NCBI GenBank assembly: GCA_024275435.1
Contig: JAJRZC010000160.1
Location: forward strand, 1-43,046
Source of the DNA: Alphaproteobacteria bacterium
GTDB taxonomy: Bacteria; Pseudomonadota; Alphaproteobacteria; Rhizobiales; Hyphomicrobiaceae
Direction: 5' to 3'
Length of the DNA: 43,046 nucleotides
Shown here: in pieces, positions 1 through 43,046 of the stretch
Layout: each line of letters opens with the position of its first letter
Position numbering within the stretch: position 1 is the stretch's first letter
The notes under the pieces: generated by a model
Databases searched by the model: none
What the model was told of the DNA's origin: nothing
What the model saw: only the letters and a program-made list of their open reading frames with translations
Made by a program: the position numbers and the translations under genes

Positions 1-299
1 CCCAAAAGCATCCACTCTTTCTCACTTTGTTTTTCATAGTCCCCAGCACCAACAACAAGCAGGCGACCAATATCCAGACCGCTGGGGGCTAAAATTTCCA
101 TGGAAGTTTTTGCCTTACCATCAAAGTCAGCGGCCTCGGCACTTTTCTCGACCAATCCCCCGGACATTTCATCAAAGTCGTGACCAACTGCAGATAAGGA
201 AAAATCTTTACCGCTTAAAATCACACAGGTGTCTTCCCCTGGTGCCTTCTTCAATGTGGCGAACTCAATTTTGATTGCGTTTGTGTCTTTGGAAGCCAT
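1..299 (-). CDS. pepA: leucyl aminopeptidase, N-terminal fragment (cut by window edge)
   Basis: An open frame runs from the ATG at 299 down to the window edge, giving about 99 residues with no stop. It begins MASKDTNAIKIEFATL and contains a stretch reading MEILAPSGLDIGRLLVVGAG. This is the usual start of the N-terminal macro-like domain of PepA, a cytosolic di-zinc M17 aminopeptidase that removes N-terminal residues from peptides. The catalytic C-terminal domain lies outside the window, so no metal ligand can be checked. The gene is divergent from lptF, a common arrangement in alphaproteobacteria and a support for the call. No clear Shine-Dalgarno sequence precedes the ATG. Confidence 0.85.
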   Translation of the reverse strand, partial: MASKDTNAIKIEFATLKKAPGEDTCVILSGKDFSLSAVGHDFDEMSGGLVEKSAEAADFDGKAKTSMEILAPSGLDIGRLLVVGAGDYEKQSEKEWMLL

Positions 300-889
300 G
301 GCTTTTCGTATCCAATATGTGACGAACACCCAAACCCATGAAAGTCTCGAGCGCGTTCGTAAATTGCGGGATATCGACCGAGAAACGCCAAAACAGATGG
401 GAATCCAACCCTATCAGCCTTTTTCAAGATGACGCTGGCCAGTTTTGTGTTGTGTTGAAGAGATCGGGTATAGAGCCTGGGAATGGAATAGCAAGCCTCC
501 AGCAGCGCTAAAAACCCAATATCATCAATGCTTATCGCCCCTTAAAGGAACGTTTTTCCCTGGTCATGAAACCATCAGATTCAATGAAAATTCCTCAAGT
601 TCGCTTTTGCGAGACTCCTTGAAAAACCATGCAAAATTAAAGCTGAACTCAAACCTCACACCACAGCGGACCAACAACCCGATTAAAATCGTCTCTCCTT
701 TGTCACACCCTATCGCGACAACCACACCCCACACATATTTTAACCCCTTGAGCCGAATTTCCGCCACCGTCCTGTGAAAGCCAAGAAGCTCGAAAACTCA
801 CCAAAAATCCTGCCGCTCAGCCCATAATGCGTCGATCAACTCAACCTGTGATGCCCGATCGCGATGGCTCAGCCCAATAATGAAGCCGA
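300..889. other. divergent intergenic region pepA/lptF
   Basis: These 590 bases separate two divergent genes and should hold both promoters. Open frames exist on both strands (about 110 aa on + from a TTG at 445, 67 aa on -), but they have poor starts, no ribosome binding site and low-complexity composition, so I do not call them. No convincing promoter, terminator or repeat was recognised. Confidence 0.5.
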
Positions 890-2125
890 ATGTCGATATT
901 CTTTAATTACATCTTCCGGCAGGCGACGAGTGCGCTCCTCCTGATCCTTTGTTCTCTCGGCGGAATTGTCTGGATTGCACTGGCCCTAAAGCAACTCAAC
1001 GTTGTCACATCCCAAGGCCAAGACGCACTTCTGCTTATCAAAATGACCACCCTGGCCCTACCGAACTTGCTAGCCGTCATTGCGCCTTTTGCCTTTCTAA
1101 TTGCAGCCATTCACTCGCTAAATCGCCTCAATACCGATAGCGAACTCATCGTTATGACCGCCTCGGGAGCGACATGGTGGACCATAGCCAAGCCATTGAT
1201 CACACTTGCTATTATTGTTTCCCTGGCCGTCAGCTTCGTAAATCACATTGGCATGCCTTGGAGCCTGCGCCAGCTGCGCGAGTACATCATCCAGGTGAGA
1301 ACCGACCTGCTCACTCAAGTGATCCAGCCAGGTCGCTTTTCCTCACCGGAACGCGGCTTGACCTTCCATATTCGAGAGCGCACGCAATCTGGCGATCTCA
1401 TAGGGCTCGTATTAAACGACACGCGCAAAGCCAACGAATCCCAAGCTTATCTCGCCGAACGTGGCCAGATCGTAAAACATGAAGGCTCCGCCTACCTGGT
1501 CATGACCAACGGACATATCCTGCGTCGTGCCGCCGGCGACAAACCCGCCGAAGTTATCGTTTTCGACCGATACCTCGTCGACCTCGACCAGTTCGATAAA
1601 AAAACACCAGGAACAATAGATTATAAGCCCCGAGAACGTTACTTTTCCGAGCTTTATAATCCCGACCCGTCAAGTAAACTCTACAAAGCCCACCCAGGTC
1701 AGTTCAGAGCCGAGTTGCATGAGCGCTTTTCCAACCCCCTCTACCCACTGGCTTTCGTACTTATCGCTTTGGCATCCGTTGGTCAGGCCCAAAGCACGCG
1801 ACAAAACAGAAATGAACGCATGATCATCGGCTTCGTGGCGGCCACCTCATGTCGATTAGGTGGACTAGCCTTAAATAACGTGGTGGTGGTCAATCCCATA
1901 TATGTTCCGCTGATGTATTTGCTGCCATTAACGGCAATGGTTCTCTCGATGATTGTCATCCAGCGCAACGCCTGGCCACGAGCCAAAAAATCACGAATTG
2001 CGATCATGAACGATGCCATTATTGATTGGGTTGTCGTTCGTTTCACAAAACCAGAACATGAACCTGAAGGGGTTTCACACCCACCCTATCTTGAACAAAC
2101 ACCAGATCGCGGGGCCATAAAATGA
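890..2125 (+). CDS. lptF: LPS export ABC transporter permease LptF
   Basis: Inner-membrane permease of the LptB2FG complex, which extracts lipopolysaccharide from the inner membrane and drives it along the LptC-LptA-LptD bridge. The protein is 411 aa. By eye there are about three membrane segments in the N-terminal third (near 14-34, 50-76, 100-118), a periplasmic beta-jellyroll region of about 160 residues, and three more segments near 283-360. This is the YjgP/YjgQ family layout. The C-terminus carries a polar cytoplasmic tail of about 40 residues. It is called LptF rather than LptG by position as first of the pair and by lack of the LptG-like FLIDFVELLRQ segment. Its TGA overlaps the lptG ATG by 4 bp, implying translational coupling. 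Confidence 0.93.
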   Translation: MSIFFNYIFRQATSALLLILCSLGGIVWIALALKQLNVVTSQGQDALLLIKMTTLALPNLLAVIAPFAFLIAAIHSLNRLNTDSELIVMTASGATWWTIAKPLITLAIIVSLAVSFVNHIGMPWSLRQLREYIIQVRTDLLTQVIQPGRFSSPERGLTFHIRERTQSGDLIGLVLNDTRKANESQAYLAERGQIVKHEGSAYLVMTNGHILRRAAGDKPAEVIVFDRYLVDLDQFDKKTPGTIDYKPRERYFSELYNPDPSSKLYKAHPGQFRAELHERFSNPLYPLAFVLIALASVGQAQSTRQNRNERMIIGFVAATSCRLGGLALNNVVVVNPIYVPLMYLLPLTAMVLSMIVIQRNAWPRAKKSRIAIMNDAIIDWVVVRFTKPEHEPEGVSHPPYLEQTPDRGAIK

Positions 2126-3222
2126 TGGGTCTGCGCCAAAAGACCCTGATGACTTACATTGGGTCCAAATTCCTACTCTCCATTCTATCAACCTTCATTC
2201 TATGTAGCCTGTTGATATTTTTGATAGATTTCGTGGAATTATTACGCCAAGCCGGGAAATATGGTTCGGTCTCCGCCTTCCTTTTAGTCTGGATGACTTT
2301 GCTGCGCTTGCCCGCCTATACGGAGTTTCTGCTTGCTTTCGCAGTGCTCGTTGGCAGCATATCAGCGCTCATGGCCTTCAGTCGAAACAGCGAATTGAGT
2401 GTTATGCGCGCCGGCGGCATGTCCGTATGGCAATTTCTGATGCCCGGAATCATCGTCGCATTTATCCTCGGAACCATTGCCACCACCCTATATAATCCCT
2501 TGGCAGCATCGGCGCGTGACCATGCCGAACGCCTTTTTGCGGAAGCTTTTGGCCGAGATGCCAATCTTTTACGCTCAAAATCCGGAGACTCCTGGTTGCG
2601 ACAGGACGGTCTGGACGGAGAATCCGTGATTAACGCTGTTCAAGCAGCCAATCGCGGCCTCACTCTCACGGGCGTTACCGTATTCACCTACGACCTGGAT
2701 GGGAAGTTCTCAAAACGCATAGATGCGGCGCGCGCAGACCTACACCACGGCTATTGGAAACTCACAGATGCCTGGGTTGCTGGTTCCGAACGTGAGCCCG
2801 AAAAATATGCAACTTATATGGTCTCAACCTATCTCACGCCCGAGCGCGTTCAAGACGCTTTAGGCACAGTTATTTCCATCTCATTCTGGGACTTACCAGG
2901 ACTAATAGAAGTCGCTGAAAAAGCAAAGATTTCCGCATCTCGCTTGCGAATTCAATATGAGCTTTTGCTATCGCGTCCTCTTCTTTGCGTAGCAATGGTT
3001 CTTTTAGCGGCAACTGTGTCATTGAAGTCATTTCGATCTGGTGGCATCCAGACTATGGTGATCCTAGGAATGATCGGGGGATTAGGCTTCTTCTTACTAT
3101 CGGAAGTTTCTCGACAAATTGGAGCGGCGGGATTGGTGCCTCCCTGGGCAGCAGTTTGGTTGCCCATTGCACTGGTCATTATGATTTCGCTAACGGTGCT
3201 CTTGCACCAGGAGGACGGCTGA
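2122..3222 (+). CDS. lptG: LPS export ABC transporter permease LptG
   Basis: Second permease of the LptB2FG lipopolysaccharide extractor in the inner membrane. It is 366 aa, the normal length. The first membrane segment is followed by FLIDFVELLRQAGK, a stretch typical of LptG. The middle is a periplasmic jellyroll (roughly residues 130-270), and three membrane segments close the protein. The start overlaps the lptF stop (ATGA), and its own TGA at 3220-3222 abuts the lptD start, so lptF, lptG and lptD read as one translationally coupled unit. The neighbouring permeases and their outer-membrane acceptor LptD act in the same pathway. Confidence 0.94.
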   Translation: MMGLRQKTLMTYIGSKFLLSILSTFILCSLLIFLIDFVELLRQAGKYGSVSAFLLVWMTLLRLPAYTEFLLAFAVLVGSISALMAFSRNSELSVMRAGGMSVWQFLMPGIIVAFILGTIATTLYNPLAASARDHAERLFAEAFGRDANLLRSKSGDSWLRQDGLDGESVINAVQAANRGLTLTGVTVFTYDLDGKFSKRIDAARADLHHGYWKLTDAWVAGSEREPEKYATYMVSTYLTPERVQDALGTVISISFWDLPGLIEVAEKAKISASRLRIQYELLLSRPLLCVAMVLLAATVSLKSFRSGGIQTMVILGMIGGLGFFLLSEVSRQIGAAGLVPPWAAVWLPIALVIMISLTVLLHQEDG

Positions 3223-5643
3223 GTGAAGCGTTGGACGCACAATCCGCAGGTTGATTGCGGTAAGGTGCTAGCAGCATGCCGCCCCGAAAGGGGATTGCGG
3301 CACAGTTGTGTAGCGTCTTCGCGCGTCTTTTTGGCGTCATTGACGCTCGCCCTAGGTCTCCTCGCAAGCAGTTCACCGGTCTCAGCTCAAGGCGCACCAA
3401 CCTTTAAGGCGCCAAGTGCAGGCACACTGCCTTCAACCAAAATCGATCGCTCCCAGCCTCTGTACCTCCAGGGAGATCAGCTGATCTACGATTCCGATGG
3501 CGACAAAGTTATCGCACGCGGCAATGTTGAAATTTACTTCAACAATTACATTCTGACCGCCGACGAAGTCGTCTACGATCAAGGCGGTAATACACTCACT
3601 GCTGTTGGAAACGTGCTGCTGAAAGAACCCAACGGCAATGTCGTTCGCGCAGACCGCTACACATTGACCGATGACTTCCGCGATGGCTTCATCGAGTCCA
3701 TCAATGTCTCTGGCGCCGACGACACCAAAATCACAGCGGCACGCGCGTCACGTCGAGATGGCAACATCACCGAATTCACGAAAGCCAAATTTACGCCCTG
3801 TCGCACAGACGGCGGCGCCCCTCCTCTATGGTGCATCAGTTCAAACTCCATCATCCATGATGAAGCGGCCAAAACCATCACCTACCAGGATGCCTCATTC
3901 GATGTCCTTGGTGTACCCATCGTCTACCTGCCTTACTTCCAGCACGCTGATCCCAGTGTAAAGCGCCGCTCTGGTTTCTTGATCCCTCAATTCGGATCTT
4001 CTGGCGATCTTGGATTCATGGCCGAGATCCCATACTATTTCGCTCTGGCCGAAAACTATGATTTCACGTTCCGCCCCATGTACACCACGCAACAAGGAGT
4101 ACTATGGCAGGGAGATTGGCGCCATCGTCTCGCCAACGGACAATACTCCATCAGCTTTGCCGCCATTGACCAAAACGGCGATAATCTCTCCGTCATTCCA
4201 GATCGCCGGGAAGATCTCGATGGATGGCGTGGTAGCCTTGAGACAAAAGGTCTGTTTTCGCTCTCAAGTTGGTGGAAATTCGGTTGGGATGTCACCATCG
4301 AAAGTGACGACACCTTCCGTCGTTACTACAAACTCGACAACATCCTGATAACCGATCGTATCAACGAAGTTTTCCTCACCGGCCAATCGGATCGCAATTA
4401 CTTTGGCGCGTCGCTCTATCAATTCGGCGGATTACTGCTGAACGATACTCCGCAGTCCGAAAGCCGCACCCATCCGATCATCGACTACAACTACGTATTC
4501 GCAGACCCGGTCTTGGGTGGCGAATTGAAGTGGGACAGTAATGTTCTCAGTTTCTCCCGTGGGGATTTCAATGGAGCTGGTACCAGCACCCAGGACCTCA
4601 ATCGTGCCGTAACAGAAGTAAATTGGCGCAAACGTTTAATTGACACCATTGGCATTACTTACACACCATTCGCCTATTTGCGTGGTGATCTCTATCAATT
4701 CAACAATTTCATTGATCCAGTGACCGGCGATGCTGTCAACCAGCAATCAGTAGCCAGAGGTGTTGCAGCCGGTGGTGTAACTGTCAGCTATCCTTGGATT
4801 GCCAATTCAAGTGTGGGTGTCCACACCATCGAGCCCATTGGTCAGATCATCGCACGCCAGGAAAGTGTTCCTCAAGAACGCCTCCCCAACGAAGACGCTA
4901 AAAGTCTCGTTTTCGATGACACCACGCTCTTTGAGATTGATAAGTTCTCAGGCTATGATCGCCTTGAAACGGGAACACGCGCCAACATTGGCCTTCAGTA
5001 CACTTTCCAGACCAATTGGGGCGGTCATGCCCGCATCTTGGCTGGACAAAGTTTCCAAATCTCAGGGCGCAATGCCTTTCAGTCTCCAGGTACCGACCCC
5101 AATGGCAACTTCGTAACGAACCCCTCAAGTGGTTTGGAAACAGACGAGTCAGATTACGTTCTGGGTGCCTACATTGCCCCAACGGACTCCTTCCGCCTGA
5201 TTGCTCAAAGTCGCTTCGACAACGAGGGTTTCGAGGTTCGTCGTCAAGACATCAACGCGTATGCCAAATACGGACCGTTCCATTCCTATGTCACTTACGC
5301 ATTCACAGCTTCCGATCCGGAATTGGGACTTGATGATACGCAGCAGGAAATCAGTGCAAGCGGTGGCATTCAACTCACCGACAGGTGGAGTCTACTTGGA
5401 AGCATTCGCTATGACATTGATGATAGTTTCAAATTATCAGATGCAATTCGATTGCGTTACGCTGACGAGTGCTTCGTCTTGACAGCAAGTTACGTCGAAA
5501 CATTTATCAATGACCCAACACGTGACATTGACCCTGATCGTTCCGTCTATCTGCATTTTGCCCTCAAGCATCTTGGTGAGTTCCAATATAAAACCGATGC
5601 TCTGGACTTCGTCTATGGAGATGACCAGCCACCACGTGAATAA
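3223..5643 (+). CDS. lptD: LPS assembly outer-membrane protein LptD
   Basis: Outer-membrane translocon that, with LptE, places lipopolysaccharide in the outer leaflet. The protein is 806 aa. It starts with GTG right after the lptG stop, supported by an AGGAGG motif at about 3209-3214, 8 bases upstream. An unusually long basic N-terminus precedes a hydrophobic signal segment (about 34-51) and a likely cleavage site after SAQ (near residue 56). The LptA-like OstA_N domain spans about 78-190, and the rest is the barrel, with VPIVYLPYFQHADPSVKRRSGFLIP at its start. The mature part has three cysteines (C193, C204, C750) rather than the four of E. coli LptD. SurA, its folding chaperone, is encoded next. 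Confidence 0.95.
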   Translation: MKRWTHNPQVDCGKVLAACRPERGLRHSCVASSRVFLASLTLALGLLASSSPVSAQGAPTFKAPSAGTLPSTKIDRSQPLYLQGDQLIYDSDGDKVIARGNVEIYFNNYILTADEVVYDQGGNTLTAVGNVLLKEPNGNVVRADRYTLTDDFRDGFIESINVSGADDTKITAARASRRDGNITEFTKAKFTPCRTDGGAPPLWCISSNSIIHDEAAKTITYQDASFDVLGVPIVYLPYFQHADPSVKRRSGFLIPQFGSSGDLGFMAEIPYYFALAENYDFTFRPMYTTQQGVLWQGDWRHRLANGQYSISFAAIDQNGDNLSVIPDRREDLDGWRGSLETKGLFSLSSWWKFGWDVTIESDDTFRRYYKLDNILITDRINEVFLTGQSDRNYFGASLYQFGGLLLNDTPQSESRTHPIIDYNYVFADPVLGGELKWDSNVLSFSRGDFNGAGTSTQDLNRAVTEVNWRKRLIDTIGITYTPFAYLRGDLYQFNNFIDPVTGDAVNQQSVARGVAAGGVTVSYPWIANSSVGVHTIEPIGQIIARQESVPQERLPNEDAKSLVFDDTTLFEIDKFSGYDRLETGTRANIGLQYTFQTNWGGHARILAGQSFQISGRNAFQSPGTDPNGNFVTNPSSGLETDESDYVLGAYIAPTDSFRLIAQSRFDNEGFEVRRQDINAYAKYGPFHSYVTYAFTASDPELGLDDTQQEISASGGIQLTDRWSLLGSIRYDIDDSFKLSDAIRLRYADECFVLTASYVETFINDPTRDIDPDRSVYLHFALKHLGEFQYKTDALDFVYGDDQPPRE

Positions 5644-5895
5644 CGCGCGCAATAGGTTAAGCCCCATAAAAGCCAGTTAGAGAACCCATCAGCACATGTT
5701 CTCAAGGCAATCATCAATCCATGGCCAAAAAACAGCCCAATAAAGCTTGATTCTAGACTTATCTGGCGCTTTTCCACACACCAACCGTATTTTAACGGCA
5801 TCTATGTTGGCTCAATCCTGCGGTTTAGTTGTAGATCAGGCAATATGACGGATAAGCGAGTCGCTCACACAGCCCTCACGCAACCCGCTGTCCCA

Positions 5896-5919
5896 GACGG
5901 TTAAGCAACAAGAACCGTC
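5896..5919. promoter_or_regulatory. 7-bp inverted repeat upstream of surA
   Basis: GACGGTT at 5896-5902 is repeated as AACCGTC at 5913-5919 with a 10-base spacer. No T-run follows, so it is unlikely to be a terminator. It lies 12 bases before a second, perfect palindrome, and both contain GGTTAA. It could be an operator half-site pair or an RNA hairpin; the role is not known. Confidence 0.35.
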
Positions 5920-5930
5920 GCCAGATTAAG

Positions 5931-5944
5931 TTTAACCGGTTAAA
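5931..5944. promoter_or_regulatory. 14-bp perfect palindrome TTTAACCGGTTAAA
   Basis: TTTAACCGGTTAAA at 5931-5944 is fully self-complementary and ends 9 bases before the surA ATG at 5954 (24 before the alternative at 5969). The position and symmetry fit a dimeric repressor operator overlapping the promoter or leader. No regulator is encoded nearby and I do not recognise the motif. Confidence 0.4.
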
Positions 5945-5953
5945 TGACCCGCA

Positions 5954-7213
5954 ATGGGAATAAAGACTATGCTGACCAGTTCACAAAAAAACTTTTTCAA
6001 TTCCGCTTTGGCACATGTCTTCTGCTTAGGTGCCATCGTCACATTCGCGTCCTCTGCATCAGCACAAGTTTCAACCGTCCTCCCCTCAGCAATTGGTGCT
6101 TCCCAACGCAGCCTTCCCCCGGCACGCGATACCATCTTGCACAAGGTCAAGTCATCCAAATCTCAGTCAATCGCACCAGCCGTTCTGGTAAATGACGAAC
6201 CCATCACCAACTACGAAATTTCCAAACGACAGGCACTTCTCGGCTCGGGAGCAAAGGGGGTAAAAAAACGCGCAGAAAGTAAGTTTAAGCAGATGCTGAA
6301 AAGTCCAAGCACCAAGACTTACATGGAAAAAATGATCAAGAAAATCGTGGCGGAAAATCCCGGAAAATCTCGCGAAGAAATTATCGCAATCATCAATAAG
6401 AAAAAGAAACAATACGCCCTCTCGCTTCAAAAACGTGCAGTCTCATCCGCTCGCGCCAGTATAATGCCAGGACTTAAGAAAAAAGCTCTTGAAGAATTGA
6501 TCAACGAAAGATTGAAGACACAGGAAGCAAAACGCTTAAACCTTCTCGTCTCCGATGAGGACGTCGATAGCATCCTTAAAAATGTTGCCAAAAACAATAA
6601 AATGACTTTGAAACAATTTGCCAAGCACCTGAAAGGCATGGGCTCGGACATCGAAACCATAAGAAGCCGTTACAAGGCCATGCTGTCTTGGCGGCGTGTG
6701 ATCCGTGCAAAATTTGGTCAACAGATAGCTGTGAACTCAGGCGACATTGACCGCTATGTTGCAAAAACAAAACAAGACAGCGCTGCAAACAGCCAGTTTA
6801 ATTTGCAACGCATAGCCCTTGCCGTCCCCGCAAATGCCAAGCCAAACGCTATTGCCCAACGCCTCAATGAGGCCAACGCCATACGCAACAGCTTCACCAA
6901 TTGCAAAAACACGGGCAAACTGGTCAAAAATTTCGGCGGAGCCCGTCTCGAAATCCTTGGCGACCAGAATGCAACCAAGATCAGTGAACCAACCCGTTCT
7001 ATGATCCTAAACGCGGCCGATGGTGAAATGTTACCGCCCGAAGTCAAACCCGGTAGTGTTCAACTTTGGATTGTATGTGGTCGCAAAACCGTAAATGCAG
7101 ACATCGCCAAACGCTCCAAGGCCAAGGATACCCTGAAGGTCAAGGAATTTGATATTATGGCCCAGCGCCATTTGAAGGATCTTCGCCAGGACGCGCACAT
7201 AGAATACAAATAG
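5954..7213 (+). CDS. surA: SurA-like periplasmic chaperone / peptidyl-prolyl isomerase
   Basis: Periplasmic chaperone for outer-membrane beta-barrels such as LptD. The protein is 419 aa with a signal peptide (hydrophobic about residues 14-35, SASA before the cleavage site). The SurA N-terminal core begins at VLVNDEPITNYEISKRQ (near 77) and contains a lysine-rich helical insertion of about 80 residues longer than in E. coli SurA. A single degenerate parvulin-type domain follows (about 285-395), so chaperone activity may matter more than isomerase activity. An in-frame ATG at 5969 is an equally plausible start, with GGGA about 9 bases upstream; the first ATG has no clear ribosome binding site. 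The gene follows lptD and precedes pdxA, the standard alphaproteobacterial order. Confidence 0.85.
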   Translation: MGIKTMLTSSQKNFFNSALAHVFCLGAIVTFASSASAQVSTVLPSAIGASQRSLPPARDTILHKVKSSKSQSIAPAVLVNDEPITNYEISKRQALLGSGAKGVKKRAESKFKQMLKSPSTKTYMEKMIKKIVAENPGKSREEIIAIINKKKKQYALSLQKRAVSSARASIMPGLKKKALEELINERLKTQEAKRLNLLVSDEDVDSILKNVAKNNKMTLKQFAKHLKGMGSDIETIRSRYKAMLSWRRVIRAKFGQQIAVNSGDIDRYVAKTKQDSAANSQFNLQRIALAVPANAKPNAIAQRLNEANAIRNSFTNCKNTGKLVKNFGGARLEILGDQNATKISEPTRSMILNAADGEMLPPEVKPGSVQLWIVCGRKTVNADIAKRSKAKDTLKVKEFDIMAQRHLKDLRQDAHIEYK

Positions 7214-7228
7214 ACTCGTAAAACGAGT
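7214..7228 (+). promoter_or_regulatory. hairpin directly after surA stop
   Basis: ACTCGT (7214-7219), AAA, ACGAGT (7223-7228) forms a perfect 6-bp stem immediately after the surA TAG. No T-run follows, so it is not an intrinsic terminator. It may protect the upstream mRNA end or be chance. Confidence 0.3.
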
Positions 7229-7296
7229 GAGAAACAGCGTTTCCCGGCCATTGGCCCCGTCTCTGTCAATAATAAAACCAAAGCGGTTTCATTCCC

Positions 7297-8358
7297 ATGC
7301 CCGCAAACCGCAAGCCCTCACAGGTTCCCATACTTGCCCTCACATCAGGTGATCCCGCCGGCATCGGCCTCGATATAACACTCAAGTCATGGAAACTGCG
7401 CACCGCACGCAACCTGCCTCACTTCGTACTGTACGCCGATGTAAAAGCCACCCAGGAACGCGCTCGCGCTCTTAATCTCGACGTTCCCATTGCCCGCATC
7501 TCGTCACCAGTCCTAGCGCGCACAATGTTTCAAAACAGCCTGCCCATGATCGATATGCCACTGACCACGAAACCTGAAGCAGGGTGCCCTGATGCAACCA
7601 ACGGTGCATCAGTTATCAAAGCCATCGACCAAGCGCTAACCGATACCATGGATGGACTAACGGCAGCCTTGGTCACAAACCCCATTTCAAAAACAACCCT
7701 CTATGAATCAGGATTCAAGTTTCCTGGTCATACGGAATACCTGGCACACTTGGCACAGCGTTATTCTCCTGAACGCGAAGCAAGCCACCCTGTCATGATG
7801 CTGGCCTGCCAACAATTGCGCGTCGTACCGCTCACCATTCATATTCCACTGCGTGATGTACCGAAGATCATCACAGAGGATCTGATTATCCAAACCGCGC
7901 AAATTACCTACCGCGCCCTTATAATTGACTTCGCAATTTCAAACCCGAGACTGGCCATCACCGGTCTCAATCCCCATGCTGGAGAAGACGGGGCGCTGGG
8001 AAAAGAGGATGCCGCAATCATCGCACCCGCCATCCAAAAATTACAGCAACAAGGTATGAGCGTCACAGGACCTCACCCAGCAGATACTTTGTTTCATGCA
8101 CAAGCTCGTGAAACTTACGATGCTGTCATCGCCATGTATCACGACCAAGCCTTGATCCCCATAAAGACTCTCGCATTTGATAAAGGCGTCAACATCACCT
8201 TAGGTCTACCGTTCGTACGCACATCCCCCGACCACGGCACCGCCTTTGATATAGCCGGTTCCGGCAAAGCATCGCCTGAAAGCCTCATAGCCAGTCTGCA
8301 AATGGCAGCACAAGTTGCCCATAGAAGAACCCTGTCTCACACGGCACAAACGCCATGA
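7297..8358 (+). CDS. pdxA: 4-hydroxythreonine-4-phosphate dehydrogenase PdxA
   Basis: Catalyses NAD-dependent oxidation of 4-phosphohydroxy-L-threonine in the DXP-dependent pyridoxal phosphate pathway, in the cytosol. It is 353 aa, close to the family's usual 330. The N-terminus LALTSGDPAGIGLDI is the typical PdxA opening. The three metal-binding histidines are visible in FPGHTEYLA, LNPHAGEDG and MYHDQALIPIK, followed by NITLGLPFVRTSPDHGTA. The stop overlaps the rsmA ATG by 4 bp. A short hairpin (AAACC/GGTTT, 7275-7289) sits just before the start, and I see no good ribosome binding site. Confidence 0.96.
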   Translation: MPANRKPSQVPILALTSGDPAGIGLDITLKSWKLRTARNLPHFVLYADVKATQERARALNLDVPIARISSPVLARTMFQNSLPMIDMPLTTKPEAGCPDATNGASVIKAIDQALTDTMDGLTAALVTNPISKTTLYESGFKFPGHTEYLAHLAQRYSPEREASHPVMMLACQQLRVVPLTIHIPLRDVPKIITEDLIIQTAQITYRALIIDFAISNPRLAITGLNPHAGEDGALGKEDAAIIAPAIQKLQQQGMSVTGPHPADTLFHAQARETYDAVIAMYHDQALIPIKTLAFDKGVNITLGLPFVRTSPDHGTAFDIAGSGKASPESLIASLQMAAQVAHRRTLSHTAQTP

Positions 8359-9251
8359 ACACCTCCTCAACTCCCCCAAAGCGCACCGGTGCAAGCCCCG
8401 ACGGCTTACCACCCCTTCGCGAGGTAATTCAAAAGCATGGCCTGCGGGCCAAGAAAAGCCTGAGTCAGAATTTCCTTCTTGATCTAAATTTAACGCGACG
8501 TATTGCATGCACCGCCGGAGATCTGTCGGGAAAAACAGTAATTGAAATCGGACCAGGACCCGGTGGTTTAACCCGCGCATTGCTGCTTGAAGGCGCAGAC
8601 AAAGTCATTGCATTAGAGCGCGATGATCGCTGCCTGCCGGCACTCCAAGAAATCCAGAACGTCTATCCGGGAAAACTGGTCATCCATGCCGCCGACGCCT
8701 TGAAAACCAACTGGTCTGAGCTTTGCAACAACCCCGCAAAAGATGTCATCATCGCTGCAAACCTGCCCTACTCCATAGCAACCAAGCTTCTTGTAGGATG
8801 GTTGGAAACCGAACCCTGGCCGCCATGGTATTCCAAGATGGTTTTGATGTTCCAAAAGGAGGTCGCACAACGGATCACAGCTCAACCGGAAACAAAAGCC
8901 TACGGCCGCCTTGCTGTTATCGCACAATGGCGAACCAACGTGCAGATGTCTTTCAACCTCAATCCGGAAGCTTTCACCCCAGCCCCCAAAGTTGAATCCT
9001 CAGTGGTCACATTCACACCACACCCGAAGCCTCATCCGCAATGTTCAGTAAAAACTCTTAGCGCCATTACAAGTGCAGCCTTTAGCCAACGCCGCAAGAT
9101 GTTGCGCCAAAGCCTGAAAGCCCTTCTGCCCCATCCTGAAAACCTTTTGGAAGCAACTGGCATCTCCCAGACCCTGCGCGCAGAAGCTCTCACGGTCTCG
9201 GACTTCGCCCGCCTGGCCTACACTTTTGAACGCCTGGCGAACCGTAGTTGA
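8355..9251 (+). CDS. rsmA: 16S rRNA (adenine1518-N6/adenine1519-N6)-dimethyltransferase RsmA (KsgA)
   Basis: Dimethylates two adjacent adenines in the 3' terminal helix of 16S rRNA late in small-subunit assembly, using S-adenosylmethionine. It is 298 aa, slightly longer than E. coli KsgA (273) because of an N-terminal extension. Diagnostic stretches are KSLSQNFLLDLNLTRRI, the SAM-binding motif I IEIGPGPGGLTRALL and the catalytic motif IV NLPYSIATKLL. The C-terminal helical domain contains FSQRRKMLRQSLK. It overlaps pdxA by 4 bp and is convergent with gmk. Confidence 0.97.
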   Translation: MNTSSTPPKRTGASPDGLPPLREVIQKHGLRAKKSLSQNFLLDLNLTRRIACTAGDLSGKTVIEIGPGPGGLTRALLLEGADKVIALERDDRCLPALQEIQNVYPGKLVIHAADALKTNWSELCNNPAKDVIIAANLPYSIATKLLVGWLETEPWPPWYSKMVLMFQKEVAQRITAQPETKAYGRLAVIAQWRTNVQMSFNLNPEAFTPAPKVESSVVTFTPHPKPHPQCSVKTLSAITSAAFSQRRKMLRQSLKALLPHPENLLEATGISQTLRAEALTVSDFARLAYTFERLANRS

Positions 9252-9277
9252 AAACAAAAAAACTCACCTTCAGAGCT
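9251..9277 (-). terminator. putative terminator after gmk-yicC
   Basis: Read on the minus strand: AGCTC (9277-9273), a 7-base loop, GAGTT (9265-9261), then a run of seven T overlapping the stem, followed by G and four T. The stem is only 5 bp with one G-U pair, but the T-run is good and the position is right, about 57 bases past the gmk stop. A near copy lies at 12519-12547. Confidence 0.45.
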
Positions 9278-9333
9278 GGAAAACCAATTCCAAATAACAA
9301 GGCCAGAGAAAAACAAGCCGAGTTTTAAGCCCA

Positions 9334-9993
9334 CTAGAGTTCTTTTTGCATGCTGCGGACAAAAGAAGACAGACCAAGTTGGCGTTCGCGTTTCATGCGC
9401 TCCGCATGTAAAATAGAACGCACGCTGGAAAGACTTTGCGAAACATCCGTATTGACGATCACATAATCATATTCGGCCCAGTGACTGATTTGAAAGGCTG
9501 CTTCGCTCATACGCCGCGCCACAGTATCAAGACTGTCTTGGTTGCGCCTTTTAAGTCGTTCTTCCAACACTTGAACCGAGGGAGGGAGAATAAAAACCCG
9601 AACCAAGTCACGCGCCATCTTCTCGCCAAGCTGCTGCGCCCCTTGCCAGTCTATGTCGAAAAGAACATCCTGCCCCCGAGCCAACATCGCTTCAACAGGA
9701 GCACGCAACGTCCCATAGCAATTATCATAGACCTGAGCCCACTCAAGGAGTTCTCCGTTCAAACGCATGGCTTCAAACTGTTGCCGGTCAACAAAACGAT
9801 AATCAACACCATCCACTTCGCCAGGACGCGCAACACGGGTCGTCACGGAAACCGAGAGCGAAATACCCGGATCAGACTCCAGCAAGTGACGCGCGATGGT
9901 GGTCTTTCCCGCACCAGACGGTGATGATAGGACAAGCAGCAATCCCCGTCTTTCAATCTTGCCTTGATCCTTATGTGTTTCTTGCTCACTCAA
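9334..9993 (-). CDS. gmk: guanylate kinase
   Basis: Phosphorylates GMP to GDP with ATP. It is 219 aa, normal length. The P-loop SSPSGAGKTT lies at about residues 23-32. The GMP-binding segment VSVTTRVARPGEVDGVDYRFVD is intact, as is LFDIDWQGAQQL. The only upstream start is TTG at 9991-9993, overlapping the yicC TGA by 8 bp on the minus strand; no ATG exists between it and the P-loop. The overlap suggests translation coupled to yicC. Gmk next to yicC is a widely conserved pairing. Confidence 0.95.
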   Translation of the reverse strand: MSEQETHKDQGKIERRGLLLVLSSPSGAGKTTIARHLLESDPGISLSVSVTTRVARPGEVDGVDYRFVDRQQFEAMRLNGELLEWAQVYDNCYGTLRAPVEAMLARGQDVLFDIDWQGAQQLGEKMARDLVRVFILPPSVQVLEERLKRRNQDSLDTVARRMSEAAFQISHWAEYDYVIVNTDVSQSLSSVRSILHAERMKRERQLGLSSFVRSMQKEL

Positions 9994-10873
9994 TATTCTG
10001 AACCTGTTCTCGCATCTGATCTATAACCACCTTCAAGGCAACACCCGCTTGCGAAACTTCACCGTCATTAGACTTCGAACACAAGGTATTGGCTTCCCGG
10101 TTAAACTCCTGAGCAAGAAAATCAAGTTTACGCCCCACCGGTCCGCCGTCGCTTAACAGTGAACGAGCGGCCTGAATATGCTGCTCTAGTCTTTTTAGTT
10201 CTTCTTCCACATCACATCTCGTAGCCAGAAGGGCGACCTCTTGATACAGGCGATCCTCATCAAAACTACCATTCCCCTCAACAAGCCGATCCACTTGCGC
10301 CTTCAGCCGGGCTCGAATGGCCTCCGGTGTACGAGACTTCGAATTGGAAACAACACCAACCAAACGTTCAATTTCTATAATCTGATCGGAAATAACTTTT
10401 AAAAGAGCACGCCCCTCAAGCTCACGGCTTGCAACAAGATCTCCAAGAGCTTGATCGAACGTCTCCATCATTTGTGCCGCACGGGCAGAGACGACCTCCT
10501 GGTCTTCAACCACTTCTTTGGTTTCCAAAACCCCTTTGAGAGCCAACAAACCTTCCACACCAAGTGGTGCACACTTTGTCATTTCCTGCACCCGCTCCAT
10601 GGCCTTGAACACTTGGCGCAAAGCATCCTCGTTAAGGCGAATTTCCATCGCCCCATCGGTGCGTTGAACGCTCAGGGTAACGTTGACATTGCCTCGCGAC
10701 AAAACCTTGGTAATTTTGGTACGTATTTGAGAATCCATCGCGTCCATACCCTGGCCAAGACGCGTGCGAATATCCAATCCGCGACCGTTGACACTGCGCA
10801 ATTCCCAATACCAGCACGTACCCTCGCTTGCCCCCTCCACACGCGAAAAACCGGTCATGCTTTTAAGGCTCAT
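9986..10873 (-). CDS. yicC: YicC/YloC family endoribonuclease
   Basis: Member of the YicC family, proteins with endoribonuclease activity on some transcripts. The protein begins LKSMTGFSRVEG, the highly conserved YicC opening, and ends with a DUF1732-type segment containing RCDVEEELKRLEQHI and KLDFLAQEFNREANTLCSKS. I chose the ATG at 10873 (295 aa): AGGGA stands 9 bases upstream, whereas the ATG at 10882 would have that motif touching it. The gene overlaps gmk by 8 bp and belongs to the same transcript. Confidence 0.93.
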   Translation of the reverse strand: MSLKSMTGFSRVEGASEGTCWYWELRSVNGRGLDIRTRLGQGMDAMDSQIRTKITKVLSRGNVNVTLSVQRTDGAMEIRLNEDALRQVFKAMERVQEMTKCAPLGVEGLLALKGVLETKEVVEDQEVVSARAAQMMETFDQALGDLVASRELEGRALLKVISDQIIEIERLVGVVSNSKSRTPEAIRARLKAQVDRLVEGNGSFDEDRLYQEVALLATRCDVEEELKRLEQHIQAARSLLSDGGPVGRKLDFLAQEFNREANTLCSKSNDGEVSQAGVALKVVIDQMREQVQNIE

Positions 10874-11024
10874 CAATACCATTCCCTGCGTCAGTGAAAC
10901 TGATTATCAAACTTAAGTTGTGCAAACACGTAACATGAGCGAGCATAACTTCGCCACCCGACCTTAAATCAGGTTCGGTTACGATGAAAAGCTTCGATAA
11001 TGAGATTTTGCGCAAGGGCGCATG

Positions 11025-12491
11025 TTAACGGGGTTTTCGCACTGGAAGCGGGATTAAACGCTGCACTTTTGGACCTGTTGCGGGAACATCCGTCTGTGGG
11101 GCAGAGCCACCTTCCTGCTCCCCTCTGTTTAAAACCATTGGCGTCACCCCGGCGCCAGAAACAGAAACACTGGCAGAGGCAACCCTATCTCGGTTTTTTT
11201 GCGCCCCCTCGCTCGCACCAGCAGAAGGTTGATCGGAAACGGTGGCATTCTCTTTTTTCGTCTCTGTAACTTCAACGGTTGCCTTTTTCTTATTTGCTTC
11301 TTGTTGTTTGCGAAGCTTGGCCTCAGCCTCGGCTTTCAATCTTGCCTTTTTTTCAATCACACGCCAGTTGGCAACGGCGGCGTTGTGCTCTTTCAAAGTC
11401 TTTGAAAACTTATGACCACCTGTCCCATCCGCAACAAAGAAAAGGTCATCAGAGCTATCAGGCTGCAACACGGCTTCAATCGCCGCCCGCCCAGGATTAC
11501 AAATCGGTGTAGGTGGCAACCCTTTGATATGATACGTGTTGTAGGGCGTCTCTTTCTTGATGTCGGACCGATATATGGGCCGGCCCAGCGACCCTTTTCC
11601 GCCAACAATTCCATAAATGATCGTCGGATCAGATTGCAAACGCATACCTTTGCGCAGTCTGTTTAAGAAAACCGAGGCGACACGCTTTCGTTCAGCACCA
11701 ATGCCGGTTTCTTTTTCAACGATTGAAGCAAGGATCAAAGCCTCTTCCTTCGTGGCCAACGGCAAATCTGGTGCGCGTTTTTCCCATAACTGTGCAAGTG
11801 TCTTTTCCAGTGCCGTTTGCATCCGCTTGATCACATCATTGCGTTCACTGCCCTTTGAAAATCGATAGGTGTCAGGAAGCAATGTTCCTTCCGCAGGCAC
11901 CTGGGAAATATCACCCACCAGATCAGGCATAGCCATTACGCGTTTTACAATTTGCTGACTGGTCCAACCTTCGGGAATGGTGATGCGGTAAAGAACAGTT
12001 TTCCCCTTGGCAACTGTCTCAAGTACCGTTCGCATACTTGCTCCAGGCTTGAACTCATATTCACCCGCCTTCAAATCACGCCAGGACTGACCATTGAACC
12101 ATCTCACGAAATTACGGGTAAAGTGATTAATGACAAACAATTGTCGGCTGGAAACAACACCTGCATCCTGAAGCTTTTCGGCAATTTGAATCCGTCCTTC
12201 ACCACTGCGAATAGTAACAGTGCGCGTTTCTTCGAGAGGACCCTGCGCTTCATATTGGTAGTTCAGTAAAAAAATCGCGCCACCAATCACAGCCATTGCC
12301 ATGAGAGCACTGGTCATAACGCCGCTGATAAATCGGACCAATCCGTTCATAGGTCTGCCCTCCCGGCGTGATCGTGCTCCGCCGGGACGATCGGGAGCCC
12401 GGGTGGGTTCCAGCGCCTCTGACGGACTACGAGGTCGTACTGAACGCCCCGAGACAGATAGCGACGGTGGACGATCTCGGCGAATACTCAT
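11025..12491 (-). CDS. mltG: endolytic murein transglycosylase MltG
   Basis: Inner-membrane lytic transglycosylase that cuts nascent peptidoglycan strands and is thought to set glycan length. It is 488 aa, long for the family (about 340). A proline/arginine-rich cytoplasmic N-terminus (1-50) precedes one membrane segment (about 52-77). A LysM-like region follows, then the YceG domain with ASIVEKETG (glutamates 259 and 261) and LQSDPTIIYGIVGG. After about residue 390 comes a low-complexity tail of roughly 95 residues, first Ala/Lys/Glu-rich and coiled-coil-like, then Ser/Gly/Pro-rich. An in-frame ATG at 12350 (residue 48) is an alternative start that would remove the Arg/Pro segment. Confidence 0.93.
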   Translation of the reverse strand: MSIRRDRPPSLSVSGRSVRPRSPSEALEPTRAPDRPGGARSRREGRPMNGLVRFISGVMTSALMAMAVIGGAIFLLNYQYEAQGPLEETRTVTIRSGEGRIQIAEKLQDAGVVSSRQLFVINHFTRNFVRWFNGQSWRDLKAGEYEFKPGASMRTVLETVAKGKTVLYRITIPEGWTSQQIVKRVMAMPDLVGDISQVPAEGTLLPDTYRFSKGSERNDVIKRMQTALEKTLAQLWEKRAPDLPLATKEEALILASIVEKETGIGAERKRVASVFLNRLRKGMRLQSDPTIIYGIVGGKGSLGRPIYRSDIKKETPYNTYHIKGLPPTPICNPGRAAIEAVLQPDSSDDLFFVADGTGGHKFSKTLKEHNAAVANWRVIEKKARLKAEAEAKLRKQQEANKKKATVEVTETKKENATVSDQPSAGASEGAQKNRDRVASASVSVSGAGVTPMVLNRGEQEGGSAPQTDVPATGPKVQRLIPLPVRKPR

Positions 12492-12518
12492 GAAAACCTT
12501 CCGCTATCCATCGAACTG

Positions 12519-12547
12519 AAAAACAAAAAAACTCAATCGATAGAGCT
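12519..12547 (-). terminator. putative terminator between fabF and mltG
   Basis: On the minus strand: AGCTC (12547-12543), an 8-base loop centred on ATCGAT, GAGTT (12534-12530), then seven T, G and five T. It lies about 170 bases past the fabF stop and 28 bases before the mltG start, so it could end the fabF transcript. It shares 16 contiguous bases with the element at 9251-9277. Confidence 0.4.
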
Positions 12548-12716
12548 GCAGGATGTAATTCAGGCCCAATCAACGAACAGACCTTTTCAAAAATGAACGT
12601 ACTACCAAATATGGCAAAAGCGCGTTAGAGCGCCCCAAACCCACACCAAATGATGCACACAAGAACAACCGGATAAATACGCTCAAAGATGCTAAAACAA
12701 CACTTTCAGGTCCGGC

Positions 12717-13979
12717 TTAAACAACCTTGCGCATGATCAAGGAGGCATTGGTGCCCCCAAACCCGAAAGAATTGGAAAGGACCGTATTAATCTCTTTCTT
12801 AACCGCCACATTGGCAACCAGATCTATAGGCGTTTCAACCGATGGATTATCAAGATTGATCGTTGGCGGCGCCACATTGTCACGCATGGCAAGAATCGAG
12901 AACACGGCTTCAACGGCTCCAGCTGCACCCAACAAGTGACCAACAGCAGATTTTGTCGACGACATCGACAAATCTCCCACTGAATTTCCAAACAGGCGCT
13001 CCACAGCACGCAACTCGATCTCATCACCCATGGGTGTCGACGTCCCGTGCGCATTCACGTAATCGATATCACGAATATCAATCCCGGCTCTATTGATGGC
13101 CGCCTTCATACAACGAAACGCACCGTCTCCATCTTCAGCGGGCGCCGTGATATGGTGAGCATCACCCGACATCCCATAACCGATGATCTCAGCATATATC
13201 TTGGCCCCGCGCGCTTTTGCGTGCTCATACTCTTCCAAGATGACAATGCCCGCTCCCTCGCCCATTACGAACCCATCACGGTCCTCGTCATAGGGACGAG
13301 ATGCTTTTTCAGGAGTGTCATTAAACCCGGTCGACAACGCACGACAAGCCGCAAACCCAGCAAGGGCAATCCGGCATATAGGACTTTCCGCCCCCCCAGC
13401 AACCATGACATCCGCATCATCCAATGCGATGAGACGCGCAGCATCCCCGATGGCATGTGTTCCCGTGGAACAGGCTGTCACGACCGCATGATTAGGACCC
13501 TTGAGCTGATGCTGAATGGAAACATAACCAGAGGCAAGATTGATAAGCCGCCCGGGAATAAAGAACGGACTGACACGACGCGGTCCCTTTTCATTGAGCA
13601 ACAAAGACGTGTCGGCAATACCCGACAACCCACCGATACCAGAACCAATGAGAACACCTGAGCGTTCTTGCTGATCGATCGTTGTGGCCTCAAAGCCGGA
13701 ATCTTTCAAAGCCTGCGTAGCAGCCGCAATTGCATAGACGATGAACTCGTCCACTTTGCGTTGCTCTTTGGGCTTCATCCAATCATCAGGATTGAAATGC
13801 CCATCTTCGCTTTTTCCTCGAGGGACATAGCAAGCAATCTGACACGCGATATCAGAGACCTCGAAGTTCTCAACGCGGCGGGCACCGCTTCGTCCTTCGA
13901 GTAGCTTTGACCACGAAGATTCAACATCGCCCCCTAGAGGCGACACAAGCCCAAGACCAGTGACGACGACTCGCCGCAT
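12717..13979 (-). CDS. fabF: beta-ketoacyl-ACP synthase II FabF
   Basis: Condenses malonyl-ACP with acyl-ACP in fatty-acid elongation. It is 420 aa, normal length. The Cys-His-His triad is complete: C170 in VVTACSTGTHAIGDA, H311 in NAHGTSTPMGD and H348 in KSAVGHLLGAAGAVE. The C-terminal NSFGFGGTNASLI motif is present. GAGG lies upstream of the ATG. AcpP, FabG and FabD, which act in the same cycle, follow upstream on the same strand, but gaps of 220 and 396 bp suggest separate promoters within the cluster. Confidence 0.97.
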   Translation of the reverse strand: MRRVVVTGLGLVSPLGGDVESSWSKLLEGRSGARRVENFEVSDIACQIACYVPRGKSEDGHFNPDDWMKPKEQRKVDEFIVYAIAAATQALKDSGFEATTIDQQERSGVLIGSGIGGLSGIADTSLLLNEKGPRRVSPFFIPGRLINLASGYVSIQHQLKGPNHAVVTACSTGTHAIGDAARLIALDDADVMVAGGAESPICRIALAGFAACRALSTGFNDTPEKASRPYDEDRDGFVMGEGAGIVILEEYEHAKARGAKIYAEIIGYGMSGDAHHITAPAEDGDGAFRCMKAAINRAGIDIRDIDYVNAHGTSTPMGDEIELRAVERLFGNSVGDLSMSSTKSAVGHLLGAAGAVEAVFSILAMRDNVAPPTINLDNPSVETPIDLVANVAVKKEINTVLSNSFGFGGTNASLIMRKVV

Positions 13980-14199
13980 TTCCCATTGTCCTCAGGATCT
14001 TGAGACTTCCTAACCAACAAAGTCTCAGGGGAAAAATCGGCCATCGTTGTCATTCCAATTTAGTTCACGAACACAAAAAGCAACCAACTACGACAGCCAG
14101 ATTCGACCATCCTCATATAAGCTACTCCGGAAACCTGCACTCAACGGCAGGCAACCAAGCATCCCAAAAGAGGATGAATGGATAAGAATGAGAAAAGCC

Positions 14200-14442
14200 C
14201 TAGGCAGCGCTCACATTCTTACTCAGGAAGCTCACAGCATCACCAACCGTGAGAATATGCTCGGCGGCATCATCAGGAATTTCGCAACCGAACTCTTCCT
14301 CAAAAGCCATGACCAACTCGACCGTATCCAGGCTGTCAGCACCTAAGTCATCGATAAAGCTGGCCTTCTCTGTGACCTTCTCTTCTTCGACACCTAGGTG
14401 TTCAACGACAATTTTCTTCACGCGCTCAGCGACATCGCTCAT
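14200..14442 (-). CDS. acpP: acyl carrier protein
   Basis: Small acidic carrier that holds growing acyl chains on a 4'-phosphopantetheine arm. It is 80 aa. The attachment serine is S37 in the invariant motif [17 protein letters not shown], and the four-helix pattern with acidic helix II is clear. GAGGA stands four bases before the ATG, a strong ribosome binding site fitting a highly expressed protein. It lies between fabG and fabF as in most bacteria. Confidence 0.98.
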
Positions 14443-14838
14443 AGTATCCTCGAATCCTCTTTCGTTACACTTCTATAGCTTGCAAACTATCGTCTTAGAC
14501 CGACGAAAATCGATACGTCTGTCCACCGTTTTATGTTCATTTCAGGTAAACCGTACAGTTTCTTTGATACCGGAACCCCGGAACTTGGACCTATGGCACA
14601 CACACCCCCCAAAACTCCACCCTTATCACCTATTACAATGGTAAGGGCGACGGCTCGTTAACATACTTACAAAACCTTGACCAGCACTGCAAAGCCTCAA
14701 TCGAGAAGCCCTACACCACAAAGCTACTTTCCTTCAGACCTGTTCGTAAAGCCCCTGCAAGGGGGTCTTTAAGCTTCAAACAACTGACCAAGCAACACCT
14801 TTTGCGTGCAGACCCGCAGCCAGACATACTAAACAGAC
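14443..14838 (-). other. fabG-acpP intergenic region
   Basis: This 396-bp gap is unusually long; in E. coli fabG and acpP are nearly adjacent. It contains a terminator-like hairpin about 70-90 bases after fabG (listed separately), and the rest should carry an acpP promoter and leader. No supported ORF was seen on either strand. Confidence 0.45.
14748..14770 (-). terminator. putative terminator after fabG
   Basis: On the minus strand AAAG (14770-14767), a bulged A, CCCC, a 6-base loop, GGGG and CTTT form an 8-bp stem with one bulge. Only three T close the element and no long T-run follows, so efficiency may be modest. Position between fabG and acpP fits termination or attenuation of the fabD-fabG transcript. 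Confidence 0.4.
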
Positions 14839-15582
14839 CTAGATCATTGCCATTCCACCATTCACATGAAGGGTTTGCCCTGTCACATAGTCTCCCGAAG
14901 AACCAGCCAAGAAAAGTGCAGCTGCTGCCACATCCTCTGGTTTTCCGAAGCGTTTGGCCGGAATCATCTCGGAAATATCATCTTTTTGCTTGTCATTGAG
15001 AGCATCCGTCATGGCAGTTGCGATAAATCCCGGAGCAATGCTGTTGGCAGTGATCCCACGCGAAGCAACTTCGCGCGCCAAAGATTTCGTCATGCCAATC
15101 AAACCGGCTTTAGAAGCCGCATAATTACCCTGACCAGGATTTCCAAAAACACCTGACACCGAAGCAATATTGATAATGCGCCCATACCCGCTTCGATTGC
15201 GCATCATGTGCCGCGTTGCCGCACGCATCAGCATGAACGATGAAGTCAGATTGACAGCAATAACATCGTCCCATTGCTCGTCTTTCATGACCATGAACAA
15301 ATTATCCTTCGTGAGCCCGGCATTGTTCACAAGAATGTCCAGTTGGCCCATCTTAGCGATGGCTTCATCAATCAAAGACGCGACACTTTCGCGATCAGAT
15401 AGATCGCAAGGCAGAACATGCACCCGCTCTCCAAGCTCGGAAGAAAGCGCCTCAAGTTTATCAACCTGCCGGCCCGATATACCCACAGTCGCACCCGCTT
15501 GGTGAAAGACTTTGGCAATAGCTTCCCCGATACCACCGGTGGCGCCTGTAACAAGTGCCGTCTTGCCTGTAAGATCAAACAT
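14839..15582 (-). CDS. fabG: 3-oxoacyl-ACP reductase FabG
   Basis: NADPH-dependent reduction of beta-ketoacyl-ACP in fatty-acid elongation. It is a short-chain dehydrogenase of 247 aa. The cofactor motif TGATGGIG is at 12-19, NNAG at about 86-89, and the catalytic residues are S141, Y154 and K158 (YAASK). The ATG at 15582 is preferred over the TTG one codon upstream because GCAGG lies five bases before it. It is 21 bp from fabD, so the two are one operon. Confidence 0.97.
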   Translation of the reverse strand: MFDLTGKTALVTGATGGIGEAIAKVFHQAGATVGISGRQVDKLEALSSELGERVHVLPCDLSDRESVASLIDEAIAKMGQLDILVNNAGLTKDNLFMVMKDEQWDDVIAVNLTSSFMLMRAATRHMMRNRSGYGRIINIASVSGVFGNPGQGNYAASKAGLIGMTKSLAREVASRGITANSIAPGFIATAMTDALNDKQKDDISEMIPAKRFGKPEDVAAAALFLAGSSGDYVTGQTLHVNGGMAMI

Positions 15583-15603
15583 CAAAACCTGCGTCCCTTT
15601 ACC

Positions 15604-16551
15604 TTATCCATTAAGGCTGCCCAGCGCAGCCTCAAGCTCCTCTGGAGTCCCAATATATGCTGATTTGAGCGACTTATCGGTGCGCCTCACCAGCCCCGCG
15701 AGCACTTTTCCCGCACCAATTTCAAAAACATCCGTAACGCCATTCTCGCTCATGCACATCACACTCTCACGCCAGCGCACGGTGCCAGTCACCTGCTCGA
15801 CCAATCTTTTCTTGATTTCTTCAGGCTCTGAAATAGGCGCAGCAACCACATTGGATATGACTGGCACAACAGGTGTTTTTACAGTCACATCGGCAAGAGC
15901 CTTTTCCATTGCATCAGCGGCAGGCTGCATCAGCGCACAATGAAATGGTGCCGACACTGGCAACGCAACGGCACGGCGAACACCGTATTCTTTTCCAATA
16001 TCCGCAATCCGATCAATAGCACTTTTATGGCCCGATAAAACCACTTGGGCAGGTTCATTATCGTTGGCGATCTGACACACATCGCCCTGCGAAGCTTCTG
16101 AGGCGACCTTGGTCGCCACATCAATTCCAACGCCCAGCAAAGCTGCCATACCACCTTGCCCTACGGGAACAGCCGCCTGCATCGCCAGACCCCGTAACTT
16201 CAGAAGCTTTGCAGTATCAGATAAACTGAAAGCACCAGCTGCAGCCAAGGCTGAATATTCACCAAGAGAGTGACCAGCAATAAACTTGACTTTATCCTTC
16301 AATGAAAAGTCAAATTCTTTTTCCAGGACCCGCATCACCGCCAGTGAAACAGTCATCAACGCCGGCTGAGCATTCTCTGTTAGCGTCAACGTCTCTTGAG
16401 GACCTTCCCACATGATCTGCGAGAGATTCTGTCCCAACGCCTCATCAACCTCTTGGAAAACCTCACGTGCACAAACATACCGCTCAGACAGGGCTTTGCC
16501 CATGCCGACGGTCTGGCTGCCTTGTCCTGGAAATACCAATGCAATTGCCAA
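15604..16551 (-). CDS. fabD: malonyl-CoA:ACP transacylase FabD
   Basis: Transfers malonyl groups from CoA to acyl carrier protein. The frame extends upstream to 16611, but the normal FabD opening (AIALVFPGQGSQ) begins at a TTG at 16549-16551 with AGAAGG seven bases upstream; I take that as the start, giving 315 aa, the usual length. The nucleophile S95 is in GHSLGEYSALAAAG, and the partner histidine is in APFHCALM. It heads the minus-strand fab cluster and is divergent from rpsF. Confidence 0.95.
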   Translation of the reverse strand: MAIALVFPGQGSQTVGMGKALSERYVCAREVFQEVDEALGQNLSQIMWEGPQETLTLTENAQPALMTVSLAVMRVLEKEFDFSLKDKVKFIAGHSLGEYSALAAAGAFSLSDTAKLLKLRGLAMQAAVPVGQGGMAALLGVGIDVATKVASEASQGDVCQIANDNEPAQVVLSGHKSAIDRIADIGKEYGVRRAVALPVSAPFHCALMQPAADAMEKALADVTVKTPVVPVISNVVAAPISEPEEIKKRLVEQVTGTVRWRESVMCMSENGVTDVFEIGAGKVLAGLVRRTDKSLKSAYIGTPEELEAALGSLNG

Positions 16552-16763
16552 CTGTTCACCTTCTCTAAAGTCTGTGCAATAATTCGAAACAATGAGTGAT
16601 CCGACTCCCATTCTAGGGACCGATCAAAAAGAACTTTTGAAAACCTCGATCGGGCCGCTTTACACACGCCAAAGCCTTCCCGTCAAGGCGACACAACATA
16701 TCCTGAAGGATGTCCATCCAAAAGCTGTCTTGGGCTGCGTGGTCCCCCGTTGCGCTTAAGTCC

Positions 16764-16791
16764 TTGCCAAATGCACGATTTTATGTATTTA
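16764..16791 (+). promoter_or_regulatory. candidate sigma70-type promoter of rpsF
   Basis: TTGCCA at 16764-16769 and TATTTA at 16786-16791 are separated by 16 bases. A start near 16798 would give an rpsF leader of about 200 nt. It was found by eye against the general -35/-10 consensus. Confidence 0.35.
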
Positions 16792-16916
16792 CAGCGTCTT
16801 CGCACCCACTCCGGTTGGAGGCTGAACGGGAGGCCGCTTATGGCGGAAGGGACACCATGATCCCTCTTATACGCTCCCCGTGTCTCCGCTCTCATGGGTA
16901 TCCGATTGGGCCTTTC

Positions 16917-16962
16917 ACGCCGTTTCCCGGCGTTTTCGGGCTCATCAGGGGCTATGCGCCGG
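16917..16962 (+). promoter_or_regulatory. rpsF leader with mutually exclusive hairpins
   Basis: ACGCCG (16917-16922) pairs with CGGCGT (16928-16933) around a 5-base loop, followed by TTT: a small terminator-like hairpin. The segment CCGGCG (16927-16932) can instead pair with CGCCGG (16957-16962), and CCCG (16926-16929) can pair with CGGG (16937-16940). These pairings exclude one another. Autoregulation of rpsF operons through leader binding of S6:S18 is known in many bacteria, so a regulatory leader is plausible. I cannot match it to the known motif. Confidence 0.4.
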
Positions 16963-17001
16963 TGTGGACATTTGTGACTTAGAAAGAAAGGCTTCGAAAA
17001 C

Positions 17002-17460
17002 ATGCCGCTATACGAGCATGTGTTTTTGACCCGCCAGGATGTATCAAACACCCAGGTCGAAAACCTCACCAAACAGTATTCTCAAATCATCACGGAAGCA
17101 GAAGGTAAAGTGGCCCGTACGGAGTATTGGGGATTGAAACCGCTTGCCTACAAAATCAAGAAGAGCCGCAAGGCGCACTTCACGATGTTGAACATCGACG
17201 CATCACCGGAAGCCGTAGCCGAGATGGAACGCAAAATGCGCATCTCAACTGATATTTTGCGTTTTATGACCATCAAAGTCGACGAGCATGAAACAGAACC
17301 GTCCGTCATGATGCGCAAGAACGATCGCGACGACCGTCGAGACAGCCGTGGCCCTCGTGGCGGTGGTGGCTTCCGTGGTGGCCCGCCGCGCGATGGAGGC
17401 GCCCCGAGAAATCGCGGCCCCCGCCCCCCACGCAGCGACAACCCTTCATCGGAGGCTTAA
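17002..17460 (+). CDS. rpsF: 30S ribosomal protein S6
   Basis: Binds the central domain of 16S rRNA together with S18. Residues 1 to about 95 are the S6 fold, starting [13 protein letters not shown] and containing [17 protein letters not shown]. The remaining 50 residues form a basic Gly/Arg/Pro-rich tail with RGG-like repeats and no acidic Glu run as in E. coli. Total is 152 aa. The start has AAGG about ten bases upstream. rpsR follows after 6 bp and rplI lies further on. Confidence 0.97.
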
Positions 17461-17466
17461 TCAATT

Positions 17467-17718
17467 ATGGCTCAAGCTTCAGCTGGTGGCGGCGCTCGCC
17501 GCCCTTTCCATCGTCGTCGTAAGACTTGCCCGTTTTCCGGCGATAACGCTCCAAAGATTGACTACAAGGATATTCGCCTTCTTGGTCGCTACGTCTCTGA
17601 ACGCGGTAAAATTGTACCGAGCCGGATCACAGCCGTATCTGCCAAAAAGCAACGCGAATTGGCCAAGGCAATCAAACGCGCCCGATTCCTCGGTCTTCTA
17701 CCCTACGTCTTGAAGTAA
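17467..17718 (+). CDS. rpsR: 30S ribosomal protein S18
   Basis: Partner of S6 on the 30S platform. It is 83 aa. The family signature is clear: [16 protein letters not shown], then [56 protein letters not shown] stands 11 bases upstream, inside the end of rpsF. The tightly spaced rpsF-rpsR pair matches the heterodimer made by the two proteins. Confidence 0.98.
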
Positions 17719-17924
17719 GAAACGAAACGTAAAAAGAAAATAAACACCCGGTCGTCGCTAACTCATGGTACATCGGCGCCCGGGAACTATTTTTATCGAT
17801 GTTGCCCACTGACAGGTTCTCAAAGTTAAAAACCTCGTGAGAAGAGCGACAAGGTTGGGTCAGCTGCAGGAACATCACCCTTCAGCGGCTCTAACCGCGA
17901 ACAAACCGCGGGACAGCTATTATC

Positions 17925-18959
17925 ATGCAACGACAAATTTACATCGGACTTTTTGCCGGCCTTCTTGCCATGATGGCATTTGCAGCCGCTGCCACCAGTC
18001 CATCAGCATTGCTGTTAATACTTGCTCTCTTCACACCATTACCGATTTTCATAGCTGGCTTGAGTGCGGGCTGGTTTGCCGCTGCCATTGCAGGTCTCAC
18101 CGGCGCAATCGCCATGGCCATTATTTCAAATCCGCTAGCAGGTATTATCTTCGCAGCCACCCAGCTTCTCCCAGCCGCCGTATTATGCTACTTCGCCCTG
18201 CTATTTCGTGAGTCCTCAGCTCCCGTCACAAAAGCGCGATCTATTTCCATACAGCACAAACCCAACTCAAACGACGATACGCGCGAATGGTATCCTCTCG
18301 GTTGGATCGTGATTTGGGCTACAGCATTTGCCATACTGCTTTCCATCGCCACCTTGCTCATCGTGGCTCAAGATATCGATGCGCTAAAAACCATGCTGCG
18401 CGAACATCTCGACAAATTGATCGACGCACAAATCCCTCAAGACTCTCCCGCAGAAACAACCAAGACCATCAGCGAATCCGACCGCGAATACATGGCCCAG
18501 GTGACGCTTTTTCTTCTACCGGCCGCCACCACCATCACCATACTCTCTAGTCTCCTGTTAAACCTCTGGCTGGCAGGGCGCATCACCCGTGCATTCAATT
18601 CCCTGTCTCGCCCATGGCCCGATATTGCCGCCATTACCTATCCAAGTGGCACACCCCTGGTTTTAACAGCGGGACTTCTCGCCGCCTGGACATTCACCGG
18701 ACTTCCCGGCCTCGCCGCTTCCGCACTGGCGGGCGGATTATTCTTTGCCTACGTTCTCTTAGGCTTGGCAGTCATTCATCATGTCACCAGAGGGCTGGAA
18801 TGGAGATCATTCGCCCTTGTAGGTATTTATCTTGCCCTCATCATCTTCAACTCCGGATTCTTAATCCTCATCGCATTGGTCGGTTTGGCAGAACCCATTT
18901 CACCGCTGCGCCGGGACTTTATTTCCAATTCCGATAATTCCCCCAATAACGACAACTAA
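17925..18959 (+). CDS. DUF2232 (YybS-like) multi-pass membrane protein
   Basis: A 344-aa hydrophobic protein with about eight membrane segments, grouped in the first 95 residues and again after about 125, with a short cytoplasmic or periplasmic loop around 155-185. No catalytic motif is visible. Its place between rpsR and rplI matches the DUF2232 membrane protein found there in many alphaproteobacteria; YybS of Bacillus is also near rplI. Function is unknown. It sits 206 bp after rpsR and 45 bp before rplI. The only ribosome-binding candidate is GGGA 11 bases upstream. Confidence 0.8.
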   Translation: MQRQIYIGLFAGLLAMMAFAAAATSPSALLLILALFTPLPIFIAGLSAGWFAAAIAGLTGAIAMAIISNPLAGIIFAATQLLPAAVLCYFALLFRESSAPVTKARSISIQHKPNSNDDTREWYPLGWIVIWATAFAILLSIATLLIVAQDIDALKTMLREHLDKLIDAQIPQDSPAETTKTISESDREYMAQVTLFLLPAATTITILSSLLLNLWLAGRITRAFNSLSRPWPDIAAITYPSGTPLVLTAGLLAAWTFTGLPGLAASALAGGLFFAYVLLGLAVIHHVTRGLEWRSFALVGIYLALIIFNSGFLILIALVGLAEPISPLRRDFISNSDNSPNNDN

Positions 18960-19004
18960 TGCCCTTTCCCGGGCACAGAAACAAAACGACAAGGAACAGT
19001 ACCA

Positions 19005-19622
19005 ATGGACGTCATTCTTCTTCAACGTATTAAAAATCTTGGCCAGATGGGTGACGTTGTCTCCGTCAAGAACGGTTATGCTAGAAACTATTTGCTCCCA
19101 CAAAAAAAAGCCCTGCGCGCAACAAAGGAAAACAAGGCCTTCTTTGAGACCCAGCGCGCACAACTGGAAGCAGACAATCTCGAACAAAAAAATGAAGCAG
19201 AAGCCGTCGCCGAAAAACTCAATGGACAGTCCTTCGTGATCATTCGACAGGCCGGTGATACTGGCCAGCTCTATGGTTCGGTTTCAACGCGCGATATCGC
19301 CGAACTTGTAACGGAAGGTGGTTTCACAGTGGGCCGTGGTCAGGTGGTCCTAGATAGTCCAATCAAGACATTGGGAATTCACGTCATCAGCGTTGCGCTT
19401 CACCCGGAAGTCGCATCAGAAATCAACGTCAACGTGGCTCGCTCAGAAGACGAAGCCAAGCGCCAGGCACGCGGTGAGGACGTCATGGTCGTCCAGGAAG
19501 AAGAAATCGAACTGGAAACTTTCAACCCTGAAGAAGACGGCGAAGAACGCAGTGATTCCCAGTCTGAAGGCACTCCTGAAGAAACGCCCGAAGACGAAAC
19601 CAAGGAAAAGTCGGACGACTAA
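19005..19622 (+). CDS. rplI: 50S ribosomal protein L9
   Basis: Long two-domain protein that binds 23S rRNA domain V and helps keep reading frame. The N-terminal signature [37 protein letters not shown] is intact, followed by the connecting helix and the C-terminal domain to about residue 150. A further 50 or so residues form a very acidic tail (Glu/Asp/Ser/Thr), absent from E. coli L9; total is 205 aa against a usual 150. AAGGA is 9 bases upstream. A terminator follows. Confidence 0.96.
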
Positions 19623-19670
19623 ACAAATTTTTGCTTCATCGACATCGGCTGATTTAGCCGGCAACGCCTC

Positions 19671-19709
19671 GGGCGTCGGGTCAACTCTCTTATGCCCGAC
19701 GCCCGTTTC
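19671..19709 (+). terminator. terminator after rplI
   Basis: GGGCGTCGGG (19671-19680) and CCCGACGCCC (19695-19704) make a perfect 10-bp GC-rich stem with a 14-base loop, then GTTTCG. The T-run is short but the stem is very stable. It probably ends the rpsF-rplI transcript, so dnaB would need its own promoter. Confidence 0.6.
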
Positions 19710-19913
19710 GTATCCTCAGGAAGATGCTTTTTATATGTATGATCTTTGATCACGCTATAAGTTGTATCTCCGCACTTATACCTTACCAAATCCAACGAAT
19801 CACAAGGCAATCCCTTTCGCCGCGCACAAGCATAAAAATCCCCTTCTTGTGCATGGAATGTGGATGCTGCATCTTGGCCGAAAATTTTCTACCGAATCAA
19901 TCATTGTCTACCC

Positions 19914-21434
19914 ATGACAGACACAGCCCTCATGCCCGTAGACAAGCTCAAGGTCGCAGCGAACGCCGATGAGCCCGTCCAATTCCGCGCCCCCCCACAC
20001 AACATCGAAGCCGAGCAGGCATTGCTGGGGGCCATTTTGGTCAACAACGAAGCCATTGATCGTGTTTTGGGTTTTCTCGAACCCATCCACTTCTATGATC
20101 CGCTTCACGCCCAAATTTTTGAGACCGCCTCGACTTTAATCCAGGCCGGTAAAAAAGCGACCCCTATCACCCTCAAAACGTTTTTTGAAAATGCCGAACC
20201 CATTGATGCGGATTTAACCGTTCCAGATTACCTCGTAAGGCTAGCCTCCCACGCCACCACAATCATCAACACACATGACTACGCCCGCACCGTCTACGAT
20301 CTTGCAACGCGGCGCAGATTGATTCTGGTAGGTGAAGACATGGTCAACAGCGCCTACGACAGCCCCGTTGATTACCCTCCCGAGAAACAAATCGAAACGG
20401 CTGAATCAAGCCTGTATGAGCTTGCCGAACAGGGAAAATACGGTCAGGGATTCCTCAATTTTTCTACCGCCCTCACTCAGGCCGTAGACATGGCCAACAA
20501 CGCGCGTATGCGCGGCGACCGGCTCTCGGGACTGCCAACCGGCCTGACGGATCTCGACAATATGATGGGCGGCTTGCAACCTTCCGATCTCATTATCCTG
20601 GCCGGACGTCCATCCATGGGAAAAACCGCCCTGGCAACCAACATCGCCACCAACGTCGCAAGTCAGAAACGCATTATGCGCCTCCAGCAAGACCCCAATG
20701 CCCCCATTGAAGATGCTGTGGTGGGCTTCTTTTCCTTGGAAATGTCAGCCGAACAGCTGGCAGCGCGTATATTGTCCGAACAGGCAGAAATCCCATCAAA
20801 CAAAATCCGTCGCGGTCAGATCGACGAAGAAGAGATGAAACGCCTGATCATGGCCTCTCAAGCGCTTTCCGTAGCCCCTTTGTTCATAGACCAAACTGGT
20901 GGCATCACCATTGCCCAGCTTGCCGCTCGGGCACGCAAACTAAAACGCCAAAACGGCCTGGACCTGCTGATCGTTGACTATATTCAGCTTCTATCAGGCT
21001 CGCCGGGCAAATCCTCTCAAGGTCGTGTCCAGGAAGTAACCGAGATAACAACTGGACTGAAAGCACTTTGTAAGGAACTGGAAATCCCAATCATTGCACT
21101 TTCACAGCTTTCCCGGCAGGTTGAGCAACGCGAAGACAAACGTCCTCAGCTTTCCGATCTGCGAGAATCCGGCTCCATCGAGCAGGACGCGGATGTTGTC
21201 TTGTTCGTCTATCGCGAGCAGTATTATATAGAGCGTCTGGAGCCAAATCCCCAAGACGTCGAAGCTCATTTGAAATGGCAGCAGGATCTCGAGCGCGTGC
21301 AAGGAATCGGTGAAGTTATCATTGGCAAGCAGCGACATGGCCCCACGGGCACGGTGCGTCTATCCTTTACCGGAGAATTCACGCGCTTCGACAATCTGGA
21401 CACAAACCATCCTTTGGCTGGGAGCCGCGATTGA
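19914..21434 (+). CDS. dnaB: replicative DNA helicase DnaB
   Basis: Hexameric ATP-driven helicase that unwinds DNA at the replication fork and recruits primase. From the ATG at 19914 it is 506 aa. The N-terminal DnaB domain starts at PPHNIEAEQALLGAILV; the RecA-like domain has Walker A GRPSMGKT at 231-238, LLIVDYIQLLSG (Walker B) and LSDLRESGSIEQDADVV. The upstream GTG at 19860 adds 18 untypical residues and neither start has a good ribosome binding site, so the start is a family-length choice. There is no intein. The stop overlaps a possible alr TTG start. Confidence 0.96.
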   Translation: MTDTALMPVDKLKVAANADEPVQFRAPPHNIEAEQALLGAILVNNEAIDRVLGFLEPIHFYDPLHAQIFETASTLIQAGKKATPITLKTFFENAEPIDADLTVPDYLVRLASHATTIINTHDYARTVYDLATRRRLILVGEDMVNSAYDSPVDYPPEKQIETAESSLYELAEQGKYGQGFLNFSTALTQAVDMANNARMRGDRLSGLPTGLTDLDNMMGGLQPSDLIILAGRPSMGKTALATNIATNVASQKRIMRLQQDPNAPIEDAVVGFFSLEMSAEQLAARILSEQAEIPSNKIRRGQIDEEEMKRLIMASQALSVAPLFIDQTGGITIAQLAARARKLKRQNGLDLLIVDYIQLLSGSPGKSSQGRVQEVTEITTGLKALCKELEIPIIALSQLSRQVEQREDKRPQLSDLRESGSIEQDADVVLFVYREQYYIERLEPNPQDVEAHLKWQQDLERVQGIGEVIIGKQRHGPTGTVRLSFTGEFTRFDNLDTNHPLAGSRD

Positions 21435-21520
21435 GCGTTGAAATTAATTCTCATCCGGATAACCATCAGGACCAGCCCACAAACCAAGTGAGTAACAATG
21501 ACAGTGCTAGGGTTCCTCAT

Positions 21521-22726
21521 ATGACCAAAGACAAGGTGAGCGAGTGCCTCCACCTCGCTCCCTCTGATGCCACTGGCGTAATGATCGTCGACCTTGACGC
21601 TTTGGCTTCAAACTGGCGATCCCTCAGCAAACTTGTTGCCCCTGCCAAATGCGCCGCCGTGGTGAAAGCAAACGCCTATGGCCTGGGAGCAGAGTATGTC
21701 ATCCCCTGCCTCGTGAAAGCTGGCTGCGACGTATTTTTCGTGGCCACCCTCAAGGAAGCACACCAAACGCGCAAACTTGCACCCGCGGCAACGGTCTACA
21801 TCCTGGATGGCATATTGCCCGGAACTGCAAAACTCATCGAGAAAAGCGGAGCAACTCCGGTTATTTCAAGCCTGGAAGAAGCCCGCGAGTGGTCAGCCTG
21901 TGCCTTGTCTCATGGACCAGATGCTGACCTGCCTTGTGCATTAAACCTGGACACCGGTCTCAATCGTTTAGGGTTCGACGCTCGATCTTTACGAACCCTT
22001 GCCGTTGATTCGCATCTACTCGCCAGCCTTGATGTGAAACTCATCATGAGTCACATGGCCTGCGCCGACGAGCCCGATCATCCAATGAACAAATCCCAGC
22101 GCGATATCTTTGAAGGGCTGAGACCACTCGTACCAACCGCCCCTGAAAGCCTGGCAGCATCTGATGGCCTGATGCTAGGTTCACAATATCACTATGATCT
22201 CGTGCGCCCAGGCTACGCCCTCTATGGCGGACAAGCCTTTAAGGGGACGAGAACCCCAGTTGTTCCCGTCGTCAGTTCCTACGCCAAAGTGCTCCAGGTA
22301 CGCGACGTGGTTCCCGGCCACGCCGTAGGCTATTCCGCCACTTACAAAGTTACCCGCCAAAGCCGGATAGCCGTGTTGTCCTTAGGTTATGCCGATGGAT
22401 TTAGCCGTCAGCTAAGCAGCTGCTCTCAACAACCAAACGAGACTTCGGATACACAACGACCCACACCTTGCGTCGCTTTTAACGGCCACAAGGCTCCCAT
22501 TATTGGGCGGGTCTCCATGGATCTCATCACCGTTGACATCACAGACCTTGAAGAAGAAAACATTTCCCGTGGTCATTGGGCAGAAATCATCGGCCCCACC
22601 ATTTCACTGGAAGAGTATGGCTCTGCTGCGGAAACAATCGGATATGAGATGTTAACCCGTCTTGGCCATCGTTTTCACCACCTCTATCTCGACCAAGATA
22701 GCCCCATAAAAAATTCCAAAGATTGA
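21521..22726 (+). CDS. alr: alanine racemase
   Basis: PLP enzyme that interconverts L- and D-alanine for peptidoglycan. The PLP lysine is K49 in AVVKANAYGLGA (numbering from the ATG at 21521). The C-terminal domain has the LSLGYADGFSR and IGRVSMDLITVDIT motifs. The ATG at 21521 has AGGG 8 bases upstream and gives 401 aa. A TTG at 21431 overlapping the dnaB stop, with GGGAG upstream, would give 431 aa with a polar 30-residue extension; I prefer the shorter form by family length, but both are possible. It sits 5 bp from radA. Confidence 0.94.
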   Translation: MTKDKVSECLHLAPSDATGVMIVDLDALASNWRSLSKLVAPAKCAAVVKANAYGLGAEYVIPCLVKAGCDVFFVATLKEAHQTRKLAPAATVYILDGILPGTAKLIEKSGATPVISSLEEAREWSACALSHGPDADLPCALNLDTGLNRLGFDARSLRTLAVDSHLLASLDVKLIMSHMACADEPDHPMNKSQRDIFEGLRPLVPTAPESLAASDGLMLGSQYHYDLVRPGYALYGGQAFKGTRTPVVPVVSSYAKVLQVRDVVPGHAVGYSATYKVTRQSRIAVLSLGYADGFSRQLSSCSQQPNETSDTQRPTPCVAFNGHKAPIIGRVSMDLITVDITDLEEENISRGHWAEIIGPTISLEEYGSAAETIGYEMLTRLGHRFHHLYLDQDSPIKNSKD

Positions 22727-22731
22727 CGACA

Positions 22732-24108
22732 ATGGCCAAAGCCCCAAAGTCCACCTACGTCTGCCAATCCTGTGGAGCCGTTTCCACGCGCTGGGCCGGA
22801 AAATGTATCGAGTGCAACGAATGGAACAGCCTGATTGAAGAAACCCGCAGCGCGCCACCACCCGGCAGTGGCATAAGCAGAACAACCCGTGCCAAAGAAC
22901 GCGACTTGGAATCTCTGGATGGCGATGAGCTAGAAGCCCCGCGCATAACAACCGGCATTGAGGAATTGGACAGGGTTACCGGCGGCGGTATTGTCCCAGG
23001 CTCAGCGCTTCTCATCGGCGGTGAACCCGGCATTGGAAAATCCACCCTCCTGTTACAGGTTGCAGCCGCCATCGCCAGCGCAGGTAAAAAGGCAATCTAT
23101 TTCTCAGGCGAAGAAGCCCCAGCCCAGGTACGCCTTCGCGCCAGCCGACTCGGTTTAAGCAAAAGCCCCGTTGGTCTTGTTGCAGAAACCAATCTCTCAA
23201 GCATCATCGCCACACTTGAAAAAGGGGCTCGCCCTGACCTTGTCGTTGTTGATTCCATTCAAACGCTGTGGGCCGACAACCTCGATTCCGCACCAGGAAC
23301 CGTCTCCCAAGTGCGTGCCGCAACCCAATCCCTGATCCGTTTTGCTAAAAATGCCGGATGCGCTGTCTTACTTGTTGGGCACGTAACCAAAGATGGCCAG
23401 ATCGCAGGACCGAAGGTTGTCGAGCATATGGTCGATACCGTTTTGTATTTCGAAGGCGGTCAGGGCCACACCTATCGTATTTTAAGAGCCGTCAAAAACC
23501 GCTTTGGCCCCACCGATGAAATCGGCGTCTTTGAAATGGTCGCGCAAGGCCTCAAACAGGTCAAAAACCCCTCGGAAATGTTTCTTGGTGATCGAGACAA
23601 AGAAGCACCAGGCACCGCAGTCTTTGCTGGCATAGAGGGAACTCGACCCGTACTGGTTGAAATCCAGGCTCTTGTCGCCAATTCCCCATTGGGAACCCCT
23701 CGGCGCGCTGTTGTTGGCTGGGACAGCAATCGACTGAACATGGTATTGGCCGTTCTGTCTGCCCGGGCGGGAATTTCATTTGCCCAATCAGACGTTTACT
23801 TAAACGTCGCGGGGGGCCTGAGGATCACCGAACCCAGCGCCGATCTCGCTGCAGCAGCCGCTCTTTTATCATCTCACACGGGGCTCGCCATCCCTTCAGA
23901 CCAGGTGATTTTCGGTGAAATTTCTCTTTCCGGCGCTGTTCGTCCCGCCACTCACACCACAACTCGGCTTAAAGAAGCCCAAAAGCTCGGGTTCAAGAAA
24001 GCCATCATCCCCGATGGAGGTGATATAGATTCTAAGGCACTCGATATGAAAATCCAGCATATAACACATGTTAAGATGCTTGCCGAGCGCCTCGCGTCGT
24101 GCCAGTGA
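22732..24108 (+). CDS. radA: DNA repair protein RadA
   Basis: RecA-like helicase that helps process recombination intermediates and branch migration. The N-terminal zinc finger has C11, C14, C25 and C28 (CQSCGAV and CIECNEW). Walker A GGEPGIGKST is at about 96-105, the RadA-specific KNRFG motif follows in LRAVKNRFGPTDEIGVF, and the C-terminal Lon-protease-like domain ends the protein. It is 458 aa. A TTG three codons upstream overlaps the alr stop, but MAK is the family's usual start. No strong ribosome binding site is visible, so translation may be coupled to alr. Confidence 0.96.
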   Translation: MAKAPKSTYVCQSCGAVSTRWAGKCIECNEWNSLIEETRSAPPPGSGISRTTRAKERDLESLDGDELEAPRITTGIEELDRVTGGGIVPGSALLIGGEPGIGKSTLLLQVAAAIASAGKKAIYFSGEEAPAQVRLRASRLGLSKSPVGLVAETNLSSIIATLEKGARPDLVVVDSIQTLWADNLDSAPGTVSQVRAATQSLIRFAKNAGCAVLLVGHVTKDGQIAGPKVVEHMVDTVLYFEGGQGHTYRILRAVKNRFGPTDEIGVFEMVAQGLKQVKNPSEMFLGDRDKEAPGTAVFAGIEGTRPVLVEIQALVANSPLGTPRRAVVGWDSNRLNMVLAVLSARAGISFAQSDVYLNVAGGLRITEPSADLAAAAALLSSHTGLAIPSDQVIFGEISLSGAVRPATHTTTRLKEAQKLGFKKAIIPDGGDIDSKALDMKIQHITHVKMLAERLASCQ

Positions 24109-24188
24109 TACGCCCATGTGAAACTGTAGAAACGCCGAAAATTGGACCTCTGGCAAACGCAGCAACCCAAAAGGGAGACCTTTAACAG

Positions 24189-24776
24189 ATGATCGGCCCA
24201 CTTAGTTATCTTGATGCCGCCCTCATCGCGGTTGCCTTCATTTCCGGATTACTGGCTTTGTACCGCGGTCTATCGCGCGAAATGCTCGCGGTGGTCTCCT
24301 GGATTGTCGCCGGCCTCGTTGGGCTCTATTTCTGGTTTGCCCAAGACGCCTTGGCAACAGACCTGGCCAGCCAGATGGGTGTCCAACAGCCCATAGCTAA
24401 AGGTGCAATGAGTTTGCTCGCTGCCCTTCTTACACTGATATTCGTCCATCTACTCACGGCCCGCATCTCAGATTCCATTCTCGACAGCCCCATTGGCATG
24501 ATTGACCGCATTCTTGGCTTTATCTTCGGCTTGTTCCGCGGTCTCATCTTGGTGGTAATCCCCTACATGGCATATATCGCCTATGTCCCAGATGAGAACG
24601 AGCATATGGACTTCGTCAAAAACGCCAAGTCATTGCCGCTTATTCGTTCCACCGGCGACGCATTAAAAGGCATGCTGGTTGAACGTTTCGTACCCATGTT
24701 CGACAAGGCCTCAGAAGCTGCTCCGCCAAAAAGCACACCAGATACGCCACCAGATACGCCACCAGAAAACCCTTAG
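24189..24776 (+). CDS. cvpA: CvpA family membrane protein
   Basis: Small inner-membrane protein of the colicin V production family, whose biochemical role is unclear although it commonly precedes purF. It is 195 aa with four hydrophobic segments in the first 130 residues and the conserved GLSREMLAVVSWIVAGLVGLY and GMIDRILGFIFGLFRGLI stretches. The C-terminus is a Pro/Thr tail with a small tandem repeat (DTPPDTPP). It lies 245 bp before purF, matching the E. coli order. Confidence 0.9.
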   Translation: MIGPLSYLDAALIAVAFISGLLALYRGLSREMLAVVSWIVAGLVGLYFWFAQDALATDLASQMGVQQPIAKGAMSLLAALLTLIFVHLLTARISDSILDSPIGMIDRILGFIFGLFRGLILVVIPYMAYIAYVPDENEHMDFVKNAKSLPLIRSTGDALKGMLVERFVPMFDKASEAAPPKSTPDTPPDTPPENP

Positions 24777-24816
24777 TATCCCTGGCGTACTTGCTGATCG
24801 ACACAGGAAAACAGAA

Positions 24817-24845
24817 TTGTTCGCAACAGCGGCAATAGGTACTAG
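24817..24845 (+). promoter_or_regulatory. candidate purF promoter
   Basis: TTGTTC at 24817-24822 and TACTAG at 24840-24845 are 17 bases apart in the 245-bp gap before purF. The match is moderate and was made by eye. No PurR-like operator was seen. Confidence 0.25.
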
Positions 24846-25021
24846 CCGTACAGCCTCAGTTTCATATATCAGTCATATGGCGGGAGAAATCTGCTGTGCC
24901 AAAGAGCGACATGCAATCACTATTGCCATGCACTCTAATAGACGCCACATGCATTTCATCCCAGGCAAGGCACCCTCAATGATATTATTTCCTTGAGGCG
25001 GCCATCACGCGGGAGTGGTCA

Positions 25022-26515
25022 GTGAAACATACAGCGCAACCCGTTCAATCCAGGAAGCTCACGCATTTGAGTCGAATGGGAGACGATCAGCTACGCGAAG
25101 AATGCGGCGTCTTTGGTATTTTCGGACACCCTGATGCCGCAGCAATAACAACCCTCGGTTTGCATGCCTTACAGCATAGAGGTCAGGAAGCCGCGGGCAT
25201 CGTTGCATGTGACGGCTCCACGTTTCATTCAGAACGCCGTATGGGACTTGTTGGAGACAACTTCAACAAACAAAAGGTCATAGACCGCCTCCAAGGTGAT
25301 ATGGCCATCGGCCATAACCGTTACTCAACAACGGGAGACACAGTCTTAAGAAACGTTCAGCCACTATTCGCCGATCTCGACACAGGTGGCTTCGCTATCG
25401 CTCATAACGGCAACATCACCAATGCACTCACATTGCGAGAAGAATTGATCTCTTCAGGTGCCATCTGCCAATCCACCTCAGACACCGAAGTAATCTTGCA
25501 TCTTCTGTCGCGCTCCCGCAAACGGCGCATCGTGGAACGCTTCATCGATTCCATACGCCAAATTGAAGGCGCCTATGCCCTGGTTTCTCTTTCAAATGAT
25601 ATTATGATTGGTGCCCGTGACCCTGTTGGCATCCGCCCCCTTGTGATCGGCAAGCTGGGCGACAGTTACGTTCTTGCCTCGGAAACATGTGCTCTGGATA
25701 TTGTCGGCGCAAAATTCTTGCGCGAAGTGGAAAACGGTGAAGTGATCTCCATCACCAGAGACGGCCTGGAGAGCCATCGTCCATTTCCCAAACGCCCAGC
25801 CCAACCCTGCATATTCGAATACATTTATTTTGCACGCCCCGATTCAATCATCGACGGTCGCTCGGTCTACGATGTGCGAAAACAGATGGGTCTTCAATTG
25901 GCGCGTGAAGCCCCCGCCGATGCAGAAGTCATTGTCCCCATCCCCGATTCAGGTATTCCCGCCGCCATAGGATACAGCCAGGAATCAGGAATACCATTTG
26001 AACTTGGCATCATCCGCAACCATTACGTTGGGCGGACATTCATTGAACCGGAGCAACGCATCAGGGCATTGGGCGTAAAACTCAAGCACTCGGCCAATGC
26101 TCGCGTCATCCGTGGCAAACGCATTGTTCTCATTGATGACAGCGTCGTGCGAGGAACCACATCTCAAAAAATCGTAACCTTGATGTATGAAGCCGGCGCC
26201 AAAGAAGTCCACATGCGCATCGCCTCACCACCCATCACCCATTCTGATTTCTACGGCATCGACACACCCACCCCAAAAGAACTGTTAGCCGCCAACAATA
26301 ACCTTGAGGAAATGCGCGGCATCATGGGCGCGACTTCACTGGCATTCCTCTCAATCGATGGCATTTACCGCGCTGTCGGTTATGACAAGCGCGACCCACT
26401 GGCACCACAATTTACAGATCACTGCTTTACCGGCGACTACCCAACAACTCTCACAGACCACAATGAAGAGGGTAACGAACCCCGTCAACTTTCCCTCCTC
26501 TCCGAGGTCATGTAA
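25022..26515 (+). CDS. purF: amidophosphoribosyltransferase PurF
   Basis: Catalyses the first committed step of purine synthesis, moving glutamine nitrogen onto PRPP. The protein is 497 aa. The catalytic cysteine of the glutaminase domain is C28 in EECGVFGIFGH, meaning a propeptide of 27 residues is removed; GHNRYSTTG and the PRPP loop IVLIDDSVVRGTTSQKI are intact. It starts with GTG, supported by GGGAG six bases upstream. An internal ATG at 25076 has a weaker site. The adjacent SDR gene follows after 33 bp. Confidence 0.97.
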   Translation: MKHTAQPVQSRKLTHLSRMGDDQLREECGVFGIFGHPDAAAITTLGLHALQHRGQEAAGIVACDGSTFHSERRMGLVGDNFNKQKVIDRLQGDMAIGHNRYSTTGDTVLRNVQPLFADLDTGGFAIAHNGNITNALTLREELISSGAICQSTSDTEVILHLLSRSRKRRIVERFIDSIRQIEGAYALVSLSNDIMIGARDPVGIRPLVIGKLGDSYVLASETCALDIVGAKFLREVENGEVISITRDGLESHRPFPKRPAQPCIFEYIYFARPDSIIDGRSVYDVRKQMGLQLAREAPADAEVIVPIPDSGIPAAIGYSQESGIPFELGIIRNHYVGRTFIEPEQRIRALGVKLKHSANARVIRGKRIVLIDDSVVRGTTSQKIVTLMYEAGAKEVHMRIASPPITHSDFYGIDTPTPKELLAANNNLEEMRGIMGATSLAFLSIDGIYRAVGYDKRDPLAPQFTDHCFTGDYPTTLTDHNEEGNEPRQLSLLSEVM

Positions 26516-26548
26516 GTGCTCAACTTCACAAATTAAAAGGCCATTCAG

Positions 26549-27292
26549 TTGACATCGTCTAAGACTCTTGAGGGCCGCATAGCCCTCGTCACCGGAGCTT
26601 CACGCGGTATAGGTCGTGCCGTAGCCCTTGAACTTGCCAAGAACGGTGCACACGTAATCGCCCTCGCTCGCGTCATCGGCGCCTTGGAAGAACTCTTTGA
26701 TGAAATCAAAGACAACGGCGGCACCTGCACGCTGGTCAATCTTGACCTTGAAAACTCCGAAGACGTCGATGCGCTGGGCCCCTCTCTGCTGCAAAGATGG
26801 GAAAAAATCGACATCTTCATCGGAAACGCTGGCCTGCTTGGTCCCTTGACTCCCTTGCCGCACGTCTCAAGCGAGGAATGGGAACAGGTGATGACTGTCA
26901 ATCTGACAGCAAACTGGCGATTGATCCGCACGCTGGACCCACTGTTGCGTCGCTCTGATGCCGGACGGGTCGTGTTTGTTTCTTCAGGTGCCGCCTCTGG
27001 AAAATACGCCTATTGGGGACCCTATGCGGTTTCCAAAGCCGGGCTCGAAGCCTTGGCGCGTACCTACGCCAATGAAGTTGAAAACACACCCCTGCGCGTC
27101 AACATCATAAACCCTGGTCCCATCGCAACAAGAATGCGCGCCCAAGCCTTCCCTGGTGAAGACCCAGCAACACTCAGCTCACCTGAAGCCATCGCCCCTT
27201 TGTTCGTCGAACTTTCAAGTCCGCAATGCACGTCAAATGGTGAACTCTTCGATGCCAAACAATGGCTCGAGAAGATGCCTCCTAAGGCCTAA
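26549..27292 (+). CDS. short-chain dehydrogenase/reductase (SDR family)
   Basis: Classical SDR oxidoreductase of 247 aa with unknown substrate. It has the cofactor motif TGASRGIG (about 15-22), NAG in IGNAGLLGP, and the catalytic YxxxK (YAVSK) with a serine in SSGAASG. The YciK-like layout and position after purF match a common alphaproteobacterial arrangement. It starts with TTG, with AAAAGG 8 bases upstream. The stop overlaps the convergent MBL gene stop by 4 bp. NAD(P)H preference cannot be told. Confidence 0.9.
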   Translation: MTSSKTLEGRIALVTGASRGIGRAVALELAKNGAHVIALARVIGALEELFDEIKDNGGTCTLVNLDLENSEDVDALGPSLLQRWEKIDIFIGNAGLLGPLTPLPHVSSEEWEQVMTVNLTANWRLIRTLDPLLRRSDAGRVVFVSSGAASGKYAYWGPYAVSKAGLEALARTYANEVENTPLRVNIINPGPIATRMRAQAFPGEDPATLSSPEAIAPLFVELSSPQCTSNGELFDAKQWLEKMPPKA

Positions 27293-28083
27293 AAATCAAT
27301 AACCATCCCATCATAGGCTGGTTCCACACCCTCAGGTAAATCGCGTGTCAGAGTTTCATAGTCCAGTTCTGTTGTCATGTGTGTGAGAACCGCACGCTTG
27401 GGAGCGAGTTTCTCGATCCAAGATAGCGACTTCTTAACGTGAAAATGACTGGGATGTGGTGTCGTGCGCAATGCATCCACCACCCAAACATCTATACCTT
27501 CAAGAAGCGCGACAGACCCTTCAGGAAAGCCGGAAACATCTGGGGAATAACCAAGGGCGCCTACACGATACCCTAGCGATGTCAGCCTTCCATGTTCTTG
27601 CAGTATGGGCATCAAGCTAATCACCCCACCGGCCCCTTCAATCCTGATAGGTTTACCAGGTCGAGCAACATGGGCCCGCAGGATCGGTGCATAACCAGAC
27701 TCCCGATCCGTTTCGAAACAATACGAAAAGCGTTTTTTCAAACTCGAAATTGTTTCTTGATCAGCAAAAACATTGATACGCCGACCTGTGGCGAAACAAA
27801 CCGGTCTCAGATCATCGATGCCATGAGTATGATCTGCATGATCATGGGTATAAAGCACAGCATCTAGTTCGCAAATACGCGCATCTATTAACTGCTCTCG
27901 AAGGTCCGGTGGTGTATCAATTAAAACCGTGGTGCACCCTTTTTTTGAAAACCGCTGCACCAGAACCGCACACCGCCGTCGTCTGTTTTTTGGATTTAAC
28001 GGATCGCATTTCCCCCAGTGTGGACCAAGACGCGGCACACCTCCGGAGGGCCCACAGCCCAAAATCGTAAGGCGATAACTCAT
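27289..28083 (-). CDS. MBL-fold metallo-hydrolase, PhnP-like
   Basis: 264-aa metallo-beta-lactamase-fold hydrolase. The metal-binding motif is HDHADHTHGIDD, with further histidines in ILQEHG, TTPHPSHFHV and VLTHMTTELD. This resembles PhnP-type phosphodiesterases; the true substrate is unknown, and neither C-P lyase genes nor phosphonate genes are here. The start overlaps the tatD stop by 4 bp (ATGA), as tatD does with metG. A metG-tatD-MBL run is common in alphaproteobacteria. Confidence 0.85.
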   Translation of the reverse strand: MSYRLTILGCGPSGGVPRLGPHWGKCDPLNPKNRRRRCAVLVQRFSKKGCTTVLIDTPPDLREQLIDARICELDAVLYTHDHADHTHGIDDLRPVCFATGRRINVFADQETISSLKKRFSYCFETDRESGYAPILRAHVARPGKPIRIEGAGGVISLMPILQEHGRLTSLGYRVGALGYSPDVSGFPEGSVALLEGIDVWVVDALRTTPHPSHFHVKKSLSWIEKLAPKRAVLTHMTTELDYETLTRDLPEGVEPAYDGMVIDF

Positions 28084-28913
28084 GTCTGCGCCCCGGCGTT
28101 CTTATCACCAGCTTTCAGATGCTCAAATCCTTCAGGTGGACGGGCTTTGCTATAAAAGCGAAAGAAATTTTCGCTTGTTGCACGGGCCAGTGCCTCAATA
28201 GAAATTCCACGCTCTTTAGCCATAATCGCTGCCGTATGCGCCACAAAAGACGGCTCATTGGTTCTGCCTCGATGCGGAACCGGAGCCAAATAAGGCGCAT
28301 CCGTCTCAACAAGCAATTGAGAAAGTGGAACATCCTTTGCAATATCACGCAACGACTGCGCACTCTTGAAAGTCACAATACCGGAAAAGGAAATATAAAG
28401 ACCCAGCGCCACAGCGCGCTTTGCCAAATCCGGCCCTCCCGTAAAGCAATGTAGCACAGCGGGAAACGGACCTTTTTCAAACTCTTCCTCAAGAACACGC
28501 GCCGTATGCTCATCCGCTTCACGCGCATGAATTTCCAAAGGTAGTCCCGTTTCCCGCGCCGCCTGAATGTGCAATCGAAAGCCTTGTTCCTGCGCCTCAA
28601 TAGGAGAATTATCATAGTGATAATCAAGACCAGCTTCCCCAACGGACACGCATTTTGGATGTTCTGTCAGCGCAATAAGCTCTGACAATGAAACATCAAG
28701 CTCCTCGTGCGCATTATGAGGGTGTGTTCCCACCGAGAAATAAATGTCGCGATAAGCCTCGGCGATGGCCCGATAACGCTCTACCTGACCAATGCGCGTT
28801 GAGATCGTGACCATGGTGCGTACATCGGCCGCCTTGGCCCGAGCGACAATCCCATCGAGATCATCAGCAAACTCAGGAAAATCCAGATGGCAATGATGAT
28901 CCACCAGCATCAT
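28080..28913 (-). CDS. tatD: TatD family metal-dependent hydrolase (DNase)
   Basis: Metal-dependent nuclease/hydrolase of the TatD family with a TIM-barrel fold, implicated in DNA 3'-end processing. It is 277 aa. Metal ligands are visible in [30 protein letters not shown] and LHCFTGG, and the final motif is ETDAPYLAP. It is translationally coupled to both neighbours by 4-bp overlaps. The precise cellular role is not shown by the sequence. Confidence 0.92.
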
Positions 28914-30520
28914 GCTTTTGTGCCCTTCTTGAGTTTCTTTTCAGACTTGCCACGGTCTTCGCTTTCTGGTTCCACATAACGGGGAAACACACCACTGGGC
29001 GCTGGCAGCTCCTGACCTGCTTTAAGGCGTCCACCCTCGCCTAGAGAGCCAAACGCACGAGCGTTTTCTGCCACGTTCAATTGATCCAGTAGACGGCCGC
29101 AAGATCCAGGCATCACAGGTTGTGCAAGAATAGCAAGCTGCCTGACAACATCCAAAGTAACATAGAGGATCGTTTCCATCCGTTTGAAGTCAGTTTTCTT
29201 CTTGGCCCAGGGCTCTTCATTGGCAAAGTAGCGGTTGGCCTTGGCGACCACATCCCACACGGCGTCGAGATAGCGGTTTATGGCTTGAACATCCATCGCC
29301 TTTCGCGCCGAAGCAAAAATCTCATCTGTAGCTTTCAAGATCTCCAGGTCTTCAGCCGTGAACTCGCCCGGCTCCGGAACCCTACCTCCACAGTTTTTCG
29401 CTACCATCGACAACGAACGCTGTGCAAGGTTGCCCAGGTCATTGGCAAGATCTGCGTTCGTTCGATTGACAATGGCTTCATGGCTATAGCTGCCATCTTT
29501 TCCAAACGGCACCTCACGCAAAAGAAAATATCGCACCTGATCAAGCCCATAGGCATCAACCATTGAGATGGGATCGACAACATTGCCGATCGATTTTGAC
29601 ATCTTTTCTCCGCGATTAAACAAGAACCCATGGGCAAAAACCCGCCTGGGCAATTCGATCCCCGCCGACATCAAGAACGCGGGCCAGTAAACCGCATGAA
29701 AGCGTACAATATCCTTACCGATCACATGCACATCAGCCGGCCAATAGGACCAACGGCTATTGCTCTCGTCTGGAAAACCGACACCTGTAATGTAATTTGT
29801 CAGTGCATCAACCCAAACATACATCACATGCTTGTCATTACCCGGAACCGGCACACCCCAATCAAAAGTCGTGCGTGAAACGGACAGGTCACGCAGACCA
29901 CCTTCAACAAAACGAACGACTTCGTTGCGACGTTCCTTGGGTAAAATAAAATCAGGGTTGGCCCCATAGTGCTCGAGAAGTTTGTCCTGATAGTTTGATA
30001 GTCTGAAGAAATATGTTTCTTCCTCAACCCACTCCACCGGTGTACCTTGAGGCGATAACTTCACCCCATCTTCTCCGACAGAAATCTCCTCCTCATCGTA
30101 AAAAGCTTCATCACGCACAGAATACCATCCCGAATAGCTGTCGAGATAAATATCACCTGCCGCATCCATGCGCCGCCAGATTTCCTGAACGGAAGCATGA
30201 TGTCTCGGTTCACGCGTCTTGACGAAATCATCATTCCTGCACCCCAGGAGAGAGACAAGTTCCTCGAATCGGGCTGTGTTTTTTTCAGCAAGTTCCGCAA
30301 CACTGATGCCCTCTTGACGAGCGGTTTGCAGCATCTTGATGCCATGCTCATCCGTCCCCGTCAGAAAAAACACATCGCGCCCGCTTAAGGCTTCAAAACG
30401 TGCAATGGCATCCGTGGCAATTGCCTCATAGGCATGGCCGATATGCGGCGGGCCATTAGGATAAGAGATGGCCGTGGTAACGTAGAACGGCTTCTTTTGC
30501 GCCATAGCAGTACAGTCCAT
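28910..30520 (-). CDS. metG: methionyl-tRNA synthetase
   Basis: Class I aminoacyl-tRNA synthetase that charges tRNA-Met, including the initiator. It is 536 aa. HIGH is at residues 26-29 (PPHIGHAYE), and KMSKS is in [11 protein letters not shown]. The connective domain lacks the zinc-binding Cys-X2-Cys pairs, so it belongs to the zinc-free single-knuckle form; the C-terminal dimerisation extension is also absent. The ATG at 30520 is supported by GGAG 7 bases upstream, whereas the ATG five codons in has none. It is followed by tatD with a 4-bp overlap and preceded by a structured leader. Confidence 0.96.
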
Positions 30521-30837
30521 GTTGTAGCTCCGAGCATAGGCTCGAAACTTAGATATTTTCCATATCTAGGAGACGGAAAATAGATTCAAGGGATTTGGGT
30601 CCCGTTGCGGTTCAAGGGTCGCAATCTTCCCGGGAGGGACATACCATCGAGTTAGTGAATCCAAAAACCCAAAACAATAATTTTAACTCATTTTCTAGCG
30701 TCGTCCCCTCGGGCTCGAGGTGACGGTGTCGCAACACGTGTTAGATACACCGACTGGATCAAGAAAAGAACCCGCCCCGTCGCCCTCAAACTGAAAAAAA
30801 CTGAAATCTATTGCGCCACATCCCCAAAGGCTCGGAA
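30521..30837 (-). other. holB-metG intergenic region with five inverted repeats
   Basis: 317 bp with no supported gene. It contains five inverted repeats (listed in the next feature), several of them strong. A stretch of seven T at about 30795-30801 on the minus strand lacks a convincing stem before it. An AT-rich segment at 30660-30700 could hold a metG promoter on the minus strand. Confidence 0.5.
30531..30752 (-). promoter_or_regulatory. structured leader upstream of metG
   Basis: Inverted repeats found by eye: CGAGC/GCTCG at 30531-30544 (touching the metG ribosome binding site); a 9-bp stem with one G-U pair at 30548-30570; a two-part 5+5 bp stem TCCCG-TTGCG/CGCAA-CGGGA at 30600-30635; CGTC-CCTCG/CGAGG-GACG at 30702-30725; and CGGTGT/ACACCG at 30724-30752 enclosing the palindrome AACACGTGTT. 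Together they suggest a structured 5' leader or small RNA rather than plain spacer. No known riboswitch class was recognised. Confidence 0.4.
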
Positions 30838-31968
30838 TCAAGCAGCCTTACGGGCAAGCTCGTGAACCTTCTGAATGGTTTCAATAAAGAAGGCTTTTCG
30901 GTCCAGATTGAGAGCAGCCGCTTCGGCCTTTGAGCGCAATATATCCTCCCATAAAGACGCCCATTGCGGAATTCGTTGTTCATCAATTAGTCTTTGTGCA
31001 AGCTCAACATCCTCTGGCGTGCCTTCGCCTTTCATACGAGCAAGCACAAGTTGTGACATCCGCTCCAAAAGCAACTCCATAAAAAGATCGAACTTTTTCA
31101 CACTTGCAATAGGCGCAAGCTTATCGCCCAGAGCATGGACCGAATGCCAGACAGGCTTCTTAATGGAACGCAACACACCTTCTACGTCTGAAAAAATATC
31201 AACGCCTCCTATTCCCGCCAGCCCTAAAACCCGTCCAACACGCCCACTCCCAAGAACCAATAAACTCTCCCAATCCTCATCGCCAGGCATCGCCATTTTG
31301 GAGGCTTCAAATGCATGTCGAGAAGCGCGATCCAGCTCTGCTTGTGACAAAACTGACATCTTGAGCAAACGGCATCTGGAACGAATGGTCGCCAGCAATT
31401 GTCCAGGCTCTGACGTAATAAGCAGAAAAATGGCGCGTTCCGGCGGCTCCTCTAAGGATTTCAAAACGGCATTGGCGGCATTGATATTCATCTCATCAGC
31501 CGTATCGATAATGACAATGCGCCATGATTGCTCACTGGCACTATGCGTGAGAAAATTACGAACACGGCGAACTTCATCAACAGGAATGGTTGTTGCGAAC
31601 CGTTTCGTTTTCAAATCATACGGCCGGCGCAGAACGAGCAGGCCAGGATGCGATTGTGCACGAACAAGCCGCGCCGTAAGGCTGTCTCTTCGTAAGCCCA
31701 GAATACCTTGAGACGGATCTCTTTCATCATCTTTAGCTAAAATGTATTTTGCAAAACGATAGGCAAGCGTTGCTTTACCAATCCCAGTCAGTCCCGAAAG
31801 CAACCACCCATGATGAACTTTGCCAATCTGGAAGGCATCAGCCAATTCCCTCTCGGCATCTTGATGACCGTAAAAAATATAATTGTCTCGTGGATGCGCA
31901 AACCCTTCCACGCGATCAGATTCCGGCATCGGATCACTGTCTTTTAAGGATGTAACGCGGCGCGCCAT
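30838..31968 (-). CDS. holB: DNA polymerase III delta' subunit
   Basis: Clamp-loader subunit that pairs with delta and tau/gamma to load the beta sliding clamp. It is 376 aa. The AAA+ fold is clear: a Walker-A-like loop GLTGIGKAT (about 59-67), IIDTADEMNINAANAVLKSLEEPP (sensor region) and RSRCRLLKMSVLS. The clamp-loader zinc-module cysteines are not obvious. It follows tmk by 6 bp, so both are likely cotranscribed; tmk-holB is a conserved pair. Confidence 0.92.
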   Translation of the reverse strand: MARRVTSLKDSDPMPESDRVEGFAHPRDNYIFYGHQDAERELADAFQIGKVHHGWLLSGLTGIGKATLAYRFAKYILAKDDERDPSQGILGLRRDSLTARLVRAQSHPGLLVLRRPYDLKTKRFATTIPVDEVRRVRNFLTHSASEQSWRIVIIDTADEMNINAANAVLKSLEEPPERAIFLLITSEPGQLLATIRSRCRLLKMSVLSQAELDRASRHAFEASKMAMPGDEDWESLLVLGSGRVGRVLGLAGIGGVDIFSDVEGVLRSIKKPVWHSVHALGDKLAPIASVKKFDLFMELLLERMSQLVLARMKGEGTPEDVELAQRLIDEQRIPQWASLWEDILRSKAEAAALNLDRKAFFIETIQKVHELARKAA

Positions 31969-31974
31969 GATGTC

Positions 31975-32598
31975 TTACGTCCCCTTCAGTATTCGCGACT
32001 TTACGGCCTCGAATACATCTTTAGAAACCGCTTCTACATTGCGCGAGCCGTCTATCACAACACACCTTTGAGGCTCGCGCGATGCTATATCCAAAAAGCC
32101 CTGACGTAAAACCTCGTGCTCTTGCTTTGTCGCTGCATCATACCGGCTAAGAGCACCGCGAACCCTGGCACGTTCCATACTTAGCTCTGCAGGAACATCC
32201 AAGATTATCGTCAGGTCTGGAATATATGGTCTTACCGTATGACGCTCCACCATCTCAATGAACTGTGAACAGACCCCACCCAACATACCTTGATAAACTC
32301 GCGAAGAATCAAAGAACCTATCGCAAATGACCCACTTCCCGGATTTAAGCGCCGGCGCAATCGTCTCAGCAATATGTTCCACCCTGGCAGCAGCAAAGAG
32401 CAGGAATTCCGTTTCACTCGCCGCAGGGCGTTTAGCCAGAATGAGGTCGCGGATTTTTTCGGCAAGTTCAGACCCTCCCGGCTCACGGGTGACAAGAACT
32501 TCGCCTCCAAACTCGGATAAAAGCCGCTTTTTCAGCAGCTCGACCTGAGTGGATTTACCCGCCCCCTCGCCACCTTCGAATGTAATGAACTTTCCCAT
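31975..32598 (-). CDS. tmk: thymidylate kinase
   Basis: Phosphorylates dTMP to dTDP. The P-loop GGEGAGKST follows the start, DRFFDSSRVYQG is the nucleotide-binding DR motif, and LDVPAELSMERARVRG is the lid region. The frame extends upstream to a GTG at 32634, but the ATG at 32598 gives the typical MGKFITFEGGEG opening and 207 aa. The ribosome binding site is weak. Adjacent to holB and upstream of nothing but a short gap to dacF. Confidence 0.95.
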   Translation of the reverse strand: MGKFITFEGGEGAGKSTQVELLKKRLLSEFGGEVLVTREPGGSELAEKIRDLILAKRPAASETEFLLFAAARVEHIAETIAPALKSGKWVICDRFFDSSRVYQGMLGGVCSQFIEMVERHTVRPYIPDLTIILDVPAELSMERARVRGALSRYDAATKQEHEVLRQGFLDIASREPQRCVVIDGSRNVEAVSKDVFEAVKSRILKGT

Positions 32599-32762
32599 AC
32601 ATCTAGGTCCACAGCATACGATACCGCACGTCACAACAAATGGAGATGATCGGCCCGCATCAAAAGCTCATAGCCACACCAATTGTAAAGCCCGGCCACC
32701 TTAAGACAGACAAGCATTACAACACTTCAATCAATTGGGAAAAAGAATTGGTACGATCTTTC

Positions 32763-34022
32763 TCAGCTACCACGTCCAATCAACTCAGACGCCTTATCTG
32801 AAGCCCAACGGAACCCGAGAATAACAAGCGTATCAAGACCGCGCCTGACAACCGAGGCTTCTTCCACATCCTCAGCAGCAAACAACGGAATTTCATTCAC
32901 GGCATTCGAAGCAGAAGTAACACGCAAGATACCTACCTTGTCACCTTTTTTTACCGGTGGCTTCAAAGGTCCTTTGTAGCGCACTTCAGCATACAACTTG
33001 GGGTTTTTAGGAAACTTGGGAAGAACAACATAGATTTCCCCATCTCCTTTGAGCGGCACGTAGAACTTGTCTCCGCCTAGAACTCGGGCCGTGCCAACGA
33101 CCTCATCAGCATCAAATAGCTTGTGCTTGGTGAAATTCTGAAAACCCCAAACAAGAAGCTTGCGGCCTTCAGCCTTTCTCTCTTTTTTTGACTTAAGCCC
33201 ATGCACCACCGCAATAAGCCGTCTGCCATCTTGTACTGCAGACCCCACAAGCCCATACCCAGAGACCTCAAGGTGCCCGGTTTTCAACCCATCCGCTCCT
33301 ATTCCAACTGACAACAATGGGTTGCGATTGAAAAAAGCGTAGGGTCGTCTGCGACCCTCCGGCTGATACGGAAATTTCTTCATCCCGAAATATTTATAAT
33401 ACTCCGGGTATTCCAAGATAATGTAGCGCGCCAACTTAGCAATTTCTCTCGCGCTCATGAGCTGATCAGGGTGTGGCAGACCCGTTGGATTGCCAAATGT
33501 CGAACGCTCTAAACCGATCTTGCGCGCAAGAGCTGTCATACGTTTTGCAAAGGCAGCCTCTCCGCCTGCCATCCCTTCCGCAACGATTATGCACGCATCA
33601 TTGCCCGATTGAATAGCAATGCCCTTGATAAGGTCCTCTAACGAAACCTGTTTGTTGAGCGGTGCAAACATAGCCGATGTCCTCGAAGGTGCCCCCCCGG
33701 TACGCCAAGCATGTTCACTAACGGTATAGGTGTCGGTTAAAGCAACCTTGCCCTTTTTCAAAGCATCAAAAATAACCGCCAAAGTCATCAACTTGCTCAT
33801 GCTGGCAGGAGCCACCAACTCATCAGCATTATGTTGAAAAAGCACCGCTCCGGACTTGGCATCCATCAAGATTGCCTGCTTGGCCTTGGTCGAAAAACCA
33901 GCGGAATGGGCGCTGCTTAACAACAAGGTTGAAAACACCGCCAGAAAAGAAACCACCCACAAAACAGAACGGCGCAAAGCAATCTGGAAACACATCGTGC
34001 GGTTGTTGCGATCCACGAACAT
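32763..34022 (-). CDS. dacF: D-alanyl-D-alanine carboxypeptidase (DacF/PBP5-like)
   Basis: Low-molecular-weight penicillin-binding protein that trims D-Ala from peptidoglycan pentapeptides. Numbering from the ATG at 34022 (419 aa), there is a signal peptide (hydrophobic about 20-41), S74-x-x-K77 in SMSKL, the SGN triad at 139-141 and K247-T-G in ADGLKTGHLEVSGYG. The C-terminal PBP5-type beta domain (about 280-390) follows, and a possible amphipathic end anchors it to the membrane. GGGG lies five bases before the ATG; a GTG two codons upstream is less likely. The gene symbol is a family-level choice. Confidence 0.92.
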   Translation of the reverse strand: MFVDRNNRTMCFQIALRRSVLWVVSFLAVFSTLLLSSAHSAGFSTKAKQAILMDAKSGAVLFQHNADELVAPASMSKLMTLAVIFDALKKGKVALTDTYTVSEHAWRTGGAPSRTSAMFAPLNKQVSLEDLIKGIAIQSGNDACIIVAEGMAGGEAAFAKRMTALARKIGLERSTFGNPTGLPHPDQLMSAREIAKLARYIILEYPEYYKYFGMKKFPYQPEGRRRPYAFFNRNPLLSVGIGADGLKTGHLEVSGYGLVGSAVQDGRRLIAVVHGLKSKKERKAEGRKLLVWGFQNFTKHKLFDADEVVGTARVLGGDKFYVPLKGDGEIYVVLPKFPKNPKLYAEVRYKGPLKPPVKKGDKVGILRVTSASNAVNEIPLFAAEDVEEASVVRRGLDTLVILGFRWASDKASELIGRGS

Positions 34023-34353
34023 TCTCACCCCGATTTCATTTCAAAATATGCCTAAATTGAAGCGCAATCTAATTTATATGCAAATCCACAAACGAGAAAC
34101 GACGATCCGCGCAAACATATGAATAAATCAACACAAAATGATAGCTAGATCACACATACACGATACATGCCTCTCAAGGCAGTCAATCTCTCAAATACTC
34201 AATTTAGTTGAAACAAGAGTGCATGAAATATGGGAAAATATCAATGCCGCTATCAAGGAACGCCGACCACAGATCAACAAGAAATGATTGAACATATTCG
34301 CCGTGGCAGGATCCCGTTCAACCTTAGCTGAACACCCCTTTAAGAGCAGGCCC
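34023..34353. other. dacF-rlpA intergenic region
   Basis: 331 AT-rich bases upstream of dacF (minus) and downstream of rlpA. It contains one small + strand frame at 34230-34331 (33 codons, discussed in findings). No terminator with a T-run was seen after rlpA. Confidence 0.4.
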
Positions 34354-35118
34354 TCATCGCGCCGCGTGCCGATGCCAACTTTGACGCATTAAATAGGCAT
34401 TCTCTCTTTTGTCATTACCGTTCAAGGGTGCACGACCAGCATAGCGAACACGAACTTTTGCTAGTCCATGATGCTTGAAACCCAGCTCCCGCGACACCCG
34501 CTCGGATAAATCAATGATGCGCCCGGGTTTGAACGGTCCCCGATCATTGATTCGCACCAACACTGTTCTATTGTTTTGTAAGTTGGTCACATAAGCATAG
34601 GAAGGCAACGGCAACGTCTTATGGGCGGCAGTGAGCGCGCGCATGTCATAAATTTCACCGTTGGCCGTTCGTTTTCCATCAAAGTCATGGCCATACCAGG
34701 AAGCCAAACCCACTTTATCATAATCAGGTTGAAGTTGAGGGTAGTACCATTTGCCATTGATCTGATAGGGCTTTCCGAGCTTGAAATGACCTCCACCCTT
34801 GGGGCGATATTTTGAAACAGGCCGCCTTGAACGCGTACCCCATTGAGGTACACGAGTTTCGTGATGGACAGATGCTTTCCACATGGAAGTTGATGAACCG
34901 GAACGCACTGAAGATAGGCTCCCCGTATGCCCAACCATCTGTGGCGAAACGATAGGAGCCCCACCACCACAACCAGTTAAACCAACCAACAGCAATGGAA
35001 CCAAAAAGACGCTCTTGAAACGTACAACAGCGCCGACAGAATCGCGGACACAACAAAACACCCGCTTGAAGCGTTCATGAGCCCTCAAGGTTGCCAATAC
35101 AGTTTCATGAACGATCAC
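34354..35118 (-). CDS. rlpA: RlpA-like septal ring lytic transglycosylase lipoprotein
   Basis: Outer-membrane lipoprotein with a double-psi beta-barrel, related to enzymes that cleave peptide-free glycan strands. It is 254 aa. The lipobox LTGC has its lipidated cysteine at about residue 50, after a long basic n-region that is unusual and makes the GTG start at 35118 uncertain; GGGGG is 9 bases upstream of it. The barrel spans about 135-225 with GLASWYGHDFDGKRTANGE, VLVRINDRGPF and IIDLSERVSRELGF. There is no SPOR domain as in E. coli RlpA. Confidence 0.88.
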   Translation of the reverse strand: MIVHETVLATLRAHERFKRVFCCVRDSVGAVVRFKSVFLVPLLLVGLTGCGGGAPIVSPQMVGHTGSLSSVRSGSSTSMWKASVHHETRVPQWGTRSRRPVSKYRPKGGGHFKLGKPYQINGKWYYPQLQPDYDKVGLASWYGHDFDGKRTANGEIYDMRALTAAHKTLPLPSYAYVTNLQNNRTVLVRINDRGPFKPGRIIDLSERVSRELGFKHHGLAKVRVRYAGRAPLNGNDKRENAYLMRQSWHRHAAR

Positions 35119-35569
35119 TGAGTAATGCCCCCAGCAATCACAAAATAATCCAACTTAAGCCACACCACTTGCTATCCCTCAACACCACACGGCTCCCCAG
35201 AAAGCCAGCTACACGCCCCCGACATATTGCCTGCTAACACGCCATACCCTTATGCGTATGGACACCCAGACATCCAGGAGAAAATCGCCAGCTTGGCAGG
35301 TTGTACCAGAAAATGTTGCAAAAAACGTGTGCAGACATAGGTTACAAGAGGTAAACAGTTGGGCCAAAATAAGCGAACACGCTCTCTTGTGAACTTTTCA
35401 AAGTGCGTGTAGGTTCCAGCCGGTTTCCTCAACAGACAGCTATATCAAGCGTCTTATTTGGAGACACGGAGCAAGCGTCCTCACATAAATGAAGGCACGT
35501 CTCGCCATCTTGTTTTTAACTAAGGTGCGGACAAAGTTTCTCCAACAGCATCAAGCTGTGAATTGGCAA
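35119..35569. other. rlpA-tRNA-Ser intergenic region
   Basis: 451 bp. It has an inverted repeat CCATAC/GTATGG at 35242-35261 with an 8-base loop and a small hairpin ACAGC/GCTGT at 35545-35559 just before the tRNA. The rlpA and tRNA promoters must lie here but I could not place them. No supported ORF. Confidence 0.4.
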
Positions 35570-35659
35570 GGATGGGTGGCCGAGTGGTTGAAGGCACCGG
35601 TCTTGAAAACCGGCGTGGGTGCAAGCTCACCGTGGGTTCGAATCCCACCCCATCCGCCA
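35570..35659 (+). tRNA. tRNA-Ser(UGA), 3' CCA encoded
   Basis: The cloverleaf is complete. The acceptor stem GGATGGG pairs with CCCATCC (35649-35655), with discriminator G and an encoded CCA at 35657-35659. The anticodon stem CCGGT/ACCGG encloses the loop CTTGAAA with anticodon TGA at 35604-35606, which reads UCA. The long variable arm (near 35614-35632) and G discriminator are class II features of tRNA-Ser. The T arm GTGGGTTCGAATCCCAC is canonical. No integrase or repeated 3' end is adjacent. Confidence 0.97.
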
Positions 35660-35704
35660 TGATTGTACGCAGGCAGTCGCCCCAACCACCCATGTAAACC
35701 GATC

Positions 35705-36622
35705 TTAGCTCCAACGGCGGTTCGACCACATCCACTGCTCTGGATTCTCCTGCACCCAAACCTCGAACTGCTTTTGCATTTCGTTCATCATCCAGCGTAC
35801 ATCCTCGGTCTTGTTGGAGCTTCTAGGAACGCGCAATTCTTTAAGTTCGATTTCAAAACGGCTTGTTGTCCCAACTCTGCGGCATCGGGTAAGCCACACC
35901 CGCGCACCGACGCGACGTGCAATCATCGCACCTATGGCCTGTGTCCTGGCCGGTTTTCCAAAAAAGTCGATGGGAATTCCGGTGCGATCATAGAGGTCGC
36001 AGACCATCCCAAGGCGTCCACCCTTGCGCACATAATCCGTAATGAGACGGGCCGTTTTGCGATCATCACCGTGATCTCCCTCAACCTTGCCACGACCAAA
36101 CAAACCGCCGGGATAAAGATTGCGACGCTGGTAGCGTAAATACGCATCAACATAAGGGTTGTTGACAGAGCGATAGACAGCCGCTGGATTGGTTCTGGAT
36201 ATAGTCAACGGCCAAATCGCCAATTCCCAGTTCCCCAGGTGCAGAGAAATACCAATGATCGGTCCCACCTTGTTGCGATATCTGTCAAAAGTTCGACTGG
36301 ATAGAATATTGATTCGCGACGGGTCTTCGATCAATCGGTCGATCTGCATCGTCTCCACCATCACACGCCCCAGGTTCTCCCAGTGTGCAAAACAAATTCT
36401 CTCACGCTCCTTGGGGGCCATATCGGGAAAGGCAATGGCGAGATTATCAAGCGCGCGTCGATGACGTTTTGGATTAACAATCGGAGCGAGAATGCGCCAT
36501 GTCTTGGCTGATATTTTCGTTGCCACTTCAAGCGGAAACAACCGCACCACCCCGACGACGAAGCGCAATAAAACATATTCCAATCTGAATTGAAGATCAC
36601 GTAGGCGAGCGTTCCATGCCAT
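35705..36622 (-). CDS. LpxL/HtrB-type lipid A acyltransferase
   Basis: Inner-membrane acyltransferase of the LpxL/LpxM (lauroyl/myristoyl) family that adds a secondary acyl chain to lipid A. It is 305 aa from the ATG at 36622 (a TTG one codon upstream is less likely). The catalytic H(X4)E motif is H128-E133 in SLHLGNWELA, and NPKRHRRALDNLAIAFPDM is the usual N-terminal region. One membrane anchor segment is near the N-terminus. Which acyl chain or LpxXL subtype cannot be told. It is convergent with tRNA-Ser. Confidence 0.88.
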   Translation of the reverse strand: MAWNARLRDLQFRLEYVLLRFVVGVVRLFPLEVATKISAKTWRILAPIVNPKRHRRALDNLAIAFPDMAPKERERICFAHWENLGRVMVETMQIDRLIEDPSRINILSSRTFDRYRNKVGPIIGISLHLGNWELAIWPLTISRTNPAAVYRSVNNPYVDAYLRYQRRNLYPGGLFGRGKVEGDHGDDRKTARLITDYVRKGGRLGMVCDLYDRTGIPIDFFGKPARTQAIGAMIARRVGARVWLTRCRRVGTTSRFEIELKELRVPRSSNKTEDVRWMMNEMQKQFEVWVQENPEQWMWSNRRWS

Positions 36623-36802
36623 CAAGCAAGTTTATCCCAATATCTTATCGTTTTCCGGATCTACCCATAAGACTTCCCAGGTAGGACCCGCACCTCATTT
36701 GTAACGCCGGCACCTGAACACGAGCTCTAGACTAAAACGCTCCCAGTCTATCTCGTTTCACATCAGGCATCCTAACCCCGCTTACAGCCTAAAGTTACCC
36801 GG

Positions 36803-38050
36803 TTACAAAGCCCGCCCCTGCTCCATCTGTGGTCCTTTTTGCATAATTCTGGGAAGTCCAGATTGCGGCCCCAAGCCTTGACGGATCACAAAACGTCGAA
36901 GTGGACCAACCGTTTTCAACACAACCATTCCTGCTCCACGCACAAATTGCACAGGCTCAATTGAAGAAATCAACGATCGGTTGAGCAGATCAACAGCACC
37001 GACCCGGCTGGTTATATCGAACCATCTTGCCTGATGAAAATCGGACATAACCTTCTCACTGCCAAGATCTTCACCTCTCGCTTTGGCAGCAGTGACTAGA
37101 TCCACAAGCACGCCCCCATCTCGCAGGCTCAAATTCAAACCCTGCGCTCCAATGGGTGGTATAACATGGCCAGCTTCCCCAATAAGCACCACTCGTCCAC
37201 TGGCCAATTTCTTAGCAACCAGAGAAGACAGGGGAAATATCACACGCGATCCAATGGACCCAACCCGACCCAACAAGCCCTGCAGGCGCGTTTCCAGCGT
37301 TTTGGAAAACCGCTCAATGGTCATCTCACAAAGCCTCTTGGCAACATCTGTTTTCTCCACCCAAACGAGACTGGAACGCCGCCCCGGCATCGGAACAACC
37401 GTACAAGGCCCGTTGCGGCGATGAAACTCCGTTGAAATCGACTGATGATCCCGCTCATGTTCGAATATCGTGGCAAGTGCCGACTGCGCATACGAATGAG
37501 TATCCACGCCGATACCCGCAACATCACGGCACAGGGAATTTCGTCCATCGGCGGCCGCAACAATCTGCGTGAGATACGTTCCCCCTTCGGCCGTTGTTAT
37601 TTCAGCATTCTGATCGGAGAGCTTCAACCCAACAACACCGGCTGTTTCCACAATAGTAAGACAGGCAGACATCTCATCAGCCTGCCTTCGCAAAGCTTCA
37701 ACCAGATCCGTTTGCGGCACATTGTAGCCAAACGCCTCAAGACCAATATCTTCCGCTGTAAACAAGACTTCGGGCGCTCGTAAAAGACCGCCTGTATCAT
37801 CAATGATACGGATGCCATGAATTGGCTCACTGGCCTTTCGGCATTTCTCGAACACGCCCAGATTGACCAAATAATCAATCGAGCAACCAAACAGGGCCGC
37901 AGTTCGCTGATCCTCAGAACGCCCAGCAGGGCGATGGGGTCCCGCGAAAAGTACCGTTTCAATCTCCTCTCGCGCCAACCCAAGCGCACACGCGATTCCT
38001 GCAGGCCCAGCGCCCACCACGGCAGCTTCGAACCGGTCTATGCTGTTCAT
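36803..38050 (-). CDS. UbiH/UbiF/VisC family FAD-dependent monooxygenase
   Basis: Aromatic-ring hydroxylase of the ubiquinone-biosynthesis family. It is 415 aa. The FAD dinucleotide motif GAGPAG is at about 13-18, DGRNSLCR is the second FAD/NADPH motif, and VLIGEAGHVIPPIGAQGLNLSLRDGG is the UbiH family signature. Which ring position is hydroxylated cannot be told from sequence alone; UbiH, UbiF, UbiI and UbiL are close relatives. The gene is 180 bp from the lpxL-type gene. Confidence 0.88.
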   Translation of the reverse strand: MNSIDRFEAAVVGAGPAGIACALGLAREEIETVLFAGPHRPAGRSEDQRTAALFGCSIDYLVNLGVFEKCRKASEPIHGIRIIDDTGGLLRAPEVLFTAEDIGLEAFGYNVPQTDLVEALRRQADEMSACLTIVETAGVVGLKLSDQNAEITTAEGGTYLTQIVAAADGRNSLCRDVAGIGVDTHSYAQSALATIFEHERDHQSISTEFHRRNGPCTVVPMPGRRSSLVWVEKTDVAKRLCEMTIERFSKTLETRLQGLLGRVGSIGSRVIFPLSSLVAKKLASGRVVLIGEAGHVIPPIGAQGLNLSLRDGGVLVDLVTAAKARGEDLGSEKVMSDFHQARWFDITSRVGAVDLLNRSLISSIEPVQFVRGAGMVVLKTVGPLRRFVIRQGLGPQSGLPRIMQKGPQMEQGRAL

Positions 38051-38558
38051 TTAACAAATCCCACTACGGCCCACATCCCGGTAAAAAGAACGGGCCCACC
38101 TCTTGTTGCACTAGGGTCAAATTCCATAGCCCTAAGACTGGCGAGCCTGCCCCGAGCGGGACCTTGAAAGCAACCATATAGGTCAAATGGGCCTGAAAAT
38201 TTCACTTCAATAAATTAGCTCTTTGTGCGTGACGCGATTCGCCGAGAATGGCTCCATACACCGCGCTAGAAACGTCTAAGCCCGAAAAGGACATTTTAAG
38301 AACATTCAACATCACAGGGAAAATAATTCCACCCAACTCTCAGCACAATACGTCATATTAAAGCATTGAAAATTCCCTTTAAAATCAGGAGTTTTTCAAC
38401 TGTGTCAGCCATGCCACATGGCCCACACCACACACCTCGGACAAGAAACGTTCATCTCGGATTAACCGCCACGGAACAAACTTGTTTTCAAGCCAGTGAA
38501 CCGTCATGTTCCAAATTCTAATTTCAGCGCGAAAAGCGTGCACCCGGGGTTTTATCGA
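38051..38558. other. divergent region upstream of a small exported protein
   Basis: 508 bp. It contains a perfect 6-bp hairpin GCCATG/CATGGC at 38408-38422 and a possible 39-codon frame from a GTG at 38401 with AGGAG ten bases upstream (to 38520). A GTG at 38496 in frame with the downstream gene gives an implausible N-terminal extension. No known element was recognised. Confidence 0.35.
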
Positions 38559-38936
38559 ATGAAGTTCGTGAAATTATTAGTCACAACGGCGCTTTTTGCC
38601 TGTTTTACAGGTTTAGCAGTCGTGCCTTCAAACGCCTTTGAAGAGCAAACCAGCGGCACAACAGCCGCTCCAGCATCAAAAGGCACCCCTGAGAGCGATC
38701 CATCCAAGACGCCGCAAAGTGACCTAGGCTCCCCTTCCAATATCGGTGACACCAATGGCGGCACTGTCGTGCGTATTCCTGGACTAGGTACTTTGGGTAA
38801 GTTGCCAAAAATGGATTTCGGCCTGGAATTGCTCTATGGCGCAGCCGAAACAGAAAACCTTGTGGACGATTCTCAAGAGCCCAACGCCACAACAGATGAT
38901 TTGCGCATCCGTGGAACGATCAAGCATCAGTTTTAA
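38559..38936 (+). CDS. small exported protein of unknown function
   Basis: 125 aa from the ATG at 38559 (GGGG nine bases upstream). A signal peptide is clear: MKFVKLLVTTALFACFTGLAVVPSNA with cleavage near residue 26. The mature part begins with a Ser/Thr/Pro/Gly-rich linker (about 30-65), then VVRIPGLGTLGKLPKMDFGLELLYGA and a short end LRIRGTIKHQF. The terminal Phe and alternating pattern recall the last strand of an outer-membrane barrel, but the protein is too short to be one. I do not recognise the family. A strong terminator follows. Confidence 0.65.
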   Translation: MKFVKLLVTTALFACFTGLAVVPSNAFEEQTSGTTAAPASKGTPESDPSKTPQSDLGSPSNIGDTNGGTVVRIPGLGTLGKLPKMDFGLELLYGAAETENLVDDSQEPNATTDDLRIRGTIKHQF

Positions 38937-39273
38937 CCAACCCATGAACCAGAAAACATCTGGCTAAGGTTTTATTACAAACTCAGCACGCAGTTTTCAT
39001 GTACAGAGAGCACCCATATGGGTGCTTTTTTGTTGCAGCGCAGCAACATGCCGATCGCAAGATACCAGCACCTACGGTCCTGGCTATCCCCCCTCTTAAG
39101 AAATACGGCCATAATCGCTAACCATCTTCATAAAACACAGGATCAATGTGTGTGGATCAAGTGATAAACTTTCACATTCGAGCCTTAATCGCAGCTCTTT
39201 TTGTTGCCCAATGACTTCGCAGCGCACAATTCTTGCAATGCTACTTTGGGAAACAACAAAGGAAGACCAAACA
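38937..39273 (+). other. intergenic region with terminator
   Basis: 337 bp. The strong terminator at 39009-39031 ends the upstream gene. The remainder (39032-39273) should carry the promoter of the next exported-protein gene; a weak candidate is TTGTTG at about 39199 with CACAAT 18 bases later. No ORF with a good start. Confidence 0.4.
39009..39031 (+). terminator. rho-independent terminator
   Basis: AGCACCCATATGGGTGCT (39009-39026) is a perfect palindrome forming a 7-bp stem around a 4-base loop, and six T run from 39026 to 39031. It lies 72 bases after the exported-protein stop. No T-run follows on the opposite strand, so it acts only for + transcription. Confidence 0.88.
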
Positions 39274-39666
39274 GTGAGTTTCATACGCCTGACAACATAC
39301 ACCCTGGCACTTGGCATCATGTCTCTTGCAACACTAGGACAAGCGACAGCAGATGAACTGGCAGGACCCGCAATCAAACAGGCCGTTTCCGGTAAGATCA
39401 TTCACGTCTCAACCCCCGTCGGCACCCTCCCCATTGCATTTGGTTCCAACGGAACCATGAGGGCACGCTCCTCAGCCATCGCTCGCCTGACAGGCATCGC
39501 TAAAGACAAGGGACGCTGGTGGATCAAAGGGGGAAAATTGTGCCAAAAATGGAAAACGTGGCTCAAGGGCAAGGCACATTGTGTCAGTGTACGTCGACAG
39601 GGTAAAAAACTCGTCTGGACCAGCACAAGCGGTCGTACCGGAGTTGCACGCATATCCTCAAATTAG
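39274..39666 (+). CDS. small exported protein with LCxxW...C signature (DUF995-like)
   Basis: 130 aa from a GTG at 39274 with GGAAG about 8 bases upstream; longer starts at 39148 or 39211 give an untypical N-terminus. A signal peptide ends near ATA-DEL (about residue 26). The mature part has GRWWIKGGKLCQKWKTWLKGKAHCVSV with C90 and C103, likely disulfide-bonded, and a final region with WTSTSGRTGVARI. This resembles small exported alphaproteobacterial proteins (DUF995-like), a family with no known function. The family match is by eye and uncertain. Confidence 0.6.
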   Translation: MSFIRLTTYTLALGIMSLATLGQATADELAGPAIKQAVSGKIIHVSTPVGTLPIAFGSNGTMRARSSAIARLTGIAKDKGRWWIKGGKLCQKWKTWLKGKAHCVSVRRQGKKLVWTSTSGRTGVARISSN

Positions 39667-39770
39667 GAATAAGGGCTCTAGCGAAGAGCAACCGTCATAA
39701 GCGCTCGGACCCAATCCTAGTTAGAGAAATAATACAAGGACAATCCTTACTTACCCTCACAGCCGAACAA

Positions 39771-40340
39771 TCAGCTCTTGGCACGCTCCACATAACTGCC
39801 ATCAGCAGTCATCACCACAACACGTGTCCCTGCCGCAATATGAGGTGGCACCATAATGCGCTCGCCATTCGACAGCACGGCGGGCTTAAAGGATGAAGAC
39901 GCAGTTTGCCCCTTGACCACCGGGTCTGCCTCGACAATCTCAAATACGGCGCGCTGGGGAAGTTCAACAGCGATGGGATTGGCTTCATACATGCTGAGTT
40001 TGCAAGTCATATTTTCCTGTAGGTAAACAGCCACATCCCCTATGACATCCTTTGGGACCGTCACTTGGTCATAGGTTTCAGGATGCATGAAGGTATAGCC
40101 CGTCTCATCATCATATAGAAAGTTGTAGTCAACCTCTTCAACAAACGCCCGTTCCACCTGATCAGTGGTGCGATACCGCTCGACGATCTTGACCCCATCC
40201 GCAATGCGCCGTAGCTCCAGATGCGTAACCGGAGTGCCCTTGCCTGGGTGAATGTTTTCAGCCGTCATAACGACAGCAAGCTTCCCATCAAGATCGAGTA
40301 CATTGCCTTTACGTATCGAGCTTGCGATAACCTTAGCCAC
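39771..40340 (-). CDS. efp: elongation factor P
   Basis: Binds the ribosome between P and E sites and rescues stalling at polyproline stretches. A GTG at 40338-40340 with GGAG 8 bases upstream gives 189 aa. From it, the residue to be modified in PGKGTP falls exactly at K34, as in E. coli EF-P, so I reject the longer frame that reaches 40508. The three-domain tRNA-like fold is complete (last conserved segment [31 protein letters not shown]). Divergent from epmA, the enzyme that modifies it. Confidence 0.97.
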
Positions 40341-40495
40341 TTGGCGTTCTCCGTAAAAAAGTGATCCCCCAGCGCTGTCAAACTCAATATTCATGAGAAA
40401 CGGCATATTTTGGAGATCAGAAATAAAGTCCATCAGCGCTTTTAGCGGGAGAAACGCTGCCCGCCAAGCCGCTTTAAACCTTAAAGCACCACAAC

Positions 40496-40525
40496 TTACA
40501 ATCTCCAACTATCTCGAACGATAAA
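40496..40525 (+). promoter_or_regulatory. candidate epmA promoter
   Basis: TTACAA at 40496-40501 and GATAAA at 40520-40525 with an 18-base spacer. Predicted transcription start would lie only about 4-7 bases before the epmA ATG, and no Shine-Dalgarno sequence is visible, which would make the mRNA almost leaderless. The match is weak. Confidence 0.25.
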
Positions 40526-40535
40526 TAAAACATAT

Positions 40536-41585
40536 ATGTCCTTAAAACAAAGCCCATGGTGGGACCGACAAAATCATGAAGATCGCCGAGCGATCCTTCT
40601 TGCTCGTTCAAACTTGAAAACAGCTATTCGCCACTGGTTCAAAACTCAAGGCTTCATTGAGGTGGAAACCGGATGCCTGCAAATCTCACCGGGAAACGAG
40701 GTTCACCTCCACGCTTTCAAAACCCAACTCACAGATACTTCAAATCACTCGCACCCGATATACCTGCACACCTCACCTGAATTCGCCTGTAAAAAACTTC
40801 TCGCCGCCGGCGAACAAAAGATCTTCACATTCGCCCCTGTGTTCAGAAATCGTGAACGCGGCCCATTGCATCACCCGGAATTCATGATGCTCGAATGGTA
40901 TCGCGCCAATGAACCCTATGAAACGGTTATGAAGGACTGTATCGCGCTTTTGAACATCGCAGCCGATGAGATCGGTAACGACACCTTCAATTGGCGCGGC
41001 AAATCATGCGCGCCCAAACTTCCGCCAGAATACCTCACCGTGAAAGACGCCTTTAACAGATTTGCCAATATTGACCTCGGCGCGACCATGAATTCATCTC
41101 AAGCCAATCAAAGCCTCCTGGCCAACATGGCGAATGACATTGGAATCGCAACTTCACAAAACGAGTCCTGGTCGGATATTTTCTCGCGCATTCTCACAAG
41201 CCATATCGAACCCAACCTAGGTTCAACTCAACCAACGTTACTAATGGAATACCCCATCCAGGAAGCTGCACTGGCGCAAACCAGCCCAACAGACCCGACA
41301 ATAGCCGAGCGATTTGAGTTGTATTGCTGCGGCGTCGAACTTGCAAACGGGTTTGGAGAACTCAACGACCCACACATTCAACGTGATCGCTTTGAACAAG
41401 CCATGAAAACCAAACAGAAAATTTACGGTCACCACGACCCCATCGACGAGGATTTCATTAACGCGCTGGAATATATGCCCCCCGCAAGTGGCGTCGCCCT
41501 GGGCTTCGATCGCCTTGTAATGCTTGCAACCCAAGCCACCCACATAGACCAGGTCATCTGGACACCCATGCCAACCACAGACTAA
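40536..41585 (+). CDS. epmA: EF-P--lysine lysyltransferase EpmA
   Basis: Class II lysyl-tRNA synthetase paralogue (also GenX, PoxA, YjeA) that attaches (R)-beta-lysine to EF-P Lys34 instead of charging tRNA. It is 349 aa, lacking the N-terminal anticodon-binding domain of true LysRS. Class II motif 2 is seen in FRNRERGPLHHPEFMMLEWYRA, and motif 3 is GVALGFDRLVMLA. ELANGFGELNDP is the usual LysRS/EpmA segment. epmB follows 126 bp downstream and efp is divergent 195 bp upstream. Confidence 0.96.
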   Translation: MSLKQSPWWDRQNHEDRRAILLARSNLKTAIRHWFKTQGFIEVETGCLQISPGNEVHLHAFKTQLTDTSNHSHPIYLHTSPEFACKKLLAAGEQKIFTFAPVFRNRERGPLHHPEFMMLEWYRANEPYETVMKDCIALLNIAADEIGNDTFNWRGKSCAPKLPPEYLTVKDAFNRFANIDLGATMNSSQANQSLLANMANDIGIATSQNESWSDIFSRILTSHIEPNLGSTQPTLLMEYPIQEAALAQTSPTDPTIAERFELYCCGVELANGFGELNDPHIQRDRFEQAMKTKQKIYGHHDPIDEDFINALEYMPPASGVALGFDRLVMLATQATHIDQVIWTPMPTTD

Positions 41586-41711
41586 AACACGTCCAGCAGC
41601 TAACAAACTCGAACACAAATGTAATTTTCTCGAGCTGAGAAGCCCGAAACTTTGCAAACAACAATCAAGTGGGATTGAATTGCCCTTATCCTTAGCAACA
41701 AAGATCAAGCC

Positions 41712-42818
41712 ATGACACGCCCTGTTACCAGCCTGAAACGCGCCAGCGAACTCGTTGCAGCGGGACTGATCTCAAAATCCGACCAACCCAAGATCGAGGA
41801 CGTCGCACAACGCTACGCCATTGCCATTCCCCAAAACATCGCCGCACGGATCGACCCTCACAACAGCTCAGACCCTCTGGCACAGCAATTCGTTCCCTCC
41901 ATAAAAGAACTTGAGCACCAACCCCATGAGCAGCACGACCCTATCGGCGATGAGTTGAAAAGCCCGCTCACGGGTATCGTACATCGCTACCCCGACCGAG
42001 CTCTTTTAAAGTTGGTCAGTGTATGCCCGATCTATTGTCGTTTCTGTTTTCGCCGAGAAACCATTGGTCCCACAAGCGAGCAAAAACAAAACTCTTCCCC
42101 CTCGGGTGTTTTATCTGAAGATCAACTGCAAGCAGCGCTAGACTACCTGAAAACCCATCAAGAAATCTGGGAAGTCATCATAACCGGCGGTGACCCATTG
42201 ATACTCTCACCGCGACACATAAAAAACCTCAACCAGAAACTTGCCACCATCTCCCACATCAAGGTTGTGCGATGGCACACCCGCGTTCCTGTTATTCTCC
42301 CCGAACACATCACCACGCAACTATGCCAGGCCCTCAAATGCGATGGCAAAGCCGTCTACATAGGCCTCCATACAAATCACCCGGAAGAACTCAACTCGCA
42401 AGCCCTGGCAGCCTGCAAACGGCTCATAGATGCAGGTCACATGATGGTAAGCCAGACTGTTCTTCTAAAAGGGGTCAACGATGACGCGGCAATCTTGATA
42501 AAGCTCATGCGCAAGCTCGTTGAGAACCGGATAAAGCCTTATTACCTCCACCATACCGATCTGGTGCCAGGCACAGGTCACTTCCGCGTTTCCATTGAAA
42601 AAGGGCAAGAGATTGTGCAAACCATGCGCGCAACACTTTCCGGCCTGGCCCAGCCCACCTACGTTCTCGATATTCCCGGTGCACACGGCAAAGTACCCAT
42701 CGGTCCCACTTATTTGTCACCAAACAGCAATCAGAAGAAAACGGGTTCGCACACCGTGATGGACCCATTGGGCAACAAACACCTGTACAATGATCCTTGC
42801 GCACTCCCGGCAAAATAA
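41712..42818 (+). CDS. epmB: EF-P beta-lysylation protein EpmB (lysine 2,3-aminomutase family)
   Basis: Radical SAM, PLP-dependent enzyme that converts L-lysine to (R)-beta-lysine for EF-P. It is 368 aa. The iron-sulfur motif C105-x3-C109-x2-C112 is in CPIYCRFCFRRE, ITGGDPL matches the SAM-binding GGE/GGD motif, and the PLP lysine is probably K327 in PGAHGKVP. It is called EpmB, not a catabolic KamA, because of its linkage to epmA and efp and its length. It starts with an ATG that has only a weak ribosome binding site. Confidence 0.93.
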   Translation: MTRPVTSLKRASELVAAGLISKSDQPKIEDVAQRYAIAIPQNIAARIDPHNSSDPLAQQFVPSIKELEHQPHEQHDPIGDELKSPLTGIVHRYPDRALLKLVSVCPIYCRFCFRRETIGPTSEQKQNSSPSGVLSEDQLQAALDYLKTHQEIWEVIITGGDPLILSPRHIKNLNQKLATISHIKVVRWHTRVPVILPEHITTQLCQALKCDGKAVYIGLHTNHPEELNSQALAACKRLIDAGHMMVSQTVLLKGVNDDAAILIKLMRKLVENRIKPYYLHHTDLVPGTGHFRVSIEKGQEIVQTMRATLSGLAQPTYVLDIPGAHGKVPIGPTYLSPNSNQKKTGSHTVMDPLGNKHLYNDPCALPAK

Positions 42819-42858
42819 TGCGCTCAATGATCGCTGCCTTTAATCGCAAAGCCTTGAT

Positions 42859-43046
42859 ATGAATAAAAAACACACAGCTCTCAGTCATTCAATGGCCAAA
42901 AGTCAAACCCTTTTCCTGCTCAGTCTCACCACCACAATCCTGTTTTACATTGAAACGGCAAGCGCCTTCTGCCCCCCACCGCCGGTACCCGTCCAAAACT
43001 TGAATCTCGTTCGCTACTACACTGACAAAGCCGGAACAAACATCGA
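42859..43046 (+). CDS. exported protein, N-terminal fragment (cut by window edge)
   Basis: An open frame from the ATG at 42859 to the window end, at least 62 codons. It has a signal peptide (positive N-terminus, hydrophobic about 17-33, AS-A before a cysteine). The mature start CPPPPVPVQNLNL followed by RYYTDKAGT resembles the N-terminus of exported alginate-lyase-like (mannuronate lyase) proteins as I remember them. That is a weak inference, since the catalytic part lies outside. It follows epmB by 40 bp. Confidence 0.5.
   Translation, partial: MNKKHTALSHSMAKSQTLFLLSLTTTILFYIETASAFCPPPPVPVQNLNLVRYYTDKAGTNI

Follow-up and report, generated by a model that had tools for sequence, protein, structure and literature searches.

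Does the gap upstream of metG, noted for its inverted repeats, hold a regulatory leader, or does it consist of spacer in which inverted repeats have arisen by chance? The window, that is the whole stretch of DNA analysed, spans 43,046 nucleotides of a 424-contig alphaproteobacterial assembly (94% complete) that is the sole member of its genus in the sets searched. The gap lies on the minus strand, in the gene order dacA-like, tmk, holB, metG, and tatD, and the metG leader is presumably transcribed from holB.

30521–30837, minus strand: holB-metG intergenic gap, 317 bp, 48% G+C (window, 51%)
28910–30520, minus strand: metG, methionine–tRNA ligase, starting at ATG30520 or at ATG30505, the latter aligned with relatives
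30838–31968, minus strand: holB, DNA polymerase III delta prime

Inverted repeats across the whole gap

The initial annotation had placed five inverted repeats in the gap, and all five were found in the minus-strand sequence where it had them. Four are given here and the fifth, as hairpin H1b, in the next section.

30544–30531, minus strand: repeat CGAGC-CTAT-GCTCG, visible in the sequence, part of hairpin H2
30634–30601, minus strand: two-part stem, CCCG/CGGG and TTGCG/CGCAA with a 6-nt bulge; 60-nt windows have z −1.1 to +0.8, not beyond chance
30725–30702, minus strand: CGTC-A-CCTCG/CGAGG-G-GACG stem, weakly beyond chance (60-nt window 30732–30673, z −2.2, 3% of shuffles)
30752–30724, minus strand: CGGTGT/ACACCG enclosing the palindrome AACACGTGTT; windows have z −0.7 to −1.0, not beyond chance

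The density of these repeats, which had been called unusual for plain spacer, did not hold up against shuffled controls. The minus strand of the whole gap has a minimum free energy (MFE) of −97.2 kcal/mol compared with −91.5 ± 5.1 for shuffled sequence (z −1.12, equalled by 14.8% of 500 shuffles), and the plus strand has z −0.30; separate earlier runs gave −1.15 and −0.45, respectively. Perfect stems of at least 4, 5, 6, and 7 bp number 14, 6, 2, and 1 against shuffled means of 10.2, 2.5, 0.7, and 0.2, counts matched by 19%, 8%, 19%, and 14% of 500 shuffles. Most of the inverted repeats are thus the chance yield for this length and composition. Folding against shuffles gave no excess for the gap as a whole and a clear one for its last 60 nt, a caution that eye-catching inverted repeats in a 317-bp gap also arise in shuffled sequence and that only the metG-proximal segment stands out. 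The hexamer CGAGCC occurs three times on the minus strand of the gap (30544, 30717, and 30834) in loosely alike contexts that form two loose repeat families, a borderline observation.

A predicted hairpin pair directly upstream of metG

30526–30549, minus strand: hairpin H2, predicted 10-bp stem with loop CUAU, −13.0 kcal/mol; includes the repeat 30531–30544 and pairs GGAG 30531–30528
30554–30582, minus strand: predicted hairpin H1a, UAUUUUCCGU...AUGGAAAAUA, 10 bp, the form favoured by the 60-nt MFE fold
30550–30568, minus strand: predicted hairpin H1b, UAGAUAU-GGAAA-AUAUCUA, corresponding to the repeat annotated at 30548–30570 and present in the whole-gap MFE fold
30528–30531, minus strand: GGAG, possible Shine-Dalgarno sequence for ATG30520 (7-nt spacer)
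30549–30563, minus strand: short frame MENI* (ATG GAA AAT ATC TAA), ending at the base of H2

The last 60 nt (30582–30523) reached z −5.41, with 0 of 200 shuffles as low, and −4.95 in another run. No value at or below −4.9 occurred among 1434 non-overlapping 60-nt background windows on both strands (lowest −4.77), for which, unlike the site, the offset was not optimised; shifting the site through nine offsets moved its z between −2.6 and −5.3. When the 43 kb were scanned in steps of 10 with 50 shuffles, the site (z −4.55) was the third distinct minus-strand peak, and four plus-strand windows lay below it on the same grid. The fold is therefore notable, not unique in the window.

The two other minus-strand peaks and the strongest plus-strand one lie elsewhere. 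The strongest local fold of the minus-strand scan, at 19657–19716 and strong on both strands, is an almost perfect, G+C-rich hairpin with TTTCGT after it, located between frames that their translations suggest are rplI-like and dnaB-like; it is probably a terminator. The second distinct minus-strand peak is a 60-nt stretch at 15847–15906 (z −4.7), and the strongest plus-strand local fold (32031–32090, z −5.8) lies inside the tmk frame.

H1a and H1b overlap and are therefore mutually exclusive. The initial annotation had the last hairpin abutting GGAG; the two do adjoin, but this understated the structure, in which a 10-bp extension (30549–30526) pairs GGAG entirely. Predicted unpaired probabilities of GGAG are at most 0.002 at 37°C and at most 0.022 at 60°C, and an RNA thermometer was rejected on the ground that the model keeps GGAG paired from 15 to 60°C. 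The MENI* frame lacks a clear Shine-Dalgarno sequence; such frames are common by chance, and this one may have originated that way.

Initiation zones of the two candidate metG starts

The consequence of H2 differs between the two possible starts. For ATG30520, the unpaired probability averages 0.009 across the zone from −13 to −6. Among the 30 window open reading frames (ORFs) with 180 aa or more this is the lowest value, and of 224 relatives (mean 0.47) 222 lie above it, L226 and L138 being equally low. The corresponding zone of ATG30505 is open at 0.613, a value that 171 of 224 relatives do not exceed. By the definition of a Shine-Dalgarno-occluding hairpin, the zone is paired for the former start (0.009) and not for the latter (0.613), so any idea of a translational damper depends on ATG30520. 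Spacing from GGAG fits ATG30520 better. Homologues align with ATG30505 as their start, and an extra in-frame ATG within 30 nt upstream occurs in only 13 of 224 relatives; L138 and L139 of the sister genus also have one 12 nt upstream. The earlier proposal of a structured metG leader stands in part, in that the metG-adjacent sequence is structured beyond chance and GGAG is predicted to be buried if translation starts at ATG30520; for its ligand-sensing component no support emerged.

Conservation of the gap and searches for known classes

No homologous DNA for the gap was found in 40 relatives, in 103 family genomes (best E 0.013, matches of 18–43 nt), or in 397 order genomes (best E 0.0014, with four non-self matches at E ≤ 0.01), and no second copy was found in its own genome (best non-self E 0.98). 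The gap comparison thus yielded no homologous leader, and no conserved leader structure, at any of these levels. The family genomes gave 17 non-self matches at E ≤ 0.1, 11 of them on the G+C-rich stretch 30740–30698; in all nine of the 17 that were examined, a stop-free frame of at least 210 codons spans the match, and these nine were therefore attributed to coding sequence of G+C-richer genomes matching by chance rather than to leader homologues. A 26-nt match of L134, from the order set, to the H1 segment was set aside, about 0.7 such matches being expected over 397 genomes. Two own-genome matches gave no lead: L113, which lies inside a long frame, and L114, with E 1.8. Phage and plasmid DNA yielded only matches of 27 and 25 nt (E 0.3 and 1).

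Gap length and content vary among the nearest relatives. Genus g41, the nearest by MetG identity (seven genomes), has gaps of 45, 52, 53, 54, 62, 83, and 261 bp, of which the longest, L138, is filled with large palindromes. Repeated palindromic units are also seen within the holB-metG gap of L061/L163. None of 224 relatives has a z for the last 60 nt as low as that of the window (lowest −4.44, L210), a result compatible with either a quirk or a real lineage-specific device.

Searches for known RNA classes agreed with the annotation that no known riboswitch class is recognisable. At gathering scores, Rfam returned one tRNA in the whole window (35570–35656) and nothing in the gap, and a permissive scan of 30300–31000 (E up to 10) returned one snoRNA model at a chance level of 16 bits, its gathering score being 40. 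Among the relatives searched, metG shows no conserved core of a T-box or SAM/SAH riboswitch. The suggested sensor of methionine, SAM, or tRNA charging therefore found no backing, either as an Rfam match or as a homologous leader in relatives. Within 30000–31400, a sigma-70-type consensus scan gave 0 promoters with 1.1 expected by chance, a result uninformative for this organism, and the sole match to an intrinsic attenuator (G+C-rich stem plus T run) lies inside metG at 30149–30125, with none in the leader. A dispersed palindromic repeat of the REP or MITE kind has no further copies in the 424 contigs of this 94% complete genome (best non-self E 0.98). Five open stretches were compared with Pfam as possible remnant genes, and the one sub-threshold match (SEHBP, E 0.0029, 17.8 bits with a cut-off of 27) was taken as chance.

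A CGA-ATG-TGA element in metG leaders of relatives

Other genera of the family carry CGA-ATG-TGA or CGA-ATG-YGS-TGA upstream of metG, mostly 61–103 nt before it. The element occurs in 29 of 38 long leaders (at least 100 nt, or with the holB end not located, in which case the last 260 nt were read) and in none of 55 shorter ones; L207 and L210, in which the holB end was misplaced, are among the nine that lack it. One carrier, L151, has the variant CAAATGTGA.

Element between holB and metG: L004, L010–L014, L017, L061, L142–L145, L147–L151, L156, L160, L169, L173, L179, L182, L187–L189, L193, L195, L197
holB ending exactly in CGA ATG TGA (Arg-Met-stop), nine letters identical to the free-standing element, 16 loci in all: L015, L034, L035, L047, L052, L053, L055, L058, L069, L075, L087, L089, L097, L102, L218, L233

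Of the 42 leaders that have both a CGAATG motif and an end of holB, the second group makes up 16, and there the motif consists of the last holB codons; in three more, the holB end is misplaced. Flanking sequences in the ATG-TGA class covary to form an enclosing hairpin, with a mean stem of 4.76 over 17 distinct instances; swapping the flanks gave 3.88 ± 0.26, and 2 of 2000 swaps did as well. The ATG-codon-TGA class (class B, 11 instances) lacks flank covariation, since 1395 of 2000 swaps did as well. It is possible that the element is a minimal start-stop frame or an RNA element; the CGA preceding ATG is also conserved, which translation alone would not require.

Mini-ORFs are in excess in the leaders generally, occurring in 47 of 139 (shuffled 9.8 ± 2.8, antisense 10) and, after thinning, in 43 of 122 (antisense 8, shuffled 9.2 ± 2.8). 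The leaders counted are related to one another. On the antisense strand, too, frames of exactly two codons are in excess (23 with a real stop), so common descent by itself can yield such peaks and the mini-ORF counts are not independent. Outside the family, relatives of Rhizobium repeatedly show ATG-codon-stop frames about 49–65 nt ahead of metG; after thinning, 15 of 75 leaders outside the family have one (shuffled 4.9 ± 2.0).

Several further features of these leaders were seen. ATG-NNN-TAA/TAG with a variable middle codon is present, about 49–65 nt ahead of metG, in the Rhizobium-type leaders L067, L081, L088, L093, L103, L105, L106, and L108–L111, several of which have a conserved ACTTGnTGTTTC-like stretch in front of it. 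In genus g6, ATGATCTAG resembles part of a promoter on our reading. A general regulon motif was considered for CCGAATGTGA, present five times in G007 and 11 times in G110, and dropped, just one copy in each lying before metG.

The leader of the window (L002) lacks the CGAATG(YGS)TGA element, and CGAATGTGA occurs 21 times in its genome with none in the gap. The sole ATG-codon-stop frame in the gap is ATG AGT TAA at 30691–30683, 171 nt before ATG30520 and without the CGA context.

Weighing the explanations

The reading we put forward, with belief and doubt about evenly balanced, is that the gap is spacer peculiar to this lineage, carrying close to the metG start a pair of hairpins that acts at most as a simple constitutive translational damper; the pair is more probably a local quirk than a new riboswitch. 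With ATG30520 as the metG start, H2 would pair GGAG and lower initiation in cis, and could be melted by an upstream ribosome or by ribosomal protein S1, giving a constitutive damper with no ligand. If it starts at ATG30505, H2 would lie outside the initiation zone and would probably be inert or affect only mRNA stability. A ribosome terminating at the MENI* stop, at the base of H2, would open H2. Which ATG is used, and whether metG expression is affected at all, are matters of inference.

A functionless spacer, in which the strong last 60 nt are the tail of many chances in a neutral gap, is a tentative alternative that we consider somewhat less probable. The whole-gap z values (−1.1 and −0.3) are what it predicts, as are the lack of conservation in the own-genome, family, and order searches, the several other sites in the 43 kb with equal or stronger z in the 50-shuffle scan, and the unoccluded aligned start, ATG30505. 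It sits less well with a z of −5.4 unmatched in 200 shuffles, with the absence of any value of −4.9 or lower among the 1434 background windows (not offset-optimised as the site was), and with the placement of the hairpins exactly before metG. Decay of a palindromic-repeat insertion like that in the sister-genus gap L138 seems unlikely. It would account for a length of 317 bp where six of the seven sister-genus genomes have 45–83 bp, and palindromes do occur at the same spot in L138 (261 bp) and as repeated units in L061/L163; the three CGAGCC copies, in two loose repeat families on one strand of the gap, also fit it. Against it, the genome holds no second copy (best E 0.98), and neither the L138 nor the L061 units resemble the gap in blastn at E 0.1.

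A more elaborate scheme, which we think improbable, has metG in this family controlled by ribosome events on minimal upstream frames, with start-stop initiation reading the charging of initiator tRNA, the product of MetG. The frames would be the conserved AUG-stop or AUG-codon-stop elements of most long leaders, which in one subgroup sit within the loop of a covarying hairpin; in the lineage of the window, such a frame would have been replaced by MENI*, whose stop touches and would open the GGAG-burying H2. Very improbable is that the gap encodes a small RNA of its own or a small protein: frames as long as 41 aa do start there and end before metG, but nothing speaks positively for them, the sole Pfam match is the sub-threshold SEHBP one taken as chance, and the plus strand folds like shuffles. 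Least credible is control of metG by a sensor of a metabolite or of tRNA, be it of the SAM, SAH, or T-box kind or of a new class. A location ahead of an aminoacyl-tRNA synthetase gene and the predicted combination of mutually exclusive H1a/H1b with a buried GGAG would suit one; yet Rfam gave no match, up to 397 order genomes gave no homologues where a ligand sensor is normally conserved and recurrent, and the segment structured beyond chance is short.

On the spacer-with-hairpins reading that we prefer, the window itself offers at best one more gene with its initiation region folded shut, in a non-conserved arrangement. The element before metG in many Hyphomicrobiales is potentially a more general lead than these hairpins and, if translated, would make it possible to test directly whether bacteria use the shortest possible reading frame to sense the charging of initiator tRNA.

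Comparison with known systems

RNA thermometers offer a general comparison class, which H2 resembles in that a U-rich arm pairs GGAG and from which it differs in being predicted to stay closed up to 60°C. The SAM-II (SAM_alpha) riboswitch likewise concerns methionine-related genes in alphaproteobacteria; its targets in Rhizobiales, in the parts of PMC4239095 drawn on here, are metY, metA, metX, and metXW, metG lies outside these named targets, the word metG does not appear in the main text of that paper, and the gap has no Rfam match. One open-licence literature collection returned nothing on an alphaproteobacterial metG leader or a bacterial start-stop frame before metG. Start-stop upstream ORFs, as treated in passages of PMC5972666 that concern eukaryotes, resemble the ATG-TGA and ATG-codon-stop frames in the metG leaders of relatives, whereas the window has no such frame at the conserved place.

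The nearest parallel to the window itself is the Shine-Dalgarno-occluding hairpin, a known general kind of translational control. The present case differs from that class in that no trigger was found, that no conservation was seen in the genomes searched, and that either ATG30520 or ATG30505 may be the start codon, and resembles it in a stable 5′-leader hairpin that is predicted to pair the presumed ribosome-binding site.
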